A DNA stretch of 64,000 nt from Pseudomonadota bacterium (GTDB lineage: Bacteria; Pseudomonadota; Gammaproteobacteria; Steroidobacterales; Steroidobacteraceae), in NCBI GenBank assembly GCA_026398735.1, contig JAPLSH010000004.1:1-64000 (forward strand), read 5' to 3'. The translations under genes and the position numbers were made by a program. The notes below the pieces were generated by a model. The model searched no databases. It was given only the letters and a program-made list of their open reading frames with translations, and was not told the origin of the DNA. Position 1 is the first letter of the stretch. The number at the start of each line of letters is the position of its first letter. This document shows, piece by piece, positions 1-64,000 of this stretch.

Positions 1-351
1 AGGTGTTGTGACCTGCGGCTGGGCGTCCAGCACCGCAGCGCGGGAGAAGACCTCGCTGCCGTCGATCAGGCCCGCCAGCAACTGGCCCTGCGGCCCGATG
101 TCCTCGCCCAGCAGGGTGGAGGCAAGGTCATTAGCCGCTTCCAAGCGCGAGGCTGATAGCTGCGCTTGCTTGTCCGCCAGCTTGAGCAGTACCTCAGCAT
201 CCGCCTGCCGTGCATTGACAGCGCCTTGCCATAGCAGCAGCACAGAGGCCACAACAGCCACACACACTGCAGGCAACGCCAACCACACCAAAAGGCGGCG
301 GGCGGGCGTGCGCAGTAATGCGGCAATGGGTGTAAGGCTCAACACGAACAA
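1..351 (-). CDS. N-terminal fragment of a membrane-anchored protein, possibly a sensor
   Basis: An open minus-strand frame runs off the left edge of the window. It encodes a hydrophobic stretch (LLVWLALPAVCVAVVASVLL) followed by an alanine/glutamine-rich, helix-prone region (ADKQAQLSASRLEAANDLAS). A short N-terminal membrane anchor followed by an extracytoplasmic helical segment is typical of sensor kinases, GGDEF/EAL proteins and chemoreceptors, but no output domain is visible. There is no ATG in the right place. I chose TTG at 351 because GGGA lies about 6 bases upstream; GTG at 345 and TTG at 384 are alternatives. The overlapping plus-strand frame (8-391) is serine/arginine-rich and looks like a shadow. 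The function is not recognised. Confidence 0.5.
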   Translation of the reverse strand, partial: MFVLSLTPIAALLRTPARRLLVWLALPAVCVAVVASVLLLWQGAVNARQADAEVLLKLADKQAQLSASRLEAANDLASTLLGEDIGPQGQLLAGLIDGSEVFSRAAVLDAQPQVTTP

Positions 352-559
352 AGCGATCCCGGTAGACGTGGCACTGCCGTACAACCTATAGGTGCGTCGC
401 CGAGTGCACCGTGCCGCCTGTCACCGAATCCACACTAGGCTCGAAACACACTACTATCGGCACATGCGCCGGCAGACGCTGGGCACCTACGCCACAGGAT
501 AGTTTCGTGAACCACGTCACAGTCATTCAGGATCGCAGGCTCCACGCCCTGCACACCGC

Positions 560-1630
560 ATGAGCTCACCTTCACTGGCAATGTCGCTGCTGGAACGCGA
601 CCTGGTCCCTGATTGGTTGATCCGTCAGCGGATTCGCTCACTATTGGCAGAGCGGCTGCAGGAACAGCAAGCTGGCGGTCCCGAAGCGCATCAGCAGCGC
701 CTGTCGGCATTCATCGCGCAGCTCAAGTCCAGCCCGCTGGCCATCCACACCCAGGATGCCAACGAGCAGCACTACGAGCTGCCGACCGCGTTCTTCCAGA
801 CAGTGCTGGGCAAGCACCTCAAGTACTCCAGCTGTTTGTTCGATCTGCAGCAGGCCCCGGCTGCCAAGCAAGCGCACCTGCACCTGGCCGATGCCGAGGC
901 ACGTATGTTGGCGCTGACAGCGGCGCGGGCGGGCATTCGCAACGGCGATCGGGTGCTCGAGCTGGGCTGCGGCTGGGGTTCGCTATCGTTGTGGATGGCT
1001 GCGCACTTTCCCGATTCAAGCATCACCGTAGTGAGCAACTCGCGCACTCAGAAGCTGCATATCGATGCCACCGCCGCCGAGCGCGGCCTGACCAACCTGA
1101 AAGTGATCACCTGCGACGTCAACGAACTGCAGTTCGTGGCCGGCACACAGTTTGATCGGGTGGTGTCGGTGGAGATGTTTGAACATCTGCGCAACTACCA
1201 GCAGCTGCTGCAACGGCTAGCCAGTTGGATGGCCCCGGGCGCCACGCTGTTTGTGCATATCTTCACGCATCTGCTGCATGCCTATCCGTTTGAAGTGCGC
1301 GACGAGAGCGACTGGATGGCGCAGTACTTTTTCACTGGCGGCATCATGCCCAGTGATCACCTGCTGTTTGCCTTTCAGGATGATCTGCGTATCCGCGATC
1401 ACTGGGTGGTGGACGGCCGCCACTACCAGCTGACGGCCGAAGCCTGGCTCAACAACATGGACGCCAACCGCGACAGCCTGATGCCGCTGTTGGCCGATAC
1501 CTATGGCGCCGAAAACGCCACGCGCTGGTGGGTGTACTGGCGCGTGTTCTTTTTGTCGTGCGCAGAGCTGTGGGGCTATGACAACGGCCGCGAGTGGGTG
1601 GTCTCCCACTACCTGTTCGAAAAGCCCTGA
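560..1630 (+). CDS. Cyclopropane-fatty-acyl-phospholipid synthase-like SAM methyltransferase
   Basis: This 356-residue protein belongs to the CFA synthase / coclaurine N-methyltransferase-like family of SAM-dependent methyltransferases. SAM motif I (VLELGCGWGSLSLW) lies at about residues 132-145. Upstream is the family block NEQHYELPTAFFQTVLG (about 68-84), and the C-terminal half is aromatic-rich, as in the family. The length matches the short CFA-like members, not the roughly 380-430-residue classical Cfa, so the substrate (lipid, amine or small molecule) is open. There is no clear ribosome binding site before ATG 560; a second ATG at residue 8 (position 581) is also possible. It is transcribed towards ilvA, and the two stop codons lie about 13 bases apart. 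Confidence 0.82.
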   Translation: MSSPSLAMSLLERDLVPDWLIRQRIRSLLAERLQEQQAGGPEAHQQRLSAFIAQLKSSPLAIHTQDANEQHYELPTAFFQTVLGKHLKYSSCLFDLQQAPAAKQAHLHLADAEARMLALTAARAGIRNGDRVLELGCGWGSLSLWMAAHFPDSSITVVSNSRTQKLHIDATAAERGLTNLKVITCDVNELQFVAGTQFDRVVSVEMFEHLRNYQQLLQRLASWMAPGATLFVHIFTHLLHAYPFEVRDESDWMAQYFFTGGIMPSDHLLFAFQDDLRIRDHWVVDGRHYQLTAEAWLNNMDANRDSLMPLLADTYGAENATRWWVYWRVFFLSCAELWGYDNGREWVVSHYLFEKP

Positions 1631-1635
1631 AGCAG

Positions 1636-1652
1636 CGGCGGCTCAGCCGCCG
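1636..1652. terminator. GC hairpin at the cfa-like/ilvA convergent end
   Basis: CGGCGG and CCGCCG form a perfect 6-bp stem with a 5-base loop. The ilvA stop codon lies in the loop, and the hairpin starts 6 bases after the plus-strand gene's stop. Neither strand has a T-tract, so this would be a non-canonical or bidirectional terminator; the function is inferred. Confidence 0.4.
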
Positions 1653-3157
1653 AGGAACATGCGGTAGGCAGCGTTGTCGGTCTCGTCGACCCACGGATAG
1701 CGCAGCACCTGCAGGTGATCGGCGAACTGGGCTCGCTCTGACTGCGGCACCTGGATGCCGGCCAGCACCCGACCGCAATCGCTGCCGTGATTGCGGTAGT
1801 GAAACAAGCTGATGTTCCAGCGGCTGCCCACGGCTTCCAAAAAGCGCAGTAGCGCACCGGGCCGCTCGGGAAACTCAAAGCGCAGCAGCATTTCGTCGCT
1901 CAGGTGCGCATGGCCACCGACCATGTAGCGCACGTGCAGCTTGGCCATTTCGTTATCGGTCATGTCGACCACCGGATAGCCGGCATCAGCGAGCAACTTG
2001 ACCGTGTCATGGCGCTCTTGAACACCACGCGTGAGGTTCATGCCAACAAAGATCTGCGCGCGCTGACCCTGTTGCTCACGATAGTTGAACTCGGTGATGT
2101 TGCGCTCGCCCAGGACACCGCAGAAGCGCAGGAAACTGCCGCGCTCTTCCGGTATCTCTACTGCAAGCAAGGCTTCGCGGCCACCGCCCAGATCGGCACG
2201 CTCGGCGATGTGCCGCAGCCGGTCAAAGTTCATGTTGGCGCCGCAGTTGATGGCCACCAGGCGCTTGCCTTGCCACCCTGTGCGTGCGACATAGCGCTTG
2301 AGACCAGCCAGCGACAGCGCACCGGACGGCTCGACAATGGCGCGTGTGTCTTCGAAGGTGTCTTGTATGGCCGAGCAGATTTCGTCGCTGCTGACTAACA
2401 ACACTTCATCAACATATTTGCGTGCCAGACGGAAGGTTTCTTCGCCCACGCGCTTGACCGCGACACCATCGGCAAAGATACCAACGCGATCCAGCGTGAC
2501 GCGTTCGCCTTTCTTCAACGACTGATACATCGCCGAAGAATCTTCGGGCTGCACACCGATGATGCGGGTGCGCGGCGAGAGGTATTTGACGTAGGTGGCG
2601 ATGCCAGCGATCAGGCCACCACCTCCGATGGCAACAAAGATAGCGTCGATGTGACCCGGCGCCTGACGCAGGATTTCCATGCCGACTGTGCCCTGACCCG
2701 CGATGACATCCGGGTCATCGAATGGATGCACGAACACCATCTGGCGCTCGGAGGCCAAGCGCACCGCATGTTCGTAGGCAGCATCGTAAGCCTCGCCCTG
2801 CAGCACCACTTCAGCGCCGAGTGCCAGCACCGCTTCTACTTTGATGCTGGGCGTCGTGGCAGGCATGACGATGAGCGCCGGAATGCCGCGCCGCCGCGCC
2901 GCCAACGCCACACCCTGTGCGTGATTGCCGGCCGAGGCGCAAATCACGCCACGGCGTGCTGCGGTGTCGGAGAGATTGGCAATTTTGTTGTAGGCACCAC
3001 GCAGCTTGAACGAGAACACCGGTTGCTGGTCTTCGCGCTTGATCAGCACTTCGTTGCCCAGCCGCGCCGACATGCGCGGCGCAGCGTCCAGCGACGACTG
3101 AATAGCCACGTCATAGACGCGTGCCCGCAGGATGCGTTCGATGTATTCGTCGATCAT
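1643..3157 (-). CDS. ilvA: Threonine ammonia-lyase, biosynthetic
   Basis: IlvA deaminates threonine to 2-oxobutanoate, the first committed step to isoleucine. The 504 residues match the long, feedback-regulated form. The PLP lysine is K51 in FSFKLRGAYN, the phosphate-binding glycine loop (GGGGL) is at about 178-182, and the C-terminal third (from about 330) has two tandem ACT-like repeats with SFLRFCGVLG and GALLRFLEAVG, the isoleucine/valine-sensing region. The start codon overlaps the stop of the upstream hydrolase-like gene in an ATGA arrangement. It is therefore probably translationally coupled within the unit ilvB - hydrolase-like - ilvA. Confidence 0.96.
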   Translation of the reverse strand: MIDEYIERILRARVYDVAIQSSLDAAPRMSARLGNEVLIKREDQQPVFSFKLRGAYNKIANLSDTAARRGVICASAGNHAQGVALAARRRGIPALIVMPATTPSIKVEAVLALGAEVVLQGEAYDAAYEHAVRLASERQMVFVHPFDDPDVIAGQGTVGMEILRQAPGHIDAIFVAIGGGGLIAGIATYVKYLSPRTRIIGVQPEDSSAMYQSLKKGERVTLDRVGIFADGVAVKRVGEETFRLARKYVDEVLLVSSDEICSAIQDTFEDTRAIVEPSGALSLAGLKRYVARTGWQGKRLVAINCGANMNFDRLRHIAERADLGGGREALLAVEIPEERGSFLRFCGVLGERNITEFNYREQQGQRAQIFVGMNLTRGVQERHDTVKLLADAGYPVVDMTDNEMAKLHVRYMVGGHAHLSDEMLLRFEFPERPGALLRFLEAVGSRWNISLFHYRNHGSDCGRVLAGIQVPQSERAQFADHLQVLRYPWVDETDNAAYRMFLGG

Positions 3158-3657
3158 GGCGAGAGAAACTTGTGCAATGCGGCCGAGCGAGTGGCTGCTG
3201 CGGCTTGCGCGCCGCTGAGCACCAGTGCCGGGGCAGGTTGCACGCCGGCAGGCGGGTCGAGCGCTACAAAACGACGCACCGCCTTGCTGCGTTCGGCCAC
3301 CAGCAGCGCCGCTGCCGTAGCCCCTTGGCCCAGCGCCAGCACATCAAATTGGCGGATGCGCATGCTGTCGATAAAGTCGACCAAGGCCGCCACAGCTGCA
3401 CCTTCGAAGGTGAGTCCCAGTGCTGGATCGGATGCGCCGCAGCCCGGCAGATCGGGCGCATACACCGACCGGTCGCTACCTAACTGCGTCAGCACATCGG
3501 CAAACACGCCGCCGGTCTGGCCGGGTGCATGCACACAGACCAAAGAGGTGAGCTCGTCGAAGCCACCGCCGGCGGGGATGGCGTTGTGCAGATGCAGTTG
3601 CCCGAAGCGAACATCAAAGTAGGCCCGGCGTAAACGCGGGGCCGCAGTCGCTTTCAA
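3154..3657 (-). CDS. Short alpha/beta-hydrolase-fold protein lacking the nucleophile
   Basis: The protein looks like the N-terminal two-thirds of an alpha/beta-hydrolase. A strand and oxyanion-type segment (VCVHAPGQTGG) are followed by the family signature YAPDLPGCGASDP and by the nucleophile elbow region. In place of G-x-S-x-G, the elbow reads GQGAT, with Gly where the Ser should be. The chain ends at about 168 residues without a recognisable C-terminal cap or catalytic His. I chose the TTG start at 3657 because it overlaps the ilvB stop in a TTGA arrangement and the fold begins just after it; ATG 3714 would overlap ilvB by about 60 bases. The stop overlaps the ilvA start (ATGA). It may be a degraded gene, or a pseudoenzyme kept for its fold or for coupling. 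Confidence 0.7.
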   Translation of the reverse strand: MKATAAPRLRRAYFDVRFGQLHLHNAIPAGGGFDELTSLVCVHAPGQTGGVFADVLTQLGSDRSVYAPDLPGCGASDPALGLTFEGAAVAALVDFIDSMRIRQFDVLALGQGATAAALLVAERSKAVRRFVALDPPAGVQPAPALVLSGAQAAAATRSAALHKFLSP

Positions 3658-5507
3658 AACATCTCCGACGCGCCAGGCTTCTCGATAGCCGCGGCCTTGC
3701 GAGCCGGGATACACGGACCGGTGATCATGCCGTCATAACCTTGGCCGGGACCGACCATCGGGTACACGCCCGCATCGGGGTCGATCATCACTTCGAGGAA
3801 CGCAGGACCGGGGAAGGCCAGGAACTCTGCCACCACGCGCGGCACATCGGCATTGCGCTCCAAGCGCACGGCGTATTCAAAGCCATCGGCCTGCGCGGCT
3901 TTGATGAAATCTTTTTTATGCAGGGATTTGTCGGACGAGGCCATGCGGCCATCGAAGAACAATTTTTGCCATTGACGCACCATGCCGTCGCCAATGTTGT
4001 TGAGCACCATCACCTTGACCGGCAGGTTGTAGGTGGTGACGGTCTCCAGCTCGCCCAGGTTCATGCGGATGCTGGCATCGCCATCGACGTCGATCACCAA
4101 GCGATCGGGATGTGCCACCTGCGCACCGATAGCCGCCGGCAGGCCAAAGCCCATAGTGCCCATGCTGCCGGAGGTGAGCCACTGACGCGGCTCGCGGAAG
4201 TCGCAGTACTGCGCAGCCCACATCTGATGCTGACCCACGCCAGTGGAGATGATGGCCTCGCCCGCCGTGATGCGGTTGATTTCTTCGAGCACGTAATAAG
4301 GCTGAACCAGTTCGCTGTTGCGATCGTAGTTCATGGCATAGGTGTGCTTGAGCTGCGCCACCTCGGCATGCCACTGCGAATAATCGGGCTTGATGTGATG
4401 ACGACGACCCCAAGCCGTGAGCGCGCGCAGCGCATCGGGCAGTTCGCCGACATGGCTCCACTGCACGGTCTTAACCTTGTTGATCTCGGCCGGGTCGATG
4501 TCGATGTGCGCGATAAATCGCGCGTTGGGCGCGAACTTGCCGGGATTGCCGGCAACGCGATCATCGAAGCGCGCACCGATGGCAATCAGCATGTCGCAAT
4601 CGTCGACGGCATAGTTGGCGTAAGCCGTGCCGTGCATGCCAAGCATGTGCAACGCCAGCGGGTCGTAGGTGTTGACCGCGCCGATACCCATCAACGTGGT
4701 GACGGCCGGCAGGCCAAAGGTCTCGAGGAACTCACGCAACTGCGTCGACGCACCGGCATGAATGACACCGCCACCGGCATAGACCAGCGGCTTGCGCGCC
4801 TGCTTGAGCGCATCAAAGAACAGCTGCGCCTGATCATCGGCCAAGCGGTTGTCTGCAAGGGCCTGCATGCGCTGGCGATAGATGCCCAGTTGCAGCGTGC
4901 CCTGACCCTGAAACTGACCGGTCCAGTTCTGCACGTCTTTGGGCACATCGACCACCACCGGACCGGGACGACCGGAACGTGCCAGCTCGAAGGCGGTGCG
5001 GATGGTGGCTTCGATCTTGGTGGGATCAGTAACCAGGAACACATGCTTGGCCACCGAACCCATGATCGCGGCGACCGGCGCCTCTTGGAACGCATCGGAA
5101 CCGATGGCACTGCGCGGCACCTGGCCGCAGATGACCACCAGCGGCACTGAATCGGCCATGCAATCGCGCACTGGCGTGACCATGTTGGTGGCACCGGGAC
5201 CAGAGGTGACCAGCGCCACGCCGACCTGACCGGTGGAGCGCGAATAACCTGCCGCCATGAAGCCTGCGCCCTGCTCGTTGGCGGGCACGATCAGCGGCAA
5301 CTGCGCCAGCCCCTGACGGGCACGCTCGGCGTTGTAGAGGAACACGGCATCGTAGGTGGGCAGGATGGCGCCGCCGCTATAGCCGAAAATGGCCGTCAGG
5401 CCCTCATCGGCAATGACCTGCACGATCATCTGGGAGCCGGTCATGGTGGTGCCGGACAAGGGGTGACCGCGGTGCGGCGCTACAGCAATTTTGGCAGTGT
5501 CGTTCAT
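3654..5507 (-). CDS. ilvB: Acetolactate synthase large (catalytic) subunit
   Basis: The ThDP-dependent enzyme condenses pyruvate with pyruvate or 2-oxobutanoate for valine/leucine and isoleucine synthesis. The 617 residues include the N-terminal ThDP (PYR) domain with GYSGGAILP and the catalytic Glu78 in VPANEQGAGFMA. A central FAD/ADP-type domain follows. The C-terminal PP domain has the metal/ThDP motif DVDGDASIRMN through NNIGDGMVRQWQ. The first-strand motif has Ser where many homologues have Pro (GYPGG). The start is ATG 5507 with no strong Shine-Dalgarno. Unusually, the regulatory subunit gene lies divergently across an 85-bp gap. Confidence 0.96.
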   Translation of the reverse strand: MNDTAKIAVAPHRGHPLSGTTMTGSQMIVQVIADEGLTAIFGYSGGAILPTYDAVFLYNAERARQGLAQLPLIVPANEQGAGFMAAGYSRSTGQVGVALVTSGPGATNMVTPVRDCMADSVPLVVICGQVPRSAIGSDAFQEAPVAAIMGSVAKHVFLVTDPTKIEATIRTAFELARSGRPGPVVVDVPKDVQNWTGQFQGQGTLQLGIYRQRMQALADNRLADDQAQLFFDALKQARKPLVYAGGGVIHAGASTQLREFLETFGLPAVTTLMGIGAVNTYDPLALHMLGMHGTAYANYAVDDCDMLIAIGARFDDRVAGNPGKFAPNARFIAHIDIDPAEINKVKTVQWSHVGELPDALRALTAWGRRHHIKPDYSQWHAEVAQLKHTYAMNYDRNSELVQPYYVLEEINRITAGEAIISTGVGQHQMWAAQYCDFREPRQWLTSGSMGTMGFGLPAAIGAQVAHPDRLVIDVDGDASIRMNLGELETVTTYNLPVKVMVLNNIGDGMVRQWQKLFFDGRMASSDKSLHKKDFIKAAQADGFEYAVRLERNADVPRVVAEFLAFPGPAFLEVMIDPDAGVYPMVGPGQGYDGMITGPCIPARKAAAIEKPGASEMF

Positions 5508-5528
5508 CGTGGCAGAAGGGTAACAGTT

Positions 5529-5556
5529 CAGGCTGGCCGCGCCAAAATCCAGCCTG
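5529..5556. promoter_or_regulatory. Inverted repeat between divergent ilvB and ilvN
   Basis: CAGGCTGG and CCAGCCTG form a perfect 8-bp inverted repeat with a 12-bp spacer, centred in the 85-bp gap between the ilvB (minus) and ilvN (plus) starts. The position suits an operator for a regulator controlling both genes. A transcribed hairpin is the alternative. Confidence 0.45.
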
Positions 5557-5592
5557 CACGGATGTGGTGTGATTCGCTATCCTGCACCCACC

Positions 5593-6060
5593 ATGCGGCA
5601 CATCATCGGCATCCTGCTCCAGAACGAATCCGGCGCGCTCATCCGCGTTGCCGGCCTGTTTTCCAACCGCGGCTACAACATCGAATCGTTGTCGGTCGCC
5701 CCCACGCCAGATCCAACGGTCTCGCGCATCACCCTGGTCACCACCGGCTCCGACGCCACGGTGCAGCAGATCGTCAGCCAGCTCAACAAGCTGGTCGATG
5801 TGGTGGGTGTGCAATATATGACCGGCGGCGCGCACATCGAGCGCGAACTGGTGCTGGTGCGGCTGCAGCCACGCGATCGCGATCGCGTACTGGCGGTGGT
5901 GCAGGCGGCAGGCGGACGCGTGCTGACCTCGCACGGCGACACCTTGAGTGTTGAAGTGACCGGTATCGAATCGAGCCTGGACGCTGTGCTGCAGGAGCTG
6001 CGCGAGCACGCAGTGCTGGACGCGGTGGTGCGCAGCGGCACCTTGGGCCTGCCCGGCTGA
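5593..6060 (+). CDS. ilvN: Acetolactate synthase small (regulatory) subunit
   Basis: The 155-residue protein binds valine and stimulates the catalytic subunit. An N-terminal ACT domain (MRHIIGILLQNESGALIRVA, then SNRGYNIESLSVAPT) and the C-terminal ACT-like domain (SHGDTLSVEVTG) match IlvH/IlvN. I chose ATG 5593 because family members start at this MRxI; an in-frame ATG at 5569 adds 8 non-conserved residues. It points away from ilvB, whereas the two subunits are usually adjacent in one operon. No ilvC follows; glnB is convergent downstream. Confidence 0.93.
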   Translation: MRHIIGILLQNESGALIRVAGLFSNRGYNIESLSVAPTPDPTVSRITLVTTGSDATVQQIVSQLNKLVDVVGVQYMTGGAHIERELVLVRLQPRDRDRVLAVVQAAGGRVLTSHGDTLSVEVTGIESSLDAVLQELREHAVLDAVVRSGTLGLPG

Positions 6061-6092
6061 CAGCCGGGCGTGCCCTCAACGCAAACGGCGGG

Positions 6093-6502
<410 letters not shown>

Positions 6503-6587
6503 CTAGCTGCAAACCCTCGCAATCGCAGCACCCAATGGGGCATGGCGTGGTGCGTCGCACGGTTTTGGAGCAACACAGACCGCGAGC

Positions 6588-6604
6588 TGCGCGGTGCTGG
6601 TGCA
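6588..6604. promoter_or_regulatory. Possible NtrC-type enhancer site upstream of glnB
   Basis: TGCGCGGTGCTGGTGCA has one perfect NtrC half-site (TGGTGCA) and a weaker partner (TGCGCGG) in the 7-3-7 arrangement, about 110 bp upstream of the -24/-12 element. Spacing and context fit, but one arm matches only 4 of 7 bases. Confidence 0.3.
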
Positions 6605-6608
6605 TCAC

Positions 6609-8189
6609 TCAACCATCTACAAAATAACGTTCGAGGTAATTGGCAAAGCTGCCGGTCTGCGTGGCCTCCAGACGCCGCTGCTCGGCCAGCGACTCATCGG
6701 CATCGCGGCGAAAGTTGGCCAAACGCAGGTTGTCGGGCGGGTGCTGCTGCAGAAAATGCGCCTTGTGTTCGGCCGAGACCCGACCGGCGAGCTGATTGAA
6801 CGACTCCCCAGTTCGGCGCAACTCGGCCAGCAGGCGCGCCGAAGGGGTGCGATCGACGTCCTGCAGCTTCTCGCGCTGTACCTTCAAGGCCACGGTGTAG
6901 GGGCGGGCCGGATCGCCCTCGTCCAGCAGCTCGCACAGGCCCTGCATCGACTCGAGGATCTCGGTACCCCATTGCACCAGCGACTGCGGGCGGCCATCGC
7001 GCTGCAGCATCAGGCCCGGTTCGCGGCCGCGACGCGCCACCTGCAGGTGGTTGTCATCGAGCTGGTGCTGATCATCGACGCTCTGCGGCGGGCTGTCGCG
7101 CAGCACGCACATGGCCAGAAAGGCCTCGAGGAAGCGCATTTTGTTGAGGTTGACGCCGACCGGGTCGAGCACACTGACATCCAGCGCGCGCACTTCGACG
7201 TATTCGACACCGGCACGGTGCAGCGCGGTGCTGGGCCGCTCGCCGGAGCGCGTGACGCGCTTGGGGCGGATATAGCTGTAGTACTCGTTCTCGATCTGCA
7301 GGATGTTGCTGGTGAGCTGGCGATAGTCGCCATCGACCAGCACGCCGATTTTCTCGTACTCGGGAAACGGCGTATCGGTGGCACGGCGCAAGTCGCGCAC
7401 ATATTCGTCGAGGCTGTTGACCGAGATGTCGACGGCCGCCTGGTTGCGATTGCGGTAGCCGATATCGCTCATGCGCAGGGTGGTGCCGTAGGGCTCCCAC
7501 GCGGTGTGCTCATCGAGCAGCGGCAACTGCTGGCCGGAGCTGGCCAGGAAGGAACGGCTGACCGTCGGCGACACGCCGAACAGGTACAGCACCAGCCAGC
7601 CGTGGCGGCGGTAATTGCGCAGCAGATCGAAATAGCCGGCAGAGCGGAACTCGCGGCTGTCGGCGGTGTGGCGCACCTGCGCATAGACCTCCCAGAACAG
7701 CTGCGGGAACGAATAGTTGAAGTGCACGCCGGAAATCGCCTGCATCAAGGCGCCATAGCGATGACGCAGACCGTTGCGATAGGCAGTCTTCATGAGCCCG
7801 ATATTGGACACGCCGTAGCGGGCCACCGGCACTTCGTCGCCCGAGGACAGCTCGCAGGGCATCGAGGTGGCCCACAGCAACTCATCGCCCAGATGGCGGT
7901 ACACGAACTGATGCAGATCGTTGAGGTATTGCAGCAGATCGGGGTTGTTGCGGAAGGTGGGCGTCACCAGTTCGATCAGCGATTCGCTGAAATCGGTGGT
8001 GATGTGCTCGTTGGTGAGCGCTGAACCGAGCTCGTAGGGATGCGGCGTGGTAGCCAGATGGCCGTCGGGTCGCACGCGCAGGCTTTCTTTTTCGACGCCC
8101 TTGAGACCCTCAAGCAGCACACGCCGCTCGCGGGCATTGACCAGCGCGGACAGGCGCCGTTCGAACTGTCTGTCGGTGTGTGCAGCCAT
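6609..8189 (-). CDS. gshA: Glutamate-cysteine ligase
   Basis: GshA makes gamma-glutamylcysteine, the first step of glutathione synthesis. The 526 residues are close to the E. coli-type (group 1) enzyme. KGVEKESLRV, ALTNEHITTDFSESLIELVT and YVEVRALDVSVLDPVGV are diagnostic blocks for ATP/Mg and glutamate binding. Start ATG 8189 gives the expected N-terminus. It is divergent from the thiolase gene and runs co-directionally into the glnB promoter region. Glutathione reductase (gor) is also in this window at 47-48 kb. Confidence 0.95.
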   Translation of the reverse strand: MAAHTDRQFERRLSALVNARERRVLLEGLKGVEKESLRVRPDGHLATTPHPYELGSALTNEHITTDFSESLIELVTPTFRNNPDLLQYLNDLHQFVYRHLGDELLWATSMPCELSSGDEVPVARYGVSNIGLMKTAYRNGLRHRYGALMQAISGVHFNYSFPQLFWEVYAQVRHTADSREFRSAGYFDLLRNYRRHGWLVLYLFGVSPTVSRSFLASSGQQLPLLDEHTAWEPYGTTLRMSDIGYRNRNQAAVDISVNSLDEYVRDLRRATDTPFPEYEKIGVLVDGDYRQLTSNILQIENEYYSYIRPKRVTRSGERPSTALHRAGVEYVEVRALDVSVLDPVGVNLNKMRFLEAFLAMCVLRDSPPQSVDDQHQLDDNHLQVARRGREPGLMLQRDGRPQSLVQWGTEILESMQGLCELLDEGDPARPYTVALKVQREKLQDVDRTPSARLLAELRRTGESFNQLAGRVSAEHKAHFLQQHPPDNLRLANFRRDADESLAEQRRLEATQTGSFANYLERYFVDG

Positions 8190-8268
8190 TGCGCCGCGAG
8201 CATACCCGTTTATTGGTGGCGGAATCTGCGCCGTGGCATCCTAGCGGTGCCACTCTTGGAGAGCGAAC

Positions 8269-9576
8269 ATGCTGGTCGGAAGCACTGTCAGGAAAGTCGC
8301 CATCGTGGGCGGCACCCGCATTCCCTTTGCGCGAGCGCACGGGGCCTATGCCGACGCCAGCAACCAGGACCTGCTGACCGCTACGCTGCGGGCACTGGTA
8401 GAGCGCCATGGGCTGCAGGGCGCGCGACTGGGCGATGTCATCGGCGGTGCTGTAATCAAGCACTCTCGTGACTTCAACCTGGTGCGCGAGTGCGTGCTGT
8501 CGTCGGGCTTGCACCCGCAGACACCCGGGCTGGATCTGCAACGCGCCTGCGGCACCAGCCTCGAGGCGGCCATCCTGGTAGCCAATAAAATCGCGCTGGG
8601 TCAGATCGACGCGGGCATCGCGGCCGGTGTCGACAGCATCAGCGATCCCCCAGTGGTCTATCCGCGCAGCTATCAGCAAATCTTGCTGCGCAGCTTCCGC
8701 GCTCGCAGCCTGCTGCAGCGACTGCTGCCCTTCCTGTCGCTGCGGCCGCGGCATTTCAAACCCCAGTTGCCCGGTGTGATCGAGCCGCGCACGGGTCTGT
8801 CGATGGGCCAGAGCGCCGAACTGATGGCGCGCAGCTGGCAGGTCAGCCGCGCCGAACAGGACGAACTGGCCGCGACCAGCCATGTGCGCGCCGCCGCCAG
8901 CTGGGCTGCCGGCTTTCACGACAGCTTGGTGGTGCCGTATGCCGGTCTGGCACGCGATAACAACGTGCGCGCCGATACCTCGGTCGACAAGCTGGCCAAG
9001 CTGCGGACCGCCTTTGATCGCTCGCCGGCCGGCACGTTGACCGCCGGCAACAGCACGCCGCTGACCGATGGCGCCGCGGCCGTGCTGCTGGCCAACCCGG
9101 ACTGGGCTGCCGCGCGCGGCCTGCCGGTGCTGGCGCACCTGACTCACGCCAAGAGCTGGGCGGTGGATTTTGCCGGCGGCCAGGAAGGCCTGCTGATGGC
9201 GCCGGCACTGGCGGTATCGCAGCTGCTGCACGATGCGGGGCTCACGCTGCAGGATTTTGACTTCTACGAGATCCACGAAGCGTTCGCCGCACAGGTGCTG
9301 TGCACGCTTAAGGCTTGGGAGTCGCCGCAGTACTGCCGCGAACAGCTCGGTCGCGACGCGCCGCTGGGCGCTATCGACCGCGCCAAGCTCAACGTCAACG
9401 GCAGCAGCATCGCCATCGGCCATCCGTTTGCGGCCACCGGTGCCCGGATTCTGGCCGCGGCAGCGCAGCTGCTGGCGCGCAACCCCGGCTCGCGCCGCGT
9501 GCTGCTGTCGGTGTGTACTGCAGGGGGCATGGGTGTCACCGCTATCGTCGAAGCGGCTGCTGCAGGACCGCGCTGA
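8269..9576 (+). CDS. Thiolase family acetyl-CoA acyltransferase
   Basis: Thiolases form or cleave 3-ketoacyl-CoA. The acyl-enzyme Cys is C94 (QRACGTSLEA), the catalytic His is H385 (IGHPFAATGARI), and the proton-shuttling Cys is C416 (SVCTAGGMG). The 435 residues and the LRPRHFKPQLPGVIEPRTGLSMG region resemble FadI-type trifunctional-complex thiolases more than the roughly 390-residue biosynthetic type. No FadJ-type partner is adjacent, so the pathway is uncertain. An SD-like GGAG precedes ATG 8269. The stop overlaps the next start as TGATG, implying coupling with tspO. Confidence 0.9.
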   Translation: MLVGSTVRKVAIVGGTRIPFARAHGAYADASNQDLLTATLRALVERHGLQGARLGDVIGGAVIKHSRDFNLVRECVLSSGLHPQTPGLDLQRACGTSLEAAILVANKIALGQIDAGIAAGVDSISDPPVVYPRSYQQILLRSFRARSLLQRLLPFLSLRPRHFKPQLPGVIEPRTGLSMGQSAELMARSWQVSRAEQDELAATSHVRAAASWAAGFHDSLVVPYAGLARDNNVRADTSVDKLAKLRTAFDRSPAGTLTAGNSTPLTDGAAAVLLANPDWAAARGLPVLAHLTHAKSWAVDFAGGQEGLLMAPALAVSQLLHDAGLTLQDFDFYEIHEAFAAQVLCTLKAWESPQYCREQLGRDAPLGAIDRAKLNVNGSSIAIGHPFAATGARILAAAAQLLARNPGSRRVLLSVCTAGGMGVTAIVEAAAAGPR

Positions 9577-10094
9577 TGGCCGCCGCGCATATGCGGGTGG
9601 GCGGCAAATCGCTGGCCGCCCAGATTCTGATGTTGCTGGCTGCACTGGCAATCGTTGGCGTTATCGCCGCTGTGGGCGGCGTGGCAGCGGCCGGTGCACA
9701 GGCCTTTTATGCCGGCCTGATCAAGCCCGAGTGGGCGCCACCGGCGTGGTTATTCGGGCCGGTCTGGACGACGCTGTACTTGATGATGGCGGTGGCGGCT
9801 TGGTTGGTGTGGCGCAGCGCCGGCAGCGTGTCCGGCGCATCCGATGCGCTGCTGCTGTTTGTCGTGCAACTGCTACTCAACGGTCTGTGGTCGTGGCTGT
9901 TCTTCGTGTGGCAACTGGGCACACTGGCGGTGATCGAGATCGCGCTGCTGTGGGTAGCGCTGTGGTTCACGCTGCTGCGTTTTGGCACCTATAGCCGGCT
10001 GGCCAGCGCCCTGTTGTTGCCCTATCTGCTGTGGGTCAGCTTTGCCACGGCGCTGACCGTGGCCTGCTGGCACCTGAATCCCGACATTCTGTGA
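9576..10094 (+). CDS. tspO: TspO/MBR-family membrane protein
   Basis: TspO is a five-helix membrane protein that binds porphyrins and sterol-like ligands. In bacteria it modulates tetrapyrrole and stress responses. The family signature KPEWAPPAWLFGPVWTTLYL is intact, followed by LNGLWSWLFF and a C-terminal helix ending LTVACWHLNPDIL. The 172 residues include an N-terminal extension before the first conserved helix. The start was set by the TGATG overlap with the thiolase stop. Ferrochelatase lies two genes downstream, which fits a porphyrin link, although the gene between them is a hydrolase. Confidence 0.92.
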   Translation: MAAAHMRVGGKSLAAQILMLLAALAIVGVIAAVGGVAAAGAQAFYAGLIKPEWAPPAWLFGPVWTTLYLMMAVAAWLVWRSAGSVSGASDALLLFVVQLLLNGLWSWLFFVWQLGTLAVIEIALLWVALWFTLLRFGTYSRLASALLLPYLLWVSFATALTVACWHLNPDIL

Positions 10095-10105
10095 GCACCG
10101 CGAAC

Positions 10106-10771
10106 ATGTCTGACTACACCCGCTTGATGGCTCGCGACGGTCACCAGTTTGAAGCTTGGCTGGCACCTCCCAAAGGCCCGGTGCGCGGCGCGGTGCTGGT
10201 GTTGCAGGAGATCTTTGGTGTCAATGCGCACATCCGTGCAGTCGCCGACAGCTTTGCCGCCGAGGGCTATCTGGCCATTGCGCCCTGCCTGTTTGACCGC
10301 GTGGATCGCGACCTGCAACTGGGCTACACGCCCGATGACATCACCCGTGGCCGCGGCACGATGCTGCAACTCAAACAAGAGCAGGTCACGCTGGATGTCG
10401 CCGCCTCGTTGGCCGTGATCAAACACGCCGGCCGGGCAGCGGCGATTGGTTATTGCTGGGGCGGCACGCAGGCTTGGTTGGCCGCAGTGCAGCAGCCGAT
10501 TGCTGCTGCCGTGGCCTATTACGGCACGGGCATCGCCGCCAACCTGGACGTAACGCTGAAAGCACCGGTGCAGTGCCACTTCGGCACGCAAGACAAATCC
10601 ATCCCGCCAGAAGCCGTCGAGCGCATCCGCGCCGCGCAGCCGGCGGTCGACTATCATCTGTATGACGCGGACCATGGCTTCAGCTGTGATCATCGCGGCA
10701 GCTTCGATGCCGCCAGCGCTGCGCTGGCCCGTACCCGCACACTGGCCTTTTTGGCCGAACACCTCGGCTGA
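10106..10771 (+). CDS. Dienelactone hydrolase family protein
   Basis: This 221-residue alpha/beta-hydrolase has the dienelactone hydrolase triad: nucleophile Cys117 in GYCWGG, Asp163 in GTQDKSIPP and His190 in DADHGF. Glu35 (LQEIFG) sits where the family's switch glutamate lies. DLH proteins hydrolyse cyclic dienelactones in chloroaromatic breakdown, but many housekeeping members have unknown esters as substrates. ATG 10106 lies 11 bases after tspO; the longer in-frame start would overlap tspO heavily. It is part of the same plus-strand run, with no chlorocatechol genes nearby. Confidence 0.88.
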   Translation: MSDYTRLMARDGHQFEAWLAPPKGPVRGAVLVLQEIFGVNAHIRAVADSFAAEGYLAIAPCLFDRVDRDLQLGYTPDDITRGRGTMLQLKQEQVTLDVAASLAVIKHAGRAAAIGYCWGGTQAWLAAVQQPIAAAVAYYGTGIAANLDVTLKAPVQCHFGTQDKSIPPEAVERIRAAQPAVDYHLYDADHGFSCDHRGSFDAASAALARTRTLAFLAEHLG

Positions 10772-10780
10772 CAGTACCGC

Positions 10781-11797
10781 ATGCCTACTTACTCGCCTTC
10801 TCCCAATTATCGTTTGCAGGGCCCCTACCCACTGGGCGTCCTGCTGGTCAACTCGGGCACGCCCGACGCACTGACCACGCCGGCCGTGCGCAACTTCCTG
10901 CGCCAATTGCTGCGTGACCGCCGCACCATCGAAGTCAGCCGCGCGATCTGGTGCTGGATCCTCTACTTCATCATCCTGCCGCTGCGGCCCATCCGCGTAG
11001 TGCCCAAGTACCGGCGCGTGTTCACCGCCGAGGGTTCGCCGCTACTGGTGATCTCGCGACGGCTGCAGCAGACACTGCAAACGCATCTGTCCGAGGTCTA
11101 CGGTGCGCCGGTCGCCGTCGAACTGGGCATGCATTACTCCACGCCCAGCGTAGCCGCTGGTCTTGCTGCACTGCGCGAGCGCGGGGCACAACGCATCGTG
11201 GTGTTGCCGCTGTTCCCGCAATACTCCGGCAGCACGGCCGGCGCCGCCTTTGATCAGGTGGGCAAGGCGCTGCGCGACTGGCGCTTCCTGCCGGAGTTGC
11301 GGCTGATCCCCGACTACCACGTAGATTCCGGCTACATCGCGGGCGTGGCCGATGACATTCTGGCGTGGCGCACTGCCAACCTAGGTGGTGAGCACCTGCT
11401 GCTGTCCTTCCACGGTATCCCGGCCAGCTATGTGCGCGATGGCGACCCCTACGAGCGCAAGTGCCTCGAAACGGCAGCAGCCATCGCCACACGACTGGGA
11501 CTGGAAGAGAGTCAATGGAGCGTGAGCTTTCAGTCACGCGTCGGCACCGCGCGCTGGGTCGGTCCGTACACCGACACGGTGGTGCGCGAACTGGCGCAGC
11601 GCGGCATCCGCACACTAGATGTGGCCTGCCCGGGCTTTGCCATTGACTGTCTGGAAACCATCGATGAGATGGGTGTCGAGGCGGCCGAACTGTTCGAGCA
11701 TGCCGGTGGCGCTGCCTTGCGTTATATCCCCGCTCTCAATGACAGCGAGCGCCATGTGCGCGCGCTGACTGGAATCATCCAACAACACGCTGGTTGA
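10781..11797 (+). CDS. hemH: Ferrochelatase
   Basis: HemH inserts Fe2+ into protoporphyrin IX to give protoheme. The 338 residues match the bacterial class. The catalytic His211 is in LLSFHGIPASYVRDGDPY, and the acidic metal-path motif is CPGFAIDCLETIDE (Glu292). VLPLFPQYSGSTAGA is also conserved. It begins 9 bases after the hydrolase stop and runs directly into the S46 peptidase. Confidence 0.96.
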   Translation: MPTYSPSPNYRLQGPYPLGVLLVNSGTPDALTTPAVRNFLRQLLRDRRTIEVSRAIWCWILYFIILPLRPIRVVPKYRRVFTAEGSPLLVISRRLQQTLQTHLSEVYGAPVAVELGMHYSTPSVAAGLAALRERGAQRIVVLPLFPQYSGSTAGAAFDQVGKALRDWRFLPELRLIPDYHVDSGYIAGVADDILAWRTANLGGEHLLLSFHGIPASYVRDGDPYERKCLETAAAIATRLGLEESQWSVSFQSRVGTARWVGPYTDTVVRELAQRGIRTLDVACPGFAIDCLETIDEMGVEAAELFEHAGGAALRYIPALNDSERHVRALTGIIQQHAG

Positions 11798-11805
11798 GGT
11801 TGCTC

Positions 11806-13890
11806 ATGACGCATTTGTTGATCACCCGTCGCGCCGCACTGGCGCTGGCTGTCGCATTGCCGTTGCTGTTGGGCGCACTGGTGCGCCCGGCACTGGCAGA
11901 TGAAGGCATGTGGACCTTCCACAACTTTCCTAACGCCAAGCTCAAACAGCAACACGGCATAGAACTGAGCGACGAATGGCTGGCACATCTGCGGCAGAGC
12001 GTGGTGCGACTGTCGGGCTGCACGGCCACCTTTGTGTCGGCCGAGGGCTTGATTCTCACCAATCACCATTGCGCGGCGGCTTGCCTGGCAGAGAACTCTC
12101 GCCAAGGGCAGGACCGCTTGGCCGATGGCTTTGTCAGTCGCAGCCGTGACGAAGAGATCAAGTGCAGCACGCAGGTGGCCGACGTACTGATGGGCCGCGA
12201 GGACATCACTGCCAAGCTGGCTGCTGCGGTTGCCGGCAAAGATGACAAGACCGCCGGTGAGATTCGCAAGCGCACCCTGACGCAACTGGAGCAGGCCTGC
12301 GTGCAGGCTGCCGGCACCACAGATCCGCGTCGCTGCGAGACTGTGTCGCTGTATCAGGGCGGGCAATACTTTCTGTACAAGTACAAGCGCTACACCGACG
12401 TGCGGCTGGCGTTTGCGCCCGAAGATTCGATCGCTGCCTTTGGCGGTGACCCGGACAATTTCCAGTATCCGCGCTGGTGCTTGGACATGACGCTGCTGCG
12501 TGCCTATGAGAACGGCAAGCCAGCCAAAATCGAGCACTTCCTGCCCGTCAACTGGGACGGCCCCAAGGCCGGCGAGCTGGTGTTTGTGGCCGGACACCCG
12601 GGCTCAACAGATCGACAACTGACCGTTGCACAGCTCGAGGCGCTGCGTGCCTCACTGCCGGCCAGCCTGCTGCGCTCTGCTGAGCTGCGCGGCCGTTACA
12701 TTCAAGCCGCACAGGCCGGTGGCGAAACCGGCCGCATCATGTCTGATCCGCTGATGAGCCTGGAAAACGGTATTAAGGTGCGTCGCAAGCAGCTCGATGC
12801 ACTGCTCGACGGCACACTGATGGCGCAGAAGTCGCGCGATGAAGCGGCGCTGCGGCAGCTTGCCAAGCTCGGTGGCGCCAATGACCCGTGGGTTGCCATT
12901 GCCAAGGCGGAACAGCGTGGCCTCGAGCTGCAACTGCCGCTGACCTATATCGAGGGCAGCGCCGGCTTTAACAGCAGCCTGTTCCGCTATGCACGCACGC
13001 TGGTGCGCGCTGCTGCCGAGCGCAGCAAGCCCAACGAGGAGCGGCTGCGCGAATTCACCGACAGCTCGCTAGTTCCGCTGCAACAACGGCTGTTTGCACC
13101 GGTGCCGGTGTATGCCGAGCGCGAAAAGCTGACGCTATCGCTGGGCCTGATGCGCCTGCGCGAAATGCTCGGGCCGGATCATCCGCTGGCCGCGAATCTG
13201 TTCAAAGAGATCTCGCCTGAAGCCTTGGCCGACGATCTGGTGAACAAAACGACGCTGGGTGACGCGGCGGTGCGCAAGCAGTTGTGGGAAGGAGGTACGG
13301 CGGCCATCGAGGCCTCTACCGATCCGATGATCCGCATCGCACGCCTGGTGGACGCGCAGGCGCGCACGCTGCGCAAACAGTTTGAGGATGAAGTCGAATC
13401 GCCGATTGAAACGGCGTCGGAGCGCATCGCCAAGGCACGCTTTGCCGCGTTTGGCACGGCGGTGTATCCGGATGCGACGTTCACGTTGCGCTTGAACTGG
13501 GGCACGGTGCAGGGCTGGAATGAGAACGGGTCTGCCGTGGCGCCATTCTCGCCGCTGCGTCGCGCTTATGAACGCGCCACCGGTGCCGAGCCCTTCCGCT
13601 TGCCCGACAGTTGGCTCAAAGCACGCGATCGCCTGAACCTGGATACACCCTTCAACCTGTCGAGCAACAACGACATCGTCGGCGGCAACTCGGGCAGTTC
13701 CATGGTCAATGCGCGTGGCGAAGTGGTCGGCTTGGTGTTCGACGGCAACATCCACTCGATCTCTGGCTCGTACTGGTTCGACACCGCTCGCAACCGCGCC
13801 GTGTCGGTGCACCCGGCCATCATGAAACTGGCGTTAACCCAGGTGTATGACACTGCGGCGCTGGCTGCGGAGCTTGGGCTCAAGCGGTGA
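11806..13890 (+). CDS. S46-family dipeptidyl peptidase, exported
   Basis: S46 peptidases (DPP7/DPP11 type) are chymotrypsin-fold serine exopeptidases that release dipeptides in the periplasm. A signal peptide (hydrophobic core LALAVALPLLLGALV, cut after ALA) is followed by the catalytic His in LTNHHCAA (about 87-88), an Asp in the GGDPDNFQYPRW block, and the nucleophile Ser629 in GGNSGSS. The mature length of about 665 residues is typical. ATG 11806 was chosen because GAGG sits 6 bases upstream; an in-frame TTG at 11794 overlapping the hemH stop is possible. The stop overlaps the next gene's GTG. Specificity cannot be assigned. Confidence 0.92.
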   Translation: MTHLLITRRAALALAVALPLLLGALVRPALADEGMWTFHNFPNAKLKQQHGIELSDEWLAHLRQSVVRLSGCTATFVSAEGLILTNHHCAAACLAENSRQGQDRLADGFVSRSRDEEIKCSTQVADVLMGREDITAKLAAAVAGKDDKTAGEIRKRTLTQLEQACVQAAGTTDPRRCETVSLYQGGQYFLYKYKRYTDVRLAFAPEDSIAAFGGDPDNFQYPRWCLDMTLLRAYENGKPAKIEHFLPVNWDGPKAGELVFVAGHPGSTDRQLTVAQLEALRASLPASLLRSAELRGRYIQAAQAGGETGRIMSDPLMSLENGIKVRRKQLDALLDGTLMAQKSRDEAALRQLAKLGGANDPWVAIAKAEQRGLELQLPLTYIEGSAGFNSSLFRYARTLVRAAAERSKPNEERLREFTDSSLVPLQQRLFAPVPVYAEREKLTLSLGLMRLREMLGPDHPLAANLFKEISPEALADDLVNKTTLGDAAVRKQLWEGGTAAIEASTDPMIRIARLVDAQARTLRKQFEDEVESPIETASERIAKARFAAFGTAVYPDATFTLRLNWGTVQGWNENGSAVAPFSPLRRAYERATGAEPFRLPDSWLKARDRLNLDTPFNLSSNNDIVGGNSGSSMVNARGEVVGLVFDGNIHSISGSYWFDTARNRAVSVHPAIMKLALTQVYDTAALAAELGLKR

Positions 13891-15095
13891 GCTTGAAGAA
13901 CACACCGCTGCGTTGGGGTGCGGTAGCGCAGCTGCTGCACTGGGTGGTGGTGTGGGCCATCCTCACGCAGTTTCTGCTGGCTGAAGCAGCAGAGGAGTTG
14001 CCGGCGGGCGTGGGTAAGCTGGCCACGCTGGCGCGGCACAAGTCGGTGGGCATCAGCATTTTGCTGCTGGTGGTGTTGCGGCTGGCATGGAAGCAGTACA
14101 ACCGCGGCCATTCACCAGCGCTGCCTGCCAACCTCAAGCCCTATGAAGTGTGGCTGGCGCGCCTGACGCATCACGGCCTGTATGCGCTGTTGCTGTTGTT
14201 ACCGCTGAGCGGCTGGCTGATGTCTTCGGCCAAGAACTATCCGGTGAGCTGGTTTGGCATCGGCCCTGCCCTGCCGGATTTAGTGAGCCCCAGCGACACG
14301 TTGTTTGTGTTGCTCAAGGCCACGCACGAAGTGCTGGCCAATTTGTTGATCGTGCTTGCGCTGCTGCATGTGGCCGGCGCGCTGGTGCATCACTTCATCA
14401 AGCGTGATGACGTGGTGCGACGCATGCTGCCGTTTGCACGCAATGCCGCAGCGCGCATCACCGTAATGCTGGTGTGTGTGGTGGCAGGTGGACTGGGTTT
14501 GGCGCGCTTGCTACCCGGCGACATGGCCGGCAGCACTGCGGCAACAGATAGCGCTCAAGGCACCACAACCAACACTGACGCCGGTGCCAACACCGCCAGT
14601 GTCTGGGTCACTGATCGCACACGCAGCACGCTGGAGTTTGTGTTCACCCAAGCCGGCGCGGCCACCACCGGCCGGTTCTCGGCGTTTAGTGCTGACGTGG
14701 ACTTTACGCCGGGCACGATACCGGTGGGTCGACTGGCCGTGCGCATCGAAATGAACAGCGCCGACACCGCCGATGCGGGGCGCAACGAGCAGTTGGGAAG
14801 TGTTGATCTGTTTAATGTGGCGGGTCATCCGCAAGCCACCTATGACGCAACAGCGTTTACTGCCCAACCCGATGGCAGCTATCGCGCTGAAGGCTCGCTG
14901 ACCTTGCGCGGCGTATCGGTACCCGTGCCCCTGCAGATGCGCTTTACACCGGAAGGCGACGAAGCGGTGTTGCAAGGCACGGCCAGTCTGGATCGACTGG
15001 CCTTTGGTGTGGGTCAGGGCGAATGGAAATCCACGGAGTGGATCGCCGCTGAAGTCAAAGTGGCCTTTAACGTGCGCTTGGTGAAGCGCCGATAA
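13887..15095 (+). CDS. Cytochrome b561 - YceI domain fusion
   Basis: The N-terminal 190 residues are a four-helix cytochrome b561-type domain with candidate heme histidines in [41 protein letters not shown] and [12 protein letters not shown] fifth helix ([19 protein letters not shown]) and a Thr/Ala-rich linker lead into a C-terminal YceI-like lipocalin-fold domain from about 225 ([20 protein letters not shown]). YceI proteins bind polyisoprenoids such as quinones in the periplasm. The fusion places a possible quinone carrier next to a quinol-reacting cytochrome. GTG 13887 overlaps the upstream stop (GTGA). The last 29 bp overlap the convergent dctA. Confidence 0.88.
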
Positions 15096-16332
15096 ATACG
15101 CCGCTGCTGTGATCGGGGTTCAATGCCCCGGTCCAGCGCGCCACCACCAGGGTGGCCAGCGCATTGCCCGTCAGGTTGGTCAGGGCGCGTGCTTCGGACA
15201 TAAAGCGATCGATGCCCAGGATCAGCGCCAACGCCGCTACCGGTGGGCCGTCGATCGCCGCCAACGTACCAGCCAGCACGATGAAGCCACTGCCGGTCAC
15301 GCCTGCCGCACCTTTGGAAGTGAGCAGCAACACCAGCAACATCAGAATCTGTTGACTCAGCGTCATGGTGGTATCGGTGGCTTGCGCCAGAAACACTGCA
15401 GCCATGGTCAGGTAGATGCACGTGCCATCGAGGTTAAACGAGTAACCGGCAGGCACTACCAGCCCCACCACAGATCGGCGGCAGCCCAAGCGTTCGAGCT
15501 TGTCGAGCAAGCGCGGCAACACTGTCTCGGATGAAGACGTGCCAAGCACGATGAGCAGCTCGTCTTTGATGTAGCGCAGCAAGCCGAAGATGCGAATGCC
15601 ATGCAGCCGCGCAATGCTGCCGAGCACCACCACGACGAATAGTATGCAGGTGAGATAGAAGGAAGCCATAAAGGCAGCCAGAGGCACCAATGCAGCCAGA
15701 CCCTGCGAGCCGATGGTGTAAGCCATGGCGCCCAATGCACCCAGCGGTGCCAAGCGCATGATGAATCCGACGATGCCAAACACCACCTGCGACAGGCCCT
15801 CTATGGCTTCGCGCAGGACTGCTGCGCGCGCCGCCGCCAGATGCAGTGCAAAGCCAAACAGCACCGCCACCAGCAACACTTGCAACACCTCACCGCGTGC
15901 AAAGGCATCCACCAGTGTGGTGGGGATAATGTCCATCAGAAAGCCGATCACACCCTGACCCTGGGCCTTGTCGGCGTATTGGCTGATGCGCCCGACATCG
16001 AGTGTTTGCACATCGACATGCATGCCCACACCGGGCTTGAGCACATTGACCACCACCAGGCCCAGCACCAGCGCCAGCGTGGTGACCGCCTCAAAGTAGC
16101 CCAGTGCATATAGCCCTGTGCGACCCACACTGCGCAGGTCTTCCATGCCTGCAATGCCCAGCACGACGGTGCAGAAGATCACCGGTGTGATGATCATCTT
16201 GACCAGCTTGATGAAGGCATCACCCAGCGGCTTGAGCTCTACGCCAAACGCCGGAGCGTAGTGACCGATGAGCACGCCGATGACGATAGCCACCAGCACT
16301 TGGATATACAGCGACTGTGCAAAAGACTTCAT
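15067..16332 (-). CDS. dctA: C4-dicarboxylate:cation symporter
   Basis: DctA imports succinate, fumarate and malate. The 421 residues align throughout with the family. The hairpin-1 motif [12 protein letters not shown], the [15 protein letters not shown] substrate/cation motif and [19 protein letters not shown] plus [15 protein letters not shown] are intact. The start overlaps the acsA stop in an ATGA arrangement, so acetate activation and C4-dicarboxylate uptake are co-transcribed. The 3' end overlaps the b561-YceI gene tail to tail. Confidence 0.95.
15074..15089. terminator. Hairpin inside overlapping 3' ends of b561-YceI and dctA
   Basis: GCGCTT and AAGCGC form a perfect 6-bp stem with a GGTG loop. 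The hairpin lies between the two stop codons, inside the 29-bp overlap of the convergent genes, so it is coding on both strands. There is no T-tract; a bidirectional terminator is inferred. Confidence 0.4.
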
Positions 16333-18293
16333 GCGCTGTCCCCGCGTAACTGCTCAACGATGGCAGGGTTTTCTAGAGTAGAGATGTCTTGGGTGATGGG
16401 CTCACCACGCGCGATGGTACGCAACAGCCGCCGCATGATTTTACCTGAGCGGGTTTTAGGCAGATTGTCTGCGAAGCGGATCTCATCGGGCTTGGCAATG
16501 GCGCCCAACTGCTCAGCCACCCACTTGCGCAGTTCTTCGACCAGCGCGCGCGTGTCGCCGATGGGTCTGTCACCACGGCACACCACAAAGGCCACCGCAG
16601 CCTCACCCTTGATGTCGTGCGGACGACCCACCACAGCAGCCTCTGCCACACGCGGATGAGCCACCAATGCGGATTCGATTTCCATGGTGCCCAAACGGTG
16701 GCCGGAGATCTTCAGCACATCGTCAAGACGACCCAAGATCCAAAAATAACCATCGGCATCGCGGTGCGCACCGTCGCCAGCAACATAGAAGCGATTCTGA
16801 AAACGTGACCAATAGGTGTCGATGTAGCGCGCATTGTCGTTCCAGATAGTGCGCAACATGGAAGGCCAAGGCTTGCGCACCACCAGTGAACCGCCAGTAT
16901 CGGCCTGAGTAACGCTGTTGCCATCCTCATCGACGATATCGGCAACGATGCCGGGCAAGGGCACCGTGCACGAACCGGGTTTGGTGGTTGTGACACCAGG
17001 CACTGGTGCCAGCAGGATGGCACCCGTCTCGGTCTGCCACCACGTATCGACGATGGGGCACCGGCCGCCACCAATGACTGAGTGATACCACATCCACGCT
17101 TCGGGATTGATCGGCTCACCCACACTACCCAATAGGCGCAGCGACGATAGGTCGTACTGGGCGGGAATGTGATCACCTAACTTCATCAACGCGCGCAGCG
17201 CAGTGGGTGAGGTGTAGAAGATCGTCACACGATGCTGTTCGATGATGCGCCAGAAGCGCCCCGCATCGGGATACACCGGCCCCCCTTCATAGATGACCAG
17301 CGTGCCCGCGTTGGCCAGCGGACCATAGGCCACATAGCTGTGGCCGGTGATCCAGCCGACATCGGCAGTACACCAGAACACATCTTGAGGCTTGAGATCG
17401 AACACCCACTGTGTCGACAGCTTGGCGCCGAGCAGATAGCCGGCGCTGGAATGTTGGATGCCCTTGGGCTTGCCGGTGGAGCCCGAGGTGTAGAGCAGAA
17501 ACAGCGGATGCTCCGCCTCAACCCATTCGGGCTCACATACCGGCGACTCGGCGGCCAGCAGTTCATGCCACCACTGGTCGCGGCCGGCGGTCATGGGGAT
17601 GTCGTGACCGGTCTGGCGCAGCACGATTACTTGCTCGATGCTGGCCGCACCTTCCGCCAAGGCTTTGTCCGCTGCAGCCTTGAGCTCAACTATGTTGCCG
17701 CCACGCTGACCACCATCGGCAGTGATCAGCAATCGCGCACCGGCATCCTCGATGCGCTCGCGCAGCGATACGGCGGAGAAACCGCCAAACACGACGGAGT
17801 GCACTGCGCCAATGCGCGCGCACGCCTGCATGGCAATGACCGCTTCGGGGACCATGGGCAAATAAATGACGACGCGATCACCGCTGCGTATGCCCAGGCG
17901 ACGCATCGCATTGGCTGCGCGGCACACCTCGGCATGCACCTGACGGTAACTGAGCGTGCGCGTGATACCGGCTTCGGACTCGGCGATGATGGCAGGCTTG
18001 TTGCCGTGTTCTGCCAGGTGCACATCGAGACAGTTCACCGAGACATTGAGCGTGCCATCGGCAAACCAGCGGTAATTGGGTGCCGCTGAATCATCCAGTG
18101 TCTGCGTGAACGGCGTGTGCCAGTGCAGTGCGCTGCGCGCTTGATCCGCCCAGAAGCCCACGTGATCGTGCGCTGCAGCGGCGTGCAGTGCCGCAAGACC
18201 GGCTGCATCCGGATGCGCTGCAGCGGCAAAATCGGCCGGCGGCGCGAACAGTCGCGCTTCCTGCAAGGACGATTCGAGTTGCTTTGTAGTCAT
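16329..18293 (-). CDS. acsA: Acetyl-CoA synthetase
   Basis: The AMP-forming ligase activates acetate to acetyl-CoA. The 654 residues carry the P-loop-like [15 protein letters not shown], the A5 motif [11 protein letters not shown], the hinge [15 protein letters not shown] and the C-terminal lysine block [11 protein letters not shown], whose Lys is the usual acetylation site. The tryptophan of the acetyl pocket (WWQTE) favours acetate over longer acids. It is the upstream partner of dctA and follows the exonuclease gene after 37 bases. Confidence 0.95.
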
Positions 18294-18330
18294 GGGATCA
18301 CCGCGCCGGCGTCTGGTGGATGCGCCTATC

Positions 18331-19224
18331 CTAGCCCGTGCCGTGCGCGGATATCAGCCGCTCGGCCTGCTGACGCAGCATCGAACCAAAGCCCTGCTGG
18401 TCATAGAACTGCGTCAGCGCTGCACGATCCGGCGCACGCCTGCGCAAGGCGTGGCGATCTACCTCCAGTGGCATGGCACAGTGGATGTGCGTGAGTTGCT
18501 GGGCCAGATACGCATCGGCGCGATGTCGCGCCAGCCGGTCACCCAACTGCGCGGCACCGCGCAGCTTCAGATCGGCGACGCGATCCAAGCTGTCATACAG
18601 GTGATCTAGCGACGTGAAGGTTTGCATCAGTACGGTGGCTGTCTTGGGGCCCACGCCCGGCACACCGGGGATGTTGTCGACCGCATCACCAGTCAGCGCC
18701 AGATAGTCGGCATAACGCTCTGGCGCGACACCGAAGCGCTCGGCGATCTCGTGATAGTGGTAGCGGACACTGCCCGCCCAATCCCAGTACACATCGCCGG
18801 GCCGCAGCAACTGCGCCAGATCTTTGTCACGCGTGACCACAGTGCTGCGCAGTCCCTCCTCGCGCAGCTTGTGGACCAAGGTGCCGATGATGTCGTCGGC
18901 TTCATATTCGGTGCTGTCGAACGCCGCCAAGCCCAGATGCGCGCACAACTGCCGGCAGCGCGCGAACTGCAAGGCCAGATCCGGCGGCGCCGGTTCGCGG
19001 TTGGCCTTATAGGCTGGATAAATACGATTGCGAAACGAGGTGGACAAGCTGGCATCAAAGGCCACGGCCACATACTCGGGCCGCGCCTTTTCGAGCAGGT
19101 CCCCCAGAAAGCGCGCAAAGCCATACAGCGCATGCACCGGATTACCGTCGGCATCCTGCATGTCGGGCGGCATCGAGTAGTACGCACGGAACACGTACAC
19201 CGACGCATCGATAAGATGAACCAC
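18331..19224 (-). CDS. 5'-3' exonuclease (PolI N-domain / Xni-like)
   Basis: This stand-alone 297-residue FEN-type nuclease resembles the 5'-nuclease domain of DNA polymerase I. The PIN-like core has [25 protein letters not shown] and [15 protein letters not shown], followed by [10 protein letters not shown] with metal-binding aspartates. The helix-3-turn-helix region reads [20 protein letters not shown]. It is longer than E. coli Xni (about 250 residues). Three bases separate it from the upstream HNH gene, so the two nucleases are almost certainly co-expressed. Confidence 0.9.
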
Positions 19225-19227
19225 GCG

Positions 19228-19854
19228 TCAGCCGTGGCCGTTGCGGATACGCTCGTGCAGCGGACTGCTACGCGGGAAATGGGCCAGCAGGAAGGCCATT
19301 TGGTCGCTCATGACGCGGCGACCCTTGAGATAAATGTACTCGGCATAGGTGGGCGTGAAAGGCACTGCGACCAGTTGCATATGCGCCTGCTCGGGAGTAC
19401 GCCATGCCTTGGTGTTGTTGCAACGACGGCACGCGGTGACGACATTGTTCCAGTGATCTGCGCCGCCCTTGCTCAAGGGCCGCACATGGTCGCGCGACAA
19501 CTGCGCTTCGGGAAACCGCTGCGCACAGTACAGACACAGATGACCATCGCGGCGAAACAAGGTTTGGTTGTTGAGCGGCGGCACGTAATCGGAGTAGATG
19601 TTGCCCGGATTGGCCGTGCGCCCAACGGTGGCGATGATCGAATGAATTTCGAGCACGGTGCGCAGGCCGGTGGCCGCACTGGTGCCGCCACGCAAACGAT
19701 GCAGCGGCGCGCCGCAACTCCAAGCGACCTGGCCCTGCGTGTGCAAGCGGGCTGCTTCACGGTAATCGATCCATTCCAGCGGCATGCCAGACACAGTGGC
19801 GCGTAGCACCAACTGCGAAAGGCCTGACGAGTGGTCTGGATCTATCTGGTTCAC
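19228..19854 (-). CDS. HNH endonuclease family protein
   Basis: The 208-residue protein has a C-terminal HNH nuclease domain. A CLYC zinc-type pair leads to LSRDHVRPLSKGGADHWNN and CRRCN, giving a ββα-metal fold with the catalytic DH. The N-terminal half (LEWIDYREAARLHTQGQVAW) is characteristic of a widespread bacterial HNH family (often called HNH_5) whose cellular role is unknown. It lies directly upstream of the 5'-3' exonuclease, suggesting a shared DNA-processing role. No toxin-immunity, phage or restriction genes are adjacent. Confidence 0.85.
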   Translation of the reverse strand: MNQIDPDHSSGLSQLVLRATVSGMPLEWIDYREAARLHTQGQVAWSCGAPLHRLRGGTSAATGLRTVLEIHSIIATVGRTANPGNIYSDYVPPLNNQTLFRRDGHLCLYCAQRFPEAQLSRDHVRPLSKGGADHWNNVVTACRRCNNTKAWRTPEQAHMQLVAVPFTPTYAEYIYLKGRRVMSDQMAFLLAHFPRSSPLHERIRNGHG

Positions 19855-19885
19855 TTCCAGTAACGATAAGGGAGGTTGCGCAAAC

Positions 19886-21127
19886 CTACAACGTATTGAC
19901 CGGCGGCGAGCTGCCGCGGCGCGTGACCACCGCCGTGGCGACCAGGTCTGCGGTCACATTGCCCACCGTGCGGAACAAATCCGGGATGACCTCCACGGCC
20001 AGCAGCAGCGGCAAAATGCCGGTGGGCACGCCCATCGCCAACGACATGGGCACGGTGGTGTTGAAGAAGGTCACCTGACTGGGCAAGCCCACCACGGACC
20101 AGCTGGTCACCACTGCCAAAACCAGACCGGCGAGCATCGCGCCCGGACCAATGGCCACACCATGCACATGCGCTACAAACAGCACGATGCCCATGTTCAC
20201 CAACGGACTGGTCATGCGAAACAGCGACACCGCCAGCGGTAACACCACGGCAGCATCGGGGCGCGCAGGCTGCAGGCCCGCCATGCCGGTCAGCATCGCG
20301 GGCAACGAAGCCAGCGAAGACTGCGTGCTGATAGCCACCACCTGCGCCGGTGCGGCAGCGCGCGCGAACTGGCGCCAGCCCAGCCCACCGACAGTCACCG
20401 CCACCGGATACAGCAGCAGCGTAAGCACCACCGACAGCCCGCTGGCCAGCAGCAGGTATTGGCCAATGGCGCCAGCGGCATCCAGGCCACCGTTGCGACC
20501 CACGCCCAGCGCCAACGCGAACACGCCCAGTGGCGCTGCCCACAACACGCCGTGGACCAGCTTGAACAGTGCCTCGGACAGCGCTTCAAAAAAGCCCAGC
20601 AGCACGTTCCGGTGGGCTGTGTCGATGCGGCCGGCCGCCAGCCCCAAGAGCACGGCAAACACCACCAGCGGCAACACCGCGCCTGCGGCAGCCGCCTCAA
20701 AGGGGTTGGCGGGAATCACACTGACCAGCCAGTCGCGCAGCGGCGGCAGCTCGGGTACGGCCGTTGCGCCCGAGGCTGCAGCGCGCAACGCAGCCGCGGC
20801 CTCCGGCGCCACCGGCCACAGCGCCAAAAAGCCCACCGACAGCACCGCACCCAACACGGCGCCGACTGCCAGCAACAGGATGAACACGCGCAGGGCCCGC
20901 AGCGCCAGACGGCTGGCACCGGCGGTTTCGGTGCTGCGACCGATGCCGGCCACCAACAGCGCTACCACCAGCGGCAGCACTGTCATGCGCAAGGCGTTGA
21001 GCCACAGCGTGCCGACGGGCTCCAGCAGCGTCCAAATCCAGCCCGCCAGCGATGCCGGCAGCCAGTGCAGCAACACACCGCAGACCAAGCCTGCAAACAA
21101 CCCCAGCGCGATGCGCAGGCTGCTCAT
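19886..21127 (-). CDS. DAACS-family dicarboxylate/amino acid:cation symporter (divergent)
   Basis: This 413-residue polytopic membrane protein of the glutamate/dicarboxylate symporter family is clearly distinct from dctA. Hairpin 1 reads ISTQSSLASLPAML, the central motif is SLFRMTSPLVNMGIV where DctA has NLDGT, and the last core segment is DLFRTVGNVTADLVATAV. The lost DGT motif means a different substrate from DctA, perhaps an amino acid. It is first in the minus-strand run leading to HNH, exonuclease, acsA and dctA, with a 31-base gap to the HNH gene. Confidence 0.88.
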   Translation of the reverse strand: MSSLRIALGLFAGLVCGVLLHWLPASLAGWIWTLLEPVGTLWLNALRMTVLPLVVALLVAGIGRSTETAGASRLALRALRVFILLLAVGAVLGAVLSVGFLALWPVAPEAAAALRAAASGATAVPELPPLRDWLVSVIPANPFEAAAAGAVLPLVVFAVLLGLAAGRIDTAHRNVLLGFFEALSEALFKLVHGVLWAAPLGVFALALGVGRNGGLDAAGAIGQYLLLASGLSVVLTLLLYPVAVTVGGLGWRQFARAAAPAQVVAISTQSSLASLPAMLTGMAGLQPARPDAAVVLPLAVSLFRMTSPLVNMGIVLFVAHVHGVAIGPGAMLAGLVLAVVTSWSVVGLPSQVTFFNTTVPMSLAMGVPTGILPLLLAVEVIPDLFRTVGNVTADLVATAVVTRRGSSPPVNTL

Positions 21128-21284
21128 GCCAGCCCCGGTACAGCGGCGGCCCGAGGCCTTAGAATGGGGTCTGCAAACAGCGCCCCGCTAAAAGATATGC
21201 ACCGCGCAGGTTCGTCACATCGGGGTATTGTGAACTTGCCGCGAATCTGCATTGGCTCAGAAATCGCACAGGATTGGTTTCGCA

Positions 21285-21296
21285 AGATCATGATCT
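21285..21296. repeat. 12-bp perfect palindrome with two GATC sites
   Basis: AGATCATGATCT is its own reverse complement and sits at the left edge of the AT-rich part of the DAACS-priA intergenic region. It could be an operator or part of an unwinding region. Confidence 0.5.
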
Positions 21297-21412
21297 ATAA
21301 CCCCTTTATTCTGCGAAACCACCAAAAACCAGTGGCTGTTTTTTGGCCGTTGCAACGCCGCACCCGCAAATTACCGCTTTTTGGGCCCGAATGAGCAGTT
21401 CCGTCCACAGGG

Positions 21413-21435
21413 TTATCCACAGCTTGTGTGGACAA
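21413..21435. promoter_or_regulatory. DnaA-box pair upstream of priA
   Basis: TTATCCACA (21413-21421) is a perfect match to the high-affinity DnaA box TTWTNCACA. TGTGGACAA (21427-21435) is the opposite-strand TTGTCCACA, with one deviation. A weaker CCGTCCACA lies at 21401-21409. The pair ends 11 bases before the priA GTG, so DnaA control of priA or an ectopic origin-like element are the two readings. Confidence 0.5.
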
Positions 21436-21446
21436 GGCGCGCATCG

Positions 21447-23660
<2,214 letters not shown>

Positions 23661-23696
23661 CCCGCGCAGCAGGTAAACTGCGCGCCTCCGGCGAGC

Positions 23697-25481
23697 ATGC
23701 CGTATGACGGGACGCACTCCTTGAAGCAAGAGATCGAGCAACTGTTGTCGGCAGCGGTTACGCGCCTGACGGGCACGCTGCTGCCCACGCCTCCTGCGGC
23801 CGGCACGATAGTGGTCGAACGTACCCGCGACAGTGCCAACGGTGACTTCGCCAGTAACGTGGCCATGCGGCTGGCCAAGGGCGCAGGGCTACCGCCGCGC
23901 ACGCTGGCACAAGCCATCGTCGACGCGCTGCCCGCCTCACCGCAGGTGTTGCGCTGCGAAGTGGCCGGTGCCGGCTTCATCAATTTTTATCTGGCCGGTG
24001 ATGCACAGGCGCAAGTCGTACGTCAGGTGCATGAACTCGGTGATGCCTTTGGCCGCAACGCCAGCGGTGCAGAGCGCAAAGTCATTGTTGAATTCGTCTC
24101 GTCGAACCCCACGGGCCCGCTGCACGTGGGTCACGGTCGCCATGGTGCGTTTGGTGCCAGCGTGGCCAACCTGCTGGCTGCCAATGGCTGGCTGGTGCAT
24201 CGCGAGTACTACATCAACGATGCCGGTCGGCAGATGGACATTCTGGCCGCCAGCATCTGGCTGCGATATCTGGAAGCCTGCGGCGAGCGCTTTACGTTTC
24301 CGGCCAACGGCTACAAGGGCGACTACATCCGCGACATCGCCGCCAACCTGCTGCAACGCGACGGCGACACGCTGCAACGCCCCGAGGGCGAGCTGTTTGG
24401 CAATCTGCCACCGGATGAGCCGGAGGGCGGCGACAAAGACGAGTACATCGATGCGCTGATCGTGCGCGCCCGTTCACTGATCGGTGAAGCAGGCTTTCGC
24501 ACCGTGCTCGACTTGGGTCTGGCAGCCATCCTGGCCGACATCGAACAGGATCTGGGCGAATTCGGCGTGACGTTTGACCGCTGGTATTCAGAGCGCTCGC
24601 TGGCCGATAACGGCGCCATCGACCGTGCGCTGCACAAACTGGCACAGCACGATCATGTGTACGAGAAAGACGGCGCGCTGTGGTTTCGCGCCACCGCATT
24701 TGGTGACGACAAAGACCGCGTGGTGGTACGCGACAACGGCGTAAAGACGTACTTTGCGTCCGACATCGCCTATCACTTGGACAAGCGTGAGCGCGGCTTT
24801 GATCTGCTGCTCGATATTCTGGGCTCTGATCACCACGGCTATGTGGCGCGCGTGCGCGCGGGTCTTGATGCCATGGGTGAGCCGGGCAGTTCGCTCGAAG
24901 CACTGCTAGTGCAGTTCGTTACGCTGTATCGCGGCGGCGAGAAGGCGCAGATGTCGACGCGTTCGGGTGAGTTCATCACGCTGCGCGAACTGCGCAACGA
25001 AGTGGGTAACGATGCCTGCCGGTTTTTCTATGTGATGCGCGGCAACGATCAGCACCTGGACTTTGATCTGGAACTGGCCAAGTCACGCAGCAACGACAAC
25101 CCGGTGTACTACATTCAGTACGCCCATGCCCGCGTGGCCAGCGTGCTGCGTCAACTGGAATCGCGCGGACTGGCCTTTGATGGCGCGCAGGGCTTGGATA
25201 ACCTGGCACTGCTTACCACTTCACATGAGGCAGCAGTGCTCACGGCTCTGGATCGCTATCCCGAGATCATCCGCTTGGCCGCTGACAATCGCGCACCGCA
25301 TGCGCTGGTGCACTACCTGCGTGAACTGGCCAACAGCTTTCACACCTACTACAACGCTGAGCAGTTCATCGTCGACGATGCGGCGCTGCGCAATGCGCGT
25401 CTGGCGCTGGTGTTGGCGGTGCGGCAAGTGATCCGCAATGGTCTGACGCTACTGGGTGTGTCTGCACCCGATACCATGTGA
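23697..25481 (+). CDS. argS: Arginyl-tRNA synthetase
   Basis: ArgS is a class I aminoacyl-tRNA synthetase. The 594 residues include the Add-1 N-domain, the HIGH-type motif SSNPTGPLHVGHGRHG, the KMSKS-equivalent AQMSTRSGEFI and the DALR anticodon domain near the C-terminus (YYIQYAHARVASVLR). ATG 23697 is used; a TTG eight codons later (SLKQEIEQLL) would match family N-termini better and follows GGGACG. Like priA and the SPOR gene it is on the plus strand, an order also known from Pseudomonas. Confidence 0.96.
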   Translation: MPYDGTHSLKQEIEQLLSAAVTRLTGTLLPTPPAAGTIVVERTRDSANGDFASNVAMRLAKGAGLPPRTLAQAIVDALPASPQVLRCEVAGAGFINFYLAGDAQAQVVRQVHELGDAFGRNASGAERKVIVEFVSSNPTGPLHVGHGRHGAFGASVANLLAANGWLVHREYYINDAGRQMDILAASIWLRYLEACGERFTFPANGYKGDYIRDIAANLLQRDGDTLQRPEGELFGNLPPDEPEGGDKDEYIDALIVRARSLIGEAGFRTVLDLGLAAILADIEQDLGEFGVTFDRWYSERSLADNGAIDRALHKLAQHDHVYEKDGALWFRATAFGDDKDRVVVRDNGVKTYFASDIAYHLDKRERGFDLLLDILGSDHHGYVARVRAGLDAMGEPGSSLEALLVQFVTLYRGGEKAQMSTRSGEFITLRELRNEVGNDACRFFYVMRGNDQHLDFDLELAKSRSNDNPVYYIQYAHARVASVLRQLESRGLAFDGAQGLDNLALLTTSHEAAVLTALDRYPEIIRLAADNRAPHALVHYLRELANSFHTYYNAEQFIVDDAALRNARLALVLAVRQVIRNGLTLLGVSAPDTM

Positions 25482-25483
25482 GC

Positions 25484-26074
25484 ATGCAACAGCCCCCGAT
25501 CACTCATCGCGATTACAAAACCCGGCCGCCGCGGCAGCGACCGGAATTGCGGCGCTGGCTGCCGTTTGCTGGTGGTCTGGGGATTGGTCTGCTGCTGGCC
25601 TTGGTGGTGTTCATCAAGGAACACAAGCCCGCTACCGTGCCGCAACCACCGGCTGATGCACCAGCACCGCGTAAGAGCAGCAGCAAGCAGGCGCCACTCC
25701 CGTCTGCAGCCATCGAAACGGTCAACAACACCGCCGGTGGCTTTGACTTCTACGAGAAGTTACCCAGCTACGAAGTGGTGCTGCCGGAACGCGACAAAGA
25801 AGTGAAGCGCCAACAGCCCACCACCAAGATTACCGAAGCCGGCACTTATGTACTGCAAGTGGGCAGTTACCGCGTTGAAGCCGACGCATTGCTGCATCGC
25901 GATCGCTACATCAAGCAAGGCTATCCGGCCACCGTGCAGCGCGTATCGGTGGATGCCGAGGTGTGGCATCGGGTGCGTATCGGGCCGATCAGCGACCTCG
26001 GTCGACTTAACAGTCTGCGCGAGCAGCTGTATCGCTCGCATATCTCTGCACTGGTGGTCCGCGTCGTCGACTGA
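25484..26074 (+). CDS. SPOR-domain cell-division protein, FtsN-like
   Basis: This 196-residue bitopic membrane protein has a basic cytoplasmic N-terminus, one transmembrane helix (WLPFAGGLGIGLLLALVVFI), a Pro/Ala/Ser-rich linker and a C-terminal SPOR domain (about 118-195, YVLQVGSYRVEADALLHRDR). SPOR domains bind denuded septal glycans. The position after argS corresponds to the FtsN-like gene of pseudomonads. The in-frame GTG at 25478, overlapping the argS stop, is an alternative start. Confidence 0.88.
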   Translation: MQQPPITHRDYKTRPPRQRPELRRWLPFAGGLGIGLLLALVVFIKEHKPATVPQPPADAPAPRKSSSKQAPLPSAAIETVNNTAGGFDFYEKLPSYEVVLPERDKEVKRQQPTTKITEAGTYVLQVGSYRVEADALLHRDRYIKQGYPATVQRVSVDAEVWHRVRIGPISDLGRLNSLREQLYRSHISALVVRVVD

Positions 26075-26106
26075 TCGCGCTATGCTTGCGCCATAGCGAG
26101 GCGCTC

Positions 26107-27216
26107 ATGTCATTACTGCAAATCGGATTCGCACTAGCAGCAGGCGCGGTGGCGCTTGGGCTGCTGGCAGTGCTGCTGTGGCGCAAACCGCGCAAGCCTG
26201 TCGCTGTCGTCGCATCACCTGAGCCCACACACGCTTCGGCCAGCGCCGTCGCAGCACAGCCTGCCGCCCCACCATCACAGAACACTGAGCCGACCCGCTT
26301 ACCACTGCCAGAGGCCGGCCCGGTCATGGCCAAGCTGTATGCGCTGGCCTTCAACGGCGCAGAGCTTTACGACGTGGCGGTACGCAGCGCACATGCCGAG
26401 GTCGTGCGTGGCACCGTGCAAACGCTGTTACACATAGAAGATCGCCCTGAATATTCACCGCGCCGGCCGCAATTGCTACCGCAGCTGATGCGCGAGCTGG
26501 ATAACGACGAGAACTCGCTGCGGGCGCTGGCGCAACTGGTGGGACGTGATCCGACACTGGCGGGCAATGTCCTACGCGCGGTCAATTCGCCGCTATATCG
26601 TCCCAGCAGCGAACCTATCGAAAGCATCGAGCGCGCCGTGTCGTTGCTGGGTACAACGGGCCTGCGTTCAATGGTGGCCGCAGCGTTGCTGCAACCGGAG
26701 CTGGTGGGTGGCAAGGGTGCTTTTGCACGCTTTCCCGAGATTGTCTGGGATCACACATTGCATAGCGCGCTGGCGGCAGCCTCTTATGCCGTGCTGGTTG
26801 CCGATACCGATCCGTTTGCCGCTGAGCTGCTGGGTATGCTGATGGGCTTGGGCTCCATCATCATTGTGCGCGTGGTGCGCGATGAATATGCGCTGCGACC
26901 CCAATTGCTGCCATCTGCCAGCGTGGCCACCGCCGTGCTGGACAGCTGGACCAGCCCGACTGCACGACACATCGCCAAAAGCTGGGAATTATCTGATCGC
27001 ATGTCGCTGGCCCTGCACGAGCAACTGCTGGACAAATCAGCGCGACACCTCAGCCCCTTGGGTAGATCGCTACGCTTTGGCCGCATCGCCGGCGCAGCGG
27101 CATTACTGGTGCGTCACAACCGCATGGATCCGGACGAAGGCCGCGCGCTACTGGGTGATGTGGCCGACGAACAGCTCGACAGCATCTGGCGCAAGCTGGT
27201 GCGCGACCGGCGCTAA
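26107..27216 (+). CDS. Membrane-anchored HDOD-domain protein
   Basis: An N-terminal transmembrane helix (LQIGFALAAGAVALGLLAVLLW) and an Ala/Pro-rich linker precede an HDOD domain (about 130-330) with AQLVGRDPTLAGNVLRAVNSPLYRP and ERAVSLLGTTGLRSMV. HDOD proteins are non-catalytic relatives of HD hydrolases found in signalling pathways, often with c-di-GMP enzymes. ATG 26107 was chosen because GAGG lies 6 bases upstream; the frame opens earlier at a TTG. A GGDEF-EAL gene is convergent and a second HDOD gene follows it. Confidence 0.85.
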   Translation: MSLLQIGFALAAGAVALGLLAVLLWRKPRKPVAVVASPEPTHASASAVAAQPAAPPSQNTEPTRLPLPEAGPVMAKLYALAFNGAELYDVAVRSAHAEVVRGTVQTLLHIEDRPEYSPRRPQLLPQLMRELDNDENSLRALAQLVGRDPTLAGNVLRAVNSPLYRPSSEPIESIERAVSLLGTTGLRSMVAAALLQPELVGGKGAFARFPEIVWDHTLHSALAAASYAVLVADTDPFAAELLGMLMGLGSIIIVRVVRDEYALRPQLLPSASVATAVLDSWTSPTARHIAKSWELSDRMSLALHEQLLDKSARHLSPLGRSLRFGRIAGAAALLVRHNRMDPDEGRALLGDVADEQLDSIWRKLVRDRR

Positions 27217-27224
27217 GTTAGCGC
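27210..27224. terminator. Hairpin at the HDOD/GGDEF-EAL convergent end
   Basis: GCGCTA and TAGCGC form a perfect 6-bp stem around a 3-base AGT loop, and the HDOD stop codon (27214-27216) lies partly in the stem. There is no T-tract. The adjacent GGDEF-EAL stop is 8 bases further on. Confidence 0.4.
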
Positions 27225-27231
27225 AAGCCAC

Positions 27232-29658
27232 TTAAGCGGCGGGCTGTTGAACCTGATATTCGCTCTGGAGCGATAGGTTGATAGAGGCCTGCGGGCGGGC
27301 GAAGTAGTAGCCCTGCGCATAACGGCAACCCAACGACTGCAAGGCAGCCACTTGTTCGGCATTTTCGACACCCTCGGCCACAGTTTCGCGACCCAGGTTT
27401 TCGATCAGCAGCAACGTGGCATGCACCAGCGCCATCACATCCGGACGCGTGCTGATGTCGCGCAGAAACGAACGGTCGATCTTGATCACGTCGAAGGGAT
27501 AGTCACGCAAGCAAGCCAGCGACGACGTGCCAGTGCCAAAGTCGTCCATCGCCAAGCGCACGCCGGTCGCACGCAGCGCCACCATCAGTTGCTGCGAAGA
27601 ATCCGGGTCACGCATCACTTCGCGCTCAGTGACTTCCAGTTGCAAACAGCTAGCCGGCAGGCCTGTGGCGGCCAACACATTGCTGACTCTGGTGAGCAAC
27701 CGATCGCCCAAGGCCAGCTCGGCGCGCGACACGTTGACGCTGACTACTAGCGGCGCGCTTTCGGCATTATTGGTGCGCCAGTTGGCGAGCATCCGGCAAG
27801 CCTCCTGCAACACCCATTCACCGATGGCGACAATCAGACCAGATTCTTCGGCGACGGGAATGAATTCGGTCGGCGAGATCGCACCCATCTCTGGATGATT
27901 CCAGCGCAGCAGCGCCTCGACCGCCACCGTACGGCCTGTCTCCAGTGAGACCACAGGCTGGTACACCAAAGAGAGCTGCTCCGTACCGAGCGCACGACGT
28001 AAGCCTTCTTCAATTGCAATGCGCCGAGTCAGGCGCACATGCATGGCTTCGTCAAACAACACATGACAGGCGCGCCCGGCGTGCTTGGCTTCATACATTG
28101 CAACGTCGGCATTGCGCACCACCGCCTCGGCGGTATCCATGCACTGCTCTGCGGTGACGATGCCGATACTGGCCGTCGAATACACATCGCGGCCGTGAAT
28201 GACGTAGGACTCGCGCAGTAACGCGATAAGGCTATCTGCTACAGGGATTGCAGCGGCAGCGTTTTCCAGTGTGTTGAGCAACACCAAAAACTCGTCGCCG
28301 CCAAAACGCGCAATCAGACTGCCACGGCTATCGGGCAGCTCTGGCAGACCCACCGTATTGAGCCACTGTCGTAGACGCTTGCTAATTTGCCGCAGCATTT
28401 CGTCGCCAGCTGCATGGCCAAGCGCATCGTTGACCACCTTGAAGCGATCGAAGTCCAGAAACAACACGGCATAGGTCGGTTGTTGCCTGGTGCGCACTGC
28501 ATCGAGCGACTGTTGCAGACGCTCAAGAAACAATGTGCGATTGGCCAGGCCTGTGAGCCGATCGCAACGCGCCGCTTCAGCCATCTCTTGCTCCAGCAAC
28601 TTGCGCTGGGAGATGTCCTGCATGAACGACCAAATCACGCGACGCCCTTGAGCGTCCGTCATGCCAATGCCGGTCATCAAGGCAGAAAACTCACTGCCAT
28701 CGCTACGACGCACCTCGCCCTCATGCGGTCCGTACTGATGCGTCTGCGCCAGTTCGTGCGCAGGCCACGGCGCGCTGTCGAGCCATGCCTCTGGTGCGAT
28801 GTCATCGTGGGTCAGACTCAGCAGATGCTCACGGCTGTGGCCCGTCGCGGTAACCAGCGCGTCGTTGACCTGCAAAAACTTTCCCGAACTGCAGTCATAC
28901 AAAGAGATGCCCAAGGGCGACAGTTCAAACAAGGAACGAAAGCTCTGCTCGTTTTCACGGGACCGTCCCTGCTCCTGGCGCAGGTCGCGGTTTAGCCGGA
29001 TACGATCCAGGCGGATGCGATGGATGCCCAGCGCCATCACCAACAACATCAGGCAGGAAGGCAGCAGGCCCAGCAGTGCTGTCTTGCGTGCCTCGGCGAT
29101 ACGGGCCATATAGGTATCTGCATTAGCAACTACACGCAGCGCCGCGATCGGTTTGCCTTGCTCATTGAGCACCGGTGCCCAAGCGGACAGCCAATAACCA
29201 CTCGGGCCTTTTACAGCTGCAGCACCAACGCGCAGTGTGCCGCGGGTCAGTGCGCCATCGCGCGCCTCGCGCTCGGCGACCTCTGTGGCACTTCGTAGCG
29301 CTTGATCGTCCACCAACTCCAAGCCCGCTTGCACACGCTCTTGGACGCTGCGTGTATCAAACTGCACCCGAGTCGCGGCACCTTCTGGCACAACAAGCTG
29401 CAGATAACGGATTTGCTGCGTTTCGGCCTGCAGGGCCTGCAGTGTTTGTTCGCGTGATGCAGAGGGTGTAGCCGACAGCTGTTTGGCAGCACTTTGAGTA
29501 AGATTCGACACCTGCAGCGTATAAACGTCGCGCATCGAAGAGAGCGTCATCACCCACATCGCCACCACGCCGGCAAACAGCGCCATCAAGGACGCAACGG
29601 CTACTGTCACGGTTTCCCGTGTAGCCTGACTGCGTTCTTTTTCTGTGGTTTGCGGCAT
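27232..29658 (-). CDS. PAS-GGDEF-EAL c-di-GMP turnover protein (membrane)
   Basis: The 808 residues comprise a transmembrane helix, a periplasmic sensor region (to about 205), a second helix (LLGLLPSCLMLLVMALGIH), and a PAS domain (SFRSLFELSPLGISLYD). These are followed by an intact GGDEF domain (RFGGDEFLVLL) and an EAL domain with VEALLRWNHPEMG, LEVTEREVM, MDDFGTGTSS and AEGVENAEQ. Both catalytic motifs are intact, so it may be bifunctional. It is flanked by HDOD genes on both sides and starts divergently from the downstream one. Confidence 0.95.
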   Translation of the reverse strand: MPQTTEKERSQATRETVTVAVASLMALFAGVVAMWVMTLSSMRDVYTLQVSNLTQSAAKQLSATPSASREQTLQALQAETQQIRYLQLVVPEGAATRVQFDTRSVQERVQAGLELVDDQALRSATEVAEREARDGALTRGTLRVGAAAVKGPSGYWLSAWAPVLNEQGKPIAALRVVANADTYMARIAEARKTALLGLLPSCLMLLVMALGIHRIRLDRIRLNRDLRQEQGRSRENEQSFRSLFELSPLGISLYDCSSGKFLQVNDALVTATGHSREHLLSLTHDDIAPEAWLDSAPWPAHELAQTHQYGPHEGEVRRSDGSEFSALMTGIGMTDAQGRRVIWSFMQDISQRKLLEQEMAEAARCDRLTGLANRTLFLERLQQSLDAVRTRQQPTYAVLFLDFDRFKVVNDALGHAAGDEMLRQISKRLRQWLNTVGLPELPDSRGSLIARFGGDEFLVLLNTLENAAAAIPVADSLIALLRESYVIHGRDVYSTASIGIVTAEQCMDTAEAVVRNADVAMYEAKHAGRACHVLFDEAMHVRLTRRIAIEEGLRRALGTEQLSLVYQPVVSLETGRTVAVEALLRWNHPEMGAISPTEFIPVAEESGLIVAIGEWVLQEACRMLANWRTNNAESAPLVVSVNVSRAELALGDRLLTRVSNVLAATGLPASCLQLEVTEREVMRDPDSSQQLMVALRATGVRLAMDDFGTGTSSLACLRDYPFDVIKIDRSFLRDISTRPDVMALVHATLLLIENLGRETVAEGVENAEQVAALQSLGCRYAQGYYFARPQASINLSLQSEYQVQQPAA

Positions 29659-29750
29659 TTGGGTAGTGATCGTCTAGGGTCTGAGATCATCCTCTGCAGG
29701 TGTTTGGGGTTCTGTGATTAAGGTCACGCCAACGCTTCGCGACTGGAGTG

Positions 29751-30653
29751 ATGCTTCACACCCTCATGAACACCCACGCCGCTGCAGACCCTTTTGATTT
29801 GGTGCCCGCGATCCTGCGAGCCGCTGGAAATTTGGGTTTTGTAGGTACTAATTCTGCGACGGCAGGACGACTGCTGGCCGCGCTGTGCAATCCAACAATC
29901 ACGCTTGATGAGTTGTCGAACTTGCTCAGTTCCGAACCGGCGTTGGTCGTGCGCGTGCTGCGCGTTGCCAACTCGGCGTTCTATGGTGTCTCGCGCAGTA
30001 TCTCGACAGTCGATCGCGCGCTGATGGTGTTGGGTTTCGATTCAGTGCGCAGCGTCGCTGCCGCAGCCTGTCTGGATCGCGGACTGGCACATGCCACGCA
30101 AAGTGCAGCGCTGGACCATCACGCGATGGTGCGCCACAGCCTCACCACTGCTGTCGCCGCCGAATCCATTGCCAGACTCGTGCAACGCGATCTGGCAGGT
30201 GAGGCGTTCATCGCCGGTCTGCTGCACAACTTGGGTTTACCGGTACAAGCTGTCATCGATGCGCCAGGCCTGCGCGCGCTGGCCGCTGCACTGCGTGCCG
30301 GTAAGAGTGACAATTACCGGCAACTAGAGCGCAGCACGTTGCGCGTCCCGCACGAAGAATGTGCCGCCGTCGTGTTTGAGCAATGGCAGTTGCCGGATTC
30401 ATTGATCGAGGCGACGCGTTGGCACCACGCACCGCTGTTTGCACCGGGCCCTCACAAGTGGCTGGCGGCTGTGCTGGGCCTGGCCTTGGGTCTGGCGTCA
30501 GAGGTCGGTCACGGCTTTGAACTGGAGCCGCCGCCGATACTGCGGGATCCGGACCTGATGTATTTCGTTGGTGTAACCAACGATATGTTGGATCAGATCA
30601 GTGACGAGCTGGTCAAACGTAGCGCTCTGATCCGGCTGGCCACCGGCGACTGA
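29751..30653 (+). CDS. Soluble HDOD-domain protein
   Basis: This HDOD-type protein (about 300 residues) lacks a membrane segment. Conserved blocks are LSNLLSSEPALVVRVLRVANSAFYGVSRS, VDRALMVLGFDSVRSVAAAACL and the HD-like AGLLHNLGLPVQ, where HN replaces HD, as usual for HDOD domains. Start candidates cluster at GTG 29748, ATG 29751 and ATG 29766; GGAG at 29745-29748 makes the choice unclear. It is divergent from the GGDEF-EAL gene by about 90 bases, and the ammonium transporter follows. Confidence 0.85.
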   Translation: MLHTLMNTHAAADPFDLVPAILRAAGNLGFVGTNSATAGRLLAALCNPTITLDELSNLLSSEPALVVRVLRVANSAFYGVSRSISTVDRALMVLGFDSVRSVAAAACLDRGLAHATQSAALDHHAMVRHSLTTAVAAESIARLVQRDLAGEAFIAGLLHNLGLPVQAVIDAPGLRALAAALRAGKSDNYRQLERSTLRVPHEECAAVVFEQWQLPDSLIEATRWHHAPLFAPGPHKWLAAVLGLALGLASEVGHGFELEPPPILRDPDLMYFVGVTNDMLDQISDELVKRSALIRLATGD

Positions 30654-30707
30654 CCGGTTCAGTAGTTCAGCTGCGGCCATCTGCGGCATAATTGCCCCAC
30701 ACAACAG

Positions 30708-32027
30708 ATGTCGGGGCTACCCATGCGATTCAAGGACACCGTGCGGCACACCTTTTTGGCCGCGGCACTGTCATGCGTTCCACTGAGCGCCCTGGCTCAA
30801 TCGCCGGTGGTCTCCCCTGCCGACACAGCGTGGGTACTGACCGCCACGGCGCTGGTGTTGTTGATGACACTGCCTGGCCTTGCACTGTTCTACGGTGGTC
30901 TGGTGCGCGGCAAGAACGCGCTGTCGATACTCATCCAGTGCTTTGCAATCACCGGCGTGGTGTCTTTGGTGTGGGTTGTCTGCGGTTACAGCCTGGCCTT
31001 CACCGATGGCGGTAGCGCACAAGCTTTCATCGGCGGTTGGGATCGCGCTTTGCTACGCGGTATGGATGCCACGTCGCTCAACGGCACTATCCCCGAAGCG
31101 GCCTTCATGATGTTCCAACTGACCTTTGCAGCGATCACCCCTGCGCTAGTGATCGGCGGCTATGCCGAACGCATTCGCTTTAGCGCAGTGCTGTGGTTCA
31201 GCGCCCTATGGGTGCTGCTGGTCTATGTGCCGGTTGCTCACTGGGTGTGGGGCGGTGGCTGGCTGGCAAAGTTTGGTGTGATGGATTTTGCTGGCGGCAT
31301 CGTGGTGCACGTCAATGCGGGCATGGCTGCGCTGGTGTGCGCCTTGGTGATTGGCCGGCGTCGCGGCTTTCCGCAGGTATCCATGGCACCGCACAGTCTG
31401 CCGCTAGTGGCCACCGGTGCAGGTCTGCTGTGGGTGGGCTGGTTCGGCTTCAATGGTGGCAGCGCGCTGGCGGCCAACGGCACTGCGGCGATGGCGGTGT
31501 TGTGTACGCATCTGGGCGCCTGCGGTGGCGCATTGGCGTGGATGACGCTGGAGTGGCGCCGCTATGGCAAGCCCAGCGCCTTGGGCTTGCTCACCGGTGT
31601 CGTGGCCGGCTTGGGCACCATCACCCCGGCCTCGGGTTTCACCAGTCCAATGGGTGCGATCGTGATCGGTCTATTAGCAGGCGTCGTGTGCTTCTACGCC
31701 ACGCAATGGATCAAGCGCGGCCTGCACATCGATGACTCACTGGATGTCTCGCCGGTGCATGGCGTAGGCGGCGTGTTGGGCACGTTACTGACGGCAGTGG
31801 TGGCCTCCACCGCACTGGGTGGCACTGGCTTTAGCGTACAAGCGGATGTGCTGTCGCAGCTGCATATTCAAGTGTTGGGCGTGGTGGCCACTATGGCCTG
31901 GTGCGGCGGCATCAGCTGGCTGTTGCTGCGCGTGCTGGATGCGACGCTGGGTCTGCGCGTCAGCGAAGAAGATGAGTCGGAGGGGCTGGACCTGGCTTCG
32001 CACGGCGAGCGCGGCTACAGCCCCTGA
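30708..32027 (+). CDS. amtB: Ammonium transporter
   Basis: Amt proteins are trimeric ammonia channels. A cleavable signal (LAAALSCVPLSALA) precedes about 11 transmembrane segments. The twin pore histidines are in GGIVVHVNAGMA and SPVHGVGGVLG, and the PEAAFMMFQLTFAAITPALVIGGYAERI block contains the phenylalanine-gate region. I found no -24/-12 element upstream; CATAAT at about 30687-30692 is a possible -10. No glnK is adjacent; the P-II gene is at 6.1 kb. ATG 30723 is an alternative start. Confidence 0.94.
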   Translation: MSGLPMRFKDTVRHTFLAAALSCVPLSALAQSPVVSPADTAWVLTATALVLLMTLPGLALFYGGLVRGKNALSILIQCFAITGVVSLVWVVCGYSLAFTDGGSAQAFIGGWDRALLRGMDATSLNGTIPEAAFMMFQLTFAAITPALVIGGYAERIRFSAVLWFSALWVLLVYVPVAHWVWGGGWLAKFGVMDFAGGIVVHVNAGMAALVCALVIGRRRGFPQVSMAPHSLPLVATGAGLLWVGWFGFNGGSALAANGTAAMAVLCTHLGACGGALAWMTLEWRRYGKPSALGLLTGVVAGLGTITPASGFTSPMGAIVIGLLAGVVCFYATQWIKRGLHIDDSLDVSPVHGVGGVLGTLLTAVVASTALGGTGFSVQADVLSQLHIQVLGVVATMAWCGGISWLLLRVLDATLGLRVSEEDESEGLDLASHGERGYSP

Positions 32028-32042
32028 TGCGCTAGCGGCGCG

Positions 32043-33410
32043 TTAATCCTCTGCGGTCTGGCGAAAGTCCACGCCCAATGAGCGCAGCTTGCGATACAGG
32101 TGGGTGCGCTCCATACCCACCCGCTTGGCCAGCAGGCCCACCTTGCCGTTGCACAGCGTCAGCTGCTGCTGCAGGTAGGCGCGTTCGAACATCTCGCGTG
32201 CTTCGCGCAGTGGCAACGCCAACAGATCTTGTTTGACCAAAGGCTCCACGCCCGGCGAATGAGCCGACAGTTCGCGCTCGACTTGTTCGAGGGAGATCTC
32301 TTCGAGTCCACCCATCACCAACATGCGGCGCACCAACCCGCGCAACTCACGCACATTGCCCGGCCAGGGGTAATTGCGCAGCCGGTTTTGCGCTGCAACG
32401 CTAAAGCGACGGAACGTCAGCCGTTCGGTGTCGACCAGACGATCGACGTGGTAACGCAGCAGATCAGGCACGTCCTCGGCGTAATCACGCAGCGGTGGCA
32501 CGCGCACCAGCAGTGTATCGAGCTGTGCCAGCAATTCACGGCGCACGCTGCCCGGCGAACCGGCGCGCAATTCGACACCGGGTTTGGCGGTAGCTACCAA
32601 GCGTGCGGCCAGCGGGCGCGATACATCACTGCCAGCAGCGCGCCAGCTGCCGGATTCAAGCACGCCCATCAACAAGCGCTGAGCGGCCGGCGAGAGTTCT
32701 TCGATGTCGCTGATAAACAGCGTGCCGGCGCCAGCTTGCTCGAACAGCCCAGGGTGCGCGGACTCGCCAGTACCGGTACCAAACAGCACGGACTCCACTT
32801 CGCTGTCGACGATGGCACTGGCCACCAGGCAGACAAACGGCAATGCGGCACGCGAACCCGACTCATGGACAAAGCGTGCCAGTGACTCGCGCAGCGTGCC
32901 CGACTCGCCCACCAGCAGCAGCGGCGAGGCGTGCGGCGCAGCGGCCTGCAGATCCGCGCGCAGCTGTTGTGTTGCACGACTCTTGCCGACCGTGGCCAAC
33001 AGGGGTGCGGCTCCGGCCTTGGCAGCGACACGCTTGCGACGCCCGGCCTCAAGCGCGCGCTCGACTGTGCGCAGCAGCTTGGCCAGCGATAGCGGCTTCT
33101 CGACAAAATCAAATGCGCCAAGACGCGTTGCCTCGACTGCCGTCTCGACCGTACCGTGACCGGACATCATGACGACGGCGCAATCATCGCCGGGCAGGCG
33201 CGACCATTCGCGCAGCAGCGAGATGCCATCGACATCGGGCATCCAGATGTCGAGCAACACCAGATCCGGACTCATGCGTTCACGCGCAGTGCGGGCCTGT
33301 GCCGCATCGGCAGCGACCTCCACCTCATAGCCCTCGTCGGAGAGGATGTCGCGCACCAGCGTACGGATGTCCGCCTCGTCATCAACCACCAGCACTTTGC
33401 CTGCACTCAT
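32043..33410 (-). CDS. ntrX: NtrX-like response regulator with degenerate AAA+ domain
   Basis: The 455 residues have the receiver-AAA+-Fis layout of NtrC-family regulators. The receiver is intact (acidic pair DDE, phospho-acceptor Asp54 in LLDIWMP, Lys105 in VEKPL). The AAA+ domain is not. Walker A reads GESGTLRE (168-175) instead of GESGTGKE, the GAFTGA sigma-54 loop is missing (LFGTGTGESAHPG, 209-221), Walker B reads GTLFISD for GTLFLDE, and the arginine-finger region reads VRRELLAQL. The C-terminal Fis-type helix-turn-helix (AKRVGMERTHLYRKLRSLGV) is intact. It lies 11 bases downstream of ntrY. It probably acts as a plain DNA-binding regulator. Confidence 0.9.
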   Translation of the reverse strand: MSAGKVLVVDDEADIRTLVRDILSDEGYEVEVAADAAQARTARERMSPDLVLLDIWMPDVDGISLLREWSRLPGDDCAVVMMSGHGTVETAVEATRLGAFDFVEKPLSLAKLLRTVERALEAGRRKRVAAKAGAAPLLATVGKSRATQQLRADLQAAAPHASPLLLVGESGTLRESLARFVHESGSRAALPFVCLVASAIVDSEVESVLFGTGTGESAHPGLFEQAGAGTLFISDIEELSPAAQRLLMGVLESGSWRAAGSDVSRPLAARLVATAKPGVELRAGSPGSVRRELLAQLDTLLVRVPPLRDYAEDVPDLLRYHVDRLVDTERLTFRRFSVAAQNRLRNYPWPGNVRELRGLVRRMLVMGGLEEISLEQVERELSAHSPGVEPLVKQDLLALPLREAREMFERAYLQQQLTLCNGKVGLLAKRVGMERTHLYRKLRSLGVDFRQTAED

Positions 33411-33421
33411 GACACCACCCT

Positions 33422-35620
33422 CTACGGTTGCGCGAAGTGTTCCCGCCCTGTAACCGGCAATTTGACGCGTACCGACGCGCCGCCTTCAGGCCTATTCTCA
33501 ACTGCTATCCGGCCACCGTGCTCTTCTATTATTTTTTTCACGATAGCCAGGCCAAGGCCCGTGCCTTTCTGCTTACTCGTCACATAAGGATCGAACACCC
33601 GCGGCAGCATCTGCGGCTGGAAGCCCGGTCCATTATCAGAAACTACCAGCTGCACACCCTCTTGGTCTGCACCCGCCAGCGCTGATGTTTTTAACTCTAC
33701 CCAACCCCCCGGCGCCGCACCGACCGCTTCGATGGCATTGCTCAGTAGATTGTTGAGCACCTGACGCAAGCGCGCCGCATCGGCCCTGATCCAGTGCTCG
33801 CCAGCGTCAGCCACCACGCGGATCTCGATGCCGCCGTCCTGAGCACGATACAACTCGGCGACCTCGGTCACCAGCGCATCCAGGCTGCAGCGCGCCAGAT
33901 GCAGCTCGGGGGCCCGCGCATATTCGCTAAAGGCGTTGACCATCGACTTCATCGACTCCACTTGCTGCACGATGGTGTGCGTGGAGCGCTCCAACAGCTC
34001 GAGGTCGGCCGGATTTGGCAAATGCCCCTGTAGCCGGCTGCGCAAGCGCTCGGCCGACAGCTGGATAGGTGTCAGCGGGTTTTTGATCTCATGGGCCAGT
34101 CGACGCGCCACTTCGCCCCAAGCCGCATCGCGCTGCGCTTGCAACAGCGCAGTGATGTCATCAAACACAATCACAAAGCCCGGCTCTCCGGCAGCTTCGT
34201 CCAAAGGCGAACACGCGCAGCTGAGTACCCGCTCGTTGGGCAATTTAAGCTGTTCGCGCCACTCAGACCGCGGGCCCTGAACCCGCTGCGACAACTGCTG
34301 CACAAAGCCCAGCAACCGCTCGTCGCGGCCCTCGCCCAACTCCAGCAAGCTGCGGCCGATATCCGCACCCAGATCAGCACCGAGAATAGAGCCGGCCGCC
34401 TCATTGACGATGCGCAGCCGCAGTTGCGGGTCAAGCACCATCACGCCCGTCGACAAACCTGCCAACAACACGGACAGCTGCTGACGCTCCTGTTCAACTA
34501 TCTGCCGGCTGCGCGTGGCCTCTTCGCTGGCCCGACGCAAGCGCTTGGTCATGTCATTAAAAGAATGCACCAGCGAACCCATTTCATCGCGCGACGGCAG
34601 TGGCAGTCGCGTATCGAAATCACCCTTGCCCACTGCACGAGTGCCGGCAATCAAATCCTGCACCGGGCGGATCAGCCGCTTGGCCGAGGAAATAGCCAGA
34701 TAAATGGCCAGCAACATGGCCAGCAGCACCACCATGGTCAGCGTCAATTGAAAGCTGGTTTTGAGCGGTTCGCGCATCAGCGCCAATTCGCCGTATTGCG
34801 AATAGGTGTGCTGTACCGCTTCAGAGAGCCCAGCCAGTTGGCGCGGCACTTCATGCACTGCCAGCACAAAACGCGGTCCATCAGCACCCAAACGACCCGC
34901 CGACGGAATCGGTGCCGCAGCGATGATGTAGTAGCCGCCGTCGGACTGCGGCTCAAGACTGACGTAGGGCCGACCATCATTGACCTGCAACAGCAACTCG
35001 GTGGGCGTGGCTGGTGCCGGCAGTTCGGCTGTACCTGCAGCACTGGACGCCAGCAGCTCGCCATTGCGGCCATAGGCCAACAGTTGCAATGCTCCGGTGC
35101 GGCGGCGCTCCGCTTCCAGATCTCGCAACAGCAGCGAGGCAGAAGCACCATCAAGCGTGCGGGCAAACGTCTCGGCGCTGCGGCCCTGTTCGCGCATGCG
35201 CAGATCCAGCGATGCGCGCGACAGCACCAAGGCATCGGCCAAGCCCTGTTTGACTTCGACCCGGAACCAGCTATCGATGCCGCGATTGATGAAGTCGAGT
35301 GAGAACAGATAAACGATCAGCAGCGGCGCCACCACCAGCGAACCGAAGGTGGCCACAGTACGCACCGTAAGACGCGAGCCGGGCACGTTGGCGCGATAGT
35401 CGCGATACAGCTGCCACAAGCGGCGCGCCAACGCGCTGGCCAACAACACCAGCGCGCTGGCATTGAGCAACAAGATCCACGGTTGCCAACGGCCGAAGCT
35501 GGCGGAGTTCTCGACACTGCCGGCCAACATGGCCAGCGAGACCAGCGCCAGCAGCACGCCCAGTGCCGCCAGCACCCAACTGCCATAGCGCCTCAGCGGG
35601 GCAGTTGCCACGCATACCAC
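33422..35620 (-). CDS. ntrY: NtrY-like sensor histidine kinase
   Basis: The 732 residues have two N-terminal helices, a third at TVATFGSLVVAPLLIVYLFSL, a periplasmic sensor region and a further helix (LTLTMVVLLAMLLAIYLAI). Then follow HAMP (RPVQDLIAGTRAVGKGDFDT), PAS, and the kinase core with H-box RRLAHEIKNPLTPIQLSAERL, N-box LNNLLSNAIEAV, and G-boxes VSDNGPGF and GTGLGLAIVKKI. This is the NtrY architecture. ATG 35620 overlaps the DUF4390 gene by 28 bases; GTG 35611 is also possible. It is paired with ntrX and downstream of rsmB and DUF4390 on the same strand. Confidence 0.92.
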   Translation of the reverse strand: MVCVATAPLRRYGSWVLAALGVLLALVSLAMLAGSVENSASFGRWQPWILLLNASALVLLASALARRLWQLYRDYRANVPGSRLTVRTVATFGSLVVAPLLIVYLFSLDFINRGIDSWFRVEVKQGLADALVLSRASLDLRMREQGRSAETFARTLDGASASLLLRDLEAERRRTGALQLLAYGRNGELLASSAAGTAELPAPATPTELLLQVNDGRPYVSLEPQSDGGYYIIAAAPIPSAGRLGADGPRFVLAVHEVPRQLAGLSEAVQHTYSQYGELALMREPLKTSFQLTLTMVVLLAMLLAIYLAISSAKRLIRPVQDLIAGTRAVGKGDFDTRLPLPSRDEMGSLVHSFNDMTKRLRRASEEATRSRQIVEQERQQLSVLLAGLSTGVMVLDPQLRLRIVNEAAGSILGADLGADIGRSLLELGEGRDERLLGFVQQLSQRVQGPRSEWREQLKLPNERVLSCACSPLDEAAGEPGFVIVFDDITALLQAQRDAAWGEVARRLAHEIKNPLTPIQLSAERLRSRLQGHLPNPADLELLERSTHTIVQQVESMKSMVNAFSEYARAPELHLARCSLDALVTEVAELYRAQDGGIEIRVVADAGEHWIRADAARLRQVLNNLLSNAIEAVGAAPGGWVELKTSALAGADQEGVQLVVSDNGPGFQPQMLPRVFDPYVTSKQKGTGLGLAIVKKIIEEHGGRIAVENRPEGGASVRVKLPVTGREHFAQP

Positions 35621-36198
35621 TCGCTGTTGCGATGCCAGCCATCAGACCACCAGATGACACTGCGCAGCGCGTCGGGCAGGTTGCCGCGGCGCACGCTGGC
35701 GCGGACCTTGATTTGGTAGGTAGCGGCCGGCTCCAGTTGCGACTCGACCATCACCGGCCAGTTGTCAATGCTGCCGATCGCCTGCAAGGCCTGATCGATG
35801 GTGGTGTAACTGCCCACTTCGCTGTGCTCGGCATCGCGCACCACGAAACGCTCACTGACCATGTGCCAGGACAACTCGCGATGCACGTTCAGATCAACTA
35901 CGGTGGCATCGCTCCAGAAGCGCCGCTGCCGCAGCACCACCGTTTGGAAATCGAACTGCAAAGACACGCCATCTTTGAGCGCGGCGCGGATGTCTTCGTT
36001 GAGCGGATACGCCGAGCGCGCCACCAGTTTGTAGACGCCATTGTCGACGACCACATAGGCCGACAGCACATCCAACGGGCCATCGAGCGCATCGGCAGAC
36101 ACCAGAGCGGGGATTAGCAACGCCCACGCGAACGCCAGCGCTGCCGCAATGCGGCGGCACCAGGCGATAACCGGCGGTGTCGTGTGCTTAAGCCCCAT
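35593..36198 (-). CDS. DUF4390 family exported protein
   Basis: The 201-residue protein has a signal peptide (IAAALAFAWALLIPALVSA) and a beta-rich body (YVVVDNGVYKLVARSAYPLN, SVIWWSDGWHRNSEWYAWQLP). This is DUF4390, usually found next to rsmB and ntrY in gammaproteobacteria; its function is unknown. I chose ATG 36198, which overlaps the rsmB stop by 11 bases, since the upstream in-frame residues are coded inside rsmB. It is likely co-transcribed with rsmB upstream and ntrYX downstream. Confidence 0.85.
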   Translation of the reverse strand: MGLKHTTPPVIAWCRRIAAALAFAWALLIPALVSADALDGPLDVLSAYVVVDNGVYKLVARSAYPLNEDIRAALKDGVSLQFDFQTVVLRQRRFWSDATVVDLNVHRELSWHMVSERFVVRDAEHSEVGSYTTIDQALQAIGSIDNWPVMVESQLEPAATYQIKVRASVRRGNLPDALRSVIWWSDGWHRNSEWYAWQLPR

Positions 36199-37570
36199 GG
36201 TGCGGGCCGTCCCCCTTTTGCAGGCAAGCATAATAGAAGCCATCGCTGGCTGCCTCGGGCCCCACAGCGGCTGGCCGCGGCAGCAACTGTACGTCGCCTT
36301 CGCCGCGTGGCACGCGCGGCGGCAGATTCAACTCGCGCGCCTGCAGCAATCGCGTGCCACCCCAGTCACCCGCCAGCACCTGCTCGATGACCTCGCGGTT
36401 CTCCTGCGGCAACACCGAGCAGGTGGCATACACCAGCCTGCCGCCGGGACGCAGCAGCTTGAGCGCGGCGCGTGTCAGCGCCAACTGCTGACGCACAAAG
36501 CCGGCGATGTCAGTCGAACGACGCAGCAGTTTGATATCGGGATGACGGCGGATCACACCGGTAGCAGAACATGGCGCATCGAGCAGGATGCGATCAAACA
36601 AGCGGCCATCCCACCAGGTCGGTTCAGCAGACAAGTCGGCACACACCAACGTCGCCTGCCGCCCCAGCCGCAACAGGTTGGACTCCACGCGTTGCAGGCG
36701 CAGGGCAGAGCTGTCGAGCGCAACCACCTCGAGATCCGCGGTGTGTTCGAGCAAGTGGCCGGTCTTGCCGCCCGGTGCGGCGCAAGCATCCAGCACGCGC
36801 TCGCCCGGCTGCGCATCCACCATCCAAGCGGCCACCTGGGCGCCGGCGTCCTGCACGCTGACACGGCCCTCGGCAAAGCCCGGCAAGGCCTCTACCGGTA
36901 CGGGGGTCTCGAGTACCAGCGCCGTGGGCACCAACCCCGGGGTCGCATTCAAGCCAGCAGCAACCAACGCGGCCAGGGCCTCTTCGCGTGTGCCGCGGCT
37001 CAGGTCGACTCGCAAGGTCATCGGCGGGGACTCGTTGCCAGCGGTCAGAATGTCCGCTGCCTGATCACCCCAGGCCGCATTGAGCGCCTTGAACAGCCAG
37101 CGCGGATGCGCCGCAGCAGTGGCCGGATCGGCATCGACCTGCGCAAACAGCGACTCGCCCTCCCGCACCAGCCGGCGCAGTGCGGCATTGACGAAGCCCG
37201 CAGCCGGCGCACAGCCCAGCAGCCGCGCGGCATCGACGGCGATGTTGACCGCCGACGCAGCCGGAGCACGTGAATAAATGACCTGATGCGCAGCCACTAT
37301 CAGCAGCGCATGCAACAGCGGCTGCGGCTTGCGATCGGGGCGCTGCTGTAGATGCTGCACCACTGCCGCCAAGCGCCGATACCAGCGCAGACTGCCGGTG
37401 AGAATGGCGCGTACTGCACCGCGCAGTTCGGGCGGCACCTGCACTGCGGTCAAGGCCTCTTCGGCAATCCAGCCACGAGTCACTACGACGTCGAGCGCTT
37501 GGGCAGCCAGTGCCAGCGCCGGCGAGCCCGGGGCGGCGACAGTGCGCGCAGGCGCCGTCACGAGAAACAC
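36188..37570 (-). CDS. rsmB: 16S rRNA (cytosine-967-C5)-methyltransferase
   Basis: RsmB methylates C967 of 16S rRNA. The 460 residues comprise the N-terminal NusB-like RNA-binding domain (LLHALLIVAAHQVIYS) and the Rossmann methyltransferase with DACAAPGGKTGHLLE (SAM), LLDAPCSATGVIRRHPD and the catalytic Cys in VYATCSVLPQEN. The start is GTG 37570 or GTG 37561; the latter forms a GTGA overlap with the fmt stop. Confidence 0.94.
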   Translation of the reverse strand: MFLVTAPARTVAAPGSPALALAAQALDVVVTRGWIAEEALTAVQVPPELRGAVRAILTGSLRWYRRLAAVVQHLQQRPDRKPQPLLHALLIVAAHQVIYSRAPAASAVNIAVDAARLLGCAPAAGFVNAALRRLVREGESLFAQVDADPATAAAHPRWLFKALNAAWGDQAADILTAGNESPPMTLRVDLSRGTREEALAALVAAGLNATPGLVPTALVLETPVPVEALPGFAEGRVSVQDAGAQVAAWMVDAQPGERVLDACAAPGGKTGHLLEHTADLEVVALDSSALRLQRVESNLLRLGRQATLVCADLSAEPTWWDGRLFDRILLDAPCSATGVIRRHPDIKLLRRSTDIAGFVRQQLALTRAALKLLRPGGRLVYATCSVLPQENREVIEQVLAGDWGGTRLLQARELNLPPRVPRGEGDVQLLPRPAAVGPEAASDGFYYACLQKGDGPHHGA

Positions 37571-38517
37571 CGGCCAGCACCGGCAGCGGTGCCCTCGGCA
37601 TTGGCAAAATCGCGCGCAGCCACCGCCCGGCGGCCGGCGCGTTGCAGTTCATCGATACCCAGCACACCGGTGCCACAGGCCACGGCCAAACTGCCGGCCT
37701 GCAAGCCCAGCAGCGTGCCCGGCACTGCGCCGGGTGGCGCCTCGTCAGACAGCACCCGACTACGCAACAGCTTGACCGGCTCGCCCGCATAGACCGCATG
37801 CGCCGCAGGCCAAGGATTGAAGGCGCGGATCTGGCGATCCAACTGCCGTGCCGGCTGCTGCCAGTCCAGTCGCGCCTCGTCGCGGGTGAGCTTGTCAGCC
37901 CAGGTCACGCCCTCGATCGGTTGCGCCGTGGCGTGTAGCGTACCGGCCTGCAGGCCGTCGATCGTCTGCAACAGCAGCTCGGCGCCCAGCGGCGCCAGCG
38001 CGTCGTGCAGTTCTCCGGCCACCATGCCCGGGCCGATCGGCAGCGTCTGGCGCAACAGCATCGCGCCCGTATCCAAACCCTCATCCATCTGCATGATCGT
38101 CACACCACTCTCGATATCACCGGCCAGCACGGCCCGTTGAATAGGGGCCGCACCGCGCCAGCGGGGCAGCAGTGAAGCATGAATATTGAGGCAACCCAGC
38201 CTCGGCAGCGCCAGCACCTCGGGCGGCAGGATCAGCCCATAGGCCACCACCACCAGCAGGTCCAGCGACCAGTCACGCAGTTGCTGTCGGGCCGCCACCG
38301 CATCGGGCGCATCGCCACGCAGGCGCAGCGGCTGCAGCACCGGCAGGTTCAGTTCGAGCGCGCGCTGTTTGACCGCGCTGGGCGTCAGCACACGGCCCCG
38401 GCCGGCGGGCCTGTCGGGCTGGGTGAGTACGCCCAACACCGGGCCGCGCGCGGCCAGCGCCGACAATGCAGCGACCGCAAACGGCGGGGTGCCTGCGAAC
38501 GCGATTCGCAGGGTCAT
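37558..38517 (-). CDS. fmt: Methionyl-tRNA formyltransferase
   Basis: Fmt formylates initiator Met-tRNA using 10-formyl-THF. The 319 residues match, with [10 protein letters not shown] at the N-terminus and the signature [20 protein letters not shown], which holds the catalytic Asn-His region, followed by [17 protein letters not shown]. The C-terminal OB-like domain is present. The start overlaps the def stop (ATGA). Confidence 0.96.
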
Positions 38518-39020
38518 GCGGTGCGGCTACGCCGCTCCTTGTCGAGCTTTTTGCGGATGCGTTGGCGCTTGAGCTCGGACAGGTAATCGACGAACAACTT
38601 GCCGTCGAGATGATCCATTTCGTGCTGCAGACAGACTGCCAACAGGCCGTCGAGTGACTGTTGCTGCCACTGGCCATCGGCATCCTGCCAGCGGGCGCTG
38701 ATGCGTTCGGCACGCGGCACATCGTCATAAATACCCGGCACAGACAGGCAGCCTTCCTCGCCGGCGGCACTGCCTTCCTTGCTGAGAATTTCGGGATTGA
38801 TGAACACCTGCCGGCCGCTGCGGTCTTCCGTCAGATCCATGACGATGAGCTGGTGGTGCCAGTCGATCTGGCTGGCCGCAAGGCCGATGCCCGGCGCGGC
38901 ATACATGGTTTCGAACATGTCTTCGATGCGCTGGCGCAGCTCGGCATCAAAGGCAGTGACCGGCCGCGCTTTGGTGCGCAGCCGCGGGTCGGGATATTCA
39001 AGGATGGTCAACAGTGCCAT
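38514..39020 (-). CDS. def: Peptide deformylase
   Basis: Def removes the formyl group from nascent proteins. All three motifs are present: [17 protein letters not shown] (metal Cys) and [12 protein letters not shown] (HExxH-type metal site). The 168 residues are normal for type 1. It is first in the minus-strand run def-fmt-rsmB-DUF4390-ntrY-ntrX and divergent from the TsaP-like gene. Confidence 0.97.
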
Positions 39021-39073
39021 GCGTGTCTCGTCGCGAATCAGATAGTGGTCGGACAGTCAGATGTCGGGCCAGT

Positions 39074-39099
39074 TCACGGGATATTCCAGTCTCCCGTGA
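39074..39099. promoter_or_regulatory. Inverted repeat between def and the TsaP-like gene
   Basis: TCACGGGA (39074-39081) and TCCCGTGA (39092-39099) form a perfect 8-bp inverted repeat with a 10-bp spacer in the 182-bp divergent gap. A TATAAC (39151-39156) could be the -10 of the rightward gene. It is a candidate operator; nothing else was seen in the gap. Confidence 0.35.
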
Positions 39100-39202
39100 C
39101 GGATTCCACAAACCGCGCGCAGCTTGGAGGCGCTGTCCGGTCGGGCAGTCTATAACACTGGCATCACGACGCTGCGACTGCCGCGCCGAACGGAGTCTGC
39201 CG

Positions 39203-40087
39203 ATGCCATCCATGCCCTCTGCGCTGCGGCCCCTGCCGAACCTGCTCCTGGCAGCCCTGCTGCTGGGCCTGACCGGCTGCGCACTGCTACATCCTAAGGC
39301 CGCCAGCCTGCCGACGCCGGCTGCGCCAGTGGCGCAAACCACTGCGGCGCCGGCCGAAGCCCAAGGCAATGCCATCGATACGGCCGTGAACCGCAGTGCA
39401 GAAGACATCGCTACGGTCCTGCCGGAAGTGCGCAGCGCCGCCGCCGGGGCCATCGCGACCATTCCTTATGAAGCGATCGCCAGTTTTCTCTCCAAACCGC
39501 TGCTGATCAGCCCCACCGAGTTGCGCAGCGCCGCACGCATCAGCCTGCTGCGCGATGACCATGTGGCCGTCGGCGCCCCGCATGTCGTACACATTAAGGG
39601 TCTGGCCCAAGCCGGCGCCGGACGCTATGCCGTAGTGCGTGCCGGGGAGCCGCTGCGGGATCCGCAGAGCCGCAAGCTGCTGGGCTATCTGGGCATACCC
39701 ATCGGCACGGTGCAGGTCGAGCAGACCGCAGCGCTGAGCGAAGGTCGTCTGGTCGAATCGCGGCGCGAAGCCCAGGCTGACGATCTGGTATTCCCGGACG
39801 AGGGCAACATCCGTCAGGACTTCACGCCAGCGCCGGCGCCGGCGGGTGTGGCCGGCGAAATCATTGCGGTGATCGACGGCGTCAGCATGATCGGGCAGTA
39901 CCAAGTGGTGGCCGTCAATCGCGGCAGTGAGCACGGACTGCTGCCGGGCCATCTGCTGCAAATCCGCTCGCCAGAGGCCGCCGTCGGCACGCTGATGGTC
40001 TTTAGGATCTATCCCAAACTCAGCTATGCGCTGACGCTGCGGCTGCTGGCGCCGGTACGCATCGCCTATCCCGTCGTCAGCCCCTGA
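39203..40087 (+). CDS. TsaP-like lipoprotein without a LysM domain
   Basis: The 294-residue protein has a lipoprotein signal (LLLAALLLGLTGC, Cys at the lipobox) and an Ala/Pro-rich linker. After this comes a domain matching the C-terminal part of the LysM/FlgT-C proteins found in this slot between def and dprA, such as P. aeruginosa PA0020 (TsaP). Matching blocks are IPYEAIASFLSKPL, GRYAVVRAGEPLRDP, EIIAVIDGVSMIGQYQVVAVNRG and GTLMVFRIYPKLSYAL. The N-terminal LysM module of TsaP is absent, so lipidation may replace peptidoglycan binding. ATG 39203 follows GGAG by 8 bases; the frame is open further upstream without conserved sequence. Confidence 0.8.
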   Translation: MPSMPSALRPLPNLLLAALLLGLTGCALLHPKAASLPTPAAPVAQTTAAPAEAQGNAIDTAVNRSAEDIATVLPEVRSAAAGAIATIPYEAIASFLSKPLLISPTELRSAARISLLRDDHVAVGAPHVVHIKGLAQAGAGRYAVVRAGEPLRDPQSRKLLGYLGIPIGTVQVEQTAALSEGRLVESRREAQADDLVFPDEGNIRQDFTPAPAPAGVAGEIIAVIDGVSMIGQYQVVAVNRGSEHGLLPGHLLQIRSPEAAVGTLMVFRIYPKLSYALTLRLLAPVRIAYPVVSP

Positions 40088-40173
40088 ACCGGCTGCGCAC
40101 CACGCATTAACCGGCATTCGCGGCGGATAGTGCGCTTCTTCCAGAGAGCGCACCGCCGCCACACTGCGCGGCG

Positions 40174-41283
40174 ATGACTACCGATTTCTCTTTGCCGCAT
40201 TTCTGGGCCGCGGTCATCCGCGCGCCTCACCTGCATGCCGATCATCTGGCGCGCGCCTTGGCGGTGGTCGGCGAGCCGGCGGGCTTGTGGCGCCAAACGG
40301 CGCCGCAGCTGCAGGCCCTGGGGCTGCCGCCGTCGGCCAGTGCGCTGCTGGCAGATCCACCCTGCGCCCTACTCGATGCCGACCTGCGCTGGCACGAGCG
40401 CCAGAGGCTGCGGCTACTGGCTTACCTGGATGCCGACTACCCGCCGCAACTGCTGCAGGTGCCCGCCGCCCCAGCCGCGCTGTATGTGCGCGGCAGTGTC
40501 GCTGTGCTCTCGCAGCCGCAGTTGGCACTGGTTGGCAGCCGTCACCCCACCGCCGCAGGTCGCAGCACTGCCTTCGAATTCGCTTTGCGTTACGGCAGCG
40601 ATGGTCTAGTGGTCACCAGCGGCTTGGCCCAAGGCATCGACACTGCCGCCCATGAGGGCGCACTGGCAGCCGGCGCAGCCACCGTGGCGGTCTGCGGTAC
40701 CGGCCTGGACCGCTGCTATCCGGCACACAACGCCGCACTGGCCGAGCGCATCGCCGCCAGCGGTGCGCTGCTGTCCGAATTTGCGCCAGGCACGCCGCCC
40801 GAGGCGGCCAACTTTCCACGCCGCAACCGCATCATCAGCGGCCTGTGCCGCGGCACTCTGGTTATCGAGGCCGCGCGCGACAGTGGCTCACTCATTACAG
40901 CCCGCCGCGCCCTAGAACAGGGCCGCGAAGTGCTGGCCGTACCGGGCTCCATCCGCAGCCCTACCGCCCTCGGTTGTCTCGACCTACTGCGCGAAGGCGC
41001 CTCGCTGGTTATCGATCCTGCCGATGCCTACCCCTGTATTGGCCTCACCACACAATATTTTTCCGTTCCAAAACAGTCTTTTACAGCATCTTCGGCCGCC
41101 CTCCTGTTGGACAAGACCGGGGAAATGCTGTTAGATGCCCTCGGTTTCGAGCCCGCGGGCCTGGACGAATTGCTCGTCCGAACGGGCCTGGCGATAGGTC
41201 CACTGACCGCCTCGCTGCAGGTCCTCGAACTCGAACGCCACATCGAATCCCTGCCGGGCGGGCTTTACTGCCGTGTCCGGTAA
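40174..41283 (+). CDS. dprA: DNA-processing protein DprA
   Basis: DprA loads RecA on incoming single-stranded DNA during natural transformation. The 369 residues have the N-terminal SAM-like region, the Rossmann core (ALVGSRHPTAAGR, TSGLAQGIDTAAHEGAL, GTGLDRCYPAHNAAL, FPRRNRIISGL) and a C-terminal winged-helix domain (LLDALGFEPAGLDELLVRTGL). It is followed by smg after 26 bases. Confidence 0.95.
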   Translation: MTTDFSLPHFWAAVIRAPHLHADHLARALAVVGEPAGLWRQTAPQLQALGLPPSASALLADPPCALLDADLRWHERQRLRLLAYLDADYPPQLLQVPAAPAALYVRGSVAVLSQPQLALVGSRHPTAAGRSTAFEFALRYGSDGLVVTSGLAQGIDTAAHEGALAAGAATVAVCGTGLDRCYPAHNAALAERIAASGALLSEFAPGTPPEAANFPRRNRIISGLCRGTLVIEAARDSGSLITARRALEQGREVLAVPGSIRSPTALGCLDLLREGASLVIDPADAYPCIGLTTQYFSVPKQSFTASSAALLLDKTGEMLLDALGFEPAGLDELLVRTGLAIGPLTASLQVLELERHIESLPGGLYCRVR

Positions 41284-41309
41284 CCGACTGTTTCCGGTGA
41301 ACCTGACTG

Positions 41310-41816
41310 ATGAACGGCACCGTCCTAGACATCCTCATTTACGTGTTCGATCGCTATATGTTCGACGAGGTACCAGAAGTGCCCGAACGTGAAGCGCTGG
41401 CGCGTGATCTTGAGAGCGCAGGCTTCGGCGAGGCCAATGTCGAGCGCGCGCTCGACTGGCTGGCCGACCTGGCGGGCGAGCGCAATCGTCCCGAGCTCGA
41501 CCTGGTCGAGCGCACCGCAGGCGAAGCCAACACGGCATCGCCGCCGTCCATCCGCGCCTACCTGCCGCAAGAGCTGGCGCGTCTGCCGGTCGACTGCCGC
41601 GGGTTGCTGTTGTCTCTGGAACAGGCCGGTATCCTCAACGCGCTGCAACGCGAGATCGTCATCGATCGCCTGATGGCGCTGGATGCCGAAGACTTCGATC
41701 TCGAACAAGTCCGCTGGGTCGTTCTGATGGTGCTCTCCAGCCAGCCGGGCCAAGAACAAGCCTGCGCCCGCATGGAAGACATCGTGTTCGATCTGCCCGG
41801 CTCGGCCACGCACTGA
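41310..41816 (+). CDS. smg: Smg family protein (DUF494)
   Basis: The 168-residue Smg/DUF494 protein starts ILIYVFDRYMFDE and ends LEQVRWVVLMVLSSQPGQEQA, both family signatures. It lies as usual between dprA and topA in gammaproteobacteria. Its biochemical role is unknown. Confidence 0.93.
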   Translation: MNGTVLDILIYVFDRYMFDEVPEVPEREALARDLESAGFGEANVERALDWLADLAGERNRPELDLVERTAGEANTASPPSIRAYLPQELARLPVDCRGLLLSLEQAGILNALQREIVIDRLMALDAEDFDLEQVRWVVLMVLSSQPGQEQACARMEDIVFDLPGSATH

Positions 41817-41857
41817 TAGTGCCGGGTGCTTCACCGCGCCCTCACCACACCACCGCA

Positions 41858-44380
41858 ATGGCAGAAAACTTAGTCATCGTCGAATCGCCGGCCAAGGCCA
41901 AGACCATCAAGAAGTACCTGGGTAAGGACTTCGAGGTGCTCGCCTCCTACGGTCATGTCCGCGACCTCGTTCCCAAAGAAGGTTCGGTCGATACCGGGCA
42001 TGGCTTTGCCATGAACTACCGGGTCATCGAGCGCAACGAAAAGCACGTCGACGCCATATCCAATGCGCTACGTAAAGCCAAGGCACTGTTCCTGGCAACT
42101 GATCCGGACCGCGAGGGCGAGGCCATCTCGTGGCATCTGCACGAGCTGCTCAAAGAGCGCGGCGAGCTCGAGGGCAAGACAGTGCATCGCGTAGCCTTCT
42201 ACGAGATCACCAAGAACGCCATCAAAGCCGCTATCGCTGCACCGCGTGATCTGGCCATGGATCTGGTCAACGCCCAACAAGCGCGCCGCGCGCTCGATCA
42301 TTTGGTGGGCTTCAACCTGTCGCCGCTGCTGTGGAAGAAAGTGCGCCAGGGCCTGTCGGCCGGCCGCGTCCAAAGCCCCGCGCTGCGCATGATCGTTGAG
42401 CGCGATGAGTCCATCGACGCGTTCATTCCGCAGGAATACTGGACGCTGGATGCTGAAGGCGAGCACAGCGACACGCGCTTTCCAATCAAGCTCATCGAAT
42501 TCCGTGGCAGCAAGGTCGAGCAGTTCAGCTTCACCAACGAGACCACCGCACGCGACGTCGAAGCCACCTTGGCCGCCGCTGCGGCCGGCGCGCTGTCGGT
42601 GCTCACCATCGATCGCAAGCAGCGCCGCCGCAATCCGGCACCGCCGTTCACCACCTCTACGCTGCAACAGGAAGCCGCGCGCAAGCTGGGTTTCTCCGCA
42701 CAGCGCACGATGAGCCTGGCGCAAAAGCTGTATGAAGGCGTCGACTTCGGCGAAGGCGCAGTCGGTCTCATCAGTTATATGCGTACCGACTCCGTGTCGC
42801 TGGGTGCCGAGGCCATCACCGAGATCCGCGGCACGATCGAACAGCTCTACGGCCGCGAGGCTGTGGCCGAAGACATCCGCGTGTTCAAGACCAAGTCCAA
42901 GAACGCGCAGGAAGCTCACGAAGGCATCCGGCCCACGTCGGCCACGCGCACGCCTGCAGAACTGGAAGGCAAGATCGATGCCGACCAACTCAAGCTCTAT
43001 GCACTGGTGTGGAAGCGCACGCTGGCCAGCCAAATGGCACCGGCGGTGTACGACACCGTTGCCATCGACATGCAGGCCGGCAAGGGTAGCGGCACCGACC
43101 GCCACATGTTCCGTGCTAACGGCTCCACGCTGGTTAAGGCCGGCTTCATCGCCGTCTATCAGGAAGGTCGCGACGACACCGCCGATGACGACGACGATCA
43201 CGTGTTGCCGCCCATGCAAGTGGGCGATCGCGTCACGCTGGCCAGCCTCAAGGGCGAACAGCATTTCACCGAGCCACCGCCGCGCTTCTCTGAAGCCTCG
43301 CTGGTCAAGGCACTCGAAGAACACGGCATCGGCCGGCCTTCGACCTATGCGTCGATCATCTCCACACTAAAGAATCGTGAATACGTCGACATGGACGCGC
43401 GGCGTTTCATCGCCACCGACATCGGCAAGATCGTCAGCCGCTTCCTCACCGAATACTTCACGCAGTACGTGCAATACGGCTACACCGCCGCGATGGAAGA
43501 CGAGCTCGATGCCGTCAGCCGTGGCGAAGAGCCTTGGACCACGCCACTGGAAAAGTTCTGGCAGCCGTTCATCGATCAGGTCAACCACATCGAGGCCACG
43601 GTCAGCCGCGAACAAGTGGCCATGTCGCGCGAACTGGGCACCGATCCAGTGTCGGGCAGGCCGGTGTCGGTACGCATGGGCCGCTTCGGACCGTTCGTAC
43701 AGGCCGGCACCAAAGACGACGAAGAAAAACCCAAGTTCGCAGGCCTGCGCCCGGGCCAGAAGATGGACACCATCACGCTGGACGAAGCGCTGTACCTGTT
43801 CCAGTTGCCACGCAAGCTGGGCGACACCGACGAGGGCGAGCCCATCAGCGTGGCCATCGGTCAGTTCGGGCCCTATGTCAAATACGGCGCCAAATACGTC
43901 TCTCTTAAAGAAGACGACCCGTACACCGTCACCCGTGAGCGTGCCATAGAAGTCATCGCTGCTAAGCAGCTGGCCGATGCCAATCGCCTCATCCACGACT
44001 TTGGTGTCGATGATATCCAGGTGCTCAACGGTCGCTATGGTCCCTACATCACCGACAAGCAGCGCAATGCCCGCATCCCCAAGGATCGCGAGCCCAAGAC
44101 GCTGACGCTCGAGGAGTGTCGCGCACTGCTGGCTGCTGCACCGGTACGCCCGCAGCGCGGACGCTTCGGCAAGAAAGCCAAGACACCGGCCAAGAGCGCC
44201 AAGGCAAAAACTGCAGCGGCAGCAGCGGAGGCCAAACCGGCCAAAGCCAAAGCCAAGGCCAAGGCACCGGCCAAAAAGGCCAAGAAAAAGGCCAAGCGCA
44301 AGAGCGCAGCCAAAGCCAAATCCAGCAAGGCCAAAGCCGTCGCAACGCCCAAGCCCACGCAGGCAGGCGCGGCGGGCTGA
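41858..44380 (+). CDS. topA: DNA topoisomerase I with Lys/Ala-rich tail
   Basis: TopA relaxes negative supercoils. The 840 residues contain the Toprim motif (VIVESPAKAKTIKKYLG, ATDPDREGEAISWH), the active-site Tyr307 in VGLISYMRTDS, GIGRPSTYASII, and C-terminal repeats (GRFGPFVQAG, GQFGPYVKYG, GRYGPYITDK) where E. coli TopA has zinc ribbons; the Cys pairs are absent. The last 70 or so residues are an alanine/lysine tail like histone H1. ATG 41858 is chosen because homologues start close to AENLVIVESPAK. Confidence 0.95.
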   Translation: MAENLVIVESPAKAKTIKKYLGKDFEVLASYGHVRDLVPKEGSVDTGHGFAMNYRVIERNEKHVDAISNALRKAKALFLATDPDREGEAISWHLHELLKERGELEGKTVHRVAFYEITKNAIKAAIAAPRDLAMDLVNAQQARRALDHLVGFNLSPLLWKKVRQGLSAGRVQSPALRMIVERDESIDAFIPQEYWTLDAEGEHSDTRFPIKLIEFRGSKVEQFSFTNETTARDVEATLAAAAAGALSVLTIDRKQRRRNPAPPFTTSTLQQEAARKLGFSAQRTMSLAQKLYEGVDFGEGAVGLISYMRTDSVSLGAEAITEIRGTIEQLYGREAVAEDIRVFKTKSKNAQEAHEGIRPTSATRTPAELEGKIDADQLKLYALVWKRTLASQMAPAVYDTVAIDMQAGKGSGTDRHMFRANGSTLVKAGFIAVYQEGRDDTADDDDDHVLPPMQVGDRVTLASLKGEQHFTEPPPRFSEASLVKALEEHGIGRPSTYASIISTLKNREYVDMDARRFIATDIGKIVSRFLTEYFTQYVQYGYTAAMEDELDAVSRGEEPWTTPLEKFWQPFIDQVNHIEATVSREQVAMSRELGTDPVSGRPVSVRMGRFGPFVQAGTKDDEEKPKFAGLRPGQKMDTITLDEALYLFQLPRKLGDTDEGEPISVAIGQFGPYVKYGAKYVSLKEDDPYTVTRERAIEVIAAKQLADANRLIHDFGVDDIQVLNGRYGPYITDKQRNARIPKDREPKTLTLEECRALLAAAPVRPQRGRFGKKAKTPAKSAKAKTAAAAAEAKPAKAKAKAKAPAKKAKKKAKRKSAAKAKSSKAKAVATPKPTQAGAAG

Positions 44381-44398
44381 CACGCGTCCCCGCCAGCC

Positions 44399-45256
44399 AT
44401 GCAGTACCGTCACGCCTTCCATGCCGGCAACTTCGCCGACGTGCACAAGCACGTCGCGTTGTTGGCCTTGCACGCCGCGCTGGCGCGCAAGGACAAAGGC
44501 TACTTTCACCTCGATACGCATAGCGGCAGCGGCCTCTATGACCTCAAGGGTGAGCAAGCCCGGCGCGGCAACGAATCGTCAGCCGGCGTCGAGCGACTGC
44601 AAGACACCGTCGCACCGCGCAGCCCCGAGATCGCCCACTACCTAGAGGCGCTGGCCAGCGTACGCAGCAGCAGCGGCGCGCACACCTATCCCGGTTCGCC
44701 TTTACTCAGCGCCAGCGTGTTGCGCCCGGTGGATCGCGGCGTGTGCGTGGAGTTCGTCGCCCAGGAGTCGCGGCAGTTGCAGCGGGCACTCGATGCCAGC
44801 TTCCTGCCCGGTGCCAGCCGGTTGCGTGTTGAGGCCGGCGATGGCTATCAGCGGCTGGTGGCCTCAATGCCACCACTCGAACGGCGCGCACTGGTGCTCA
44901 TCGATCCGCCCTACGAAGAGGCCGATGAGTTCGCCCGCATCCTTGCCGTACTACCCGAAGCACTACGGCGTCTCGACAGCGCGGTGATCGCCGTGTGGTT
45001 TCCGCTCAAACGCCAGCGCGACACAGACCTGTGGCTGGCCAAAGTGTCGCGCAGCATTACGCAGCCCACCTTGGCGGCGCAGTTGTGGCTGCACCCGCGC
45101 GACACGGCAGCAGGCCTTAACGGCTCGGGGCTGCTGGTGGTCAATCCGCCCTGGCAGTTCGATCAGCGCGCTGCGCAGTGGCAAGAAGAGTTACGTGAAC
45201 TGCTCGGCGGTGGCGTCGACAGCGGCAGCGATGTGCGGTGGATCGTCAATGAATGA
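44399..45256 (+). CDS. rlmJ: 23S rRNA (adenine-2030-N6)-methyltransferase
   Basis: RlmJ methylates A2030 of 23S rRNA. The 285 residues start with the family signature MQYRHAFHAGNFADVHKHV. They contain HLDTHSGSGLYDL (SAM) and the N6-adenine motif IDPPYEE. The gene overlaps aroE by 8 bases at its 3' end. Confidence 0.95.
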   Translation: MQYRHAFHAGNFADVHKHVALLALHAALARKDKGYFHLDTHSGSGLYDLKGEQARRGNESSAGVERLQDTVAPRSPEIAHYLEALASVRSSSGAHTYPGSPLLSASVLRPVDRGVCVEFVAQESRQLQRALDASFLPGASRLRVEAGDGYQRLVASMPPLERRALVLIDPPYEEADEFARILAVLPEALRRLDSAVIAVWFPLKRQRDTDLWLAKVSRSITQPTLAAQLWLHPRDTAAGLNGSGLLVVNPPWQFDQRAAQWQEELRELLGGGVDSGSDVRWIVNE

Positions 45257-46118
45257 GCTCGATACTTTGCAGCCACCGCTGACCGCGCTCGATACCTATG
45301 CCGTCATCGGTCATCCCGTACGGCACAGCCGCTCGCCGTTTATTCACGAGCGCTTTGCGCGCCAGTGCGAGCAAACACTGCGCTACATCCGCATCGATGC
45401 CACTCCAGAAGCCTTCGAAGGTGTAGTCGGACGGTTCTTCGCCCAAGGCGGCAAAGGCCTCAACGTCACACTGCCGCACAAACAAGCTGCTGCCGCGCTG
45501 GCCACCTCGTTATCATCGCGCGCGGCGCGCGCCGGTGCAGTCAACACACTGCTGCTGCGCGACGATGGACTGCTGCACGGTGACAACACCGACGGCGTAG
45601 GTCTGGTGCGCGATCTCACCGGCAGTTTCGGCGTCACCGTCGGCAGCCGTCGCGTGCTGCTGCTCGGTGCAGGCGGTGCGGCGCGCGGCGTACTAGATCC
45701 ACTGCTGGCACTGCAGCCGGCAGAGCTGGTCATTGCCAACCGCACTGCGGCACGCGCCCTCGAGTTGGCAGATAGCTTTGCCGACATGGGCCCGGTGCGC
45801 GGCTGCGGATTAGATGAGTTGCAAGGTGCGCCTTTCGACATCGTCATCAATGCCACCGCCAGCAGCATCGGCGGCGAAACGCTGCCTCTGCCATCGGGCT
45901 GCGTTCAAGCGCACAGCTTCTGCTACGACATGGGCTATGCACCCGAAGACACACCGTTTGTGCGCTGGGCCATGGAACGTGGCGTCACGCGCGCAGTGAT
46001 GGGTCTTGGTATGTTGGTCGAACAAGCCGCCGAAGCGTTTTATCTGTGGCGCGGTCAGCGACCCGACACCGCGCCCGTGTTGGCCGCACTCAAGGTCGAG
46101 CTCTCACCGATCAGCTAA
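45249..46118 (+). CDS. aroE: Shikimate dehydrogenase
   Basis: AroE reduces 3-dehydroshikimate with NADPH in chorismate synthesis. The 289 residues contain the shikimate site (IGHPVRHSRSPFIH, LNVTLPHKQ with the catalytic Lys, GDNTDGVG with Asp) and the NADP-binding GAGGAARGV...NRTAARA. ATG 45249 overlaps the rlmJ stop, and the 3' end overlaps the convergent ugpQ by 8 bases. Confidence 0.95.
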   Translation: MNELDTLQPPLTALDTYAVIGHPVRHSRSPFIHERFARQCEQTLRYIRIDATPEAFEGVVGRFFAQGGKGLNVTLPHKQAAAALATSLSSRAARAGAVNTLLLRDDGLLHGDNTDGVGLVRDLTGSFGVTVGSRRVLLLGAGGAARGVLDPLLALQPAELVIANRTAARALELADSFADMGPVRGCGLDELQGAPFDIVINATASSIGGETLPLPSGCVQAHSFCYDMGYAPEDTPFVRWAMERGVTRAVMGLGMLVEQAAEAFYLWRGQRPDTAPVLAALKVELSPIS

Positions 46119-47100
46119 GCGGCCGCCCCGCGTGCTGCCAAGCGGTCACTGCCGCGCGGCCGATGTCGGCCTGGTCCGTAAAAAACCCGTCCACACCGGC
46201 GCGCAGCAGGCTCTCCATCTCGGCCTGTACATCACCGTGCTGTCGCGGATCATCGCCACGCTGCAAAGCCGGTGGCACAAAATAGTTTTCGGCGCGCAGT
46301 GTCCAAGGCACTACCTGCAAACCCGCTGCATGTGCATCGGCTACCAATCGCGTAGCTGGCGCCAGCGCACCGTCTGGCGTCAGCGGCTGCACCAAACGCT
46401 TGGCTGCGCCCAGCACATGCGCAAACTGCGCCACTTGCGCCAGTCCCGCCGGCAGCAACACTGCCGCGTCAATCGAGTCTTCAACCAAATACACCAGACG
46501 ATGCGCGCAGCGCTGCCGAAGCACGCGCAGATTGCCCTGCTCAAACGATTGGATGAACACCGGCGCGCCATGCAAGTCGCGCTGCAGCGCATTCAGCAAG
46601 GCCTCTTCAAACGGCAGACCCAGCGCAGCAAAGTGCGAGGGATGCTTGGTCTCGGGTGCAATGCCCACGGGTGCCAAGCCCTGTTGCACACGCTGCGCAT
46701 TGACCTGCGCCAGCATCATCAGGATTGCCTCGAAGGTGGGAATGCCATAGCGGCCATCATGCTGTGCGTTAAGCGGACGCAACTGCGGCAAGCGTTCGCG
46801 AGCACGCAGTGTGGCCAGCTCCGCTGCCGTAAAGTCTTCGGTGAACCAGCCCTCCAGCGTCTGACCATCAATGCTCTGCGTGCGACGACGTGACGCAAAC
46901 TGCGCTCGCACCGCCACATCCGTGGTGCCAGAGATCTCATTCTCATGGCGCGCCACCAGCACACCATCACGTGTCATCACCAAGTCTGGCTCGATAACAT
47001 CGGCGCCCATTTCAATGGCCAACAGATACGCCTCGAGCGTGTGCTCTGGCAAATAGCCACTGGCGCCGCGATGCGCAAAAACCAGCGGTGGCGCGCTCAT
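46111..47100 (-). CDS. ugpQ: Glycerophosphodiester phosphodiesterase
   Basis: GDPD-family enzymes release glycerol-3-phosphate from glycerophosphodiesters. The 329 residues begin with the catalytic signature [41 protein letters not shown]. No signal peptide is visible, so a cytoplasmic UgpQ-type enzyme is more likely than periplasmic GlpQ, though the internal insert ([20 protein letters not shown]) is GlpQ-like. The start overlaps the gor stop (ATGA). Confidence 0.9.
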
Positions 47101-48440
47101 CGCATCGTTACCAATTCTTCGGCGCTGGTCGGGTGCAGCGCGACGGTGTCGTCAAAGTCGCGCTTGGTCGCGCCCATGCGCACCGCCACAGCAAAACCCT
47201 GCAACATCTCATCGGCACCACCACCCATGATGTGCACACCCACCACTTTGCGGTCGGGACCCACACATACCAGCTTCATGCGCGTCTTGGGTTTGGCCGT
47301 GGTCATCGCGTGATACATCGGCACGAAGGTGGAAGTGAACACCTGCACTGCATCACCGTGCAGTTCACGCGCCTGCGCTTCGCTCAGCCCCACTGTGCCA
47401 ATAGGCGGATGACTAAAGACCACCGTGGGAATGGTGTGATAGTCCAGCTTGCGATCGGTCATGCCGCCCCACAGCCGATCTGCCAAACGCCGCCCCGCTG
47501 CAATGGCCACCGGCGTCAACGGTGCCTGGCCGGTCACATCGCCAATAGCCAACACACCCGGCACATTGGTCTGCTGCCATTCATCCACCAGCACATGCCC
47601 TGCGGCATCCAGCGTTACACCCAGCGATGCATCGATGCACTGCGACAACGGATCACGGCCAATGGCCGTAATCACACAATCGACCGGCGCCAGCACGCGA
47701 CCGTCAGACAACGTGACATGTACACCCAGCTCATCGCGGCGCAGCGCGGCAGGCTCCGCACCTATCACGCGCGTGATGCCCGACTGCTGCAGTGACTCTT
47801 CCAGGCCCTCGACCAGCAGCGCATCAAAGCCGCGCAGCACCTGCGCGCCACGCGACAACAAGCTGACCTCGCTGCCCAACGCCGCAAACACGCCGGCCAG
47901 TTCGACGGCGATATAGCCACCACCGACCACCAGCACACGCGCCGGCCGCTGCGGTAGTTCAAAAAACCCATCGGAGTCCAGCGCCAGCTCACCGCCGGGC
48001 ACCGTCAGACGGCGCGGGCGGCCACCGGGGGCCAACAACACCCGCGGCGCGCGCAGTCGCTGACCATCGACATCGACCTCGCCCGGTGCCACCAAGCGTG
48101 CCCAACCGCGCACCAGCTGCACCTTGCGGTTGCCCAGATTGCGCTCGTAAATGCCATTGAGCCGCTCGATATAGGCATCGCGCTTGGCTTTAAGCGTGGG
48201 CCAGTCGTGACCGCCGGCTGTCAGCGAGAAGCCATATTCGGGTGCGTCGTGCAGTGCGTGGGCCAACTGGGCGGCGTTCCACATCACCTTTTTCGGCACA
48301 CAACCGACGTTGACGCAGGTACCGCCCAAGCGCCCGGACTCCACCAGCACCACACGCGCGCCGTACTCTGCTGCCCGCTGCGCGGCCGCTAAGCCGCCGC
48401 TGCCGCCGCCAATCACGATCAAGTCAAAGTCGGTAGTCAT
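47097..48440 (-). CDS. gor: Glutathione-disulfide reductase
   Basis: Gor regenerates GSH with NADPH. The 447 residues have the FAD site [16 protein letters not shown], the redox pair [13 protein letters not shown], the NADPH site [17 protein letters not shown] followed by two arginines (SRGAQVLR) spaced as in NADPH-specific enzymes, and the C-terminal catalytic [13 protein letters not shown]. gshA is in the same window. It is co-transcribed with ugpQ and divergent from prlC. Confidence 0.95.
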
Positions 48441-48451
48441 GAATTTTTTAC

Positions 48452-48487
48452 GCAGGTGGCCGAAATATTTTTAAATGGTACACCTGC
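48452..48487. promoter_or_regulatory. Inverted repeat between gor and prlC
   Basis: GCAGGTG (48452-48458) and CACCTGC (48481-48487) form a perfect 7-bp inverted repeat flanking a 22-bp AT-rich spacer (with AAATATTTTTAAAT) in the 112-bp divergent gap. It may flank the gor promoter; weak evidence. Confidence 0.3.
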
Positions 48488-48552
48488 ACGCATTTCGCCC
48501 TGCGGCGTCTCGGGTAGACTGGTCCATCGCATACGAATTGCTGGGCTTATTC

Positions 48553-50580
48553 ATGGACCAACCCAATCCGCTGCTGCGCGGGCTCACGCTGCCGGCGTTT
48601 TCCCAAATCCGCCCCGAGCATGTCTTGCCGGCAGTGCAGACGCTGCTGGCCGACAACCGTGCGCGGTTGGCACAAATCGAAGCCGAGCTCAACCCCATTT
48701 TTGCCAGCGTGGTCGAGCCGCTCGAAGACATGGGTCATGACCTGACCCGCGGCTGGTCGCCCATCAGCCACCTGTACGGGGTGATCAACTCCGAGGAATT
48801 GCGCGAGCAGTACAATGCCTGCCTTCCCTTACTGTCTGAATACAGCACCGACCTGTCGCAAAGCCGCGCGCTGTACAAGGCCTACCAAACCGTACTCGAT
48901 AAAGAGGGCGCGAAGCTCAATCCCGCTCAGCGCATGGTGGTCGAGCACGCGCTGCGCGATTTCCGCTTGGCAGGCGTCGGCCTGGAAGGTCCGCAACAAG
49001 AACGCTTCAAAGCCATCATGCTCGAGCTGTCTAGCTTGGGCGCCAAATTTGAAGAAAATGTTCTCGATGCCACCAACGACTTCAGCTACCCCGTAGCCGA
49101 TGTAGCCCAGTTGGATGGCCTCAACCCCACCATCGTCGCGCAAGCGCGCGAGCGTGCGGTGGCTGCCGGCCAGTCAGGCTGGCTGCTGGCGCTCGACCAA
49201 CCCACTTATGTGGCCGTGGTCACCGACGCCAAATCACCGGCACTGCGGCGCACGTTCTATCGTGCCTGGAGCACCCGCGGCTCCGACCAAGGCACCGAAG
49301 CCGTTGCCCGCTGGAACAACGACCCCGTCATGGAGCAGCTGCTTAAGCTGCGACACGAGTTGGCGCTGCTGCTGGGCTTCCCCAATTTCGCCGCCTATGT
49401 GCTCTCTACGCGCATGGCCAAGAGCGTCGATGAGGTGCTGACCTTCCTGCGCAAGATGGCCACGGCGGCGCGCCCGGCTGCACTGCGTGACATTGCAGAG
49501 CTTGAAGCCTTCGCCGGCCGCAAGCTGGACGCCTGGGACATCAGCTACTACAGCGAACGCCTGCAAGAGGCGCACTACAGCGTCTCGCAAGAAGAGCTGC
49601 GGCAGTACTTCCCGCTGCCGCGCGTGCTCGACGGTGTGTTTGATGTCATCCAGCGACTGTTTCACGTCAGCATCGCGGTGCGTGACGACGTCGAGGTATG
49701 GCACCCCGATGCGCGCTACTACGACCTGCGCAACGCCAACGGTCAGATCATCGGCGGCTTCTACCTCGATCCCTATGCGCGCCCGAACAAGCGCAGCGGC
49801 GCCTGGATGGACGACTGCGTCACTCGCAAGGTCACCCCGGCTGGCAATGCCCTGCCCGTGGCCTATCTGGTGTGCAATGCCCTGCCCGGCAACGGTGGCA
49901 AGCCGGCACTGCTCACCCACGACGACGTGGTCACCCTGTTCCATGAGTTCGGCCACGGCCTGCATCACATGCTCACGCGGGTCGATTACCCCAGCGTCGC
50001 CGGCACCAACGGCGTGGCCTGGGATGCCATCGAGCTGCCCAGCCAATTCCTCGAGAATTATGCGTGGGACCCTCAGGTGCTGGCGCAGATCGCCGTGCAC
50101 CACGCCACCGGCGAGGCACTGCCCGCGGCCAAGGTCGCACAGTTGATCCGCACGCGCAGCTTCCAAGCCGGCTTGGCCACACTGCGCCAGTGCGAATTCT
50201 CCCTGTTCGATTTCCGTCTGCATGCCGAATACGACCCGGCGCAGGGTGCACGGGTGCGCGAGTTGCTGGCCGAGGTGCGTGCCGAGGTGTCGGTGATCGC
50301 CATCCCCGCCTGGAACCGCTACCCGAACAACTTCAGCCACATCTTCGCGGGCGGCTATGCCGCCGGCTACTACAGCTACAAGTGGGCCGAAGTGTTGGCC
50401 GCCGATGCCTTTGCTGCTTTTCAGGAAGCCGGCAGCTTCGATCAAGTCACGGCACAGCGCTTCGTCGATGCCATCCTCTCGCAGGGTGGCGCACGTGATG
50501 CACTCGAGGCCTTCGTGGCCTTCCGCGGTCGCGAACCCGACATCGAACCGCTGCTCAAGCTGCACGGCATCGCGGCCTAA
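48553..50580 (+). CDS. prlC: Oligopeptidase A (M3)
   Basis: PrlC is a cytoplasmic zinc oligopeptidase. The 675 residues include the zinc motif HEFGHGLHH (His464-Glu-x2-His468), GTNGVAWDAIELPSQFLENY and PNNFSHIFAGGYAAGYYSYKWAEVLAADAF, all diagnostic of M3A. ATG 48553 is used; the frame opens 26 codons earlier without conserved residues. xthA follows after 9 bases. Confidence 0.95.
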   Translation: MDQPNPLLRGLTLPAFSQIRPEHVLPAVQTLLADNRARLAQIEAELNPIFASVVEPLEDMGHDLTRGWSPISHLYGVINSEELREQYNACLPLLSEYSTDLSQSRALYKAYQTVLDKEGAKLNPAQRMVVEHALRDFRLAGVGLEGPQQERFKAIMLELSSLGAKFEENVLDATNDFSYPVADVAQLDGLNPTIVAQARERAVAAGQSGWLLALDQPTYVAVVTDAKSPALRRTFYRAWSTRGSDQGTEAVARWNNDPVMEQLLKLRHELALLLGFPNFAAYVLSTRMAKSVDEVLTFLRKMATAARPAALRDIAELEAFAGRKLDAWDISYYSERLQEAHYSVSQEELRQYFPLPRVLDGVFDVIQRLFHVSIAVRDDVEVWHPDARYYDLRNANGQIIGGFYLDPYARPNKRSGAWMDDCVTRKVTPAGNALPVAYLVCNALPGNGGKPALLTHDDVVTLFHEFGHGLHHMLTRVDYPSVAGTNGVAWDAIELPSQFLENYAWDPQVLAQIAVHHATGEALPAAKVAQLIRTRSFQAGLATLRQCEFSLFDFRLHAEYDPAQGARVRELLAEVRAEVSVIAIPAWNRYPNNFSHIFAGGYAAGYYSYKWAEVLAADAFAAFQEAGSFDQVTAQRFVDAILSQGGARDALEAFVAFRGREPDIEPLLKLHGIAA

Positions 50581-50589
50581 GGCCACGCC

Positions 50590-51357
50590 GTGCAGATCGC
50601 CAGCTGGAACGTCAACTCACTCAAAGTACGCCTGCCGCAACTGCTGCAGTGGCTGCAGGCCAATCCTGTCGATGTGGTCGGTCTGCAAGAGACCAAACTC
50701 GAAGACCACAACTTCCCGCGCGCCGACATCGAGGCCGCCGGCTACCACGTGGCCTTCAGCGGTCAGAAGACCTACAACGGCGTGGCACTGCTGTCGCGCC
50801 ATGCGCTCACCGATGTGTCGGTAGAGCTGGACGCCGAAGACCCGCAGCGACGTTTCATCGCCGCCACCTGCAACGGCATCCGCTGCATCAACGTCTATGT
50901 GCCCAACGGCCAGGCGCTCGACTCCGACAAATACCCCTACAAGTTGCGCTGGCTGCAACACCTGCACCAGCGCGTACAAGCCGAGCTGGCCGCCCATCCG
51001 CAGCTGGTTATCACTGGCGACTTCAACATCGCTCCCGACGATCGCGATGTACACGATCCAGCAGCTTGGGCCGGGCAAATACTCTGCAGTGACCCGGAGC
51101 GCGCTGCGTTGCAGTCGCTGCTTGGGCTGGGTCTGCACGACAGCTTCAGACTGTTCGAGCAACCGCCGGCCTCGTTCAGCTGGTGGGATTACCGTCAGGC
51201 AGGCTTTCGCCGCAATCTGGGCCTGCGCATCGATCTGGTGTTGGCCAGCGAGGCGCTGCGTACCCGCTGCACTGCGTCGCTCATCGATCGCGAACCGCGC
51301 CGCGCCGAACGACCCTCAGATCACGCACCTGTGGTGGCGCACTTCACGGTGCTTTGA
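50590..51357 (+). CDS. xthA: Exodeoxyribonuclease III
   Basis: XthA is an AP endonuclease and 3'-5' exonuclease. The 255 residues include IASWNVNSLKVRL, GLQETKLED, NVYVPNGQ, ITGDFNIAPDDRDVHDP, LRIDLVLAS and SDHAPVVAHF, the full exonuclease III set. The start is GTG 50590. Confidence 0.95.
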   Translation: MQIASWNVNSLKVRLPQLLQWLQANPVDVVGLQETKLEDHNFPRADIEAAGYHVAFSGQKTYNGVALLSRHALTDVSVELDAEDPQRRFIAATCNGIRCINVYVPNGQALDSDKYPYKLRWLQHLHQRVQAELAAHPQLVITGDFNIAPDDRDVHDPAAWAGQILCSDPERAALQSLLGLGLHDSFRLFEQPPASFSWWDYRQAGFRRNLGLRIDLVLASEALRTRCTASLIDREPRRAERPSDHAPVVAHFTVL

Positions 51358-51437
51358 CATACAACGCGATCCGCGTTGCAAACTGTGTGGGTCATCACTG
51401 GCAAGCAGTGACACCTCGCCCCTACACTGCGTCGCTC

Positions 51438-52436
51438 ATGCACAGCACCCGCCGCAGCGATTACGACGTCACCAATACCGTGCTGGTCAGTTCAGCACCT
51501 GCGGTATGCGATGCCATTCGTGAACTGTATGCAGCCGTTTGGCCAGGCGCTCCTTTCGACGCCATCGCGCGCGCCTGTCACGACTTCGAACAGGCCTTCA
51601 CCGGTCGTATGCCGGGCTACTTTGGCGTCGATACCGTCTATCACGATCAACAGCACAGTCTCGATGTCACGCTGGCCATGGCCCGGTTGCTGGCCGGCTA
51701 CGAAATAACCCATCGCGGTACACGTTGGGCGATGGGCGCGGAACGCGCTGCAGTGGGCGTGGTCATGGCGCTGTTTCATGACATCGGCTATCTGCGCGAA
51801 GTCGGTGAAAGCGCCAGCAACGGCGCCGAGTTCACCCGCAATCATGTGTCGCGCAGCGCGCGCTTCATCGAGCACTGGCTGCCGCGCGCCGGCTTGGGTC
51901 ACTGGGCACACATCACCAGCGAAGTCGTGCACTTCACCGGCTACGAGCGCAGCTTCGAGCAGATCGGCAGCGTCATCACCGATCCGCGCGACATCAAGCT
52001 GGGGCACCTATTGGGTACGGCCGACATGATCGCGCAGATGGCCGACCGCTGTTACCTGGAAAAATGCCGCGACCGGCTGTATCCAGAGTTCGTATTGGGT
52101 GGCGTGGCCGTGCCGATGGGTGGCGCCAAGGTGCGCTATGCCTCGGGTCTGGATCTGCTACGCCAGACGCCAGGCTTTATTTTGGATGTGCGTCACAAGC
52201 GCCTGGAGGCCGGCTTCGATTTTGCCTATCGCTATGTCGAGCCGCTGTTCGAAGGCCGCAATCCCTACATCGAATCCATCGAACGCACGCTGGTGTATCT
52301 GCAGCGCGTGCTGCGCAGCGAAAGCTGGCGGCTGCTGCGACGCACACCGCGGGTGTTTGCGGCACGGCCCAACACCATGGGCAGCGTGCGCGGCCTGGTC
52401 ACCGACTACATCAACCGCTCGTGGAGTCGTCCTTGA
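51438..52436 (+). CDS. HD-superfamily phosphohydrolase with PDE-like motif
   Basis: This 332-residue protein has an HD-type metal site: VYHDQQHSLDVTLAMARLL (about 67-85), MALFHDIGYLREVG with the His-Asp pair (114-115), and a further His in FTRNHVSRS. The YHDxxH arrangement resembles class I cyclic-nucleotide phosphodiesterases. The C-terminal third (LDVRHKRLEAGFDFAYRYVEPL) is not recognised. ATG 51438 is chosen because the preceding in-frame region lies inside xthA. It overlaps the convergent M15 peptidase gene by 26 bases. The substrate is unknown. Confidence 0.8.
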   Translation: MHSTRRSDYDVTNTVLVSSAPAVCDAIRELYAAVWPGAPFDAIARACHDFEQAFTGRMPGYFGVDTVYHDQQHSLDVTLAMARLLAGYEITHRGTRWAMGAERAAVGVVMALFHDIGYLREVGESASNGAEFTRNHVSRSARFIEHWLPRAGLGHWAHITSEVVHFTGYERSFEQIGSVITDPRDIKLGHLLGTADMIAQMADRCYLEKCRDRLYPEFVLGGVAVPMGGAKVRYASGLDLLRQTPGFILDVRHKRLEAGFDFAYRYVEPLFEGRNPYIESIERTLVYLQRVLRSESWRLLRRTPRVFAARPNTMGSVRGLVTDYINRSWSRP

Positions 52437-53157
52437 GCAAGGCCGGAGCAGCCAGCGCCCGCGGCGAAGCCGCCGCTACGTTCAGTACATAACGCGCATG
52501 CAGAACCGGCAATTGCGCTGCCACCACGGCCGCATCGTCCAGTTGTGCCTCCTGCAGCGCCTCAGCCAGACACTCCACACTCAAGGCCTGCAGTGCCGGC
52601 ACGGCCAGCGGGGCCCAACTCAAGTGCCAAGGCTCGGGCCGTACGCCACCACGGTCCGCTGCGTAAGGGCGAAAGAACCCAAAGTCCTCTGCCGCGCCGC
52701 TGTCGAGCCAACGCCCCAGGCGCGCAAACACACCACCTTCAGCGTATTCAGCCGGCAGCAGCTGCGGCGACTGGCCGGCCGGCAAGGCTGCCAAGTCGAT
52801 GACATCCAGATCGCTGCCCCAGTGATGGCGGCTGGCACCCGGCAAGGCAGACCACTCAAGGATGGCCGCCACGCGCTGCGCCGGTGCCAGGCACAGCGCA
52901 TCCAGCGGCTCGCCGGCTGCATCCAGCAGTGGCCGTTCGCCCCGGCATTTGCCGTTCCAGATCGCCAGCTGCCGGGCAAAGTCGCGAAAACCCGACGCCG
53001 CCTGCAAGTGCAGCCCCTCGGCCAGAGCAGCGGCCTGCAAGCCCAACCAGGCTTGGGCAGCGCCGGGGTGCAGCAGACAACTCTGTCCGGCAACGGGCAC
53101 CACATGGGTGGCACTACGGCCGGTCAACTGCAAGGGATCGAGAACTGCGGCAAACAT
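52411..53157 (-). CDS. M15-family D-alanyl-D-alanine carboxypeptidase-like
   Basis: The 248-residue VanY-type metallopeptidase has the zinc ligands in SRHHWGSDLDVIDL (His, Asp) and EPWHLSWAPL (His), and ASGFRDFARQLAIWN, the M15B substrate-side motif. No signal peptide is visible, which is unusual for a cell-wall peptidase; a cytoplasmic or non-classically exported role is possible. It is divergent from the GGDEF-EAL gene and overlaps the HD gene tail to tail. Confidence 0.87.
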   Translation of the reverse strand: MFAAVLDPLQLTGRSATHVVPVAGQSCLLHPGAAQAWLGLQAAALAEGLHLQAASGFRDFARQLAIWNGKCRGERPLLDAAGEPLDALCLAPAQRVAAILEWSALPGASRHHWGSDLDVIDLAALPAGQSPQLLPAEYAEGGVFARLGRWLDSGAAEDFGFFRPYAADRGGVRPEPWHLSWAPLAVPALQALSVECLAEALQEAQLDDAAVVAAQLPVLHARYVLNVAAASPRALAAPALLKDDSTSG

Positions 53158-53195
53158 GGCCTCATTCTAGTGCGCGTAAGATCGACAGCAACCGC

Positions 53196-55271
53196 ATGAG
53201 CAACATCAAACTCAAATACGCGCTGTACGGCGCAGCTCTAGCACTGCTGTTGGCCCTCGTGGCGGCCGCGTTGCAACTGCTGGAGGCTGGACTGTCGTCC
53301 GGCGATGGCAGCTTCAGTCACCTGACGCTGGCCGCGGTGCTGCGCATGGGTGGTTTGACGGCGCTGGGGGCCCTGCTGGCCTTCTTGTATGGGGGTCGCC
53401 TGGCGCAGAGCGTCGACGGCCTCAATCGCAGTGCCGAACGCATCGGCCAAGGGGACTATTCGCAACCGATCAGGGCCAGCCTCAGTCACGAGTTCAACGG
53501 GCTGCAACAGACTCTGGAGCAGATGCGCCAGCGCTTGACCCAAACCACGGTCACGCGCGACTACCTGCAGAACATCATCGACAGCATGAACGATGCAGTG
53601 TTCGTCACCGGCCCGGATGACCTGATCCGCATCGCCAATAAAGCCGCCTGCCGACTCACCGGTCTAGACCAGCCGGAGCTGATGACGCGCCAGTTTCCGT
53701 CCTTGCTTGATCCGGTCTCGGGCATGACTGCCGAGGTGCTGCTGCAACGTGCCAGTGACAGCGGCGAAACTGTACTGCGCACGGTCAGTGGCCAGACCAT
53801 TCCGGTGTCGATCAGCACTGCCGCATTGACCGCCAACGACGCGCAGTTCACCGGCAACATCTACGTCGCGCGCGACATCACCGAACGCAAGCGTGCCGAG
53901 CGGCGCATCCGCTATCTGGCCAGCCACGACACGCTCACCAAGATTCCCAATCGCCTGCAATTTCAGCACCTGCTGCAACAGGCCATCGCGCGCACGCAGC
54001 GCAGTGATGGGGCCGTGGCCATGTTGTACCTGGACATGGACCGCTTCAAAGAGGTCAACGACACCTTCGGTCATGCCGCAGGCGACCGCGTGCTGGAAGT
54101 ACTCACCGAGCGCCTCACCCGCGTAGTGCCTGCCGATGCCGTGATGGGCCGATTGGCCGGCGACGAGTTCGCACTGTTCCTTGAGGGCGATTCACTCACC
54201 ACGGTTCGCACTGCCGTACGCCAACTCGGCGCAGCAATTCTGGCGGCCATGGAACAGGCCTTTCACATTGATGAAAACGAAATCTTCCTCAGCGCCAGTC
54301 TCGGTGCAGCCTTCAGTCCGCGCGATGCCAACAACGTTATCGATCTGATTCGCAATGCCGACGCTGCGATGTACTACTCCAAGCAAAATGGCGGCAACAA
54401 CTGCGTCACCTACTCACCGCAGATGAACGCTGCCGCGGTCGAGCGCTTGATGCTCAAGAGCAAGCTGGCGCGCGCGGTAGAGCGCGACGAGCTGGTGGTG
54501 CGCTACATGCCCAAGGTGGATCTGGCCAGCGGACAGATCGTCGGCGCCGAGGCGCTGCTGCGCTGGCGCCTGCCAGGTCACGGTGACATTCCGCCCTCGC
54601 AGTTCATCCCCCTTGCCGAAGAGGGCAATCTCATCCACAGCGTGGGCGAATGGGTGCTGGATCGCGTGTGTATTGATTACCACCGGCTCAGCGAGCAAGG
54701 CCGCAAGCCCGGTCGCATCGCACTTAATCTGTCGCTCAAGCAACTACGTCAGGCCAGCTTCATCTTGCGGTGCCGCTCAGTGTTCGAGCGCCACAACGTG
54801 TCGCCCGATAACTTAGAACTGGAGATCACCGAAACCACTTTGATGGCCGACCCCAAGCGCACCATCGCTATGCTCAACGAGTTGCGCGATCTGGGCTTGC
54901 ACTTGTCCATCGATGACTTCGGCACGGGCTATTCATCGCTGTCGGCGCTGCAGCAGTTTCCCATCGGCACACTCAAGATCGACCAAAGCTTCGTGCGCGA
55001 TGCGCTAGGCGATGCCAATGACGCCACCTTGGTGCGCACCATCATCGAGATGGGTCGCAGCCTCGGGATGATCGTGGTGGCCGAGGGCATCGAGACCGTA
55101 GAGCAACTGAACTTCCTGCGCGCGCTGGGCTGTCAGCAAGGCCAAGGTAAATTGTTCGGCGAGCCCTGCAGCGTCACCGAATTGGCCACAGTACTGCTGC
55201 AGCAGGAATCACAAGCGCCGCTCTGGGCAGCGTGGTTCGACAAAGCCGAGCGGCCTGCCCTGCAGGCCTGA
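53196..55271 (+). CDS. HAMP-PAS-GGDEF-EAL protein (membrane)
   Basis: The 691 residues comprise two transmembrane helices close to the N-terminus (YALYGAALALLLALVAAALQL and GLTALGALLAFLYGGRLA), HAMP (VDGLNRSAERIGQGDYSQPI) and PAS (YLQNIIDSMNDAVFVTGPDD) domains. They are followed by GGDEF with the variant RLAGDEF (Ala321 for the first Gly), and EAL with AEALLRWRLPGHG, LEITETTLM, IDDFGTGYSS and AEGIETVEQ. The N-terminal EAL strand reads RYMPKVDL where YQP is usual. Either activity may remain. ATG 53196 lies 38 bases from the divergent M15 start. Confidence 0.93.
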   Translation: MSNIKLKYALYGAALALLLALVAAALQLLEAGLSSGDGSFSHLTLAAVLRMGGLTALGALLAFLYGGRLAQSVDGLNRSAERIGQGDYSQPIRASLSHEFNGLQQTLEQMRQRLTQTTVTRDYLQNIIDSMNDAVFVTGPDDLIRIANKAACRLTGLDQPELMTRQFPSLLDPVSGMTAEVLLQRASDSGETVLRTVSGQTIPVSISTAALTANDAQFTGNIYVARDITERKRAERRIRYLASHDTLTKIPNRLQFQHLLQQAIARTQRSDGAVAMLYLDMDRFKEVNDTFGHAAGDRVLEVLTERLTRVVPADAVMGRLAGDEFALFLEGDSLTTVRTAVRQLGAAILAAMEQAFHIDENEIFLSASLGAAFSPRDANNVIDLIRNADAAMYYSKQNGGNNCVTYSPQMNAAAVERLMLKSKLARAVERDELVVRYMPKVDLASGQIVGAEALLRWRLPGHGDIPPSQFIPLAEEGNLIHSVGEWVLDRVCIDYHRLSEQGRKPGRIALNLSLKQLRQASFILRCRSVFERHNVSPDNLELEITETTLMADPKRTIAMLNELRDLGLHLSIDDFGTGYSSLSALQQFPIGTLKIDQSFVRDALGDANDATLVRTIIEMGRSLGMIVVAEGIETVEQLNFLRALGCQQGQGKLFGEPCSVTELATVLLQQESQAPLWAAWFDKAERPALQA

Positions 55272-55280
55272 GCCAATCTC

Positions 55281-55907
55281 TCAGCGCGACAGCGCTGCGC
55301 TGCGCACTGCAGCCTGCTCGACCACTTCAGCAACCGCCTGCTGCGCAGCCTGCTCAAGTGCGGCCACCACATCAGTCAGCCGGTTTGCCCCGGCCGGCAC
55401 CGCCGCAGTGGCAGTAAACGCCGCTAATTGCCGATGTGCAGTAAGACTGGACAGCGTGCACTCCAATCGCACCTGCGCCACGGGCAGCGCACCCTGGGCA
55501 GACTGCTCTGCCTCAAAGCGACGCACCGTCACGGCCAACACCACATCGGCATCCATGGCCGCAGCATCTGTGGCCACCTGCGCAAAGCGCCCACTGTCGC
55601 GTAGCGACTGCGCCAACAACGCCGTGACCACATCGTTAAGTGGACCCGCCCAGCGCGCATCGGCATACCAGTCCAGACGATTGCCCGGACGCACCAGCGC
55701 AATGCGCGTGGTGTCGAGCCCAGGCTGCACTGCCACCGGCAACAACTGCAAGGTGGTCTTGATCGCTGCCACGTTGCTTACAGCAGGCAGAGCAGAGCGC
55801 AGGCGAAACGTTTGCTCCGCCGGTGCCGTGCTGCGCAGCAAGCCACCGCAGCCGGCCAACAGCACACTCATCGCCAACGGCGCCAACAGTCGCGAGCCAG
55901 GTTTCAT
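55281..55907 (-). CDS. PqiC-type auxiliary lipoprotein of an MCE transporter
   Basis: The 208-residue lipoprotein has a signal ending SVLLAGC and a DUF330/PF03886-type body (FRLRSALPAV, ALVRPGNRLDWYADARWAGPL, LTDVVAALEQAAQQAV). In the Pqi system PqiC is the outer-membrane lipoprotein partner of an MCE protein. The start overlaps the MCE gene stop (ATGA). It is last in the seven-gene operon. Confidence 0.88.
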   Translation of the reverse strand: MKPGSRLLAPLAMSVLLAGCGGLLRSTAPAEQTFRLRSALPAVSNVAAIKTTLQLLPVAVQPGLDTTRIALVRPGNRLDWYADARWAGPLNDVVTALLAQSLRDSGRFAQVATDAAAMDADVVLAVTVRRFEAEQSAQGALPVAQVRLECTLSSLTAHRQLAAFTATAAVPAGANRLTDVVAALEQAAQQAVAEVVEQAAVRSAALSR

Positions 55908-56839
55908 CGGGGAATCTCCACGCCGCGGTAAGTGGGTTGATAGATCAGGCGCGACGGGTCTTCACCCAACCCACGCGACAGCGTGCGCACATCCTGCAGC
56001 GCGGCACGCGCCTCGCGCAGGGTTTGCTGCAATTGCGGTAAGCCGTCACGCACGAAGGCCCGCACATCGCTGCGGTTCTCGGCTACTGCGGCATCCAGGT
56101 TCTTGCTCAATGACACAGCGTTTTCAGAAGTCTTACGCAAGTTCTCAACGGCCTTGGCAAGCTCCGGCCCCAGTTGCACCGAGGTATCGCTGAGCGAGTG
56201 CACCAGTGTGCGCGTATCGGCTGCGGTGACTTTAAGGTCTGCCACCATCGCCTGCAGATCCTGTGCCGCTTGCGGCAAGGCCTTGCTGGCTTCGCCCAGA
56301 TTGTGCAGCGTGCGACTGATGGCTTGAGCGTTGTCGGGTGACAGCACCGTGTCCAAGCGGATCAACAGTTCGCGCGTGCGCGATGCCACGTCGGGCAGTG
56401 TCGCCAGAAACACGTCAAAGTCGGAGCGGACCGAGCCGATGACCGGATAGTTCTGGCTCGGTACAGCCGGCAACACTTGGCTTGCGGGTTTGCGCTGTTG
56501 CAGATCCACGAACAACAAGCCCGTGATGCCCTGCAATGACAACTGCGCCAGCGTCTGGTCGGTGACAGGCGCACTGCTATCAATAGCTGCCACCACCTGC
56601 ACACGCGCCACACCGCGCGGATCGATACGAATGCGCACCACCCGGCCTACGTCCACGCCCAAGTAGCGCACCTGACCGCCAACGGTGAGGCCGCTGACAC
56701 TGCCCTCAAAATAGATTTCATAGCGCGTGTAATCGCGCCGGTCACTCTTGCCCGAGTACCAATAGACAAACAGCCCTGCCATCACTGCTATCAGGATGAC
56801 AAAGGCACCGACGGCGGTATAACGCGCATCACGTTCCAT
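55904..56839 (-). CDS. MCE-domain lipid-transport protein (MlaD-like)
   Basis: The 311-residue protein has an N-terminal transmembrane anchor (AVGAFVILIAVMAGLFVYWY) and one MCE domain (about 33-125; YEIYFEGSVSGLTVGGQVRYLGVDVG, LSLQGITGLLFVDL). A long helical region follows (about 165-290, LHNLGEASKALPQAAQDLQ). It is larger than MlaD (about 180 residues) but has one MCE domain, unlike PqiB. ATG 56839 overlaps the ATPase stop by 11 bases. Confidence 0.9.
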   Translation of the reverse strand: MERDARYTAVGAFVILIAVMAGLFVYWYSGKSDRRDYTRYEIYFEGSVSGLTVGGQVRYLGVDVGRVVRIRIDPRGVARVQVVAAIDSSAPVTDQTLAQLSLQGITGLLFVDLQQRKPASQVLPAVPSQNYPVIGSVRSDFDVFLATLPDVASRTRELLIRLDTVLSPDNAQAISRTLHNLGEASKALPQAAQDLQAMVADLKVTAADTRTLVHSLSDTSVQLGPELAKAVENLRKTSENAVSLSKNLDAAVAENRSDVRAFVRDGLPQLQQTLREARAALQDVRTLSRGLGEDPSRLIYQPTYRGVEIPR

Positions 56840-57617
56840 GCGGGACTCCAGTCGACGGTGCGGGCGGCGCATAACGGCGCCCGCGCACACCATGAAAATA
56901 GCTTTGAATCCACGGATGCGGGTGATCGACGATGCGTGCCAGATCATCGACCACCATGTGCCGGTCGACGATCACGCCGACACGGTTGCAGGTGCGAAAG
57001 ATACTGTCCAGATCGTGAGTGATCATCACTACCGTGAGCGCGAGCTCATGTTGCAGATAGGCTATCAGGTCATCAAAGGCCGCAGCACTGATCGGATCCA
57101 GACCCGAGGTAGGCTCATCTAGAAACAGCAAAGGTGGGTCCAGCGCCAGCGCGCGCGCCAGCGCCGCGCGCTTGATCATGCCGCCAGACAGCTGCGACGG
57201 ATATTTATCGGCCGCATTGGCTGGCAAGCCCACCAACCGCAACTTGAGCATCGCCAAGCCATCGAGCACATCCAGCGGCAAACGCAGATGTTCGAGCATC
57301 GGCAACTGAATGTTCTCGCGCACGGTCAAGGCCGAGAACAGCGCGCCATGCTGAAACGTCACGCCATAGCCAGCCTTAGCCGCACGCAGCGCAACAGGAT
57401 TAAGCGTGGTGATGTCCTGGCCCGACAGCTGCACCGCGCCTGCCTGCGGCCGGCGCAATCCCAAGATGGTGCGCAGTAGCACCGACTTGCCAGAGCCGGA
57501 CCCGCCGACGATGCCAAACACATCGCCGCGCTGCACTTGCATGTCCAGCCCGTCATGCACCAGCTGTGACCCGAAGCGGTTGACGATGCCCTGCACATTG
57601 ACCATGACGCTGTCCAT
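56829..57617 (-). CDS. MlaF-type ABC ATPase of the MCE transporter
   Basis: The 262-residue ABC ATPase has Walker A GGSGSGKSVLL, Q-loop VTFQHGALF, signature LSGGMIKRAALARAL, Walker B PLLFLDEPTSGLD and the H-loop THDLD. LSGGM plus FQHGALFSALTVRENI are characteristic of MlaF. Its start forms a TGATG overlap with the permease stop. Confidence 0.94.
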   Translation of the reverse strand: MDSVMVNVQGIVNRFGSQLVHDGLDMQVQRGDVFGIVGGSGSGKSVLLRTILGLRRPQAGAVQLSGQDITTLNPVALRAAKAGYGVTFQHGALFSALTVRENIQLPMLEHLRLPLDVLDGLAMLKLRLVGLPANAADKYPSQLSGGMIKRAALARALALDPPLLFLDEPTSGLDPISAAAFDDLIAYLQHELALTVVMITHDLDSIFRTCNRVGVIVDRHMVVDDLARIVDHPHPWIQSYFHGVRGRRYAPPAPSTGVPHGT

Positions 57618-58735
57618 CAGACGTCGATCTCCATGAACAACACCGCAAACAGCGCATCGGCCAGCAACACCAAAAAAATCGACTGCACCACAGCCATGGT
57701 GGTCAAGCGGCCCAGTTCGCGCGACGAGCCGCGCACCTGCAAGCCCCGATAACAACCCGACAGCGCTATCAGCACCGCAAACACCGGTGCCTTCCAAATG
57801 CCCACCCAGAAGGTAGTGGGCGCAATGGCCGAGCTGGCGCGGTTGATGAACTGCTGCAAAGGCATATCCAGAAGCTGCTGGCACAGCAATGCACCACCGG
57901 CCAAACCAACGATGTCCGCAATGAAGGTGAGCAGCGGCAGCGCAATAGTCAGGCCGATGATGCGCGGCAGGATCAGCACTTCGGTCGAATCGACACCAGA
58001 GGCATCCAGAGCGTCGATCTCTTCGTTGAGTTTCATCGAGCCGATCTCTGCTGCAAACGCGCTGCCCGAGCGGCCGGCAATCATGATCGCGGTGAGCAGC
58101 ACGCCTAGTTCACGCAGCACGCCCACTGTCACCAGATCGACCACGAAAATATCAGCGCCAAAAGCGCGCAGCTGCGTCGCACTGAGGTAGGCAATGATGA
58201 TGCTGATGAGAAAGGCCACCAATGCCACGATCGGCACAGCCGTAAAGCCGGTGTCCCACACATGCCGCACGATGGAGATGGGGCGCAGGCGACGCAGACT
58301 GACGCAGGCCCGTGCAAAGGTCACCGCCACACGACCGACAAATCGCACCCCGGCGCGCAGGTCATCGACGCGCTCGATTGTCGTCTCACCCAGCAGTCGC
58401 ACCGGATTAAACGGGTGCTCCTTGTCTTGCTCCTGATCAGCCCGGTTGCCGGCACCGAGCGTGTCGCGCACCAAGCGCAGACCATCGGGCAACTCGCCTT
58501 CAAAGCTGACCGGCAACGCGGCCTGTATCGGCGACCTCAGCCAGTCGTCCAGCAACCAGGCGCCGGCCAAATCAAAGGCAGCTGCGTGGCTTACATCGAT
58601 GTGTAAGCCGCCGGTGCCGGGCTCAGGTAAAGCGGCCAAGGCCGCGCGGATGTCGCCGGCGTGGGCCACGACCCACCGCCCCTGCAATTGCAGGTTCAAA
58701 CGCTCCGCGCTGGCGGTGGCAACGATCCAAGTCAT
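57617..58735 (-). CDS. STAS-MlaE fused permease of the MCE transporter
   Basis: The 372 residues hold an N-terminal STAS-like domain (about 1-105, LQLQGRWVVAHAGDIRAALA, IDVSHAAAFDLAGAWLLDDWL) and a C-terminal MlaE/YrbE permease (IVALVAFLISIIIAYLSATQL, GRSGSAFAAEIGSMKLNEEIDAL). In E. coli the STAS partner MlaB is a separate protein; here it is fused to the permease. ATG 58735 follows GGAGG by 8 bases. Confidence 0.92.
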   Translation of the reverse strand: MTWIVATASAERLNLQLQGRWVVAHAGDIRAALAALPEPGTGGLHIDVSHAAAFDLAGAWLLDDWLRSPIQAALPVSFEGELPDGLRLVRDTLGAGNRADQEQDKEHPFNPVRLLGETTIERVDDLRAGVRFVGRVAVTFARACVSLRRLRPISIVRHVWDTGFTAVPIVALVAFLISIIIAYLSATQLRAFGADIFVVDLVTVGVLRELGVLLTAIMIAGRSGSAFAAEIGSMKLNEEIDALDASGVDSTEVLILPRIIGLTIALPLLTFIADIVGLAGGALLCQQLLDMPLQQFINRASSAIAPTTFWVGIWKAPVFAVLIALSGCYRGLQVRGSSRELGRLTTMAVVQSIFLVLLADALFAVLFMEIDV

Positions 58736-58775
58736 AGCGGCATCCTCCGGTGCGAGGCGCCCGCTGTCCACTGTC

Positions 58776-59783
58776 TCAGTCAGCGTCAGCCGTCCTGCGC
58801 AGCGCAATAGCACCCCATAGCATCGCCGCCGTCAGCAGCAGCCCCAACCACAGCTGCGGCGATTGCAATGCCTGTAGCGGCTGCGGCGGCACCAATCGGG
58901 AGCCGAGCAGACCGGCAACATGCTTGCTGCCAAGCAGTATGGATTCCAGGGACATCAATACCACTGGCGGCGTCACTGCCCAAGCAAACGGGGCCCGCTT
59001 GGACCACGCCGACACCAGCATCAACCATGCAGCAAGCGGCGCGTACCACAACAGCCCGACGCACACGAAGGCCAACAAAGCCAACTGACCCGCCAGCCAC
59101 TGGCCCACGGTCCAGTTCAATTGAATGACCGCACCTACACCGCTGACTTTGATCAAGCCAATGACCAGTACCGACACAGGCACCGCCAGCAACCAAGTGG
59201 CCAGCAGCACCACGACAACCAGCGAGAACTTAGCCATCACCGTGGCGGTGTCGGACACCGGCAACGAGCGCCAGAACAAGGCACTGCGATCACGCCGGTC
59301 GGCATACAAGGATTCGAGCAAAAACCCCGTGACTGGAAACAGGCTGACAGACAACAACAGTCCGGTAACGATCATCAGCACCAAGTTTTGGGGTACAGCG
59401 CGCGCCTCGCTAGAGCCTTGAACATCATCTGTCACCAAGATGCCCGGCATGTTGATGACAACATCCTCGGCATCGTCTTCTTGCGAGTCGACCACGACAC
59501 GACCCGGCTCAACACTGACGTTAGCCTCTGGCGTGGTCACCTGCAGATGCGCACCGTCGACACGCACCTGTGCATCAGGCGTGGTCACCTGCACCGAGCT
59601 GCCCAATTGCAACGGGCCCAGCTGCACATTGACCAGACGCAGCGCGCCGGCTGCCAGTATCACCAGCAGCAACCCCGACGCCACCAGCGGTGCAATCCAC
59701 AAGCTGCGGTGTTCCCACAATTCACGCTGCCACAGCATCGACAGCCTGCCCCACGCAGAAACGGTTGTAGTGGCTGTATTCAT
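58776..59783 (-). CDS. ABC-2-type permease with extracytoplasmic beta-repeat
   Basis: This 335-residue permease has an N-terminal helix (WIAPLVASGLLLVILAAGAL), an exposed loop of about 90 residues, then five or more helices. The loop carries two copies of a short repeat (VQVTTPDAQVRVDG and LQVTTPEANVSVEP, residues 64-93), suggesting a small beta-domain. YADRRDRSALFWRSLPVSD is a typical cytoplasmic loop of ABC-2 permeases. It is paired with the ATPase by an ATGA overlap and followed by the MlaE-type gene after 40 bases. Confidence 0.88.
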   Translation of the reverse strand: MNTATTTVSAWGRLSMLWQRELWEHRSLWIAPLVASGLLLVILAAGALRLVNVQLGPLQLGSSVQVTTPDAQVRVDGAHLQVTTPEANVSVEPGRVVVDSQEDDAEDVVINMPGILVTDDVQGSSEARAVPQNLVLMIVTGLLLSVSLFPVTGFLLESLYADRRDRSALFWRSLPVSDTATVMAKFSLVVVVLLATWLLAVPVSVLVIGLIKVSGVGAVIQLNWTVGQWLAGQLALLAFVCVGLLWYAPLAAWLMLVSAWSKRAPFAWAVTPPVVLMSLESILLGSKHVAGLLGSRLVPPQPLQALQSPQLWLGLLLTAAMLWGAIALRRTADAD

Positions 59784-60655
59784 GCTGCACTCGCTGTTGC
59801 CGCGGCCTGCGGCTGGATTTGTGCGACAAACAGATCTGCGACACTGGGCCGGCCGATATCCCCGAGCGGTGCAAGCAGGCCCTGCGGCACGCCATCAAAC
59901 AGCATCACTGTGCGCCCGAACACCACACGCTCATGAAAAGGCTGCAGTGCGCGCGCTGCTTGCAGATGCTGCGCAGCAACCTGCAGCTGCACAAAACGCT
60001 CACCCAGCACATCCACTGGCGCATCCAACACGATGCGACCCTGCTCGATGAACAACAGATCCGTGAGCACGTGCTCGATCTCTTCAACCTGATGGGTGGT
60101 GACGAGGATGGTGCGTTCGCCATCCATATAGTCGTTGAGCAGCGTGTCGTAAAACGCGCGCCGCGACAGCAAGTCCAATCCCAAAGTCGGTTCATCCAGC
60201 ACCAGCAGCGGCGCGCGGATGGCCAGCACAAGTGCCAGATGCAACTGCGTGACCATGCCCTTGGAGAGCGCGGCCACCTTGGCATTTAACGGCACCTGCG
60301 TGCCAGCCAGAAAGCGCTCAGCCACAGCGCGCTCAAAGCGCGGATGGATCGCTGCGCAATAGTCCAAGGCCTGACGTGCACGCAGCCAACGCGGCAGCAC
60401 CGCGGTGTCTGCAATAAACGCCACATCGCGCATCAGCGCATCCCGCTGGGTAGCCGGGTTCATGCCCAACACACTCAGCTCACCGGCAAAGGGTGTCAGC
60501 CCCAGCAGCGCCTTGAGCAAGGTGGTCTTGCCGGCGCCGTTGCGACCGATCAGACCGACGATGCGACCCGGCTGCACCGCAAAGCTGCAGTCCTGCAGCG
60601 CCGGCTTGCTGCCATACAATTTGGAAAGCCCGCGGGCTTGAATCAACGCAGTCAT
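59780..60655 (-). CDS. ABC transporter ATP-binding protein
   Basis: The 291-residue ATPase has Walker A GRNGAGKTTLLKALLG, signature LSKGMVTQLHLALVLA (LSKGM for LSGGQ), Walker B LLVLDEPTLGLD and H-loop TTHQVEEIE. LSKGM and the GntR neighbour resemble YtrB-type exporters. ATG 60655 forms a TGATG overlap with the regulator stop. The C-terminal 75 residues form an accessory domain. Confidence 0.93.
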   Translation of the reverse strand: MTALIQARGLSKLYGSKPALQDCSFAVQPGRIVGLIGRNGAGKTTLLKALLGLTPFAGELSVLGMNPATQRDALMRDVAFIADTAVLPRWLRARQALDYCAAIHPRFERAVAERFLAGTQVPLNAKVAALSKGMVTQLHLALVLAIRAPLLVLDEPTLGLDLLSRRAFYDTLLNDYMDGERTILVTTHQVEEIEHVLTDLLFIEQGRIVLDAPVDVLGERFVQLQVAAQHLQAARALQPFHERVVFGRTVMLFDGVPQGLLAPLGDIGRPSVADLFVAQIQPQAAATASAA

Positions 60656-61026
60656 CACGACTCCTTCGACTCTGCAGAGGGGGCGAGCAACTCGCCGGCA
60701 GACAGACCCAAGCGCTCGATGGTGGCGCGCACCCGCGGCCACTCGTCGTCCAAAAAGCGCTGCCGCTCGTCTTTGAGCAGTGCCGCGCTGGCGCCTTCGC
60801 GCACATACATGCCCAGGCCGCGGCGCTTCTCGACCAGCGCCTCGTCGACCAGCTGCTGATAGCCCTTGAGCACCGTCAGCGGGTTCACGCGCAGATCGGC
60901 GGCCACCTGGCGTACCGACGGCAGTACATCGCCCTCTTTGAGCGTGCCTTCCAGGATCATCGCCACCACGCGGTCGCGCAGCTGGCGATAGATGGGCTGG
61001 TTTTCGTTCCAGGTGGGCTCTGTCAT
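60655..61026 (-). CDS. GntR-family regulator, YtrA type
   Basis: The 123-residue protein is a GntR winged helix (QPIYRQLRDRVVAMILEGTL, LPSVRQVAADLRVNPLTVLKGYQQL) with only a short C-terminal helical tail, as in the YtrA subfamily that controls adjacent ABC transporters. It is first gene of the operon. A 24-bp imperfect palindrome directly precedes its ATG, so autorepression is likely. Confidence 0.94.
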   Translation of the reverse strand: MTEPTWNENQPIYRQLRDRVVAMILEGTLKEGDVLPSVRQVAADLRVNPLTVLKGYQQLVDEALVEKRRGLGMYVREGASAALLKDERQRFLDDEWPRVRATIERLGLSAGELLAPSAESKES

Positions 61027-61050
61027 GGTGATATATCTAACTATAACACC
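61027..61050 (-). promoter_or_regulatory. GntR operator/promoter region
   Basis: The 24-bp palindrome has arms GGTG-x-TATA and TATA-x-CACC (9 of 12 positions pair). It ends exactly at the regulator's ATG. TTGACC (61058-61063) 17 bases upstream of TTAGAT (61035-61040) could be the -35/-10, so a bound repressor would cover the -10. Confidence 0.5.
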
Positions 61051-61137
61051 TGAACGGGGTCAAGCCCTTCTGTCGCAAGGCCCGCAATACGGGCCCGCGA
61101 GGTCGTAGAATCGGCACCAGTTTCTACTGGAGTCGTC

Positions 61138-62115
61138 ATGAAGAAGCCCCTGACCGTCACGATCACCGGTGCCGCCGGCCAGATCGGTTATGCCCTCGCC
61201 TTTCGCGTTGCCTCGGGACAGCTGCTGGGTCCCGATCAGCCCGTCAATCTGAACTTGCTCGAAATCACCCCGACGCTGCCGGCGCTGCAGGGTGTGGTCA
61301 TGGAGCTCGACGACTGCGCGTTCCCGCTGCTCAACAAAATCACCGCCACCGACGATGCCACTGTCGCCTTCCGCGACAGCAACGTCGCGCTGCTGGTCGG
61401 TGCGCGTCCGCGCGGTCCCGGTATGGAACGCAAAGACCTGTTGATGGCCAACGCCGCCATCTTCTCGGCCCAAGGCAAGGCCATGAACGCAGTGGCCGAC
61501 CGCAACATCAAGGTGCTGGTGGTGGGCAACCCGGCCAACACCAATTCGCTGATCGCCCGCGCCAACGCGCCCGATCTCAATCAGCGCAACTTCACTGCCA
61601 TGACGCGCTTGGATCACAACCGCGCACTGGCGCAGTTGGCTGCCAAAACCGGCGCGCACAGCACGGCCATTCGCAAGTTGACCATCTGGGGCAACCACAG
61701 CTCCACGCAGTACCCAGATCTGTCGCACACCACCGTCGATGGCAAAGCCGCCACCAGCCTGGTCGAGCACAGCTGGATCGAGAAGGACTTCATCCCGGTG
61801 GTGCAGCAGCGCGGCGCGGCCATCATCAAGGCACGCGGTGCCTCATCGGCTGCTTCGGCTGCCGCTGCTGCTATCGACCACGTGCACACTTGGATGACCG
61901 GCACTGCCGAAGGCGACTGGGTCAGCATGGCTGTGCCCTCAGATGGCAGCTATGGCATTGCGCCGGGCGTCATCTATTCGTATCCGGTGACCACGCACAA
62001 CGGCCAATACAGCATCGTGCAGGGTCTGTCTGTGGATGCGTTCAGCCGCGCCCGCATCGATGCCAGCCATGCCGAGCTGCTCGAGGAGCGTGATGGCGTC
62101 AAGGACCTGCTGTAA
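61138..62115 (+). CDS. mdh: Malate dehydrogenase
   Basis: Mdh interconverts malate and oxaloacetate. The 325 residues contain the NAD loop [11 protein letters not shown], the substrate arginines in [30 protein letters not shown] and the catalytic His in [12 protein letters not shown], the cytosolic-type sequence. GGAG lies 6 bases before ATG. A TAGAAT 28-33 bases upstream (61105-61110) could be the -10, and GGCCCG/CGGGCC (61079-61095) is an inverted repeat in the divergent gap. Its stop overlaps the dioxygenase start (TAATG). Confidence 0.95.
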
Positions 62116-63041
62116 TGCAGATCCTGCATCCGTCCGGCAAGTTCGATAACCACGCGCGTGATTACGCGCACATCACAGTCGCGCCTCTGGCGGCTGCTAT
62201 GGGTGCCGAAATTGTCGGCGTCGATCTGCGCATCCTCACCGATGCGCAGTTCGCCGAAATCCGCGATGCACTGTTTCGCCACAAGATGATCTACGTGCGT
62301 GGGCAACAGCTCACGCATGAAGAACACGAAGTATTTAGCCTGCGCTTTGGGCCCTTTGCCGAAGATGCCTACACCAAAGGCGTGCCCGGTCACGCCAATG
62401 TGCATCCGCTCATCAAAGAAGCCGAAGACAAATCCAAGATGGTGTTCGGCGAGGGCTGGCACACCGACTCGCCTTTTCTGCCGGAGCCGCCGTCCATCAC
62501 CATGCTGCGCTCGGTGCAGATCCCGCCATTCGGCGGCGACACCATCTGGTGCAACTCGGCGCTGGCCTATGCCTGCCTGAGCGACGGCTACAAGCGCATC
62601 GTCGACACGCTCAAGGTGCACTTCTCGCTGCGCAATGTGCTGGCCTCGGTGCATGCCGCCGTGGAAATCAGCGACAGTCCTATCGGCCGTTTGGCCACCA
62701 CGCGCGATGCGCCAACGCTCTCTGAAGACCTGCAACGCAAGATCCGCGGCAACCTGCACCCGATGGTGCGCACGCATCCGATCACTGGCGAGCGTGCGCT
62801 ATATCTGGATGGCTCATATGCAGTGGGCATCGATGGTCTGGAGCCGCAGGAAGCGGCGCCCATCCTCGATTATCTTGCCCACTTCATCACCCAAGCGGCC
62901 TTCAGTTGCCGGCTGCGCTGGGAGCCCAACATGGTGGCGGTGTGGGACAACCGGCTGTGCCTGCACCAAGCCTTCAATGACTACATGGGCTATCGGCGCG
63001 AGATGTATCGCACCACGGTCATGGGCGAAAAGCCCGTCTGA
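62115..63041 (+). CDS. TauD/TfdA-family 2-oxoglutarate dioxygenase
   Basis: The 308-residue Fe(II)/2-oxoglutarate dioxygenase has the facial triad His116-x-Asp118 (GWHTDSPF) and His284 (DNRLCLHQAFND), plus the 2-oxoglutarate arginine Arg299 (MYRTTV). PFGGDTIWCN is a family block. Members oxidise taurine, herbicides, sulfonates or small organic acids; the substrate is not identified. It is translationally coupled to mdh. Confidence 0.9.
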   Translation: MQILHPSGKFDNHARDYAHITVAPLAAAMGAEIVGVDLRILTDAQFAEIRDALFRHKMIYVRGQQLTHEEHEVFSLRFGPFAEDAYTKGVPGHANVHPLIKEAEDKSKMVFGEGWHTDSPFLPEPPSITMLRSVQIPPFGGDTIWCNSALAYACLSDGYKRIVDTLKVHFSLRNVLASVHAAVEISDSPIGRLATTRDAPTLSEDLQRKIRGNLHPMVRTHPITGERALYLDGSYAVGIDGLEPQEAAPILDYLAHFITQAAFSCRLRWEPNMVAVWDNRLCLHQAFNDYMGYRREMYRTTVMGEKPV

Positions 63042-63057
63042 GCCACGCGCTGCACGT

Positions 63058-63076
63058 AGGGGCTAACGCAGCCCCT
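63058..63076. terminator. Hairpin at the dioxygenase/glycosyltransferase convergent end
   Basis: AGGGGCT and AGCCCCT form a perfect 7-bp stem with a 5-base loop. The minus-strand glycosyltransferase stop (63063-63065) starts inside the stem. There is no T-tract. Another member of the stop-codon hairpin set. Confidence 0.4.
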
Positions 63077-64000
63077 CGCGCACAAACCCCTCAAACGCCG
63101 TAATCACCGCCTCGGGTGTAATCAAATCCATTACGCCGGGCTCGTGGATGCGCGTGCCCCATTTGAGTTGCGCCGCAGGCTTGCCGCGATACTTCACCGC
63201 CGCCTGCTCATACACGTCCACACACCAGCGTTGATCGCTATACGGCCCGCTGCCCCAAGCCGGTGTGGCTGCATGCAAGCCCAGCACCGGCACGCCCATC
63301 GCATTGGCCATGTGCAGAGGACCGGAGTCCGGTGACACCACCAGCGTCACGCGTTGCAGCAGACCCAAAAAGCGTTTGAAAGTATCTTTGGCGATCAGGT
63401 CCAGCGCCGGCTGTACCAGCAGCGCTTGGATGGCATCACCCATGACGCGCTCTGCGTCACTGCGACCGCCGCACAACACCACGCGCCAGCCGCGCACTTG
63501 CATCGCATGGTTGGCCAATGCCGCATAACCTTCGGCACTCCAAGTGCGTGCGGCCACACTAGAACACGGACTGATCAGCAGCACCGGCGGCCCATCGGGC
63601 AAGTGCTGCAGCGCAAACTCACGCGCTTCATCCGGTACAGGAATATCCCAGCGCGGCGTGCCGGGCATCAAACCCAATGGCTCAATGAAACTGCCCAGCA
63701 AATCCAGAATGTGCTGACGCGGCTGATAAGCGATACGTTGGTTGATGAACAGCGAATGCAGCTCGGCACTGCGCGTGAAGTCATAGCCGATGCGCTGGCG
63801 TGCGCGGATCTGTGTCGAGAGCAAGTTGGCGCGCAACGATCGCTGCATGATGAACAGTGCATCAAAACGTCGGTCTGCCAGTTCGCGTCGCACCGCACGC
63901 ACCGCGGCCCAGCCACCACGCTTATCAAAAGTGATGAACTCCACACCGGGGATGTCGCCCACTAGGCGTCGCTCGGTCGCACCGATGATCCAGGTGATGT
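63063..64000 (-). CDS. Glycosyltransferase family 9 protein (partial)
   Basis: This is the C-terminal part of a GT9 (heptosyltransferase-type) enzyme; the frame continues upstream past the right edge (ITWIIGATERRLVGDIPG lies before the first internal ATG at 63962). Signature blocks are FITFDKRGGWAAVRAVRR and VSPDSGPLHMANAMGVPVLGLHA. GT9 enzymes add heptose to the LPS inner core. The acceptor cannot be assigned. Confidence 0.88.
   Translation of the reverse strand, partial: ITWIIGATERRLVGDIPGVEFITFDKRGGWAAVRAVRRELADRRFDALFIMQRSLRANLLSTQIRARQRIGYDFTRSAELHSLFINQRIAYQPRQHILDLLGSFIEPLGLMPGTPRWDIPVPDEAREFALQHLPDGPPVLLISPCSSVAARTWSAEGYAALANHAMQVRGWRVVLCGGRSDAERVMGDAIQALLVQPALDLIAKDTFKRFLGLLQRVTLVVSPDSGPLHMANAMGVPVLGLHAATPAWGSGPYSDQRWCVDVYEQAAVKYRGKPAAQLKWGTRIHEPGVMDLITPEAVITAFEGFVREGLR

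Follow-up and report, generated by a model that had tools for sequence, protein, structure and literature searches.

We found that the ntrX gene in the 64,000-nucleotide stretch of DNA analyzed here (the window) encodes a response regulator whose receiver and DNA-binding domains are intact and whose AAA+ core has lost the Walker A Lys and the Walker B DE pair. Judged by its distribution among relatives, this protein appears to be a pseudo-ATPase form, found throughout its order, of a regulator family already known. We consider it likely that the window NtrX is a phosphorylation-controlled DNA-binding regulator of sigma-70 promoters, in which the AAA+ domain serves as a non-motor scaffold. Annotations usually present NtrX as an activator specific for sigma-54, yet the sigma-54 loop was missing from every NtrX examined; one bacterial order has also lost the ATPase site, and ntrX survives the loss of sigma-54. 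The features on which the analysis rests are the following.

35593..38517 (-), operon context: DUF4390 gene, rsmB and fmt (DUF4390 by Pfam; neighborhood shared with relatives)
33422..35620 (-), ntrY, a 732-aa sensor kinase, HAMP-PAS-HisKA-HATPase, catalytic boxes present (Pfam; HEIKNP and GTGLGL in the translation)
32043..33410 (-), ntrX, 455 aa: receiver, pseudo-AAA+ core, lid and Fis-type HTH (Pfam)
33045..33410 (-), receiver domain, residues 1-122, with a complete phospho-acceptor pocket (Pfam)
33249..33251 (-), Asp54 codon, phospho-acceptor (D in 244/244 NtrX)
32496..32990 (-), AAA+ core, residues 141-305, fold predicted intact, catalytic residues lost (Pfam, model)
32886..32909 (-), Walker A, residues 168-175, GESGTLRE; Lys to Arg174, preceding Gly to Leu173 (alignment)
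32739..32786 (-), loop 1 without GAFTGA, LFGTGTGESAHPGLFE (alignment)
32694..32723 (-), Walker B, TLFISDIEEL; DE to SD (alignment)
32520..32549 (-), arginine-finger segment SVRRELLAQL, residues 288-297; R290 kept, second finger Gln296 (alignment)
32256..32495 (-), AAA+ lid (Pfam; strongly conserved)
32343-32366 (-), sensor II WPGNVREL, kept, within the lid (alignment)
32061..32228 (-), Fis-type HTH, residues 395-450, the order's most conserved domain (Pfam)

The start of ntrX lies 11 bp behind the stop of the intact ntrY, and the gene directly follows ntrY in an rsmB-DUF4390-ntrY-ntrX neighborhood, the position that marks an NtrX orthologue; ntrY was upstream of ntrX in 80/80 related loci. The two genes farther upstream are presumably rsmB and fmt, given the conserved gene order. 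By phmmer, the closest solved protein was Brucella NtrX (5m7n, E 1.4e-76), and in a tree of 117 NtrX rows and two own-genome activators the window gene fell with NtrX, away from the other activators. Its score with the NCBIfam NtrX equivalog model NF051870 was 353 bits, under the curated cut-off of 600, which only 30/120 genomes in a phylum-wide draw reached. Because operon position and tree agree, and few genomes of the phylum pass that cut-off, we regard the gene as a gammaproteobacterial NtrX orthologue and not as an NF051870 member, and the identity given to it by the first-pass annotation holds.

On the other side of ntrX, a convergent ammonium transporter gene (30708-32027) ends 15 bp from the ntrX stop. 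Close upstream of the transporter gene is a 301-aa ORF (29748-30653) whose translation looks like an HDOD protein, and a minus-strand ORF of 808 aa (27232-29658) reads in translation like a PAS, GGDEF, EAL sensor. Where the window has amt after ntrX, other members of the order carry an ArgS-like gene in convergent orientation; outside the order (L057 and L080, set against L010, L016, L030 and L050), ntrX is followed by a 460-466 aa ORF and a TrkH-like ORF, presumably TrkA and TrkH given their usual gene order. The tail of the ntrX operon changed at about the time of ATPase-site loss. We note that one record titled as a Klebsiella pneumoniae MAG (L032, CAMCBU010000002.1) carries the order's ntrYX neighborhood, and its title looks wrong. 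Scanning the window for Rfam families, tRNAs and repeats gave nothing of relevance.

The span singled out by the first-pass annotation, 32520-32909, runs exactly from Walker A to the arginine-finger motif on the minus-strand ORF. Inspection of these motifs bore out the loss of the Walker A Lys (GESGTLRE) and the preservation of Asp54 and the Fis helix-turn-helix; D10, D11, D54, S83 and K105 are all retained, and the last three are invariant or nearly so across 244 aligned NtrX. Two of its other claims needed trimming. The Walker B DE pair is lost as stated, with SD in its place, but the acid is not gone altogether, since one remains at a shifted position. Likewise, the arginine finger is altered only in its second residue (Gln296), the first, R290, being intact; the sensor-II Arg is retained as well. 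The protein thus lacks what is expected of a sigma-54 activator (bEBP), both the GAFTGA loop and the Walker A Lys with the Walker B DE, while the AAA+ fold of the Sigma54_activat family is present (Pfam PF00158, 86.8 bits, with a fold match). An AlphaFold2 model built from a 34-sequence alignment had a mean pLDDT of 84.9, mostly about 90 in the AAA core, and in a fold search the AAA region matched the FleQ AAA+ domain with Z 29 and an rmsd of 1.9 over 245 residues. At full length, Brucella NtrX entries matched best, with a high rmsd that presumably reflects a different domain placement. The AAA+ fold is therefore predicted to be preserved in the window NtrX; a shared fold shows no function.

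The own genome served as a control. It carries rpoN and eight other strong sigma-54-activator matches, one of them an NtrC-like protein on the same contig as ntrX. All eight are canonical in the Walker A Lys and the Walker B DE, and their loop is GAFTGA or a GSFTGA/GAYTGA variant. This rules out a genome-wide loss of sigma-54, makes the change specific to NtrX and places its motif pattern far beyond chance for the domain family. The ntrX ORF is open, and because a same-genus genome whose NtrX is 98% identical (G021, L091) has identical changes, a base-call error is ruled out; relatives with the same changes rule out a strain-specific loss too.

We further compared motif states among relatives. 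Of 269 aligned loci, 268 gave an ORF; removal of 17 identical rows left 251 distinct sequences, or 244 NtrX once seven own-genome activators were set aside. Asp54 was found in 244/244, and GAFTGA in none of these gammaproteobacterial NtrX. Nor was GAFTGA found in any of 30 alphaproteobacterial NtrX, a set of sequences above the NCBIfam cut-off whose class was inferred from the phylum draw; the same set kept the Walker A Lys in 30/30 and DE in 29/30. The missing GAFTGA, which had been read as part of a local erosion, is thus real but not local, being common to every gamma- and alphaproteobacterial NtrX examined. The Walker A Lys was seen in 0/1 own, 0/5 same-genus, 0/38 same-family and 2/39 same-order sequences, in 11/80 public contigs and in a single divergent second copy (1/1). 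The latter is a second NtrX of a same-genus genome (L213, G093:C89:2621-3976), 47% identical, for which paralogy, transfer and contamination are all conceivable. Viral contigs gave only one partial relative, of no use. Across the 83 sequences of the order as a whole, the Lys position holds Arg in 79, Pro in 2 and Lys in 2, and Lys, Asp and Glu never occur together (0/83). The class-level rows, 80 chosen from 171 genomes with a match and biased to better-scoring matches so that strongly divergent NtrX are under-sampled, kept the Lys in 71/80 and all three residues in 21/80. The first-pass annotation had proposed aligning NtrX of related genera and had held that intact motifs in close relatives would mark a strain-specific loss or error; close relatives proved degenerate too, and the degeneration is clade-wide, with Lys missing in 81/83 sequences of the order.

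The tree mentioned above was built from 119 rows without the motif columns; it came from a quick search with no bootstrap, and its two outgroup rows sit on long branches. One 64-row clade (SH-aLRT 100) takes in every order-level row used together with 2 class and 2 contig rows, and the Lys occurs in only 2/64 of its rows, both from the fast-evolving family f13. The minimum number of changes over the tree was 6 for the Walker A state, 19 for Walker B and 11 for the second finger. From the distribution of motifs and these counts, the loss of GAFTGA is old and general and that of Walker B and the second finger frequent, and the loss of Lys became fixed a single time in the order and arose independently in other groups as well. 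GAFTGA would then have been lost first, in the NtrX ancestor or early in NtrX; Walker B and the second arginine finger would have relaxed widely in Gammaproteobacteria, and the Walker A Lys-to-Arg change would have been fixed afterwards in the ancestor of the order.

We then assessed how strongly each domain is constrained. Among 12 pairs of related sequences, in several of which synonymous sites were near saturation, pN/pS was well below 1 for every domain except one value of 0.99 for an 18-residue linker. The AAA core exceeded the receiver in 12/12 pairs, always staying below 0.64, and the HTH and lid were strongly constrained. When pairs, which are not independent of one another, were matched at 60-75% receiver identity, mean identity of the AAA core was 41% in the order clade, 55% in Lys- and DE-keeping rows outside the order and 59% in Alphaproteobacteria; the corresponding HTH values were 85%, 59% and 74%. 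Relative to the receiver, the AAA core evolved at a ratio of 2.48 in the order clade versus 1.62 in Lys- and DE-keeping relatives, and the HTH at 0.42 versus 1.50. By the matched-pair identities, the order has relaxed its AAA core and tightened its DNA-binding domain.

The strongest evidence came from comparing NtrX matches with rpoN matches per genome, checked by a second sigma-54 domain. We did not find rpoN in G185 (same order, 99% complete) or G403 (another family, 98%). In each of these genomes NtrX alone matched PF00158 at an E-value of 1e-10 or lower, and it has an intact NtrY beside it, an intact receiver and HTH, and no Lys in Walker A. In family f13, whose genomes are 77-92% complete, rpoN was found in 0/10 genomes and NtrX in 10/10; ten concordant absences are unlikely to be assembly gaps. 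PF00158 was matched at 1e-5 in 0/10 of these genomes, their AAA core being unrecognizable to Pfam, and mean identity among the f13 sequences, four of which were called with a late start and one truncated (L344), was 71% in the receiver, 29% in the core region and 80% in the HTH. The persistence of NtrX where rpoN was not detected (G185, G403 and 10/10 f13) suggests a sigma-54-independent function, as the first-pass annotation had surmised, and is the best evidence for it. Five other apparently rpoN-free genomes (G311, G434, G480, G409 and G410) have 6-10 PF00158 matches each, with many canonical activators, and were set aside as assembly gaps, and a further one (G264, 99% complete) is ambiguous, with rpoN not found and two GAFTGA/GAFTDA activators present. 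Family f12 of the same order, with genomes of 2.2-3.1 Mb, had rpoN in 0/9 and NtrX in 0/9 and appears to have lost both, which speaks against a strict need for NtrX.

Taken together, these data suggest the following working model. The window NtrX would pair with an intact NtrY as its response regulator; NtrY would phosphorylate Asp54, and this would control both assembly into a dimer or higher form and the recognition of palindromic sites by the Fis-type HTH. Such sites would lie at ordinary sigma-70 promoters, activated by contact or repressed by occlusion. The AAA+ domain would still fold and hold receiver and HTH in the right arrangement, and would neither hydrolyze ATP nor contact sigma-54. 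Judging from the sequence, phosphorylation, DNA binding, this promoter class and the absence of ATPase activity are all probable. More tentatively, and short of calling it probable, we propose that the order turned a sigma-54 activator scaffold into a nucleotide-free or alternative-ligand phospho-switch, its AAA+ core serving only as linker and assembly platform and having changed beyond recognition in f13. If so, this would be a third way of building an NtrC-type regulator, one that outlives sigma-54 with receiver, lid and HTH fixed. Intact ATPase, Arg P-loop and unrecognizable core together form a natural series on which to test the part played by an AAA+ domain in a regulator where it is no motor.

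A remodeled P-loop would account for part of the same data. Within the order clade that lacks Lys, its substitute Arg174 is conserved to at least 95%, as are G168, E169 and G171, which one would not expect had nucleotide binding merely been lost; the P-loop is thus not simply rotting, and its shape, or contact with an anion, may remain important. Arg174, matched by Arg in 79/83 order-level sequences, could bind ATP, ADP or an anionic nucleotide like c-di-GMP or ppGpp, with binding but not hydrolysis setting the oligomeric state. Brucella NtrX was crystallized with ATP and ADP according to its entry titles (5m7n, 5m7p), Rhodobacter capsulatus NtrC needs ATP binding and not hydrolysis, as described in the available part of PMC10274813, and FleQ and VpsR, both close folds, have c-di-GMP-bound entries by title. 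We gave no weight to c-di-GMP binding by analogy with FleQ, as the post-Walker Arg is also common to ordinary activators. We nevertheless think this remodeling unlikely, since the P-loop Gly is gone in the window NtrX as well (Leu173), variation is unrestrained at the Walker B acid and the sensor residues, Pro takes the place of Lys in two family members, and the whole f13 core escapes Pfam.

The remaining alternatives fare worse. NtrX might still contribute to sigma-54 activation by joining the intact activators of its own genome in mixed rings as a non-catalytic subunit; rpoN and eight such activators are present there, and R290 and sensor II are retained. Its persistence in G185, G403 and f13, where neither rpoN nor another strong activator match was detected, makes this very improbable. 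A scan of the window for sigma-54 promoters with at most 2 mismatches gave 69 matches versus 62 expected. It is hardly credible that ntrX is simply decaying on its way to loss: the AAA core is its fastest-evolving part, family f12 has no NtrX in 9 genomes, and one f13 ORF is truncated, but frames are full-length and open throughout the order, the pN/pS values bespeak constraint everywhere bar the linker, and the HTH shows stronger conservation than that of relatives which keep the ATPase. The phosphorylation-controlled, sigma-54-independent regulator described above is the reading we prefer.

Regulators of NtrC type that act without sigma-54 are already known. In the accessible portions of the literature searched, and by a search that was not exhaustive, we recognized no description of ATPase-motif loss in gammaproteobacterial NtrX, which seems to be new, though this is no proof of absence. 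NtrC of Rhodobacter capsulatus and Caulobacter resembles the window NtrX in having lost the sigma-54 loop, and regulates sigma-70 promoters, but differs in needing ATP binding or hydrolysis (PMC10274813, in part). In Caulobacter, both NtrC and NtrX lack GAFTGA, and NtrC, acting at sigma-70 promoters, still needs Walker A and B (same source); a missing GAFTGA alone thus does not imply ATP independence. VspR, VpsR and TyrR-type activators are likewise AAA+ regulators used without sigma-54, and VspR is reported as not requiring ATP (PMC10274813, in part); these proteins differ from NtrX in not being partners of NtrY.

Among NtrX proteins themselves, the excerpts available describe varied roles. 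Paracoccus NtrX is labeled a sigma-54-specific activator (PMC9409073), and Rhodobacter NtrX directly controls cell-envelope genes (PMC7240162). Sinorhizobium NtrX requires the phospho-Asp for DNA binding and can reduce expression when its site and a start site overlap; published NtrX sites, CAAN3-5TTG and GCAN9TGC, are short, and we judged them too unspecific for use here (PMC9223101). Ehrlichia resembles the genomes described here in keeping NtrX, though known for only sigma-70 and sigma-32, a retention termed puzzling (PMC9937504). The alphaproteobacterial NtrX (Brucella 5m7n, Rhodobacter, Sinorhizobium, Caulobacter) are the best full-length match to the window NtrX in both fold and sequence, and share with it the receiver-AAA-HTH architecture, the paired NtrY and the absence of GAFTGA; they keep the Walker A Lys and the DE pair, however, and the window NtrX has neither.
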